NCBI GenBank assembly: GCA_017413085.1
Contig: JAFPVC010000031.1
Coordinates: forward strand, 1-34,195
Direction: 5' to 3'
Length of the DNA stretch: 34,195 nt
Source: Prevotella sp.
Lineage (GTDB): Bacteria; Bacteroidota; Bacteroidia; Bacteroidales; Bacteroidaceae
Shown here one piece after another: positions 1 to 34,195 of this stretch; the first letter of the stretch is position 1, and each line of letters begins with the position of its first letter. Below the pieces are notes generated by a model. It ran no database searches, was not told where the DNA came from, and saw nothing but the letters and a program-made list of their open reading frames with translations. A program made the translations under genes and the position numbers.

Positions 1-286
1 CGTAACCGGCGGCGGCAGCAAGCCACAGCTCTACGACATCTACCTGCTCAACAACGGCGAACTGTCAAAGCAGTGGAAGCCGAAAGCTGACGCAGTACTT
101 GGTGACGTGAACGGCGACGACGAGATTACCATGGCTGACGCTAACATGGTTGTTAACTATTACCTCGCTCCAGGTGACTATCCTAACTTCCCTGTAGCTC
201 AGGCAGACATGAACGATGACGATGAAATCACAATGGCTGATGCCAACGCCATCGTCAACGTGTACCTCGCCGGTAGCAAGCAATAA
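1..286 (+). CDS. C-terminal end of a dockerin-like protein (5' part outside window)
   Basis: Only the last 94 codons are present, read in frame from base 2 to the TAA at 284-286. The tail carries two EF-hand-like repeats of a type I dockerin-like module, GDVNGDDEITMADAN and then ADMNDDDEITMADAN. In both, Asp/Asn residues are spaced as in a calcium-binding loop and a hydrophobic helix follows. The same module, nearly word for word, ends the C10 protease at the other end of this window. In cellulosomes such modules bind cohesins, but in Prevotella-type secreted proteins the partner is usually unknown, so I do not infer a cellulosome. The rest of the protein, and thus its activity, cannot be seen. 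A strong terminator follows about 40 bp after the stop. Confidence 0.8.
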   Translation, partial: VTGGGSKPQLYDIYLLNNGELSKQWKPKADAVLGDVNGDDEITMADANMVVNYYLAPGDYPNFPVAQADMNDDDEITMADANAIVNVYLAGSKQ

Positions 287-324
287 GAACTTCTGACGAA
301 TATCGTCAGATAATAAACTGAAAA

Positions 325-367
325 TAATAATCCACGAATTACCATAATGGTAGTTCGTGGATTATTA
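325..367. terminator. Two-way intrinsic terminator between dockerin gene and ung
   Basis: A 20-bp inverted repeat (325-344 and 348-367) has one G-T wobble and a TAA loop. The flanks are A-rich on the left and T/A-rich on the right. It lies between two convergent genes and can serve both strands. Confidence 0.85.
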
Positions 368-392
368 TTATATATAGTAAAAGAACAGTTTT

Positions 393-1085
393 TTACCATT
401 CCACCGCAGTCAGCCCATGTTCTATAAGCCACTCATTACAACGCGAGAAATGATGGTTACCAAACCAACCGCCACGGTTGGCAGAGAGCGGTGAGGGGTG
501 CACACTTTCAAGGATGAGGTGCTTACTTCGGTCTACCAACTTTGCTTTGCTACGCGCCGGCCCACCCCAAAGAATAAAGACACAGTGGGCACATTCATCA
601 GATACCTTTTTTATTACAGCATCAGTGAATGTCTCCCACCCCTGGCGCTGATGTGATGCAGGCTGATGCTCACGCACAGTAAGTGTTGCGTTAAGCAGAA
701 AGACACCTTGCTTTGCCCAGCGACGCAACGAGCCATCATACATTTTTTTGCCCATTCCATCGGTTATTACTTCAGGAACCCTTCCCACGTCATCCTTTAT
801 CTCCTTAAAGATGTTAACGAGAGAAGGAGGCAATGCAACACCCGATTTCACCGAGAAGCAAAGACCTTCTGCCTGCCCCGGACCATGATAAGGGTCTTGT
901 CCGAGTATCACTACCTTCACCTTGTCTATAGGACAAAGATTAAAAGCATTGAATATCTCCTTACCCGGAGGATAACACGTGTGACTACGGTATTCACCGC
1001 GTACAAACTCAGTGAGCTTGAAGAAATAATCTTTCTCAAATTCCTGTGACAGGGCATTACGCCAACTTTCTTCTATCTGTATCAT
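393..1085 (-). CDS. ung: Uracil-DNA glycosylase, family 1
   Basis: This enzyme removes uracil from DNA and starts base-excision repair in the cytoplasm. The 230-residue protein has the usual family-1 length. It carries the water-activating motif GQDPYHG at residues 62-68 (catalytic Asp64) and the DNA-intercalation motif HPSPLS at 196-201, followed by GWFGNHHFS. The ATG at 1085 begins MIQIEESW, typical of this family. The gene lies downstream of gpmI on the same strand, but a 337-bp spacer with two hairpins separates them. I found no clear TAnnTTTG box for it, so its promoter is unresolved. Confidence 0.97.
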   Translation of the reverse strand: MIQIEESWRNALSQEFEKDYFFKLTEFVRGEYRSHTCYPPGKEIFNAFNLCPIDKVKVVILGQDPYHGPGQAEGLCFSVKSGVALPPSLVNIFKEIKDDVGRVPEVITDGMGKKMYDGSLRRWAKQGVFLLNATLTVREHQPASHQRQGWETFTDAVIKKVSDECAHCVFILWGGPARSKAKLVDRSKHLILESVHPSPLSANRGGWFGNHHFSRCNEWLIEHGLTAVEW

Positions 1086-1122
1086 ATTATAATGCTTAAG
1101 AAATATGCAATTATGATTACAA

Positions 1123-1153
1123 AAAGGTGTACAAATTGGTTTTTTACACCTTT
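1123..1153 (-). terminator. Hairpin upstream of ung, terminator-like on the minus strand
   Basis: The 9-bp arms AAAGGTGTA (1123-1131) and TACACCTTT (1145-1153) enclose a 13-nt loop. Read on the minus strand, the second arm runs into a short T tract, so the hairpin could end transcripts coming from gpmI or act as a leader structure for ung. The T tract is short, so this is a moderate call. Confidence 0.4.
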
Positions 1154-1191
1154 GTGAATAAAATTTCTACCATTTAAAGAAAATAAACCAT

Positions 1192-1199
1192 TATCTTTG
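1192..1199 (+). promoter_or_regulatory. -7 box TATCTTTG for a possible small RNA
   Basis: TATCTTTG followed by CA matches the Bacteroidota -7 consensus TAnnTTTG. No clear TTG is seen at the -33 distance. No long reading frame lies downstream on this strand before the hairpin at 1323-1352. Confidence 0.5.
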
Positions 1200-1205
1200 C
1201 ATACG

Positions 1206-1356
1206 AAATTCAAAGAATAAATGGTTAAACATAGATATTGTTATAATTCAATAGGCCAACACACCTGACTGCGAAGTTCGGATAGTTCGGTATTAATTAG
1301 AATAATAGTTAGTTAGTTAATTAGAGCCGCATCAACGTTATGATGCGGCTCTTGTA
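1206..1356 (+). ncRNA. Candidate small RNA, about 150 nt, class unknown
   Basis: A -7 box at 1192-1199 and a perfect 12-bp hairpin at 1323-1352 frame a short transcript antiparallel to both flanking genes. The only reading frame of note is a 15-codon ATG frame at 1221-1268 with no clear ribosome site. The middle carries two GTTCGG copies (from about 1276). I do not recognise it as tmRNA, RNase P RNA or SRP RNA. It could also be non-functional spacer. The ends are estimates: start about 7 nt after the -7 box, end just after the hairpin. Confidence 0.35.
1323..1352. terminator. Perfect 12-bp hairpin between gpmI and ung
   Basis: AGAGCCGCATCA (1323-1334) pairs with TGATGCGGCTCT (1341-1352) around a 6-nt loop. 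The stem is GC-rich. A T-containing tract follows on the plus strand, while the minus side is less T-rich. It can end the candidate plus-strand RNA and, less clearly, the gpmI transcript. Confidence 0.6.
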
Positions 1357-1422
1357 TTTCAAAATTTTACAGTCTCTCCTAAGGAGGGAGAAACATAGTG
1401 AATCAGATTCAATATATCAAAC

Positions 1423-2943
1423 TTAATCCTCTATCAGGTTCTCGCCCGTCATGTCGGCAGGCTGCTCCAGACCCATGATATGAAGGATAGTAGGTGCAAC
1501 GTCAGCCAAGCGACCGTTCTTGATTGTAGCAGAGTTGTTGTCTGTAACGTAGATGCAAGGTACAGGATTCAGCGAGTGAGCCGTGTTTGGAGTACCGTCC
1601 TCATTGATGGCATTGTCGGCATTACCGTGGTCGGCAATGATTATTGCCTCGTAGCCCGTAGCCTTGGCAGCCTCAATAACGTCCTTCACGCAGTTGTCAA
1701 CGGCAACCACTGCCTTTGCAATAGCATTATATACGCCTGTATGACCTACCATGTCACCATTTGCGAAGTTAACCACGATGAAATCGTAGAAATCCTTCTT
1801 GATATTCTCAACCAACTTCTCCTTTACCTCGTAGGCTGACATCTCAGGTTTGAGGTCGTATGTTGCAACCTTCGGAGAAGCAACGAGAACACGATCCTCA
1901 CCCTCGAATGGAGCCTCGCGGCCACCGTTGAAGAAGAATGTTACGTGAGCATATTTCTCGGTTTCAGCGGTATGAAGCTGCTTCTTTCCCTGCTGTGAGA
2001 GGTATTCGCCCAATGTGTTTGCCACGTTCTCTTTAGGGAAGAGGATGCCTACACCCTTGAATGATGCATCGTATGGAGTCATGCAGTAGTATTTCAGTCC
2101 TGCGATGGTCTTCATACCCTCTTCAGGCATATCTTGCTGTGTGAGCACCTGTGTCAGTTCCTTAGCGCGGTCGTTGCGGAAGTTGATGAAGATAACCACG
2201 TCACCTTCCTCTATCTTACCGTTAACGGTAGAGTTGCTGATGGCTTTTACAAACTCGTCGGTAACGCCCTCGTCGTATGACTCCTGCATAGCCTGCACCA
2301 TGTCAGCAGCCTGCTTGCCAGTGCCGGCGGTGATAAGGTCGTATGCCTCTTTCACACGGTTCCAGCGCTTGTCGCGGTCCATTGCATAGAAACGACCGAT
2401 AATTGAAGCAATATTTGCATCATTCTCCTTACACTTGGCCTGCAGAGCCTCAATGAAGCCCTTACCAGACTTTGGGTCGGTGTCGCGACCGTCCATGAAG
2501 CAGTGAACAAACAGCTGATCCTTCAAGCCATACTCCTTGCCAACCTCGATGAGTTTGAAGAGATGATCGAGAGAAGAGTGTACGCCACCATTCGAGGTCA
2601 AACCCATAAGGTGGAGTTTCTTTCCGTTAGCTTTTGCATATTCGTATGCCTCTTTCACCTGTGGGTTCTGCGAAATAGAACCGTCAGCACAAGCGCGGTT
2701 TATCTTCACAAGATCCTGATATACGATGCGTCCCGCACCGATGTTGAGGTGTCCAACCTCAGAGTTACCCATCTGTCCGTCAGGCAGACCTACGTCCTCG
2801 CCTGAAGCATTGAGTTGAGATACACTGCTTACTGCCTGCAGATAGTCGAGGTAAGGTGTCGGTGTGTTGAAGATAACATCGCCCTTACCGTGCTTTCCGA
2901 TTCCCCATCCATCGAGAATCATGAGAAGTGCTTTCTTTGCCAT
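1423..2943 (-). CDS. gpmI: 2,3-bisphosphoglycerate-independent phosphoglycerate mutase
   Basis: Interconverts 3- and 2-phosphoglycerate in glycolysis and gluconeogenesis, using two Mn ions and a phosphoserine intermediate. The start at 2943 gives 506 residues, the normal family length, and begins [16 protein letters not shown]. The longer upstream frame is leader sequence and overlaps the promoter. Ser61 in MGNSEVGH is the expected phosphorylated serine. [10 protein letters not shown] and TAHSLNPVP near the C terminus are the metal-binding alkaline-phosphatase-fold motifs. The gene is divergent from mraZ, and its -7 box lies at 2997-3004. Confidence 0.97.
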
Positions 2944-2996
2944 TGTTTTTTCTTCGCGATATAGTGTTTCTGTAATTATATTTGCGTTTGCGAGTG

Positions 2997-3004
2997 CAAA
3001 ATTA
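2997..3004 (-). promoter_or_regulatory. -7 box of gpmI (TAATTTTG on the minus strand)
   Basis: The plus-strand bases CAAAATTA read TAATTTTG then CA on the minus strand, matching TAnnTTTG. The box is 53 bp upstream of the gpmI ATG. No clear -33 TTG is visible. Confidence 0.6.
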
Positions 3005-3084
3005 TAATTTAAAAGCGAGATACCGCTTTGTAAATTGTTAAATAATAATAAATTCAGTGTTTTTATGAAAAAAAGAAAGTAAAG

Positions 3085-3099
3085 TGGGGAAATGTGGGG
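3085..3099 (+). promoter_or_regulatory. Probable MraZ operator: two TGGGG repeats
   Basis: TGGGG at 3085-3089 and 3095-3099 are spaced 10 bp apart, one helical turn. MraZ proteins are known to bind TGGGN repeats separated by 5 bp upstream of their own operon. Here the pair ends 9 bp before the mraZ -7 box and covers the place where the -33 element should be, which fits direct autorepression. Confidence 0.7.
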
Positions 3100-3108
3100 A
3101 ATTTTTTG

Positions 3109-3116
3109 TAACTTTG
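3109..3116 (+). promoter_or_regulatory. -7 box of the mraZ/dcw operon (TAACTTTG)
   Basis: TAACTTTG followed by CA matches the Bacteroidota -7 consensus. The predicted start near 3123 leaves a leader of about 75 nt before the mraZ ATG. No internal promoter of equal quality was noticed inside the cluster, so this is probably its main promoter. Confidence 0.75.
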
Positions 3117-3198
3117 CACCGAATTCTCTTTTATAAGAGGAGAAGGCAAACCGAAAACCGAAAAAGAAGACAGACTGCAAGAAGCAAAAAAGCAGAAA

Positions 3199-3639
3199 AT
3201 GAGATTCTTAGGAAACATAGAAGCCAAAGCCGATGCAAAGGGCAGGGTATTCCTGCCGTCGGTGTTCCGCAAGACGCTACAGGCGGCTGGCGAAGACAGG
3301 CTTATACTGCGCAAGGATGTGCATGAAGACTGCCTTGTGCTATATCCTGAGACCGTTTGGAATGAGCAGATGGATGAGATGCGCCGCCGTCTTAACCGTT
3401 GGAACAGACAGCAGCAACAAGTATTCCGTCAGTTCGTGATAGACGCAGAGGAGGTTTCACTTGACACCAACGGCCGTTTTCTGCTATCGCAGCGTTTGCA
3501 GGAGAAAGTGGGCATAGACCAGACGGTGCGCTTCATCGGCGTAGGCGACGTGATAGAAGTATGGGCTGAGGAGAAAGCACGCGACATGGAGCAGACAAAA
3601 GGTGATTTTGCCACGGAACTCGAAGGGATGATGAGCTGA
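3199..3639 (+). CDS. mraZ: MraZ, transcriptional regulator of the division/cell-wall cluster
   Basis: DNA-binding regulator that forms a ring and represses its own dcw operon in studied bacteria. The 146-residue protein has the usual length and two SpoVT-AbrB half-domains, marked by DAKGRVFLP at residues 12-20 and by [12 protein letters not shown] at 89-100. The start [10 protein letters not shown] is typical of Bacteroidota MraZ. It is the first gene of the cluster, and the likely operator lies about 100 bp upstream of its ATG. It ends 136 bp before rsmH; that spacer is mostly a heptamer repeat. Confidence 0.95.
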
Positions 3640-3645
3640 GTCTAT

Positions 3646-3757
3646 GAATTAAGAATTAAGAGTTAAGAATTAAGAATTAAGAGTTAAGAGTTAAGAATTA
3701 AGATTTGGGAGTTGAGAATTGAGAGTTGGGAGTTAGGAGTTTAGTAGTTAGGAATTA
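3646..3757 (+). repeat. Sixteen in-register 7-bp repeats (GAATTAA/GAGTTAA family)
   Basis: From 3646 to 3757 the spacer can be cut into sixteen 7-mers without a gap. The first eight are exactly GAATTAA or GAGTTAA. The later ones decay (GATTTGG, GAGTTGA, GAATTGA, GAGTTGG, GAGTTAG, GAGTTTA, GTAGTTA, GGAATTA). It fills nearly the whole mraZ-rsmH spacer and holds no gene. Confidence 0.9.
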
Positions 3758-3775
3758 AACAAGAAACAAATAAAA

Positions 3776-4690
3776 TTGCAGGAACAGACATACCACATAC
3801 CGGTGCTGCTCAAGGAGAGTGTTGACGGTCTGGATATCAAGCCAGACGGTGTATATGTGGATGTAACGTTCGGAGGTGGAGGACACAGCCGCGAGATATT
3901 GCAACGGCTGAATGAACAGGGAAGGCTCTTTTCCTTTGACCAGGACGAGGATGCCGAGCAGAACATAGAAGGAGAACATGGAAATAGTTTCACTTTCGTA
4001 CGCTCAAACTTCCGCTATCTGAAAAACTGGATGCGATACTATGGCATAGAGCAGATAGACGGGCTACTGGCCGACCTCGGTGTGTCAAGCCATCACTTTG
4101 ACGATGAGACACGCGGATTCTCATTCCGCTTCGACGCACCGCTCGACATGCGCATGAACAAGCGCGCAGGCATAACAGCAGCCGACGTGGTAAACACATA
4201 CGACGAAAGACAACTGGCAGATGTATTCTACCTCTATGGCGAGCTGAAGAACTCGCGCCAGATTGCCTCGACCATAATAAAGGCACGCACCGCAGGAAAG
4301 ATAACGACCACACAGGATTTACTAGAAGTGGTGCAGCCGTTCTTCAAGCGTGAACGCGAAAAGAAAGACATGGCAAAACTCTTTCAGGCACTGCGCATAG
4401 AAGTAAACCACGAAATGGAGGCATTGCGAGAGATGCTGACGGCAGCCACGGAACTGCTGAAGCCCGGCGGCAGACTGAGCGTGATAACATATCACAGCCT
4501 TGAGGACCGCATGGTGAAGAACATAATCAAGACAGGAAACGTGGAAGGCAGACGAGAAACCGACTTCTTCGGAAGAATGAACGCACCACTCAATGCAGTA
4601 AACAACAAGCCTATACTGCCCGACGCAGCGGAACAGGAACGCAATCCACGTTCGAGAAGTGCAAAACTGAGAATAGGAGAAAAGAAATAG
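3776..4690 (+). CDS. rsmH: 16S rRNA (cytosine-1402 N4) methyltransferase RsmH
   Basis: Methylates N4 of C1402 in the 16S rRNA P site, using S-adenosylmethionine. The protein is 304 residues, normal for the family. The SAM-binding motif TFGGGGHS is at residues 31-38, and conserved LADLGVSSHHFDD and FQALRIEVNHE motifs follow. Start choice: no ATG lies in frame between the TAG at 3749-3751 and the conserved YHIPVLLKESVDGL block, so the TTG at 3776 is the best start. It is preceded only by A-rich sequence, not a clear Shine-Dalgarno. Second gene of the cluster, downstream of the heptamer array. Confidence 0.95.
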   Translation: MQEQTYHIPVLLKESVDGLDIKPDGVYVDVTFGGGGHSREILQRLNEQGRLFSFDQDEDAEQNIEGEHGNSFTFVRSNFRYLKNWMRYYGIEQIDGLLADLGVSSHHFDDETRGFSFRFDAPLDMRMNKRAGITAADVVNTYDERQLADVFYLYGELKNSRQIASTIIKARTAGKITTTQDLLEVVQPFFKREREKKDMAKLFQALRIEVNHEMEALREMLTAATELLKPGGRLSVITYHSLEDRMVKNIIKTGNVEGRRETDFFGRMNAPLNAVNNKPILPDAAEQERNPRSRSAKLRIGEKK

Positions 4691-4717
4691 CAACACCCCC
4701 ACCCGCCCGAAAAGAAA

Positions 4718-5386
4718 ATGAGTGACAGCGATAACATAGTAGATTTTCAGGTTCAAAGTGCATCTGATGGTGCAGAAGAACATGAAGAACTGGAGGCCAC
4801 CGGGTCTTCAGATAACTATGATGACACTGAGCAAAGCAACGGTGCAGAGGCGGCAAGTGAAACCGAGAATCCTGATGCCGCAAATGACACTAACGATGAA
4901 GATGGGGCAGAGACAGATGGCGCTGAGGAAGACGACGACGGAAATGAAGGTGAAGATAGCGAAAACGAGGTAGAGTCAGGCCACAGCACACTGCACGGCG
5001 TTCTTGGCAATAAAACACTCGAAGACGTGATAGAGCGCGAGGCGAAAGAAGAACAGGACACCACGTCGCCGTTCTCACTGTCGAGGACTCTGGGAGGTGT
5101 GATGATATCGCGATTCGTGCAGAGGCAGATGGGTGTGGTACTCATCATTGTCGCATTCCTTATTATATATATAAGCCTGCGCTATATGTGCCAACAGAAA
5201 TTAGTAAGGATAAACCGCATAGAGAAACAAATAGACAAGGCACGCTACAAGGCTACGGTCTGTTCGAGCGAACTAACAGAGAAGAGCCGCGAGAGTAGCG
5301 TACTGAAAAGGCTGGCAGAGTGTGGCGACAGCGGTTTGACAATATCCAACGAGCCTCCCTACCTGATAAGAATAGAGGAAAAATAA
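4718..5386 (+). CDS. FtsL-like division protein with long acidic N-terminal tail
   Basis: The position between rsmH and ftsI, a single membrane segment (about residues 138-155) and a short helical, charged extracytoplasmic part (about 160-205) match FtsL, which links FtsQ-type proteins to FtsW/FtsI. The protein has 222 residues, against roughly 100-120 for typical FtsL. The excess is a cytoplasmic tail. Residues 1-98 contain no lysine or arginine, and the first 90 hold 34 Asp/Glu. Such a tail should be disordered and strongly negative. FtsL sequences diverge fast, so the call rests on context and topology. The ftsI ATG follows 6 bp after the stop. Confidence 0.75.
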   Translation: MSDSDNIVDFQVQSASDGAEEHEELEATGSSDNYDDTEQSNGAEAASETENPDAANDTNDEDGAETDGAEEDDDGNEGEDSENEVESGHSTLHGVLGNKTLEDVIEREAKEEQDTTSPFSLSRTLGGVMISRFVQRQMGVVLIIVAFLIIYISLRYMCQQKLVRINRIEKQIDKARYKATVCSSELTEKSRESSVLKRLAECGDSGLTISNEPPYLIRIEEK

Positions 5387-5392
5387 ACGGTT

Positions 5393-7576
5393 ATGAGCAG
5401 ATTTGAAACAGAGAAATCATTATGGAGATACACACTTGCGGCGGTAGTGTGCACACTGATAGCAGTGGCTGTCGTGGCAAGGGGTTTCTATATCATGACC
5501 GTAGAGCGCAGCTACTGGATGAAAGTAGACTCTCTGCGCATGCCACGAGCAACAATAGTGCCGCCACAGCGTGGCAACATACTCGCTGCCGGCGGCCAGC
5601 GTCTGGCCTGCAACCTGCCAGAATATGACCTGCGCATGGATTTCGTGGCATTGCAGGAGAGCAAGGCCGACACAATGTGGCACGACAAAGAGGGCAAGGA
5701 TGCTCCACAGCTGATAGAGTTGTGTGAAGGACTGGCCAAGATTCTCCCCGAAATGACAGCCGAGGAGTTTATGGAGCACCTGAAGGCCGGCTATGCCAAG
5801 AAAAGCCGCTATTTCGCCGTGGTGAATCACCGCGTTGACTACAAGACATTCCAGCAGATAAGACAACTGCCTATATTCAGTCTTCCGGCCGGCGTTGGCG
5901 GTTTCCGTGGAGAAGAGGTGATGGTGCGCAGCCGTCCTTATGGCCCGCTTGCAATGAGCGTAGTGGGCGACATATACAAGAGCAGCGGCAAGGCCTACTC
6001 AGGACTTGAACTGGCTTGCGACTCCTTTCTTAAAGGAAGTCCGGGCTTCAAGCATTTCAAGAAAGAGCTGAACGAATGGGTGTCGGTGCAAGACTCCGCC
6101 GTAACCAACGGCTATGATGTATTGACAACCATCGACGTAGGTTTCCAAGACCTTGCGCAGCGAGCACTCGAGAAGGAGTTGCGCAAGATACACGCATACA
6201 CCGGCGTGGCAATAGTGATGGAGGTGGCTACCGGCGATATCAAAGCCATGGTGAACCTTGACCTGAACCGCGAAACGGGTGAATATTATGAGGGACGTAA
6301 CCATGCAATAGCCGACTTCCTGGAACCAGGCTCGGTGATGAAGACAGCAAGCTTCCTCGTTGGTATGGACGATGGTCGCATTGACACCACAATGTTTGTA
6401 GACTGTACTACAGGCATACGCGAGATGTATGGTGTGAAGATGCGTGACCATAACTGGGGTTCGGGTGGATACAAGGGAAACCTGACCGTGCCACAGATAC
6501 TGCAGAAGAGTTCAAACATCGGCGTAAGCGTGCTAATAGACCAGGCATACCGCAAACGTCCAGAGGACTTCGTGGCAGGACTGCACCGTGTAGGCATGGC
6601 AGAGGACTTGAAACTGAAGTTCATAGAATACCGCGCACCACGCATACGATACCCTGAGCGTGACCGCTACGGTCACTGGACCAAGGGTTGGAGTGACACT
6701 GCCCTGCCATGGATGAGCATAGGATATGAATCGAATGTTCCACCGATTTCGGTGCTGACGTTCTATAATGCCATAGCCAACAACGGAGTGCTGGTGCGCC
6801 CACGTTTCGTAAGCCAGATAATGAAGGACGGAGAGACCATAAAGGAATTTCCCGTGCAGGTGCTGCGAAAAAGCATAGTGAAGAATCAGCGTGCACTGAA
6901 GCAGATGCAGAACATGCTCGTGGAAGTGGTTGAACTGGGTCTGGGCAAGCCCGCAGGCTCAAAGTCATTCCTCGTGGCAGGCAAGACAGGCACGGCACAG
7001 ATGGCCGGCAAGGGAGGATACAACCGTGGTGTTACGAACTACTACCTCAGCTTCGCTGGTTACTTCCCTGCCAATGACCCACGCTATACGTGCATCGTCT
7101 GCATACAGAAGGCTGGACTGCCGGCATCAGGCGGACAAATGAGCGGACAGGTGTTCCACGACATAGCCGAGGGCATAATGGCCAAGGACATTTATTATAA
7201 TGCCAAAGGTGCACATGATGCCGACTTCTCACGACTGCCCGACACTAAAGCCGGCAACCTGCAGGCAGCTGACTACGTACTGTCGAAGTTAGGATTCAAT
7301 GTAGACGGAGGATGGAACGGCGAGCGCAGCGAGGGTACACCGATATGGGGCGTGGTGACACGTGAACGCGACAAAGTCAAACTGGTACGCTCAAAAGGAC
7401 GCTCCATGAAACTGATGCCCGACGTAAGGGGCATGGGAGCACGCGATGCCGTATACATCATAGAGAACCGGGGAGCCAAAGTCAACATAGAAGGCAGTGG
7501 CAAGGTGAAACGACAGAGTAAGGCGGCAGGCTCAACAATAAGAAAAGGAGAGACTATTACACTGACACTGTCATAA
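5393..7576 (+). CDS. ftsI: Septal class B penicillin-binding protein (FtsI/SpoVD type) with PASTA domain
   Basis: Transpeptidase that cross-links septal peptidoglycan, anchored in the inner membrane and paired with FtsW. Of 727 residues, a membrane anchor lies at about 13-32. The dimerisation (pedestal) region follows, starting around the PPQRGNILA block near 57-65. The transpeptidase domain has the active-site SVMK at 314-317 (Ser314), SSN at 373-375 and KTGT at 531-534. A PASTA-like domain lies at about 674-727, beginning LMPDVRGM and ending at the last residue. PASTA tails are usual in Bacteroidota and Gram-positive homologues but absent from E. coli FtsI. It follows the FtsL-like gene by 6 bp and precedes murE by 47 bp. 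Confidence 0.96.
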   Translation: MSRFETEKSLWRYTLAAVVCTLIAVAVVARGFYIMTVERSYWMKVDSLRMPRATIVPPQRGNILAAGGQRLACNLPEYDLRMDFVALQESKADTMWHDKEGKDAPQLIELCEGLAKILPEMTAEEFMEHLKAGYAKKSRYFAVVNHRVDYKTFQQIRQLPIFSLPAGVGGFRGEEVMVRSRPYGPLAMSVVGDIYKSSGKAYSGLELACDSFLKGSPGFKHFKKELNEWVSVQDSAVTNGYDVLTTIDVGFQDLAQRALEKELRKIHAYTGVAIVMEVATGDIKAMVNLDLNRETGEYYEGRNHAIADFLEPGSVMKTASFLVGMDDGRIDTTMFVDCTTGIREMYGVKMRDHNWGSGGYKGNLTVPQILQKSSNIGVSVLIDQAYRKRPEDFVAGLHRVGMAEDLKLKFIEYRAPRIRYPERDRYGHWTKGWSDTALPWMSIGYESNVPPISVLTFYNAIANNGVLVRPRFVSQIMKDGETIKEFPVQVLRKSIVKNQRALKQMQNMLVEVVELGLGKPAGSKSFLVAGKTGTAQMAGKGGYNRGVTNYYLSFAGYFPANDPRYTCIVCIQKAGLPASGGQMSGQVFHDIAEGIMAKDIYYNAKGAHDADFSRLPDTKAGNLQAADYVLSKLGFNVDGGWNGERSEGTPIWGVVTRERDKVKLVRSKGRSMKLMPDVRGMGARDAVYIIENRGAKVNIEGSGKVKRQSKAAGSTIRKGETITLTLS

Positions 7577-7623
7577 ATGCACAACGCATAATGCATGATT
7601 TATAATGAAAATTATATAAAGAT

Positions 7624-9081
7624 ATGGAATTAGAGCAGCTTATATCAAAGATAAAGCCGGTAGAGATTGCTGGACAAACCGACGTAGACATCACCAGCGT
7701 TGAGATTGACTCACGGAAGGTGACGAAGGGAACATTGTTCGTAGCCATGCGCGGCACACAGGTAGACGGTCATCAGTTCATACCCAAAGCCATTGAGCAG
7801 GGGGCTGCGGCAGTTCTATGCGAGCAGATACCCGAGGACAAGGCTGAGGGTGTCACCTACGTACAGGTGAAGGACTGTGAGGACTGCGTCGGCACGGTTG
7901 CAACCACCTTCTACGGCAACCCTACGAAGAAACTGCGCCTCGTGGGTGTGACAGGCACCAACGGCAAGACCACCATCGCCACCTTATTATATAATATGTT
8001 CCGTGCGATGGGGCACAAGTGCGGACTGCTCTCCACCGTATGCAACTACATAGAGGGTGAGGCAGTGCCGGCGAGCCACACCACGCCTGACCCGATAGAA
8101 CTTAACCAACTGTTGCGCCGCATGGTGGAAGCAGGTTGCGAATACGCTTTCATGGAATGTTCAAGCCATGCCATTGCGCAGAAGCGTATCGGCGGACTGA
8201 CATTCGCCGGCGGCATCTTCACCAACCTCACGCGCGATCATCTGGACTATCACAAAACGTTTGAGAACTATCGCGACGCAAAAAAGAAATTCTTCGACGA
8301 CCTGCCAAAGGCAGCTTTCGCCATAACCAATGCAGACGACAAGAACGGTCTCGTCATGACGCAGAACTGCAAGGCTGCAGTGAAGACATACTCCACCCGC
8401 TCTATGGCAGACTACACCGCACATATCGTGGAATGTCACTTCGAGGGTATGTACCTTGAGATGGACGGTCATGAGGTGGGAGTACAGTTCATCGGAAAAT
8501 TCAACGTCAGCAACCTCCTCGCCGTATATGGCGCAGCACGTATGCTGGGCAAGCAGCCAGAGGATATTCTCGTGGTGATGAGCACACTGAAGAGTGTGGC
8601 CGGCAGACTGGAGCCAATACGTTCCGACGAGGGAGTGACAGGTATCGTAGACTATGCCCATACGCCTGATGCACTTGAGAATGTACTGAATGCCATTCAT
8701 GAAGTGCTCAACGGCAAGGGAAAGGTCATCACCGTGTGTGGAGCCGGAGGCAACCGCGACAAAGGCAAGCGTCCGCTCATGGCACAGGAAGCCGTCAAGC
8801 AGAGCGACCGCGTAATCATAACCAGCGACAATCCACGCTTCGAGGAACCGCAGGACATCATCAACGACATGCTCGCCGGACTGTCTGCACAGCAGATGAA
8901 GAAGGTGGTCAGCATCGTTGACCGCCGCGAGGCCATCAAGACAGCTTGCATGATGGCAGAGAAAGGCGACGTGATACTCGTGGCAGGCAAAGGCCATGAG
9001 GACTATCAGGACGTGAAGGGCGTGAAACACCACTTCGACGACCGCGAGGAACTGCGTAATGCCTTCGGAATTAATTCATAA
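7624..9081 (+). CDS. murE: UDP-MurNAc-Ala-Glu:meso-diaminopimelate ligase MurE
   Basis: ATP-dependent cytoplasmic ligase that adds the third amino acid to the peptidoglycan stem peptide. The 485 residues cover the three Mur-ligase domains. The ATP-binding P-loop GTNGKTT is at 111-117. The C-terminal DNPR motif at 402-405 is the signature of enzymes selecting meso-diaminopimelate rather than lysine, so the cell wall should be of the DAP type. The ATG at 7624 lies after an A/T-rich spacer of 47 bp, and mraY follows after 26 bp. Confidence 0.97.
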
Positions 9082-9107
9082 GAAATTACAATTCAAAAAC
9101 ACAAAGG

Positions 9108-10376
9108 ATGTTATACTATCTTTTCAGATTCTTAGAACAGTGGGATATTCCCGGTTCCGGCATGTGGAGTTACATATCATTCCGCGCCATATTGGCGTTG
9201 GTGTTGTCGCTCGTAATCTCTGTATGGTTTGGTGAGTATTTCATCAAATGGATGCGCCGCCACGGCGGCATGGAGTCGCAGCGCGACCGCTCAATCGACC
9301 CATACGGAGTGGAAAAACGTGGCGTGCCCACAATGGGAGGAGTGATAATCATCGTAGCCACGATAGTGCCCTGCCTGCTGTTCGGCCGTCTGCGCAACAT
9401 CTATATGCTCCTTATGATATTCACCACGCTGTGGCTTGGAGCAATAGGCTTTGCCGACGACTATATAAAGATGAAAGTAACAAAAGATGGTCTTCGCCCA
9501 CTCTACAAACTCGTAGGTCAGGCTGCCATCGGCCTTATCGTGGGACTCACGCTGTGGCTCAGTCCTGATGCAGTGATGCGTGAAAACGTGTCAATACAAA
9601 AGAACGACACACAGGAAATCGTTGTATACAAGAGTGCACCGGTGAAGTCGACGACCACGACCATACCGTTCGTCAAGAACAACAACCTCAACTACACCGA
9701 CGTATTCTTCTCGTGGATGGGAGGACACCGTGCGGCAGCCGGTTGGATATTCTTTGTGATACTGACCACATTTGTTGTCATGGCAGTAAGCAACGGTTCC
9801 AACCTCAACGACGGCATGGACGGCATGTGTGCCGGCAACTCTGCCATAATGTGCATAGCCCTTGGCATACTTGCATACGTATCAAGCCACATAGGCTTTG
9901 CATCATACTTTAATATAATGTATATACCGCAGTCAGAGGAACTTGTAATATTCATCAGTGCCTTTGTGGGAGCGCTGGTAGGCTTCCTTTGGTACAATGC
10001 CTATCCTGCACAGATATTCATGGGCGACACTGGTTCGCTGGCCATCGGCGGCATAATAGCAGTCACGGCGGTCATCATACACAAGGAACTGCTTATACCC
10101 ATCATCTGCTTCGTATTCCTGATGGAGAGCATCTCTGTGATGCTGCAGGTGCAAGTGGCAAAGTATGGTAACAAACGCGGCAAGAAACTACGCGTGTTCA
10201 AGCGGGCACCTATACACGACACCTTCCGTGTAAAGCCGGGACAGTTGGGAGATGACATTAAGGTATTCCTTAACAAACCGCGCGGATGCTGGCTGGAATC
10301 AAAGATAACCACACGTTTCTGGATTGTCACCATCGGCATGGCGGCATTAGCAATAATAACGCTGAAAATCAGATAA
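9108..10376 (+). CDS. mraY: Phospho-MurNAc-pentapeptide translocase MraY
   Basis: Inner-membrane enzyme that moves phospho-MurNAc-pentapeptide to undecaprenyl phosphate, making lipid I. Conserved motifs are visible: GFADDYIK with Asp117-Asp118, NLNDGMDG at 232-239, and FMGDTGSLAIGG. The protein is 422 residues, longer than the E. coli enzyme of about 360. Most of the extra length is a polar stretch at about residues 152-205, between two membrane segments. This is commonly seen in Bacteroidota MraY as far as I know. AAAGG just before the ATG is a fair ribosome site. The murD ATG follows 6 bp after the stop. Confidence 0.97.
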   Translation: MLYYLFRFLEQWDIPGSGMWSYISFRAILALVLSLVISVWFGEYFIKWMRRHGGMESQRDRSIDPYGVEKRGVPTMGGVIIIVATIVPCLLFGRLRNIYMLLMIFTTLWLGAIGFADDYIKMKVTKDGLRPLYKLVGQAAIGLIVGLTLWLSPDAVMRENVSIQKNDTQEIVVYKSAPVKSTTTTIPFVKNNNLNYTDVFFSWMGGHRAAAGWIFFVILTTFVVMAVSNGSNLNDGMDGMCAGNSAIMCIALGILAYVSSHIGFASYFNIMYIPQSEELVIFISAFVGALVGFLWYNAYPAQIFMGDTGSLAIGGIIAVTAVIIHKELLIPIICFVFLMESISVMLQVQVAKYGNKRGKKLRVFKRAPIHDTFRVKPGQLGDDIKVFLNKPRGCWLESKITTRFWIVTIGMAALAIITLKIR

Positions 10377-10382
10377 TAAGAT

Positions 10383-11726
10383 ATGAAATTAGTCATTCTT
10401 GGAGCAGGTGAGAGCGGTGTAGGCACCGCCATCCTGGGTAAGCAGCAGGGATACGACGTGTTCGTATCAGACATGGGACAGATTAAGCCGAAATACAAGA
10501 AAAGGCTTAATGACGAAGGCATACGCTGGGAGGAAGGGCAGCACACTGAGGCTGAAATCCTTTCTGCCGACGAAGTAGTGAAGAGTCCGGGCATACCAGA
10601 CACTGCGCCAATGGTGGAGGCCCTGATAGCCAAAGGTACGCCGATACTGGCGGAACTGGAGTTTGCCAAGCGTTACAGCAAGGGCAAGACAATCTGCATC
10701 ACAGGTTCCAACGGCAAGACCACTACCACATCGCTCATATACTATATAATGAAGAAATGGGGCATTGACGTGGGACTGGCAGGCAACATCGGACGCTCGT
10801 ATGCCCTGCAGGTGGCTACGCAGGATCATGACTGGTATGTGCTTGAGATCAGCTCGTTCCAGCTTGACAACATGTTCGACTTCCGCGCCGACGTGGCAGT
10901 ACTGATGAACATCACGCCCGACCATCTTGACCGCTACGAGTTTGAGATGCAGAACTATGTTGATTCCAAGATGCGCATCATACAGAACCAGACACCGAAG
11001 GACACCTTTGTATACTGGAGCGACGACGAATACATAGACAAGGAACTGCAGAAGCGTCTTGACGGCTATGCACCCAAGCCAACCCCGTCGTCACGCATGG
11101 CGGTAATGGGTAACCCTACGCTCGAACCATTCAGCGATAAGGACATAGACCCCAACAGCGACTTCCCACTGCCAGGCCGTCACAACCAACGTAACATGAT
11201 GGCTGCACGTGCCGCCGTACGCGCCGCTATGGCAAAGATGGAACTCACGGCTGCGGAGCAAGAAAAGAAAGAGGCTATACTTGCACAGTGTCTCAAGGAT
11301 TTCCCAGGAGTGGAACACCGTCTGGAGAAAGTTATTGAGAAAGACGGTGTACTATGGATTAACGACTCCAAGGCCACCAATGTAGACGCATGTCACGTGG
11401 CACTTGAGGCTATGAGCCGACCTACCGTACTGATAGTAGGCGGTAAGGACAAGGGTAATGACTACAACGACATCAAGGCACTGGTAAAAGAAAAGTGTAG
11501 TGCAGTGGTGTATATGGGTGTTGACAATACCAAGCTGCATGCTGCATTCGACGACCTCGGACTGCCTGTTGCAGACACGCACTCAATGAAGAACTGCGTA
11601 GAGGCATGCCGTCGTTTCGCCAAGCCGGGCGACGTGGTGCTGCTATCACCATGTTGCGCCAGTTTCGACCTGTTCAAGAACATGGAAGACCGTGGCGAGC
11701 AGTTCAAGGCCCTGGCGAAGGAATAA
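10383..11726 (+). CDS. murD: UDP-MurNAc-L-alanine:D-glutamate ligase MurD
   Basis: Cytoplasmic ATP-dependent ligase adding D-glutamate, the second stem-peptide residue. The 447-residue protein has the family length. The N-terminal UDP-binding part starts MKLVILGAGESGVG, the ATP P-loop GSNGKTT lies at 108-114, and the central MNITPDHLDR and later INDSKATN motifs are typical of Mur ligases. The gene is tightly packed, with 6 bp after mraY and 3 bp before the ftsW ATG, which suggests translational coupling. Confidence 0.96.
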   Translation: MKLVILGAGESGVGTAILGKQQGYDVFVSDMGQIKPKYKKRLNDEGIRWEEGQHTEAEILSADEVVKSPGIPDTAPMVEALIAKGTPILAELEFAKRYSKGKTICITGSNGKTTTTSLIYYIMKKWGIDVGLAGNIGRSYALQVATQDHDWYVLEISSFQLDNMFDFRADVAVLMNITPDHLDRYEFEMQNYVDSKMRIIQNQTPKDTFVYWSDDEYIDKELQKRLDGYAPKPTPSSRMAVMGNPTLEPFSDKDIDPNSDFPLPGRHNQRNMMAARAAVRAAMAKMELTAAEQEKKEAILAQCLKDFPGVEHRLEKVIEKDGVLWINDSKATNVDACHVALEAMSRPTVLIVGGKDKGNDYNDIKALVKEKCSAVVYMGVDNTKLHAAFDDLGLPVADTHSMKNCVEACRRFAKPGDVVLLSPCCASFDLFKNMEDRGEQFKALAKE

Positions 11727-11729
11727 TCA

Positions 11730-13010
11730 ATGGAGAAGTTCAAGCGGCTGCAAAACATATTCAAGGGCGACAGGATAATATGGATAGTATTCTTCCTGTT
11801 ATGTCTGGTAAGCGTGATTGAGGTGTATTCCTCAGCCGCGCGATTGGGATACCGTACCGGCAACTACTGGTTTCACCCGACATACCATACCGTACTGCTG
11901 CTTGTAGGATTCCTCTGTATGCTTGTGGTACTCAACATACAGTGTCGATACTTCAAGGTAATGACACCCTTGTTCTTCGTCTTTTCAGTGTTCCTGCTGG
12001 TACTCGTATATTTCTTCGGAACGAAGGAGAACGATGCTGCACGCTGGATACGCATAGGATTCATCCCCATACAGCCGTCAGAAATTGCAAAGGGCACACT
12101 CGTACTGACAACGGCACACATATTGAGCCAGCTGCAAACGCCAGACGGTGTTTCGCCAAAGGCATTCAAATACATAATGATGACCAGTGCAGTACTGATA
12201 GGACTGGTATTGCCGGAGAACTTCTCCACGGCTGCGCTGATGGGAGTGGTGGTTTTCATAATGATGTTCGTGGCCAGAGTATCGATAAAGAATCTGCTCG
12301 GACTATTCGTGGCAGTAGTTGCAACCATAGGAATTGCAGTGATGCTCGTAATGCTCATCGGACAGTCAGGAGAAGAACGAACCATAGCAGCCGTCAGCGA
12401 AGGACAGGCAGCACATGAATACGCAGTAAAGAGCGACACCACGACAACAGTCAAGAAGAAACGCACAGGAGTACTGCACCGCATGGACCTGTGGAAAGCC
12501 CGCATAGAGACCTTCCTTGAATCTGACGACGTGCCGCCTGAAGAGTTCGATATGGAAAACAAGGAGCAGGAAGCTCGTGCATACATAGCCATAGCATCAA
12601 GCGACGTTATAGGCCGAGGCCCCGGACGCTCAGTACAGCGTGATTTGCTGCCACTGGCATTCTCCGATTTCATCTATGCAATAATATTCGAGGAATTCGG
12701 GTTGTTCGGCGGTGCACTGGTAGCATTCCTATATATAATACTGCTCTTCCGCACGGGTATAATAGCCCGTCAGTGTGAAAACACCTTCCCGGCACTGCTC
12801 GCCATGGGACTGGCACTGATGATAGTAGTACAGGCTCTGTTCAATATGTGTGTGGCAGTAGGACTGGCACCCGTGACTGGACAGCCGTTGCCGCTGATAA
12901 GCAAAGGTGGCACATCGGGCATCATCAACTGCATATACATCGGAGTGATACTGAGCGTGAGCCGAACGGCAAAGAAACGAATGAGCACACCCGAGGCAGT
13001 GACCAAATAA
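11730..13010 (+). CDS. ftsW: Septal peptidoglycan glycosyltransferase FtsW (SEDS family)
   Basis: Polytopic membrane enzyme that polymerises lipid II at the septum together with FtsI. The 426-residue protein has multiple hydrophobic segments starting at about residue 18. It carries the SEDS signature GQPLPLISKGGTS at 384-396 just before the last membrane helix. A large hydrophilic loop (about 215-300) separates two groups of helices and contains GRGPGRSVQRDLLP, as expected for the extracytoplasmic loop of SEDS proteins. The start lies 3 bp after the murD stop. murG begins 35 bp downstream. Confidence 0.95.
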   Translation: MEKFKRLQNIFKGDRIIWIVFFLLCLVSVIEVYSSAARLGYRTGNYWFHPTYHTVLLLVGFLCMLVVLNIQCRYFKVMTPLFFVFSVFLLVLVYFFGTKENDAARWIRIGFIPIQPSEIAKGTLVLTTAHILSQLQTPDGVSPKAFKYIMMTSAVLIGLVLPENFSTAALMGVVVFIMMFVARVSIKNLLGLFVAVVATIGIAVMLVMLIGQSGEERTIAAVSEGQAAHEYAVKSDTTTTVKKKRTGVLHRMDLWKARIETFLESDDVPPEEFDMENKEQEARAYIAIASSDVIGRGPGRSVQRDLLPLAFSDFIYAIIFEEFGLFGGALVAFLYIILLFRTGIIARQCENTFPALLAMGLALMIVVQALFNMCVAVGLAPVTGQPLPLISKGGTSGIINCIYIGVILSVSRTAKKRMSTPEAVTK

Positions 13011-13045
13011 AGAAGCAAAGAATAATTGAACAACAATTAACAGCC

Positions 13046-14143
13046 ATGAGAATAATAATAAGCGGTGGAGGCACGGGAGGCCACATCTTCCCGGCCATCA
13101 GTATAGCCAATGCCATCAAGGCACGTCAGCCTGAGGCGGAGATTCTGTTCGTGGGAGCAGAGGGACGTATGGAAATGACAAGGGTGCCCGAGGCAGGCTA
13201 CGACATAAAGGGTCTGCCCGTGCGCGGACTGATACGTCCGTTATGGAGCCCGAAGAACATAGGCGTGATGATAGACTTCTTCCGCAGCAAGTGGCTCGTA
13301 AAGAAGATAATTAAGGACTTCAAACCTCAGGCAGCCGTAGGCGTAGGAGGATACGCATCGGCTCCTACGCTCAACGCCGCAGCCGACATGGGCATCCCGT
13401 GCCTGATACAGGAACAGAACTCATACGCTGGAGTGACAAACAAATCTCTGGCCAAGAGAGCAAAAAAAATATGCGTGGCCTACGACGGCATGGAACGCTT
13501 CTTCCCTGCCGACAGGATTATCAAGACGGGAAACCCTGTAAGGCAGTCGTTGCTCAGCAACAACATGACAAAGGCACAGGCACGCGAAGCAATGGGACTG
13601 CGCACAGACCTGCCCACAATACTCGTCATCGGAGGTTCGCTCGGCGCACGAACGATCAACAATGCCATAGCCGACGGACTCAACCGTTTCGACGAACGCA
13701 AGGTGCAGGTAATATGGCAAACCGGCAAATACTATGCCGAAGAATGTGAGCGCAAGGCGAAGGAAAGCGGCACGCAGATGGTTCACCCTCAGGCATTCAT
13801 CAGCGACATGGCAGCAGCATACAAGGCAGCCGACATCGTCATCAGCCGCGCCGGAGCATCGTCGATAAGCGAACTCTGTCTGTTAGGCAAGGCTTCAATA
13901 CTGGTGCCATCACCAAACGTGGCTGAAGACCACCAGACGAAAAACGCCAAGGCTCTGTCAGACCGTGGAGCCGCAGTGCTCGTACCCGACGCAATGGCTG
14001 AGCGCACTCTTGTGGAGGAAGCCATAGCACTGGTGTCAGACGCAGCTACGACAACAAAACTCGAGGTTGAGGTTTCTAAACTCGCATTGCCCGACTCTGC
14101 CGACATCATAGCAGAGGAGGTGATGAAATTAATTAAGAATTAA
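13046..14143 (+). CDS. murG: UDP-GlcNAc:lipid I N-acetylglucosaminyltransferase MurG
   Basis: Peripheral membrane glycosyltransferase (GT28) that adds GlcNAc to lipid I, giving lipid II. The ATG at 13046 gives 365 residues starting MRIIISGGGTGGHIFPA, the canonical N-terminal glycine loop. A longer frame upstream overlaps ftsW and is rejected. VGVGGYAS and the later GGSLGAR and SRAGASSISEL blocks are the expected acceptor and UDP-GlcNAc sites. Oddity: the final codons (LIKN then TAA) lie in the 7-bp repeat family, the stop being part of a GAATTAA unit. Confidence 0.96.
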   Translation: MRIIISGGGTGGHIFPAISIANAIKARQPEAEILFVGAEGRMEMTRVPEAGYDIKGLPVRGLIRPLWSPKNIGVMIDFFRSKWLVKKIIKDFKPQAAVGVGGYASAPTLNAAADMGIPCLIQEQNSYAGVTNKSLAKRAKKICVAYDGMERFFPADRIIKTGNPVRQSLLSNNMTKAQAREAMGLRTDLPTILVIGGSLGARTINNAIADGLNRFDERKVQVIWQTGKYYAEECERKAKESGTQMVHPQAFISDMAAAYKAADIVISRAGASSISELCLLGKASILVPSPNVAEDHQTKNAKALSDRGAAVLVPDAMAERTLVEEAIALVSDAATTTKLEVEVSKLALPDSADIIAEEVMKLIKN

Positions 14144-14157
14144 GAATTAAGAGTTAA
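14137..14157 (+). repeat. Three 7-bp repeats straddling the murG stop
   Basis: GAATTAA (14137-14143), GAATTAA (14144-14150) and GAGTTAA (14151-14157) follow without gaps. They are the same units as in the mraZ-rsmH spacer. The murG stop codon is the last three bases of the first unit. AT-rich sequence follows up to murC, with no other feature seen. Confidence 0.85.
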
Positions 14158-14231
14158 AAAAATAATAATTAATAATTAAAAAAAGCAATATAACACTATT
14201 GCATCAAAATATAATAACTTATAATCATTGC

Positions 14232-15593
14232 ATGAAAGCAGTATATTTTGTAGGTGCCGGTGGCATAGGAATGAGCGCCATAGCACGTTATTTCATACGC
14301 AAGGGACTGGTGGTAGCAGGATATGACAAGACACCGTCAGCACTCACAAGCCATCTCGAGAAAGAGGGTATGCTGATACACTATACCGAAGACGTGGCTC
14401 AGATACCCGTGGCATGCCGCGACCCAAAGAACACACTGGTGATTTACACACCAGCCATACCAGAGGAACACAAGGAACTGAAATACTTCCGCGAGAACGG
14501 ATTCGACATACAGAAACGAGCACAAGTGCTGGGAATGCTCACGCGTGAACACAAGGGACTCTGCGTGGCCGGCACACACGGCAAGACCACCACGTCAACC
14601 ATGTGTGCACATATCATGCACCAATCGTCAAAGGACTGCAACGCTTTTCTCGGTGGAATATCTAAAAACTACGGCACAAACTACATACTAAGCGACAACT
14701 CTGACTACGTGGTGATAGAGGCCGACGAGTTTGACCGCAGTTTCCACTGGCTGCGTCCGTGGATGACGGTCATCACATCGACGGATCCCGACCACCTCGA
14801 CATCTACGGCACGAAGGAAGCCTATCTTGAGTCTTTCCGCCACTACACCACGCTCATACAGCCTGGTGGCACCCTTATCATACACACAGGACTGGAGATG
14901 CAGCCCGACGTGCCGGATGGAGTGCGCACATTCACCTACGGTACAGACAACGGTGACTTCCACGCTGAAAACATTTGTATAGAGAAGGGCGAAATAACAT
15001 TCGACTTCATATCACCTTTCGGCAACGTGGAGGGCATCAGGCTCGGACAGCCCGTGCCTATCAACATCGACAACGGCATAGGAGCAATGGCAATGGCACA
15101 GCTCAACGGATGCTCGCCTGACGAACTGCGCTACGGTATGCAGACATATAAGGGCGTAGACCGCCGCTTCGACTTCGCACTGCGCGACAAGCGCCATGTG
15201 GTGCTGTCTGACTACGCACACCATCCGAAGGAGATATTCGAGAGTGCAAAGAGCATGAGACAGGTGTACAACGACCGTCACATCACAGCCATATTCCAGC
15301 CTCATCTCTATACACGAACACGCGACTTCTACAAGGAGTTTGCCGATGCGCTGTCACAACTCGACGAGGTGGTACTGTGCGACATATATCCTGCACGGGA
15401 AAAGCCTATCGAGGGAGTAACGTCAAAACTCATCTATGACAACCTGGCTGAAGGCGTGAAGAAAGAGATGATAAGCAAGGAGCAGGTGCTCGACTACGTA
15501 AGGGGACGCGACTTCGACGTACTCATCATCCTCGGTGCCGGCGACCTTGACAACTACGTGCCACAGATAACAGAGATAATAAAGAAGAAATAG
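14232..15593 (+). CDS. murC: UDP-MurNAc:L-alanine ligase MurC
   Basis: Cytoplasmic Mur ligase adding L-alanine to UDP-MurNAc, the first step of the stem peptide. From the ATG at 14232 the protein has 453 residues and begins MKAVYFVGAGGIGMSA, the UDP-binding loop. The ATP P-loop GTHGKTT lies at 114-120, and DYAHHPKE near residue 327 is a MurC-family signature. An in-frame TTG at 14199 would add 11 residues. Bacteroidota MurC often has a few residues before this block, so that longer start remains possible. The spacer from murG is AT-rich and partly repeat. Confidence 0.94.
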   Translation: MKAVYFVGAGGIGMSAIARYFIRKGLVVAGYDKTPSALTSHLEKEGMLIHYTEDVAQIPVACRDPKNTLVIYTPAIPEEHKELKYFRENGFDIQKRAQVLGMLTREHKGLCVAGTHGKTTTSTMCAHIMHQSSKDCNAFLGGISKNYGTNYILSDNSDYVVIEADEFDRSFHWLRPWMTVITSTDPDHLDIYGTKEAYLESFRHYTTLIQPGGTLIIHTGLEMQPDVPDGVRTFTYGTDNGDFHAENICIEKGEITFDFISPFGNVEGIRLGQPVPINIDNGIGAMAMAQLNGCSPDELRYGMQTYKGVDRRFDFALRDKRHVVLSDYAHHPKEIFESAKSMRQVYNDRHITAIFQPHLYTRTRDFYKEFADALSQLDEVVLCDIYPAREKPIEGVTSKLIYDNLAEGVKKEMISKEQVLDYVRGRDFDVLIILGAGDLDNYVPQITEIIKKK

Positions 15594-15623
15594 CACACTG
15601 TAAATAAGAAGGAACAGCATATT

Positions 15624-16565
15624 GTGCGCTTGGAACTGAACATAGACTGGAAACGCACGTTGCTCATAGCGGCAGACATGGTGCTGGCAGTTTACCTGCT
15701 GCTGGCCTTCACGTCGTGGCACACGCAGGAGGCACACGCACGCAAGAAGTGTGCCCGCGTGTTCATAGACATCGCCGACGAAAATGAGAACGGTTTTCTA
15801 AAGTCAGCCGACATAAAGAAACTGCTTGAAAGCGAAAGAATCTTTCCTCTCGGACAGACGCTTGGCAATATCAGTATGCGCGACATTGAAGACCGTCTGC
15901 GCCTCATGCCATTCGTCAAGACAGCACAGTGCTACGCAACGCAGCAGGGCTATGTATATGTGACGGTAACACAACGCACGCCGGTGCTCAGAGTCAAGGC
16001 CGCATCGGGCGATGACTACTATATAGACGACAACGGCGGTGTGATGCCCAATTCGCAGTATACAAGCGACATGATAATAGCAACGGGCGACTTCAACCGG
16101 CAGTATGCAACACAGTGCCTTTTCGTGTTGGCGCAGACGCTGATGGGCAATGATCTGTGGCGTAATCTGGTAGAACAGATTAACGTACAGGAGGACGGCA
16201 CAGTAGAACTTGTGCCGCGAGTGGGCGACCACATTGTCAATATAGGCACTCTGCCTGACTCACCGGTGCAACGCAAGCGCGAGCAAATGATACGCGAGCA
16301 CACCGAACGGCAGATGAACCGCCTTGAGTTGTTCTACCGATACGGCCTCTGCCATGCTGGATGGAAAAAATATGACTATATATCACTTGAGTTCTGCAAC
16401 CAGATAGTTTGCCGCAAGCGCAAGGAAGAACCTCCGGCAGAGGTACAGGCAAAGCCTGACAACGATGCAGCATCATCAACAAAGCAACAGGATGAGAAGC
16501 CAGGCGAGAACAAAGAGCAGGGGAGCAAGAAACAAGAGAACAAGAATCAGGAAAGCAGAGAATAA
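15624..16565 (+). CDS. ftsQ: Cell division protein FtsQ (POTRA-type)
   Basis: Bitopic membrane protein of the divisome. The 313-residue product has a short cytoplasmic N terminus, one membrane segment (about 11-30), and then a POTRA-like part (about 55-120) with the pattern IEDRLRLMPFVKTAQ followed by a strand-rich VTVTQRTPVLRV. Residues from about 265 to the end are low-complexity, rich in Lys, Glu, Gln and Asn. The call combines this topology with the position between murC and ftsA. No ATG is available; the best start is the GTG at 15624, with AAGGAA 9-14 nt upstream. Confidence 0.88.
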   Translation: MRLELNIDWKRTLLIAADMVLAVYLLLAFTSWHTQEAHARKKCARVFIDIADENENGFLKSADIKKLLESERIFPLGQTLGNISMRDIEDRLRLMPFVKTAQCYATQQGYVYVTVTQRTPVLRVKAASGDDYYIDDNGGVMPNSQYTSDMIIATGDFNRQYATQCLFVLAQTLMGNDLWRNLVEQINVQEDGTVELVPRVGDHIVNIGTLPDSPVQRKREQMIREHTERQMNRLELFYRYGLCHAGWKKYDYISLEFCNQIVCRKRKEEPPAEVQAKPDNDAASSTKQQDEKPGENKEQGSKKQENKNQESRE

Positions 16566-16617
16566 TAAGTAAAAAAGGAATAAAAGGAATAAAAACAATA
16601 ATAATACAGTATATGAT

Positions 16618-18087
16618 ATGGCAGCAAAGAATTTCATCGTAGCCATAGAGCTCGGTTCAACCAAGATTACTGGCATTGCCGGCCAAAAAAAGCCGGATGG
16701 CAGCATCTCAGTACTTGCCGTAGTGCGCGAAGACGCAACACAGTGCATACGCAAGGGTGTGGTCTACAACATCGACAAGACGGTGCAGTGCATAACCAAC
16801 ATCATGCAGCACCTGCGCTCGCAGTTGCACACAGGCATCCGACATGTCTACGTGGGCGTGGGCGGACAGTCCATCCACTCTGAACGCAACGTCATAGTGC
16901 GCGACCTGACCGACGGTCAGCACGTAACGCTGCAACTGGTGTCAGAGATGATGGACAACAACAGCGGCATGGAATATCCGGAGATGGAAATCCTTGATGT
17001 CATTCCGCAGGAATACCGCGCTGACTCTCTGTTGCAGATTGACCCCGTGGGCGTACAGTGCTCACACCTTGAAGGTTCTTTCCTCAACATACTGCAGAGC
17101 CGCCGCCACTACAATAAACTGAACGATTGCTTCGAAAAAGCAGGCGTGAAGATTGCTGAACTGTATCTCGCCCCATTCGCACTGGCCGATGCTGTGCTCA
17201 CCAACGTAGAGAAACGCAGCGGCTGCGTGCTGGTTGACCTTGGAGCCGACACCACCACGGTAATGATTTACCATAAAGAGATACTCCGCCATATTGCTGT
17301 AATACCACTCGGTGCCGGCAACATCACCAAGGACATCTGCTCACTGCAGGTTGACGAGGCCGATGCCGAGAAGCTTAAACTGCGCTATGCATCGGCCTAC
17401 ACCGAGGTGGAAGACATAGATGCCACGGAGAAGTATGACCTTGACCAAGACCGCAAGGTTGACAGTTCACGCTTCATCGAACTTGTTGAGGCACGCGTAT
17501 ACGAAATTATACAGAACGTATGGAATCAGGTGCCGCGCGACTTCGTAGAAAAGCTCATGGGCGGCATAGTGCTTACTGGCGGCGGCGCAAACCTGAAGAA
17601 CATTGACGTAGCGTTCCGCACGCACACAAGAATCGAGAAGGTGAGAATAGCAAACTTCGTCACCTACACCATAGCATCAACCAACAGCGATGTGAATGCC
17701 CACGACGGCACGATGAACACAGCCATCGGACTGCTTGCAAAGGGTGACCAGAACTGCTACCTGCCTGAAGAGAGGCAGACACGTCCTGACATGTTTGACC
17801 ATACGCAGAACAACCCTGCCAATTCATACGACAACACCATAAGCACGCGCGATCCCAAAGACCTGCCACAAGGCGTGGTGCTCACTGCAGCCGAGAAAGC
17901 TGCAGCTGAAAACAAGGCACGCGAAGAGGCACAGCGCAAGGCAGAGGAAGAGCGTCTGAGACAAGAACGCGAACAACAAGAACGCGAGGAAGAGGAAAGA
18001 CGCAAGAAAGAGGAGGAAAAGAAGAAACCTGGGCTGGGAGCTAAGTTAATCAAATTCTTCAACAACATGACAACACCTGACGAATAA
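16618..18087 (+). CDS. ftsA: Cell division protein FtsA with charged C-terminal extension
   Basis: Actin-like ATPase that tethers FtsZ to the membrane. The N terminus IVAIELGSTKITGIAG is the phosphate-1 motif, LVDLGADTTTVMIY is phosphate-2, and GGIVLTGGGANLKN is the adenosine motif. The SHS2-type subdomain 1C follows the first motif, as in FtsA. The protein has 489 residues, against about 420 in E. coli. Most of the extra length is a Glu/Lys/Arg-rich, probably coiled-coil stretch at 424-470. After it, GLGAKLIKFFNNM is a good amphipathic membrane-targeting helix, so the extension lies between the core and the anchor. ftsZ follows after 12 bp. Confidence 0.95.
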   Translation: MAAKNFIVAIELGSTKITGIAGQKKPDGSISVLAVVREDATQCIRKGVVYNIDKTVQCITNIMQHLRSQLHTGIRHVYVGVGGQSIHSERNVIVRDLTDGQHVTLQLVSEMMDNNSGMEYPEMEILDVIPQEYRADSLLQIDPVGVQCSHLEGSFLNILQSRRHYNKLNDCFEKAGVKIAELYLAPFALADAVLTNVEKRSGCVLVDLGADTTTVMIYHKEILRHIAVIPLGAGNITKDICSLQVDEADAEKLKLRYASAYTEVEDIDATEKYDLDQDRKVDSSRFIELVEARVYEIIQNVWNQVPRDFVEKLMGGIVLTGGGANLKNIDVAFRTHTRIEKVRIANFVTYTIASTNSDVNAHDGTMNTAIGLLAKGDQNCYLPEERQTRPDMFDHTQNNPANSYDNTISTRDPKDLPQGVVLTAAEKAAAENKAREEAQRKAEEERLRQEREQQEREEEERRKKEEEKKKPGLGAKLIKFFNNMTTPDE

Positions 18088-18099
18088 CGAACACAAGAG

Positions 18100-19440
18100 A
18101 TGGAAAAGAATATTTTAGACGCATTCGGTCCGGCAGCGACCGAGAAGAGCATAATAAAGGTAATAGGCGTAGGCGGTGGTGGCGGCAATGCCGTAAACCA
18201 CATGTACCGTGAAGGCATACACGACGTATCGTTCGTGGTATGCAACACTGACGCACAGGCTCTCGATGACTCGCCAGTGCCAGTTCACCTGCAACTGGGT
18301 CATGAGGGTCTCGGAGCCGGCAACAAGCCCGAGCGTGCACGCGAAGCGGCAGAAGAATCAATAGAAGACGTGCGCAGGATGCTTGACGACGGCACACGCA
18401 TGGCTTTCGTAACCGCCGGCATGGGCGGTGGTACCGGCACCGGTGCTGCCCCGGTCATCGCACGCGAGTCAAAGAACATGGACATACTCACCGTGGGTAT
18501 AGTTACCATACCATTCCGCTTCGAGGGTACGAACAAGATAAACCAAGCCCTTGACGGCGTTGAGGAGATGGCAAAGAACGTTGATGCACTGCTTGTGGTA
18601 AACAACGAGCGACTGCGCAACATATATGGTGACCTCTCCGTCATACAGGCATTTGCCAAGGCAGACAACACTCTGTCGGTGGCTGCAAAGAGCATATCAG
18701 AAATCATCACCGTTCACGGCCTCATCAACCTTGACTTCAACGATGTAAAGACGGTGCTGAAGGACGGCGGCGTTGCTATCATGTCGACTGGCTACGGAGA
18801 AGGCGAAGGACGAGTGAAGATGGCTATCGACGACGCCCTCAACTCTCCACTGCTCAACGATAACGACATCTTCAACTCAAAGAAACTGCTGATATTCATC
18901 TCCTTCTACACCGACAAGCCTGAAGAGGGATTAATGATGGATGAGATGAACGACGTGACGGCATTCACAAGCCGCTTTGAGGAGGGCTACGACCTGAAGT
19001 GGGGACTGGCCATCGACCCGTCACTCGGCGATAAGATTAAGGTTACGATACTGGCAACGGGCTTCGGACTGTCTGACGTGAACGAGGAACTGGCTGAACG
19101 CCAGAAACAGCAGTCGATAGAGGAACGCATGAAGACCGCCGAGAAAGAAGAGGAGCGCGCAAAGAAGGAACAGCGCAAACGTAAGTACTACGGCCCTGAC
19201 GGCAAGAGCGCACTGCAGAAGCGACGTCCCTACGTCTACTACTTCGGTTCAGCCGACCTCGACAACGAAGACCTCATTCTCTCTGTTGAGAACAGTCCGA
19301 CGTACAGCCGCACGCGCCAGTCGCTTGAGAATATCTCACGCCTGTCATACAACTACCGTGACCCCGACACTCAGGCCGGCAACAACGGCAACAAGAACAA
19401 CAATGACATGCCCGTGAACAACGTGATTTCATTCGGCTGA
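18100..19440 (+). CDS. ftsZ: Cell division GTPase FtsZ
   Basis: Tubulin-like GTPase that forms the Z ring. The signature GGGTGTG is at residues 109-115, and the T7 synergy loop NLDFNDVKTV is present. The protein has 446 residues. After the globular core (about 320 residues) comes a charged helix rich in Glu, Lys and Arg. A linker then contains DNEDLILSVENSPTYSRTR, a pattern I believe recurs in Bacteroidota FtsZ. The extreme C terminus, DMPVNNVISFG, does not resemble the proteobacterial FtsA-binding peptide. The gene sits 12 bp after ftsA and 17 bp before dgt. Confidence 0.97.
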   Translation: MEKNILDAFGPAATEKSIIKVIGVGGGGGNAVNHMYREGIHDVSFVVCNTDAQALDDSPVPVHLQLGHEGLGAGNKPERAREAAEESIEDVRRMLDDGTRMAFVTAGMGGGTGTGAAPVIARESKNMDILTVGIVTIPFRFEGTNKINQALDGVEEMAKNVDALLVVNNERLRNIYGDLSVIQAFAKADNTLSVAAKSISEIITVHGLINLDFNDVKTVLKDGGVAIMSTGYGEGEGRVKMAIDDALNSPLLNDNDIFNSKKLLIFISFYTDKPEEGLMMDEMNDVTAFTSRFEEGYDLKWGLAIDPSLGDKIKVTILATGFGLSDVNEELAERQKQQSIEERMKTAEKEEERAKKEQRKRKYYGPDGKSALQKRRPYVYYFGSADLDNEDLILSVENSPTYSRTRQSLENISRLSYNYRDPDTQAGNNGNKNNNDMPVNNVISFG

Positions 19441-19457
19441 TTTAATCATGGACTGCC

Positions 19458-20810
19458 ATGGATTGGAATACTCTCATATCCAACAAGAGGCTGGGGCAGG
19501 AACTGCGCCACACAGAGCGGCACGACGAGCGCACTGAATTCAAGCGCGACTACGACCGACTGATATTCTCGGCTCCGTTCCGCCGACTGCAAAACAAGAC
19601 GCAGGTGTTTCCGCTACCAGGTTCGGTCTTCGTACACAACCGCCTCACCCACTCGCTCGAAGTGGCAAGCGTGGGCATGTCGCTCGGTAGCGACGTGGCA
19701 CGCGCCATCATCAGACGCTCTCCAGAATATGCAGGAAAGCTGATGGAGGAATTGGGTACGATAGTGGCATCTGCATGTCTGGCTCACGACCTTGGCAACC
19801 CGCCGTTCGGACATTCGGGCGAGAAAGCCATACAGGCATTCTTCTACGAAGGAGCAGGGCAGAAACTGCAAGGCCAGCTTCCATCGGAACTGTGGAACGA
19901 TATTACCCACTTCGAGGGCAATGCCAATGCTTTCCGACTGCTTACACACCGCTACAGCGGCCGACGCGAGGGAGGTTTCGTCATGACATACTCCATGCTG
20001 GCAAGCATAGTGAAGTATCCGTTCGCCTCATATTACTCAGGCAAACCCGAAGTAAACGGCAAGGAAAAGTTCGGTTTCTTCACCACAGAGGCAGAAACAT
20101 TCCGCCGCGTGGCCGACGACCTTGGCATGCTGCGCCTCTCAGCCAACGGCGAACCGCTCCGCTATGCACGCCATCCGCTTGTTTACCTTGTAGAAGCAGC
20201 CGACGACATCTGCTATGAGATAATGGACATTGAGGATGCCCACAAGCTCAAACTCATATCATACGACGAGACACGCGAGCTGCTGCTCGGGTTCTTCGAC
20301 GAGCATACGCAAGAAAGTATCATCAACCGCATACGCACGGAAAACATAGCCGACCTCAACGAACAGGTGGTCTACATGCGTGCCTGCGTCATTGGCAAAC
20401 TGGAAAACGAATGTGTAGACGCTTTTCTGAAGCATGAGCAGGAGATTCTCGACGGTACGTTCCAAGGCAGTCTGATAAAGAGCATCAGCCCTATGCAGCG
20501 CGAAGCATACAAACGATGCACTGACGTGGCTTTCGGCAAGATTTACCACTCGAAGCCAGTGCTCGACATAGAACTCGGCGGTTACAAGATTATGGAAACG
20601 CTGTTGCAGCAGATGATTGACGCAATAATGAATCCCGACCGGTTCTATTCGCAGCAGCTCCTGCGCAGAGTCAGCAGCCAGTATGAAATCAATGCTCCAG
20701 ACGTGGAGACGCGCATCATGGCAGTGCTCGACTTTATTTCAGGCATGACGGACGTGTTCGCACTAGATTTCTATCAGAAAATCAACGGTACGTCGCTCCC
20801 TATAGTCTGA
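19458..20810 (+). CDS. dgt: Deoxyguanosinetriphosphate triphosphohydrolase (HD superfamily)
   Basis: Predicted to cleave dGTP (or other dNTPs) to the nucleoside and triphosphate, shaping nucleotide pools. The HD metal site is visible: His65 in NRLTHSLEV and His110-Asp111 in AHDLGNPPFGHSGE. The substrate-side block FRRLQNKTQVF precedes it, as in Dgt proteins. The length of 450 residues fits the bacterial family. The ATG at 19458 begins MDWNTLISNKRLG. It follows ftsZ by 17 bp and may be the last gene of the dcw transcript, although it has no cell-wall role. A 985-bp region without a gene follows. Confidence 0.92.
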   Translation: MDWNTLISNKRLGQELRHTERHDERTEFKRDYDRLIFSAPFRRLQNKTQVFPLPGSVFVHNRLTHSLEVASVGMSLGSDVARAIIRRSPEYAGKLMEELGTIVASACLAHDLGNPPFGHSGEKAIQAFFYEGAGQKLQGQLPSELWNDITHFEGNANAFRLLTHRYSGRREGGFVMTYSMLASIVKYPFASYYSGKPEVNGKEKFGFFTTEAETFRRVADDLGMLRLSANGEPLRYARHPLVYLVEAADDICYEIMDIEDAHKLKLISYDETRELLLGFFDEHTQESIINRIRTENIADLNEQVVYMRACVIGKLENECVDAFLKHEQEILDGTFQGSLIKSISPMQREAYKRCTDVAFGKIYHSKPVLDIELGGYKIMETLLQQMIDAIMNPDRFYSQQLLRRVSSQYEINAPDVETRIMAVLDFISGMTDVFALDFYQKINGTSLPIV

Positions 20811-20863
20811 AGACACTCCATACAGACTGAGGAAACTCATGTTTCTCAATCACCCCCTATCGC

Positions 20864-20995
20864 AATCAGCACTTGATTACACTGTAATCAGGTGCTGTTT
20901 GCGTTCTAATTAGGTGCTGATTACAGTGTAATCAGGTGCAAATTACAGTGTAATCAGGTATTGATTACAACCCAATCAGGCACTGATTACAAAAT
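20864..20995. repeat. Six tandem 22-bp repeats with internal dyads
   Basis: Units start at 20864, 20886, 20908, 20930, 20952 and 20974, without gaps. Each begins AATCAG or AATTAG, and most contain ATTACA in the middle. Where a unit ends in GTGT or CTGT, the junction with the next forms the dyad TGATTAC/GTAATCA or a close variant. No spacers separate the units, so this is not a CRISPR array. It lies 54 bp after the dgt stop. Confidence 0.9.
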
Positions 20996-21080
20996 GACAT
21001 GAAAACAGACCGCTTTTAAAGGCATATAGGCCTCACTTTTTCCTGTTTTTAATGCCAAAAACAAACAGAAAAGATAAAAT

Positions 21081-21128
21081 CACATCAAAAAGCAGAAAAA
21101 AGGGGCAAAAATGCCTTTTTTTGATGTG
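21081..21128. other. Long imperfect hairpin
   Basis: CACATCAAAAA (from 21081) pairs with TTTTTGATGTG (ending 21128). Inside it AAGGGGCA pairs with TGCCTTTT, using two G-T pairs, around a short A loop. A 5-nt bulge interrupts the left arm. The T run on the right side makes it terminator-like on the plus strand. It overlaps the first two bases of the palindrome at 21127. Confidence 0.6.
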
Positions 21129-21140
21129 TGTGCGCACACA
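21127..21140. promoter_or_regulatory. Palindrome TGTGTGCGCACACA, copy 1
   Basis: Perfect 14-bp palindrome, 65 bp upstream of a second copy at 21192 and about 80 bp upstream of the -7 box at 21219. It may be a protein-binding site or a methylation or repair-related site; no regulator can be named. Confidence 0.5.
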
Positions 21141-21191
21141 ACCGTTGATTAAGGTCAATTAAATGAAGAAAAAATGAAGATTTTTTGAAAA

Positions 21192-21207
21192 CTGTGTGCG
21201 CACACAG
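21192..21207. promoter_or_regulatory. Palindrome CTGTGTGCGCACACAG, copy 2, at a promoter
   Basis: Perfect 16-bp palindrome containing the same 14-bp core as copy 1. It ends 11 bp before the -7 box at 21219-21226, so it covers the -33 region. That position fits an operator. Confidence 0.55.
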
Positions 21208-21218
21208 AAAAAAGTTAG

Positions 21219-21226
21219 TAACTTTG
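21219..21226 (+). promoter_or_regulatory. -7 box TAACTTTG of a likely untranslated RNA
   Basis: TAACTTTG then CA, the same octamer as the mraZ promoter. No long reading frame follows on the plus strand before the terminator at 21520-21554. Confidence 0.65.
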
Positions 21227-21288
21227 CATCGTCAAAAGGAAGGAACGAGTTTTCCTTTTCCTTACGACTATCAAAAAGTCAAAGATAG

Positions 21289-21504
21289 GATATTGTTTAG
21301 GTTAGTTAGTATATAAAGATTGATTTAGGTTTTTAGTTTTTCGCCGTGAGGCGCGAGGTAAAAAAAGGATTTGTTTAGATTTAGGGTAACAAAGTTTTTT
21401 GATGCAGTCCATGGGGCAAGGAGATGGCCCACAGAGATGAGCCACCACCTACCCACAAAGGACGGTCAAGAAATTTCCTTAAAATTGATATTGTTTAGGT
21501 TAGT
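21289..21504 (+). repeat. 18-bp direct repeat pair in the candidate RNA
   Basis: GATATTGTTTAGGTTAGT occurs at 21289-21306 and again at 21487-21504, identical and 198 bp apart. A degenerate third copy (GATTTGTTTAGATTTAGG) lies near 21368. Confidence 0.85.
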
Positions 21505-21519
21505 AGATAAATTCTGGAG

Positions 21520-21554
21520 ATGCAGCAGGTCGTGAGATTAGCTGCATTTTTTTT
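21520..21554 (+). terminator. Intrinsic terminator of the candidate RNA
   Basis: ATGCAGC (21520-21526) pairs with GCTGCAT (21541-21547) around a 14-nt loop, followed directly by a run of eight T (21547-21554). The next 230 bp up to the promoter at 21791 hold nothing I can identify beyond AT-rich sequence. Confidence 0.8.
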
Positions 21555-21790
21555 GTATATAAACACTAACTCGAAGGGAGTGCACATTAGCAGGAAGTCA
21601 AAAGTCAGCTGATGGTCAACTGTGAAAGCATAGGATTTGTAATTATTTGTAAGACAATAATCTGTACAGAGTTATTCAATTTTTCCCAAACAACCAAAAT
21701 ATTGTGAAGATATATCTTTATATTTCATATTTTTCAGAGCAATATGTCAACATTTTTTCTTAACAAGCTTATAATTCCAAATTATTTTTG

Positions 21791-21798
21791 TAATTTTG
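21791..21798 (+). promoter_or_regulatory. -7 box TAATTTTG before the GtrII-like remnant and helicase
   Basis: TAATTTTG then CA matches the consensus. The predicted start near 21805 lies 45 nt before the ATG at 21850. It probably drives the remnant and, through an 18-bp spacer, the helicase and WbqC genes. It also rules out the upstream TTG at 21796 as a translation start. Confidence 0.6.
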
Positions 21799-21849
21799 CA
21801 CAAAATTGCAAAACACAGGTTAGCTCTATACACAAGATTCTCTTTCTTC

Positions 21850-22221
21850 ATGAACTTCAACGTCAATTCAAAACAAATAAACCAAGATAAACTGAAGGAC
21901 TTGTTCCTCGGTTGTTTACTGCTGTTCTTCGTCTGTCATGCCTACTGTTTTCTCAACATGACCTTCAACCACGACTCGATGAATAACATCTACCGCGACC
22001 ATAGTCAGAACATGTGGCAGATACAGCTCGGCAGAATATTCCAACCGATCAATACAAGGATAGAGGGTAACATAACACCACCGTTGCTCTTGGGTACGCT
22101 GTCGTTCCTGTATTCATTAGTTGCAATGACAGTGGTTGGCAAACTGCTGAGACTGCGCAACAACACGCAGACGCTGTTGGATTACGCTCGCCCAAAAATA
22201 GAAAACCCCCAACCCTTATAA
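21850..22221 (+). pseudogene. Truncated GtrII-like glucosyltransferase membrane protein (N-terminal fragment)
   Basis: The 123-residue product has two membrane segments, at about residues 17-37 and 77-100. Between them lies a polar loop with FNHDSMN and WQIQLGRIFQP. These resemble the start of GtrII-family (Glucos_trans_II) membrane glucosyltransferases, which modify surface polysaccharides and normally have several hundred residues and many helices. Here the frame ends soon after the second helix, in DYARPKIENPQPL, and the helicase starts 18 bp later. The rest of the gene is absent nearby, which points to a deletion remnant. It could instead be a small intact membrane protein. The family call is from memory of motifs and is moderate. 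Confidence 0.5.
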
Positions 22222-22239
22222 TTAATAAGACATAACATT

Positions 22240-24066
22240 ATGACATTTGAAGAACTGGGCATTTCGCCCGAAATATGCAAGGCTGTCAGCGAACTGGGAT
22301 TTGAGCAGCCAATGCCCGTACAGGAGGCTGTGATACCACTGTTGCTAAGCGAGGAACAGGGTGGTAAGGACTATATCGCACTGGCACAGACCGGCACAGG
22401 CAAGACGGCTGCCTTCGGACTGCCGCTGCTTGACAAGATAGACCCGAAAGACCGCACCACACAGGCTGTGGTGCTATCGCCGACACGTGAACTGTGCCTG
22501 CAGATTGCCGACGACCTGCGCGACTTCTCGAAGTATCAGAAGGGTGTGGGTGTCGTAGCTGTATACGGCGGCACGAGCATCAGCGACCAGATACGCTCAC
22601 TCAGACACGGAGCACAGATAATCGTAGCCACACCGGGACGCCTCATTGACCTGATAGAGCGCGGCAAGGCACATCTGGATCAGGTAAGCCACATAGTGCT
22701 CGATGAGGCCGACGAGATGCTCAACATGGGCTTTTCTGAGAGTATAAACAAGATTTTCGAGACACTGCCAGACGAAAGGCAGGTGCTGCTCTTCTCTGCC
22801 ACGATGAGCAAAGAGGTGGAGCGCATAGCCAAGAACTACCTGCGTGAATACAAGGAGGTAGTGGTGGGTTCGCGCAACGAGGGCGCTGAACACGTGAACC
22901 ACATATACTATATGGTAAACGCCAAGGACAAATACCTTGCACTGAAACGCATCGTAGACTTTTATCCTCGCATCTACGGCATCATCTTCTGCCGCACGAA
23001 AGTGGAGACACAGGAAGTTGCCGACAAGCTCATTAAGGACGGATACAACGCAGAGTCGCTGCACGGCGACCTGTCGCAGCAACAGCGCGACCTCACCATG
23101 CAGAAGTTCCGGCAGCACCTCACGCAACTGCTCGTGGCTACCGACGTGGCCGCGCGCGGACTTGACGTTGATGACCTAACGCACGTAATCAACTACTCCA
23201 TGCCCGACGACACGGAGTCATACACCCATCGCAGCGGACGTACGGGACGTGCCGGCAAGAAAGGCACGTCGATTGCAATAATCAATCTGCGCGAGCGTCA
23301 CAAGATACGACAAGTGGAGAAGACCATCGGCAAGGACTTTGTATGCGGCAAGCTACCCACACCGCAGGAGATATGCACCAAGCAACTCTTCCGCGCAATC
23401 GACGAAATAGAAAAGACCGACGTGGACGACGAACAGATAGAACCGTTCATGAAGGAGGTGCGCCGACACTTTGAGTTTGTTGACAAGGAGGAAATCCTGA
23501 AGAAACTCGTAAGCCGCGAGTTTGGCCGTTTCCTTAACTACTATGCCAACGCACCGGAAATAGAAACGGTGGAGCCGAAAACCAAGAAGAACAAGAAGGG
23601 CGCAAAGTCTGATGAGGGCGGCGAATGGACAGATTGGTCGAAGAAGAAACCGCGCGAGGGTGTGCAGAAGGGTTATGTGAAACTCTTCATTAACCTCGGA
23701 CGACAAGACCGTTTCTTCCCTGGCGAGGTGATGCAGTTCATTAATCGTTGCATGCCGGGCCGTCAGACAGTGGGACACATCGACATCATGCCGCAGTTCT
23801 CTCTCGTGGAAGTGCCGCAGCGCGACGCACGCAAGGTGGCGGCAGCACTGAGCGGAGCCTATTACCACAACAAACATGTAAACTGTCACGTGGACCGCGA
23901 CGGCAACACCGCTAAGGGTAAAGACAACAGTCGCAAGACTAAAGACAACAGCCGCAAGACGGAGAAAAAGACCGCACGCAAACAGCAACGCAACGAACGC
24001 AAAGCCATCTTCAACATAGCAAACATTGAGGAAGGTAGCGCACGTCGCAAACCGAAGAAGAAATAA
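22240..24066 (+). CDS. DEAD-box ATP-dependent RNA helicase with DbpA-type RNA-binding domain
   Basis: Unwinds RNA, probably in ribosome assembly or cold adaptation, as CsdA/DeaD does. The motifs run in order: Q-motif region near 20-28, AQTGTGKT at 49-56, PTRELCLQ at 81-88, TPGRLID at 131-137, DEAD at 155-158, SAT at 186-188, ATDVAARGLDV, and HRSGRTGR at 330-337. From about residue 478 a DbpA-like RNA-binding fold begins GYVKLFINLGRQDRF. A Lys/Arg/Asn-rich tail from about 555 to 608 includes a repeated KDNSRKT. A domain of this type directs DbpA to 23S rRNA in E. coli, but overall architecture is closer to DeaD. It precedes the WbqC gene by 17 bp. Confidence 0.93.
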   Translation: MTFEELGISPEICKAVSELGFEQPMPVQEAVIPLLLSEEQGGKDYIALAQTGTGKTAAFGLPLLDKIDPKDRTTQAVVLSPTRELCLQIADDLRDFSKYQKGVGVVAVYGGTSISDQIRSLRHGAQIIVATPGRLIDLIERGKAHLDQVSHIVLDEADEMLNMGFSESINKIFETLPDERQVLLFSATMSKEVERIAKNYLREYKEVVVGSRNEGAEHVNHIYYMVNAKDKYLALKRIVDFYPRIYGIIFCRTKVETQEVADKLIKDGYNAESLHGDLSQQQRDLTMQKFRQHLTQLLVATDVAARGLDVDDLTHVINYSMPDDTESYTHRSGRTGRAGKKGTSIAIINLRERHKIRQVEKTIGKDFVCGKLPTPQEICTKQLFRAIDEIEKTDVDDEQIEPFMKEVRRHFEFVDKEEILKKLVSREFGRFLNYYANAPEIETVEPKTKKNKKGAKSDEGGEWTDWSKKKPREGVQKGYVKLFINLGRQDRFFPGEVMQFINRCMPGRQTVGHIDIMPQFSLVEVPQRDARKVAAALSGAYYHNKHVNCHVDRDGNTAKGKDNSRKTKDNSRKTEKKTARKQQRNERKAIFNIANIEEGSARRKPKKK

Positions 24067-24083
24067 TAAGGAAAAACTGATTA

Positions 24084-24638
24084 ATGACTCTGCACACCAC
24101 ATATTTCGGTTCTGTAGACTGGTATGCCGCACTGTTATGTGCTGATGAACCTGTAACTATAGACACAGCGGAGCACTACATAAAGCAGACCACACGCAAC
24201 CACTGTCTGATAGCCACAGCCGGCGGTGTGCAGAAACTTACCGTACCCGTCACCGTACCATCTGCAACGGCAGGACACGGCAAGCCACTGACACGCGACG
24301 TGCGCATCAGCGACCACGGCAACTGGCGGCACCTGCACTGGCAGGCACTGTCGTCTGCCTATGGACAGTCGCCTTTTTTCGACTACTACGCTGACGACAT
24401 CCGTCCTTTCTTTGAACAACGGTGGGAGTTCCTCGTTGACTACAACCAAGCCATCACAGAGAAAATGAGTGAACTGATAGGGAAGCCCTACCCTACCCTT
24501 ATTAACGAAGAAAAGCAAAAAACAAAAACATACTATCAGACATTCCAGCGCCGCCACGGATTCATTGCAGGTCTGTCAATCCTTGACCTGCTATTCAACA
24601 TGGGACCGGAAGCGATACTCATACTCTCAAACAATTAA
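24084..24638 (+). CDS. WbqC-like family protein
   Basis: The 184-residue protein resembles the WbqC-like family, whose members often lie in or near polysaccharide gene clusters and whose reaction is not settled. Recognisable blocks are YFGSVDWYAAL near the start, the E-x-Y-x-K-Q-T-x-R-N stretch (EHYIKQTTRNH), LTVPV, and HWQALSSAYGQSPFFDYYADD. No signal peptide or membrane segment is seen, so it is likely cytoplasmic. It is co-directional with the helicase, and its stop codon TAA (24636-24638) lies within the 5' arm of the terminator. Confidence 0.75.
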   Translation: MTLHTTYFGSVDWYAALLCADEPVTIDTAEHYIKQTTRNHCLIATAGGVQKLTVPVTVPSATAGHGKPLTRDVRISDHGNWRHLHWQALSSAYGQSPFFDYYADDIRPFFEQRWEFLVDYNQAITEKMSELIGKPYPTLINEEKQKTKTYYQTFQRRHGFIAGLSILDLLFNMGPEAILILSNN

Positions 24639-24666
24639 GGTGGGTTTTTAGAACCCACCTTAATTG
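24632..24666. terminator. Two-way terminator with perfect 15-bp stem
   Basis: CAATTAAGGTGGGTT (24632-24646) pairs exactly with AACCCACCTTAATTG (24652-24666) around TTTAG. A T run follows on the plus strand. It separates the convergent WbqC and DUF3108 genes and includes the WbqC stop codon. Confidence 0.9.
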
Positions 24667-24671
24667 TTTTA

Positions 24672-25448
24672 TCAATTCTTTATTGAACTGAGGAATGCCT
24701 TTGCAGAACCAAACCTCAGGTTTAGGTCAAGACGTATTGGGATGTGCCGCTTGTCGTCGGTTACATAGAAGCGCACTATTTCCTTATACTTCTTGTCGTC
24801 AAGTTCCATGTATGACAAGACCAGACAGTTGTACTTCTTGCCGTTATCGGCCTTCACCTCTTTCTTTCCCTTATACACGATGCGTGCCTTTGCAAGTTGC
24901 GAACCACCGGCTATGGATATCTGCTCAGTGTGACCAACCTTCCATCCCGACGTGTCATAGTTGCGCACACGCTGAAAACTGTTTATCATGTCAGACACGC
25001 AAGTATTGTAGGTATACTCCTGACGGTCGCGCGAGCCGTCAGAGTTCAGGTGCTTCAGCGTAGTCTTGCACTTGCCGTTGGGGTATGTATACCATACCTC
25101 ATCAACATAGTAACGCTTGCCCTCACGTGCACCCTTGCGGTAATAGAGCGGCGTCAGTTCATGCGAGAAATAGGCCATGATGGTGTCGCGCATCATAAAA
25201 TACTTGTCTACACGCTGCGACGACTTCGTAACAAGGCTGCTGCGGAATGCCTTCTTGCCATGATAGGCAAACGGCTGCGTTACCATGGATGCCGTACCGG
25301 CTTTAATCCACACGAACTGCCAGTTGAAGTAGAGGTTATAGTTTATACCCTCATAACCGGAGAAAGCCTGGTTCTTGTATGTGCACTGCGCACTGGTGTC
25401 AATTAGAGATACCAGCAGGCATAAAAGCGAAACTATAATCTTTTTCAT
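24672..25448 (-). CDS. Secreted DUF3108-family protein
   Basis: The 258-residue product starts with a signal peptide (residues 1 to about 20, MKKIIVSLLCLLVSL, cleavage after a site like TSA). The remainder fits DUF3108: an early GEGxxY-like block (GYEGINYNLYFNWQFVWIKAGTASM), then KVGHTEQISI and a late RFYVTDDKRHIPIRLDL. The family has no settled function and is predicted periplasmic or outer-membrane associated. It is the last gene of the ruvB operon, 15 bp after the Big_5 lipoprotein gene, so the two products may work together at the envelope (inference). Confidence 0.75.
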   Translation of the reverse strand: MKKIIVSLLCLLVSLIDTSAQCTYKNQAFSGYEGINYNLYFNWQFVWIKAGTASMVTQPFAYHGKKAFRSSLVTKSSQRVDKYFMMRDTIMAYFSHELTPLYYRKGAREGKRYYVDEVWYTYPNGKCKTTLKHLNSDGSRDRQEYTYNTCVSDMINSFQRVRNYDTSGWKVGHTEQISIAGGSQLAKARIVYKGKKEVKADNGKKYNCLVLSYMELDDKKYKEIVRFYVTDDKRHIPIRLDLNLRFGSAKAFLSSIKN

Positions 25449-25463
25449 ACAGGTTTCTGTGTG

Positions 25464-27578
25464 TTATTTATCAGGCGGAGCAATGCCCAATTCCTTGGCA
25501 CGCTCAGCATTACGGTGCTTGACTTCCTTTTTCTTCTCTCCCTTCTGTTTCGTTATCTCGGCAGGCTTCTGCAGATATAGACTGCGCCCCGTCAGGTTCC
25601 ACTGTTTGGTGTAGTCCCATTTTGCCTTACACTCCACCGGCTCATGGTAGTAATACACCTCTTCGGGCTGCACATTATTATAATAGTCGCCGGTATCCCA
25701 CTTGCCATTACCGTTGCGATCAACTATGGCACGCAGATAATATGTGCCGGCAGCAAGATAATACAGTTCGGCAGTACCGTCGACCACCGTTGCCGAACGC
25801 ACCACGCCATCACCGTTATTGAGTAGCTGCACTATAATCTGGGGCTTGACAGCCGATGTGGAGTCATTCCCCTTGTCATGCGGAAAGACTGCAGGCGTGA
25901 CATTGACGAACAACGAGGCATAATCCTCCGTATGGCCTATCATAATTCCAGCCTTATAGGGTTCCGACGTATGGCCGTAGATGTCCTCAAACGCCAGAGT
26001 GTCCACCTCAAGCGAGTAGCGCGCTCCCGGTATCCATTCGGAATACAACTGCCAGTTGCGCATAGAGGGCAGCGTATCGGTACGAAATATGGTGACAGGT
26101 GCACGGAACCACATCGAGTCCTGCTCAACATAGAGATGCACTGCGCTGGTATCTACCTTCAGCATTGGAGCCTCAAAAGATATTCCCACCACGCCGTCAG
26201 GGTCCATCTGCTGTTTTAGATTGTATCTTGGTTTCAGCCTTACAGGTGGCATTATTGTATCTATCTCCGGCGGAATGAGCGAAGCCTCTGTCTCCGGGTC
26301 AAGGCGGGCTATAATCTTCTCACGCTGACGTATCTGCTTGTCAATGTCCTTACGCCAATTGTCATACTCCTCTTTCTGCTGTTTCATGCGCTTGGCATAG
26401 GGTGTCTTGGCAAGCACCTCAAGCGTGTCGGTTTGAATTTGCAACATGCCCAGCGTATCGGTCTGGAGCGTGGTCATCTCAACAAGCAGTGTGTCTTGGT
26501 TAACCAGCAACGTGTCGCGCAGCCAATATGTAAGAGTATCGGCAAGTCCGGCATAATGCTCACACACATACCAATCACCCGCATTGATGCCGTCAGGAGC
26601 ATTGAGCAGACGCAACTGCGGCTGTTGTCCTATGGCAGGGTTGCCGGCAAAGCGTTTCAGGCTGTCAACATGTATCGGTGCGGTAAAGAACAGCGAGAAG
26701 TTTTCTGCATCATTGCGCTCATGCTTTAGGAAAAAGCGATCAGTCTGCTCATGCATGAACAGGCGCAGCACTATGTCGTCAGGCATGAAGTGGGTATATG
26801 CAGTGCGCTTTATATCCTTGATATGCAAATCATCAAGCCATACAGTGTCCTGCCTGTGGTCAAGAAACGACGACGGTGTAATCAGACGGTCAGAGAAAGC
26901 CATGAGCTCAGCACGACTTGAGAAACGGTGGTCGTCGTCCATGTCTTGCACTGCACCCACATGGTAGGCAGCACCAGCCTTTACGCCGCGTATCACGAAA
27001 TGACCTTGCGAATCGGTGCGCGATACACGCAGGAAAGCCTTTGCTGTATCGGCTCTTGCCGTGTCAAGCAGTCCAACCAAAATACCTTTTACTGGCTCGA
27101 GGTCTTCTGCATTGAGCACATATCCCGAGCACTCCATAGTGTCTATCTGTTCGCCCGTAGAGAAGCTGTAGGTATAGTTGCCCATGGGATTGCCCTCATT
27201 ATTGTCCACGATGGCATCAGAGAAATCGATGGTGTACGTGGTATTGGGCTTCAGCGAGTCTATGAGGTTTATTGTGATGCGCTTGCCTTGCGTCTTTATC
27301 TCCGGTTGCTCTTTCTGCGGCGGCGAGATGACTACTTTCTCCGATGCGTTCTCCAGTTTTATGTATTCGTCGAAATATATGCTGACGCGTTTCTGTGTCA
27401 CTCCTGTCTCACGCTCTGCAGGCGACGCACTGATGACGCGTGGCGGTGTCTCGTCATACCATCCGCCGTCGGGAGCTCCCATGCGGGCGCAGGAGGTTAT
27501 CATTGCCATGCTCAGCAATGATAAAGTGAAAAGTGAGGAGTGAAGAGTGAAGAGTGAAGAATTTAAGTTACGCGCCAT
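25464..27578 (-). CDS. Lipoprotein with N-terminal Big_5 (Ig-like) domain
   Basis: The start at 27578 gives 704 residues with a lipoprotein signal: MARN, a hydrophobic core to about residue 26, and lipobox ITSC with Cys30. After it, PPRVISASPAERETGV opens a Big_5 Ig-like domain (about 44-143) ending NYTYSFSTG. The rest contains several beta-rich stretches and a helical, charged segment around KRMKQQKEEYDNWRKDID. Near the end is a DRNGNGKWDTGDY calcium-loop-like motif. No enzyme motif was seen, so the function is unknown. Oddity: the hydrophobic core reads SLFTLHS then SLFTLSL because it is encoded by an upstream 7-bp repeat. An in-frame ATG at 27638 would add 20 residues and is less likely. 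Confidence 0.78.
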   Translation of the reverse strand: MARNLNSSLFTLHSSLFTLSLLSMAMITSCARMGAPDGGWYDETPPRVISASPAERETGVTQKRVSIYFDEYIKLENASEKVVISPPQKEQPEIKTQGKRITINLIDSLKPNTTYTIDFSDAIVDNNEGNPMGNYTYSFSTGEQIDTMECSGYVLNAEDLEPVKGILVGLLDTARADTAKAFLRVSRTDSQGHFVIRGVKAGAAYHVGAVQDMDDDHRFSSRAELMAFSDRLITPSSFLDHRQDTVWLDDLHIKDIKRTAYTHFMPDDIVLRLFMHEQTDRFFLKHERNDAENFSLFFTAPIHVDSLKRFAGNPAIGQQPQLRLLNAPDGINAGDWYVCEHYAGLADTLTYWLRDTLLVNQDTLLVEMTTLQTDTLGMLQIQTDTLEVLAKTPYAKRMKQQKEEYDNWRKDIDKQIRQREKIIARLDPETEASLIPPEIDTIMPPVRLKPRYNLKQQMDPDGVVGISFEAPMLKVDTSAVHLYVEQDSMWFRAPVTIFRTDTLPSMRNWQLYSEWIPGARYSLEVDTLAFEDIYGHTSEPYKAGIMIGHTEDYASLFVNVTPAVFPHDKGNDSTSAVKPQIIVQLLNNGDGVVRSATVVDGTAELYYLAAGTYYLRAIVDRNGNGKWDTGDYYNNVQPEEVYYYHEPVECKAKWDYTKQWNLTGRSLYLQKPAEITKQKGEKKKEVKHRNAERAKELGIAPPDK

Positions 27579-27702
27579 CCGTGTGCATAACTTATTTATA
27601 AACTTTTCTATTGTATTGTATGAAAAAGTAGTAATCATTCTGCGTGTTTAATTCTATGAAAACGTAACTTAAATTCTTCACTCTTCACTCTTCATTCTTC
27701 AC
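27533..27702. repeat. 170-bp inverted-repeat element (MITE-like or hairpin)
   Basis: The arms 27541-27572 and 27663-27694 are a perfect 32-bp inverted repeat, extending to 40 bp with two mismatches (27533-27572 and 27663-27702). The 90-bp centre codes for nothing. Each arm is built partly of 7-bp units: AGTGAAG on the left, from 27525 to 27559, and CTTCACT on the right, from 27676 to 27703. The right arm contains the stop codon of the GH3 gene. The left arm encodes residues 3-13 of the lipoprotein signal peptide, and the lipoprotein ATG is 4 bp inside the centre. No target duplication was evident. Confidence 0.85.
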
Positions 27703-29229
27703 TTCTTTCGCTGCAAGCGAAAGGATTTCCTCTATATGCTGTCGCGAGTTTGATAGTCGTGGTACCTTGTGCTGTCCACCCAGTTTGCCCTTCATCTTCA
27801 GCCAGTCGTGAAACAGTCCGGGGCGTGCCTTCACCAAGTCAAGGCGCACCATGTTGATGTCCTTGAAACGCTTTGCCTCATAGTCGCTGTTGAGCTGCTG
27901 CAGACGCTGGTCGAGCAGGTCGGCGAAACGGTTCAGGTCGTCAGGTTCTTTGCTAAATTCCACCACCCACTGATGATGCGGCACCACGCCATCGCTTCTG
28001 TGCACTGGTGCAGCGGTGTATTCGCTCACTACCGCTCCTGTCTTGTCACAGGCGTATGCCAGACCCTGCTCAGCGTTGTCCACTATGAGTTCCTCGCCGA
28101 AGGCATTAATAAAGCTCTTCGTGCGGCCCGTTATGATGAATTTATATGGATTCTTGCTTGTGAAGCGCACCGTGTCGCCTATCATATAGCGCCACAGTCC
28201 GCATGAGGTGGAGATAATCATGGCGTAGTTTTTGCCCAGTTCCACACCCTCTATCGGCACCACCTTCGACGCATCCGTCAGCAGGCCGTTGTCGTCAATA
28301 GCCTCCATGGGTGCGAACTCATAGAACACGTCGTAGTCGAGCATCAGCAACATGGCAGGGTCGAGAGGGTCGCTCTGTATGCCGAAGAAGCCTTCCGAGG
28401 CATTGTATGTCTCCATGTAGTTCATGTCCGGATTGCCCACGAGCTGCTCATACTGTTTGCGGTAAGGCGTGAAGGCAATGCCGCCGTGGAAGAATACCTC
28501 AAGGCTTGGCCATACCTCGCTGAGAGTCTGCTTGCCGCTGAGTTCCATCACGCGTGAGAGCACCGACATCATCCATGAAGGCACGCCGCTCAGGTTCGTC
28601 ACGTTCTTCGTGAGGCACTGCCGTGCTATCTGCTCGCGCTTCACCTCAAAGTCGCTGATGAGTGCCGTCTGCTTGTCGGGCACGCGTATGAGGTTCACCA
28701 GTGGGTTGATGTTCTCTATCAGTATGGCAGAAAGGTCGCCCACGAGCGAGCCGGCCACGTTGTAGTTGGGAGAGTGCGAACCGCCAAGTATCAGTGCGCG
28801 ACCGTCAAACAGTCTGCTCCTAGGGTTGTTCTTCAGATAAAAAGCCACCACGTCAGAACCGCCGGCATAGTGTATGCGTTGCAGTCCCTCCTTAGATACA
28901 GGTATGAACTTCGATTTGTCGTTGGTGGTACCCGATGACTTGGCATACCATTTCACCTTCCCCGGCCACAGCACGTCTTTCTCACCATGGCGCATGAGGT
29001 CGATGTCGCCCTTCAACTCCTCATAGGTGTTGACAGGTACCAGCCGGCTGAAATCCTCATACGAGCGGATGGTGCCGAACGATTTCCTGCGTCCGTACCT
29101 CGTGTCGGCAGCACGCCTGATGAGATGTATCATCACGTCATGCTGCAGTTGTGCTGCCTGTGTTATGTGCTTCTCCAACTCTCTCTGTCGCTTGATAAAA
29201 CCAAGTCGAGCAATTGATGTCAGTCCCAT
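27685..29229 (-). CDS. GH3-family acyl-adenylate/amide synthetase-like protein
   Basis: The 514-residue protein resembles the GH3 family, named for plant auxin-conjugating enzymes that adenylate a carboxylic acid and join it to an amino acid. The ATP-binding block YAKSSGTTNDKSKFIPVS is at about 94-111, as in GH3 and other ANL enzymes. FFHGGIAFTPYR, METYNASEGFFGIQ and MIISTSCGLWRYMIGDTVRF match the usual later motifs. Bacterial homologues are common in Bacteroidota, but the substrate is not known here. The last codons (KEVKNEE, stop) lie in the 7-bp repeats of the neighbouring element. Third gene after ruvB; ybeY is 36 bp upstream. Confidence 0.85.
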   Translation of the reverse strand: MGLTSIARLGFIKRQRELEKHITQAAQLQHDVMIHLIRRAADTRYGRRKSFGTIRSYEDFSRLVPVNTYEELKGDIDLMRHGEKDVLWPGKVKWYAKSSGTTNDKSKFIPVSKEGLQRIHYAGGSDVVAFYLKNNPRSRLFDGRALILGGSHSPNYNVAGSLVGDLSAILIENINPLVNLIRVPDKQTALISDFEVKREQIARQCLTKNVTNLSGVPSWMMSVLSRVMELSGKQTLSEVWPSLEVFFHGGIAFTPYRKQYEQLVGNPDMNYMETYNASEGFFGIQSDPLDPAMLLMLDYDVFYEFAPMEAIDDNGLLTDASKVVPIEGVELGKNYAMIISTSCGLWRYMIGDTVRFTSKNPYKFIITGRTKSFINAFGEELIVDNAEQGLAYACDKTGAVVSEYTAAPVHRSDGVVPHHQWVVEFSKEPDDLNRFADLLDQRLQQLNSDYEAKRFKDINMVRLDLVKARPGLFHDWLKMKGKLGGQHKVPRLSNSRQHIEEILSLAAKEVKNEE

Positions 29230-29265
29230 TTGTGCTGATTCCTATCTCTTTGTTGTACTTCTCAT

Positions 29266-29706
29266 TTATTTCGATGTTCCAGACTTCAGCAGTTCCTGCT
29301 TCATGGCGAGCGCACGGTTTTCTGCCTGTTCCATTATTTCGCGTTCACCGGGTCCCTTGTCGTTGATGCCGCACAGGTGCAGTATGCCGTGTATGATGAC
29401 GCGGTGCAGTTCCTCGTCGTAGTCTTTGCCGAACTGCTCCGCATTGGTGCGCACGGTGTCGAGTGATATTACGAGGTCGCCGTTTATCTGGTTGCCTTCG
29501 TCGTAGTCGAAGGTGATGATGTCGGTGTAATAGTCATGCTGCAGATATTCGCGGTTTACCTCGAGTATCTTCTCATCGTCGCAGAAGAGGTAGCCCACCT
29601 CTCCCACGGTCTTGCCGTATGTCTTTGCTACGCTGCGTATCCATGCCGTGGTGTCGCGCTTGCGTATCTTGGGCATCTTGACGTTTTCTGCAGAGTATGT
29701 AATCAT
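29266..29706 (-). CDS. ybeY: Endoribonuclease YbeY (rRNA maturation)
   Basis: Metal-dependent RNase needed for 16S rRNA 3'-end processing and late ribosome quality control in studied bacteria. The 146-residue protein has the family motif HGILHLCG with His106 and His110. In the E. coli protein a third His follows in GYDH; here the sequence is GINDKGP, with Asp116 near that position. I believe Bacteroidota homologues often lack the third His, so this need not mean loss of activity. The gene lies between coaD and GH3 on the minus strand in the ruvB operon. Confidence 0.93.
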   Translation of the reverse strand: MITYSAENVKMPKIRKRDTTAWIRSVAKTYGKTVGEVGYLFCDDEKILEVNREYLQHDYYTDIITFDYDEGNQINGDLVISLDTVRTNAEQFGKDYDEELHRVIIHGILHLCGINDKGPGEREIMEQAENRALAMKQELLKSGTSK

Positions 29707-29719
29707 TTCTTTTTCTTTT

Positions 29720-29783
29720 TATAGTTTCTATAGTGGCTATAGTTCCTATAGATACTATATTTTTTATAGTTCTTTATAGTAAT
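29720..29783. repeat. 9-bp tandem repeats (TATAGTTTC type)
   Basis: Four gapless 9-mers (TATAGTTTC, TATAGTGGC, TATAGTTCC, TATAGATAC) run from 29720 to 29755. After a T-rich break, two more TATAG units start at 29765 and 29775. They fill the coaD-ybeY spacer and appear non-coding. Confidence 0.85.
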
Positions 29784-29786
29784 TTC

Positions 29787-30227
29787 TTAAGGCAGAAACC
29801 TTGAAACATCCTTGCCGAAATGCTGCAGGGTTCTCACTGCGCTGCTCGATACCGCTGCCAGCTGCGGACGGGCAAAGAAGAGCACCGTCTCCAGTCCGTC
29901 GCCCAGCAGGCGGTTGTATTCCGCCTGGTTGCGCTCGTATTCATAGTCCTGCACCGTGCGTACACCCTTGACCACCGCCACGGCATTGTGGCGTGCGGCG
30001 AAGTCGGCGGCCATGTCGTCGTATGCCTCCACTGTTACGCGCGGCTCATCCTTATATACGGCCTCTATCTGCTCTATGCGTGTTTCCACGTCGCTGTGCT
30101 CCGTCTTGGCAGGGTTGTAGCCTATGCCAATGACCACATGATCGAAGATGGCGAGTGCGCGGCTCACTATGTCGGCATGTCCGATGGTGAAGGGGTTGAA
30201 CGTCCCTGTGAATATTGCTGTTCTCAT
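29787..30227 (-). CDS. coaD: Phosphopantetheine adenylyltransferase
   Basis: Transfers AMP to 4'-phosphopantetheine, the penultimate step of coenzyme A synthesis. The 146-residue product begins MRTAIFTGTFNPFTIGHAD, with the nucleotidyltransferase TxGH motif. VVKGVRTVQDYEYE and SSSAVR are the other family blocks. The frame could start at a TTG (30239) four codons earlier, overlapping ruvB, but the ATG at 30227 fits the family start. It lies 4 bp after the ruvB stop, so it is probably translated from the same message. ybeY is 80 bp downstream, across a 9-bp repeat array. Confidence 0.95.
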   Translation of the reverse strand: MRTAIFTGTFNPFTIGHADIVSRALAIFDHVVIGIGYNPAKTEHSDVETRIEQIEAVYKDEPRVTVEAYDDMAADFAARHNAVAVVKGVRTVQDYEYERNQAEYNRLLGDGLETVLFFARPQLAAVSSSAVRTLQHFGKDVSRFLP

Positions 30228-30231
30228 GCGT

Positions 30232-31275
30232 TTAGTCAAAGAATGTTGGTGATAGTATGTTGCTGCCCTGCTTGTAGGGATTGCGGCCGAGGTGCGCGTA
30301 TGCCAGTTCAGTGACTACGCGGCCTCTCTGCGTGCGCTTTATGAATCCCTCCATGATGAGGTATGGCTCATATACGTCCTCCACGGTGCCGGCATCCTCG
30401 CCGATGGCGGTGGCTATGGTGCCTACGCCCACCGGACCGCCATTGAACTTGTCGATGATGGTCAGGAGTATCTTGTTGTCTATCTCGTCCAGTCCGTATT
30501 CGTCGATGTTCAGTGCCTCGAGCGCCATCTTCGCAATGGCCATGTCTATCGAACCGTTGCCCTTCACCTGGGCGAAGTCGCGCACGCGGCGCAACAGTCC
30601 GTTGGCTATACGCGGCGTACCGCGTGAGCGGCGCGATATCTCGTCGCAGGCGGCATCGCTGATGGGCACCTTCAGCAGTCCGGCAGAGCGGCGTATGATT
30701 TTCGACAGCGTCTCGGGGTCGTAATACTCCAGGTGCATGTTGATGCCGAAGCGTGCGCGCAGCGGTGCCGTGAGCAGTCCGGAGCGTGTCGTCGCGCCTA
30801 TGAGCGTGAAGGGGTTGAGGTCTATCTGTATAGAGCGTGCCGACGGACCCTTGTCTATCATGATGTCTATGCGGTAGTCTTCCATGGCGGAGTACAGGTA
30901 TTCCTCCACCACGGGCGACAGGCGGTGTATCTCGTCAATGAACAGCACGTCGTTGGTCTCGAGCGATGTCAGGAGTCCGGCAAGGTCACCGGGTTTGTCG
31001 AGCACCGGACCGGAAGTGAGCTTGAATCCAACGCCCAGTTCGTTGGCGATGATGTTCGACAGTGTTGTCTTGCCCAATCCCGGAGGTCCGTGCAGCAGTG
31101 TGTGGTCGAGCGGTTCGCCACGGTATTTCGCTGCATCCACGAACACGCGAAGGTTTTCCACCACCTTCTGCTGTCCGCTGAAGTCATCAAACTGCAGGGG
31201 TCTCAGCGCCTTCTCAAATTCTTTTTCCGCCGAGCCCATCCGCTCGTTATTATGTATGTCAAAATCTTCTGTCAT
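30232..31275 (-). CDS. ruvB: Holliday junction branch-migration ATPase RuvB
   Basis: Hexameric AAA+ motor that drives Holliday junction branch migration with RuvA. The protein has 347 residues, the usual length. The Walker A motif GPPGLGKT is at 63-70, Walker B with DEIH at 114-117 in [10 protein letters not shown], and sensor 1 GATTRSGLL follows. The C-terminal winged helix ends near [15 protein letters not shown]. It is the first gene of a probable six-gene operon on the minus strand, with its -7 box at 31545-31552. ruvA and ruvC are not in the window. Confidence 0.97.
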
Positions 31276-31544
31276 TCAGAATGTGATTTATATCTTCCTA
31301 CATTAATTCACGGGAATTTATTCTTGCCTACGGCGTACCATTAATTATCAAAAATAAACATTAATTTCTCCATAAATTTAATTTATGAAAGAATTTATGG
31401 CTTTTATGGAATTTATGGTGCCTCGCAGAGAATATTATAATTCCATGCTCCGAGTTTGCTCGTCTTAACCTTGGCGCGTCAGAAAGTCAGTAAGGTTTTC
31501 ATCTGTAATGCTGTCATAAGTATAATATTATGCGGTTTATGATG
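31276..31544 (-). other. Leader and spacer upstream of ruvB
   Basis: This stretch between the ruvB start and its -7 box holds no gene. It is AT-rich and contains repeats of AATTTATGG and a 9-bp inverted pair, CCATAAATT (about 31370) and AATTTATGG (about 31391). If the promoter at 31545 is used, the ruvB leader is about 260 nt. Confidence 0.5.
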
Positions 31545-31552
31545 CAAAGATA
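31545..31552 (-). promoter_or_regulatory. -7 box of the ruvB operon (TATCTTTG on the minus strand)
   Basis: CAAAGATA on the plus strand reads TATCTTTG then CA on the minus strand. It lies 42 bp after the C10 protease stop. A weak A/T-rich inverted repeat (31555-31562 with 31578-31585) sits between them, so some read-through from the protease gene is possible. Confidence 0.6.
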
Positions 31553-31593
31553 CAACTTTTTTCGCAAATACTAAAACAAAAAAGTGAAAATCC

Positions 31594-33804
31594 TTACTTT
31601 TCATTTAGGAACATGTTCACAATCTGATTGGCATCCGACATGGTAATCTGACCGTCTCCATTCATGTCGGCACCTTCCAAGTTCTCTCCATTGAGGAAAG
31701 CATTCACCACCATGTTGGCATCCGACATGGTCACGCTGCCGTCACCGTTTACATCGCCCGTCACGGTAGCAGACTTATATGTCAGGTATCCACCTTCACC
31801 ATAGTGTGCCTTGGTCTTGTCAGTAGTCTGATAGTCGTATATCGTTCCATCCCCTCCCTTGATGCTGTAACATCCCGAGAACATGCGCGACGACTGTTCC
31901 ACATTATCCACCGTCCACTCCGCGCCTGCATATATCCTTGCAAGCGAATAGCAGTTGCAGAACATATACTCCATGTCAGCGACATTACACGTTGAGAAAT
32001 TGCTGACATCAAGCATCTGCACAGTATTGCAACTGTAAAACATACAATTCATGTCAGTAACATTCCCCGTGTCGAAACCGCTGACGTCAATCTCCCGCAA
32101 CGACTTGCAACCATAGAACATGTAACTCATGTTGGTTACATTCTCTGTGTCGAAACCGCTGACATCGAGCGATGACAATGCATCACAACTGCAAAACATG
32201 TAAGCCATGTCGGTCACGTTCCTTGTGTTGAAATTGCTTACGTCGAGACTGTCAAGCACGTAGCAGCCGAAAAACATACGATTCATGTCTGTCACGTTGT
32301 TCGTAGCGAAGCCGCTGACATCAAGTGAACTGAGCAGCTTGCAGTTGCAGAACATCATCCTCATGTCTGCCACATTCTGAGTATCAAAACTGCTTACATC
32401 GAGGGTTGTCAGCGATGAGCAGTTATAGAACATGTAACTCATGTCGGTTACATTGCGTGTGTCAAGGTACTGCAAGCCCTTAACAGACTGCAGGTTCTTC
32501 ATGCCGCAGAACCAGAAACTCGTGCTCTGAATATGGTGATAGTCTGCCACCGTGGAATCCATGACAACGGCTGTTATCTCTTCAGCATTGCTGAGATACC
32601 CTTCCTCAGGCCTTGCTGGCGAAAAGTTATAAAGCACTCCCGTACGTTCCTCTCTCTTGTCATCATAGTAGAATGTAAGCGTGCCATTGTTCAACGACAT
32701 GTAAAAGCGCCTGTTGTCCGCTTCTTCCTTTCCCTCTATTCCGATTACGGCATTCTGCATATAGTCATAGCCATTGAGCGCATTGAGCAGGAAATAATCA
32801 TCTTCATATCCGCCCCATCCCCAGTTTACATGGAAATAGTCGTCACCGTCATAACCGTCAATGACAAAGGCATGACCGCCGTCAGAAGACTGACCGTCAT
32901 ATATCACTGGTCTCCCAGCCTTGAGTTCGTCATACATCATCTGACACCACACGGTGTCATTGTAATCGTGTCTCCTTACGTATGAGATTTTCGTGCCGTC
33001 ATAGTCAAAATACTTGGAAAAGGCTTCTGTGGCGTAATATATGGATGAGGCACTGCCATTCAAACCATAATTCATCTTTACTGACGCACCGCACAGTTTC
33101 ATCAGAGTTGATACGGGCAGGGCCTGCTCTTCCGTCGCACTGCTGCTGTATTGCGGATATATGTTGTCCCAGTCAATAGAGGTCTGCGACGTTGCCGGCA
33201 CTCCATGATACTTCGGTATGTCACTTGTCGTTTGCTTGGGCCAATGCCAGTAGTACATTATCTGCGCCATCGCTGTGGCCACACAGCCCGTCAGCGTTCT
33301 TTCCCCGTTTTTCTCAGGACAGAGAGTATTGTATGGATAACTCTGAGACCATTGGCTCTTCAGCAGTGGTAATATCCTGTCGCCTGTCACTATGCCGTTG
33401 ATTCTGGTTGCGTCAACACCGTTGCTCTGCAGATACTCATATTGCTCCACATAGCCCTGCATCCACGCACGCTTGTTTGCGGGAACGCCGGCTGCATCAT
33501 ATCTGCCGTTTCTTGAGTAACCCAGCACCGCCGGCATCCTGTCGTCGCCGCTTACTACGACATATCCGCCGCCGTCAGTCTCATTGTTGAACACGTAATA
33601 GGCATCACAAGCCTCTGCTGTGGTAAGCACCATGCCGCCGGCGGCTGACACGCCTTTCGCGCCAGCATACTCAGAATTCCCGGTTTTGTCTGTTAAGAAG
33701 CCCAATGCTTTCATGCGTGCTGCATCTTCCGATATAGGAGCAGAATATACATCAGAAAAGACGCACAGCACCATAATGGTTATATAAATACTACTGTGTT
33801 TCAT
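31594..33804 (-). CDS. Secreted C10 (streptopain-type) cysteine protease with DUF285 repeats and dockerin-like tail
   Basis: The 736-residue protein begins with a signal peptide (to about 21). A prodomain of Spi-like type follows (about 22-140, with DAYYVFN and GGYVVVSGDDR). The C10 catalytic domain comes next: Cys174 in TGCVATAMAQIMYYWHWP, His311 in GGHAFVIDGYDG, and HVNWGWGG. Prevotella interpain is of this class. From about residue 440 to 650 lie 26-residue BspA/DUF285 repeats (LDVSxFxTxNVTDMxxMF). The last 55 residues are a dockerin-like module with GDVNGDGSVTMSDAN and ADMNGDGQITMSDAN. It probably cleaves host, food or competitor proteins outside the cell (inference); the repeats may bind surfaces. 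Confidence 0.88.
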   Translation of the reverse strand: MKHSSIYITIMVLCVFSDVYSAPISEDAARMKALGFLTDKTGNSEYAGAKGVSAAGGMVLTTAEACDAYYVFNNETDGGGYVVVSGDDRMPAVLGYSRNGRYDAAGVPANKRAWMQGYVEQYEYLQSNGVDATRINGIVTGDRILPLLKSQWSQSYPYNTLCPEKNGERTLTGCVATAMAQIMYYWHWPKQTTSDIPKYHGVPATSQTSIDWDNIYPQYSSSATEEQALPVSTLMKLCGASVKMNYGLNGSASSIYYATEAFSKYFDYDGTKISYVRRHDYNDTVWCQMMYDELKAGRPVIYDGQSSDGGHAFVIDGYDGDDYFHVNWGWGGYEDDYFLLNALNGYDYMQNAVIGIEGKEEADNRRFYMSLNNGTLTFYYDDKREERTGVLYNFSPARPEEGYLSNAEEITAVVMDSTVADYHHIQSTSFWFCGMKNLQSVKGLQYLDTRNVTDMSYMFYNCSSLTTLDVSSFDTQNVADMRMMFCNCKLLSSLDVSGFATNNVTDMNRMFFGCYVLDSLDVSNFNTRNVTDMAYMFCSCDALSSLDVSGFDTENVTNMSYMFYGCKSLREIDVSGFDTGNVTDMNCMFYSCNTVQMLDVSNFSTCNVADMEYMFCNCYSLARIYAGAEWTVDNVEQSSRMFSGCYSIKGGDGTIYDYQTTDKTKAHYGEGGYLTYKSATVTGDVNGDGSVTMSDANMVVNAFLNGENLEGADMNGDGQITMSDANQIVNMFLNEK
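31860..32480 (-). repeat. 78-bp tandem coding repeats (DUF285) in the C10 protease
   Basis: Six full 26-residue units start at LDVS or IDVS and end in a Cys-containing FxxC stretch. A partial unit (LQYLDTRNV) precedes them and a diverged one (IYAGAEW) follows. Two L-codon starts measured at 32247 and 32169 are 78 bp apart. Near-identical DNA makes unit number liable to change by slippage. Confidence 0.85.
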
Positions 33805-33855
33805 AGTGTAAAGGAATTATAAGGTTACTGTATTAAGGTCTATATTAACATGTTG

Positions 33856-33886
33856 CAAATATACGTATTTTTATTTTCACCTGCAA
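33856..33886 (-). promoter_or_regulatory. Promoter of the C10 protease gene
   Basis: On the minus strand, TTG (33886-33884) is followed after exactly 20 bp by TATATTTG (33863-33856) and CA. This matches both Bacteroidota promoter elements, -33 TTG and -7 TAnnTTTG, at the expected spacing, and is the most complete promoter in the window. The leader before the ATG is about 45 nt. Confidence 0.75.
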
Positions 33887-33919
33887 GTTTTTCCTGAACT
33901 TTTTTGATGCGAAACTCTG

Positions 33920-33933
33920 TGTGTGCGCACACA
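33920..33933. promoter_or_regulatory. Palindrome TGTGTGCGCACACA, copy 3
   Basis: Same 14-bp core as at 21127 and 21192. Here the flanks AACTC and GAGTT extend the dyad with a 2-bp asymmetry. It lies about 57 bp upstream of the -7 box of the C10 gene and 34 bp beyond its -33 TTG. Confidence 0.5.
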
Positions 33934-33950
33934 GAGTTCGCTACGCTCAA

Positions 33951-34008
33951 AGTGAAGAGTGAAAAGTGAAAAAGTGAAAAGTGAAAGATTGAAGAATTGA
34001 AGAATGAA
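33951..34008 (+). repeat. AGTGAAG/AGTGAAA heptamer-like repeats
   Basis: AGTGAAG, AGTGAAA and AGTGAAA-like units follow with one or two 1-bp slips, then GATTGAA, GAATTGA and GAATGAA variants. The units match those in the inverted-repeat element at 27.5 kb. The bases from 34009 to 34116 hold a doubled GTAAGGGATT and repeats of GATTTG, with no gene seen. Confidence 0.7.
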
Positions 34009-34116
34009 ATATTCTCACACAGATGGTAAGGGATTGTAAGGGATTTTTTTCTACGGTTTTTCTTATTAACATTATTTTGAGTGATTTGAGTTGATTTGAA
34101 CGATTTGGCTTTGGCT

Positions 34117-34161
34117 TTCCCCTTCTGGCCGCCGACCGTTGGTTCCCCTTCAGGCCGCCGA
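34117..34161. repeat. Two GC-rich 19-bp direct repeats
   Basis: The 19-mer starting TTCCCCTTC and ending GGCCGCCGA occurs at 34117-34135 and 34143-34161 with one difference (T or A after TTCCCCTTC). A small hairpin TCGCC-GAA-GGCGA follows at 34173-34185. Its GC content contrasts with the AT-rich spacer around it. Purpose unknown; the window ends 10 bp later. Confidence 0.7.
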
Positions 34162-34195
34162 GCTAAACCTTCTCGCCGAAGGCGATAATAAATAG

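Follow-up and report, generated by a model that had tools for sequence, protein, structure and literature searches.

A dispersed, heptamer-armed palindromic repeat as the probable source of a lipoprotein export signal at a GH3–lipoprotein gene junction in Prevotella

How does a single inverted repeat come to write both the last residues of one gene product and the export signal of its neighbour? The question is posed by two co-directional minus-strand genes in the window, by which we mean the whole 34,195-nt stretch of Prevotella sp. DNA analysed here: an upstream GH3-family gene (27685..29229; PF03321, 1.1e-50) and a downstream lipoprotein gene with a Big_5 domain (25464..27638; PF13205, 5.7e-25). 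The inverted repeat that an initial annotation had claimed at their junction is real, with two 42-nt arms (27531-27572 and 27663-27704) that are 95% complementary, spaced 90 nt apart and perfect over 32 nt, the two mismatches falling by eye at positions 7 and 10 counted from the outer end. Because the junction has a pairing score of 36 against a maximum of 10 over 60 dinucleotide shuffles, chance is excluded, and an assembly artefact is unlikely since two further assemblies, those of the close relatives L109 and L110, have these same arms around an almost identical centre. The best reading of the locus is a heptamer-armed repeat exapted as an export signal, and we consider it probable that the inverted repeat at the GH3–lipoprotein junction is one resident copy of a palindromic element with heptamer arms that is dispersed in this lineage.

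Arm 1, on the plus strand, consists of AGTGAAG heptamers and the box ATTTAAGTTACG, and its reverse strand codes the core of the lipoprotein signal peptide; arm 2, on the minus strand, holds the GH3 stop codon (27685-27687) and the last GH3 residues. As had been proposed for each arm, one now supplies the C terminus and stop of GH3 and the other the signal peptide of the lipoprotein. The heptamer tract covers 36 nt at arm 1 (27525..27560, plus strand) and 29 nt, or four units and one base, at arm 2 (27675..27703, minus strand), and an outer stem-loop adjoins either arm on the minus strand, one (27497..27524) coding the end of the h-region and the other (27705..27723) lying within the GH3 3′ end. 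Both candidate lipoprotein ATGs (27638 and 27578) sit inside the 90-nt centre (27573..27662), which is kept in L109 and L110 and is oriented alike in each of the three species that have it. With terminal inverted repeats and no gene between them, the element has a MITE-like layout.

Lipoprotein signal peptides combine a basic start, a hydrophobic core and a lipobox preceding the cysteine. By eye, the peptide MARN...MITSC (27489..27578, minus strand, lipobox cysteine codon included) fits this rule, and translation of the open reading frame through arm 1 gives MARNLNSSLFTLHSSLFTLSLLSMAMITSC (also given as RNLNSSLFTLHSSLFTLSLLSMAMITSC). The cysteine codon (27489-27491) specifies the first residue of the conserved CARMG at the start of the mature protein and aligns with the cysteine of orthologues; from these features we infer that the repeat-coded signal peptide works as an export signal. 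In the orthologues read that lack the arms, the signal-peptide residues are unrelated to those of the window, so that the counter-case raised by the initial annotation, the same residues kept without the arms, did not arise in this comparison of lipoprotein N termini.

The arms belong to a family dispersed through the window's own genome, in which tandem AGTGAAG heptamers, in many cases spanning exactly 29 nt, make up the arm and a box like ATTTAAGTTAC follows. A search with the arms returned at least 106 matches, which were sorted by eye into some 38 sites including the window; 40 of 74 candidates were scored, each place was often matched by both arms, and the two arms of the C45 element were counted once. 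A 15-nt pattern with one mismatch allowed gave 122 overlapping matches, compared with three for its reversed control. Sixteen candidate inverted pairs, two or more of which are irregular, were picked out by eye; against 172-179 bp in the window, the other pairs measure 71-171 bp, with one of 527 bp. Three of the elements (L013, L017 and L028) have closely similar 98-bp bodies at unlinked sites. Counting against insertion, target-site duplications of at least 4 nt were found in none of 12 paired elements, one of which is cut by a contig end (control fraction 0.064). Across the genus, AGTGAAR tracts gave at least one match in 61 of 100 genomes and 90 matches in the own genome, a count whose reversed-pattern control is unreliable, since such a pattern also matches part of the tract. 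Dispersed palindromic arms thus supply the export signal that had been suspected of a mobile donor, so that the initial annotation is partly borne out; mobility of the 170-bp unit as such is conjectural. The arms have other genomic copies, but no second own-genome copy of the window centre appeared among the 40 of 74 candidates scored, the other copies having different centres, and L109 and L110 carry theirs at the same place as the window.

Within the window, another AGTGAAG tract (33951-33987) adjoins TTCGCTACGCTC, a flank also found at several own-genome copies, and a 50-nt run of AATTAAG/AGTTAAG heptamers lies at 3654-3703. In large, paralogous-looking proteins (L026, L028 at 302-330, L031 and L033), a heptamer tract reading SSLFTPHSSL directly precedes a C-terminal WHTVxGIRLSGKP motif.

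To place the junction among its relatives, we compared 96 loci, namely the window, 29 genus genomes and 66 of 80 named loci. The genus loci are the 30 best, own genome included, of 93 that matched among 100 genomes, and the named loci are the best 80 of 350, less 14 distant ones (L174-L177 and L179-L188). The stretch from GH3 to the cysteine was obtained for 85 loci, the other 11 having no GH3 neighbour; these junctions lean to near relatives, include some species twice and represent 80 distinct proteins. An inverted pair scored 12 or more in 23 of the 85, each time above 60 of 60 shuffles, and less than 12 in 62, two of which (L111 and L115) still exceeded all 60 shuffles; L111 scored 11, and L112 has a right arm only. 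Of the 23, setting aside L141, whose pair lacks tandem units, L044, a duplicate of L114, and L045, a CCCTCTCC palindrome, leaves 20 distinct cases. All 20 place one arm at the GH3 stop and the other in the signal peptide, and they do so with eight hand-set 7-8-mers: AGTGAAG, AATGAAG, AGTGAAT, AAATGAC, AAATGAG, AGAGGTA, AAAAAGGT and AATGAAAG. The shortest plain junctions span 65-74 nt, with the GH3 stop overlapping the lipoprotein start (ATGA), and the other pair-less junctions are longer, some with other repeats. Short repeats of further kinds (CATAATG, GGAATGTG, TTACCAGCCA and AATAAGCC) occur at the junctions of L053, L061, L062/L118, L115 and L119.

What these units share is a coding logic. 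All eight, in nine spellings, have one strand that stops in every frame and another that never stops and is rich in hydrophobic residues: the AGTGAAG strand carries TGA in all three frames, and its reverse strand is free of stops and hydrophobic whichever frame is read. A unit length not divisible by three makes the property independent of frame, so that an inverted pair lying between two genes of the same direction closes the upstream one and opens the downstream one. Over 21 carriers, L045 among them, the complementarity of arms has a median of 19 within genomes and of 7 between units (95th percentile 15, maximum 23), and the own right arm outscores every right arm of another unit in 19 of 21; since carriers were chosen for pairing, only the low cross-unit complementarity is independent news.

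Counts of four of the eight units, in 26 genomes chosen for their junctions, suggest that a junction tends to hold a unit common in its own genome. AAATGAY gave 34 and 33 matches in its two carriers and at most 10 elsewhere, and AGAGGTR gave 66, 78 and 126 in carriers, with three non-carriers at 84 (G034), 47 and 37. AATGAAG reached 31, 36 and 44 in carriers and 76 (G115), 49 (G110), 26 and 20 in non-carriers; for AGTGAAT the carriers had 50, 13 and 5 and the non-carriers 87 (G112), 31 (G006), 28 (G100) and 20 (G107), with reversed controls that were also high (32 in G117, 30 in G006, 20 in G116). Carriers jointly rank high for their own unit, with exceptions, at a permutation p of 5e-5 that is only indicative because the genomes are related and were chosen for their junctions. 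G070 has 165 AGTGAAR matches genome-wide, yet a different repeat at its junction.

On a lipoprotein tree from a short search with hand-set states, the junction requires at least 12 changes between pair and no pair and at least 19 changes of all states, and horizontal exchange of the junction region may lie behind the differences. Such turnover could also be read as growth in place, with slippage multiplying a sequence already at the junction (AATGAAGAA at the plain overlap), quasi-palindromic template switching inverting a copy into the signal-peptide region, and the arms then co-evolving. Several plain junctions contain ATGAAGAA, the arms match within a species, and close sisters differ at this one site (L120/L123 with AGTGAAT, L125 with AGAGGTA and L170 plain; likewise L142 and L145), all as growth in place would predict; species with different units also have loosely similar centres when compared by eye, as might be expected if arms were replaced at a fixed site. 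Against it, the units are dispersed through the same genomes, closely similar 98-bp bodies stand at unlinked in-frame sites, and the unit type recurs at the gene for the chaperone OmpH in G007, G000 and G100. We therefore regard local growth as an unlikely origin, albeit the most serious competitor of a resident dispersed element.

The dispersed element is further favoured by where its other copies lie. In the own genome, six other signal-peptide cores are coded by arms, apparently without a partner arm: those of a GH5 protein (L011), an outer-membrane efflux protein (L016), a GH43 protein (L022), a SusE-like protein (L027), a 151-aa protein without a Pfam match (L039) and OmpH (L019). With the window, 7 of the roughly 38 sites thus code signal peptides, as recognised by eye, an excess with a binomial probability of 1e-7 to 1e-4 if 1-3% of the genome is assumed to code signal peptides. 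OmpH was found in 19 of 20 genomes; its signal peptide is heptamer-coded in G000 and G100, degenerate in G101, and in G007 of the AATGAAG type, the unit of that genome's own GH3 junction. By eye, the remaining 15 OmpH genes show no clear tract of these heptamers. One of the OmpH loci, L212, is T/A-rich; in another, L213 of G017, the signal peptide is apparently coded by a 9-bp repeat, TTTTCTGTG, which is not frame-independent because 9 bp is a multiple of three.

Other copies are read in-frame inside enzymes. Elements with closely similar 98-bp bodies lie within IspG, LigA and a GT9 glycosyltransferase, the last with two pairs and one further tract, and MnmG reads a single arm; a heptamer that deviates at the in-frame TGA lets translation run through the first arm in LigA, IspG and GT9. 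Aligned with solved structures, LigA residues 234-260 are left unaligned, MnmG shows a 12-residue gap at the arm, and the IspG element falls within a longer unaligned stretch (283-378). In this linker, heptamer elements occur in G000 and G102 but with unlike centres, G100 and G103 show another repeat, SPSPWGGAGEG, and G007, G097 and G020 show little or nothing; the comparison covered the 11 IspG loci other than L198 and L199, with L194 truncated and L197 bearing an insert of another kind. The IspG query also gave 21 matches to the element peptide alone, in G000, G100, G101 and G102: 17 are free of internal stops, 15 of these in open frames 395 aa or more in length, and 4 contain stops. The SPSPWGGAGEG peptide (L190, L193) represents a second repeat type, CCCTCTCC...GGGGAGAGGG-like, which is also seen at one GH3–lipoprotein junction (L045).

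Might the pairing instead serve as RNA? A regulatory hairpin would hold the lipoprotein start in its loop and tune translation, or be cut by RNase III like the intervening sequences of 23S rRNA. Owing to the arms, the mRNA strand of the junction folds strongly (-95.5 kcal/mol, z -9.17, with 0 of 200 shuffles as low) and both ATGs lie in the loop, and pairing is kept among species although the sequence differs. Junction pairing is, however, not required, because 62 of 85 junctions score below 12; apparently unpaired arms code the other signal peptides, and Rfam returned nothing at gathering score, its five hits with E up to 1 being to microRNA models and falling far short of the respective gathering scores. 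We judge an RNA function very improbable as the explanation of the repeat. The 42-nt inverted arms around 90 nt also recall a promoter inverton flanked by inverted repeats, for which we found no support, and with one centre orientation in all three sharing species and both arms coding, a switch of this kind can practically be set aside.

Returning to the resident dispersed element, we suggest that it would have arrived at the junction by insertion and that surviving copies would be those filtered to tolerant places, namely junctions, signal peptides and linkers, where the arms may later homogenise. With its arms inverted, the element presents the same reading from both directions; whichever arm comes first would stop the upstream gene, and the second would give the downstream gene an export-type start. 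A candidate parent is the S23/IVP element with the same arms. In the C45 element of the own genome, which lies between what we take to be pta and ackA, a PF05635 gene is enclosed by 55-nt arms with heptamers and box as in the window. The arm check covered this and the other two own-genome PF05635 genes with E below 1e-20, which also lie between short-unit arms; five weaker matches were left out. Among 33 S23 loci (30 from the genus search, five truncated), 18 reached an arm score of at least 15, compared with 10 of 131 cross-locus control pairs, an impure control in which shared sequence must account for the top score of 98. The window copy has no S23 gene between its arms, its 90-nt centre being too small for one.

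More tentatively, Prevotella-type families of this kind, with frame-independent stop/export arms at gene junctions, may repeatedly rewrite export signals from mobile DNA in either orientation, with S23/IVP genes as their parents, a generalization that we hold to be possible rather than probable. The locus connects the origin of bacterial export signals with selfish palindromic DNA, and the same junction filled with different repeats provides natural replicates through which the origin of new signal peptides becomes testable. For annotators it counsels caution over repeat-borne N termini, and it suggests that repeats of this kind may have S23/IVP genes as their parents.

Several published systems resemble the element in some features. 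Rickettsia palindromic elements are palindromic, about 150 bp long and inserted in-frame in unrelated genes, where they encode a conserved peptide (PMC10969869). The window family is likewise palindromic, similar in size and in-frame inside the unrelated IspG, LigA and GT9, so that the element may work in a manner resembling theirs, a likeness drawn from these features; the window copy itself spans a gene junction, and the in-frame feature belongs to other copies. It differs in its Prevotella host, its tandem 7-mer arms, its opposition of a stop strand to a signal-peptide strand and its units that vary between species. A repeat-borne signal peptide has already been reported in enterobacteria, where RU repeats are found intragenically and a pestis protein has similar proteins in other genera with unrelated signal sequences (Delihas 2007, PMC2759123); the repeats and hosts are different, and recurrence at one junction with different units is not described in the available part of that report. 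The BrickBuilt MITE of Porphyromonas gingivalis, a Bacteroidetes repeat, also has tandem units and inverted ends (PMC4596501), but its units are 23 nt long and lie in the middle, its ends are IS5-like and it is always intergenic. With the MITE class more generally, the window copy shares terminal inverted repeats and the lack of a gene, but not target-site duplication, seen in 0 of 12 paired elements; the S23 element with the same arms is a candidate for the parent transposon that a MITE would have. PARCEL repeats are palindromic DNA repeats that code protein (PMC2996958); as far as that source goes, they form 25-residue tandem protein domains, the frame-independent arms and signal peptides being features of the window family. 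In Coxiella, the intervening sequence of 23S rRNA is selfish and carries an S23 ORF (PMC4990558); the C45 PF05635 gene, between arms of the window's unit and box, is similar, in contrast to the window copy, which lacks an S23 gene and lies outside rRNA. Literature searches, from which most subscription papers fell outside scope, matched the arm sequence or peptide only in salmon, Arabidopsis and a human cell line, and the element was not described in what they covered on Bacteroidetes or Prevotella heptanucleotides, S23, signal-peptide tandem repeats and coding palindromes. As far as these searches show, three things are new: the logic of the heptamer arms, their return at a single junction in many units, and the link with S23.
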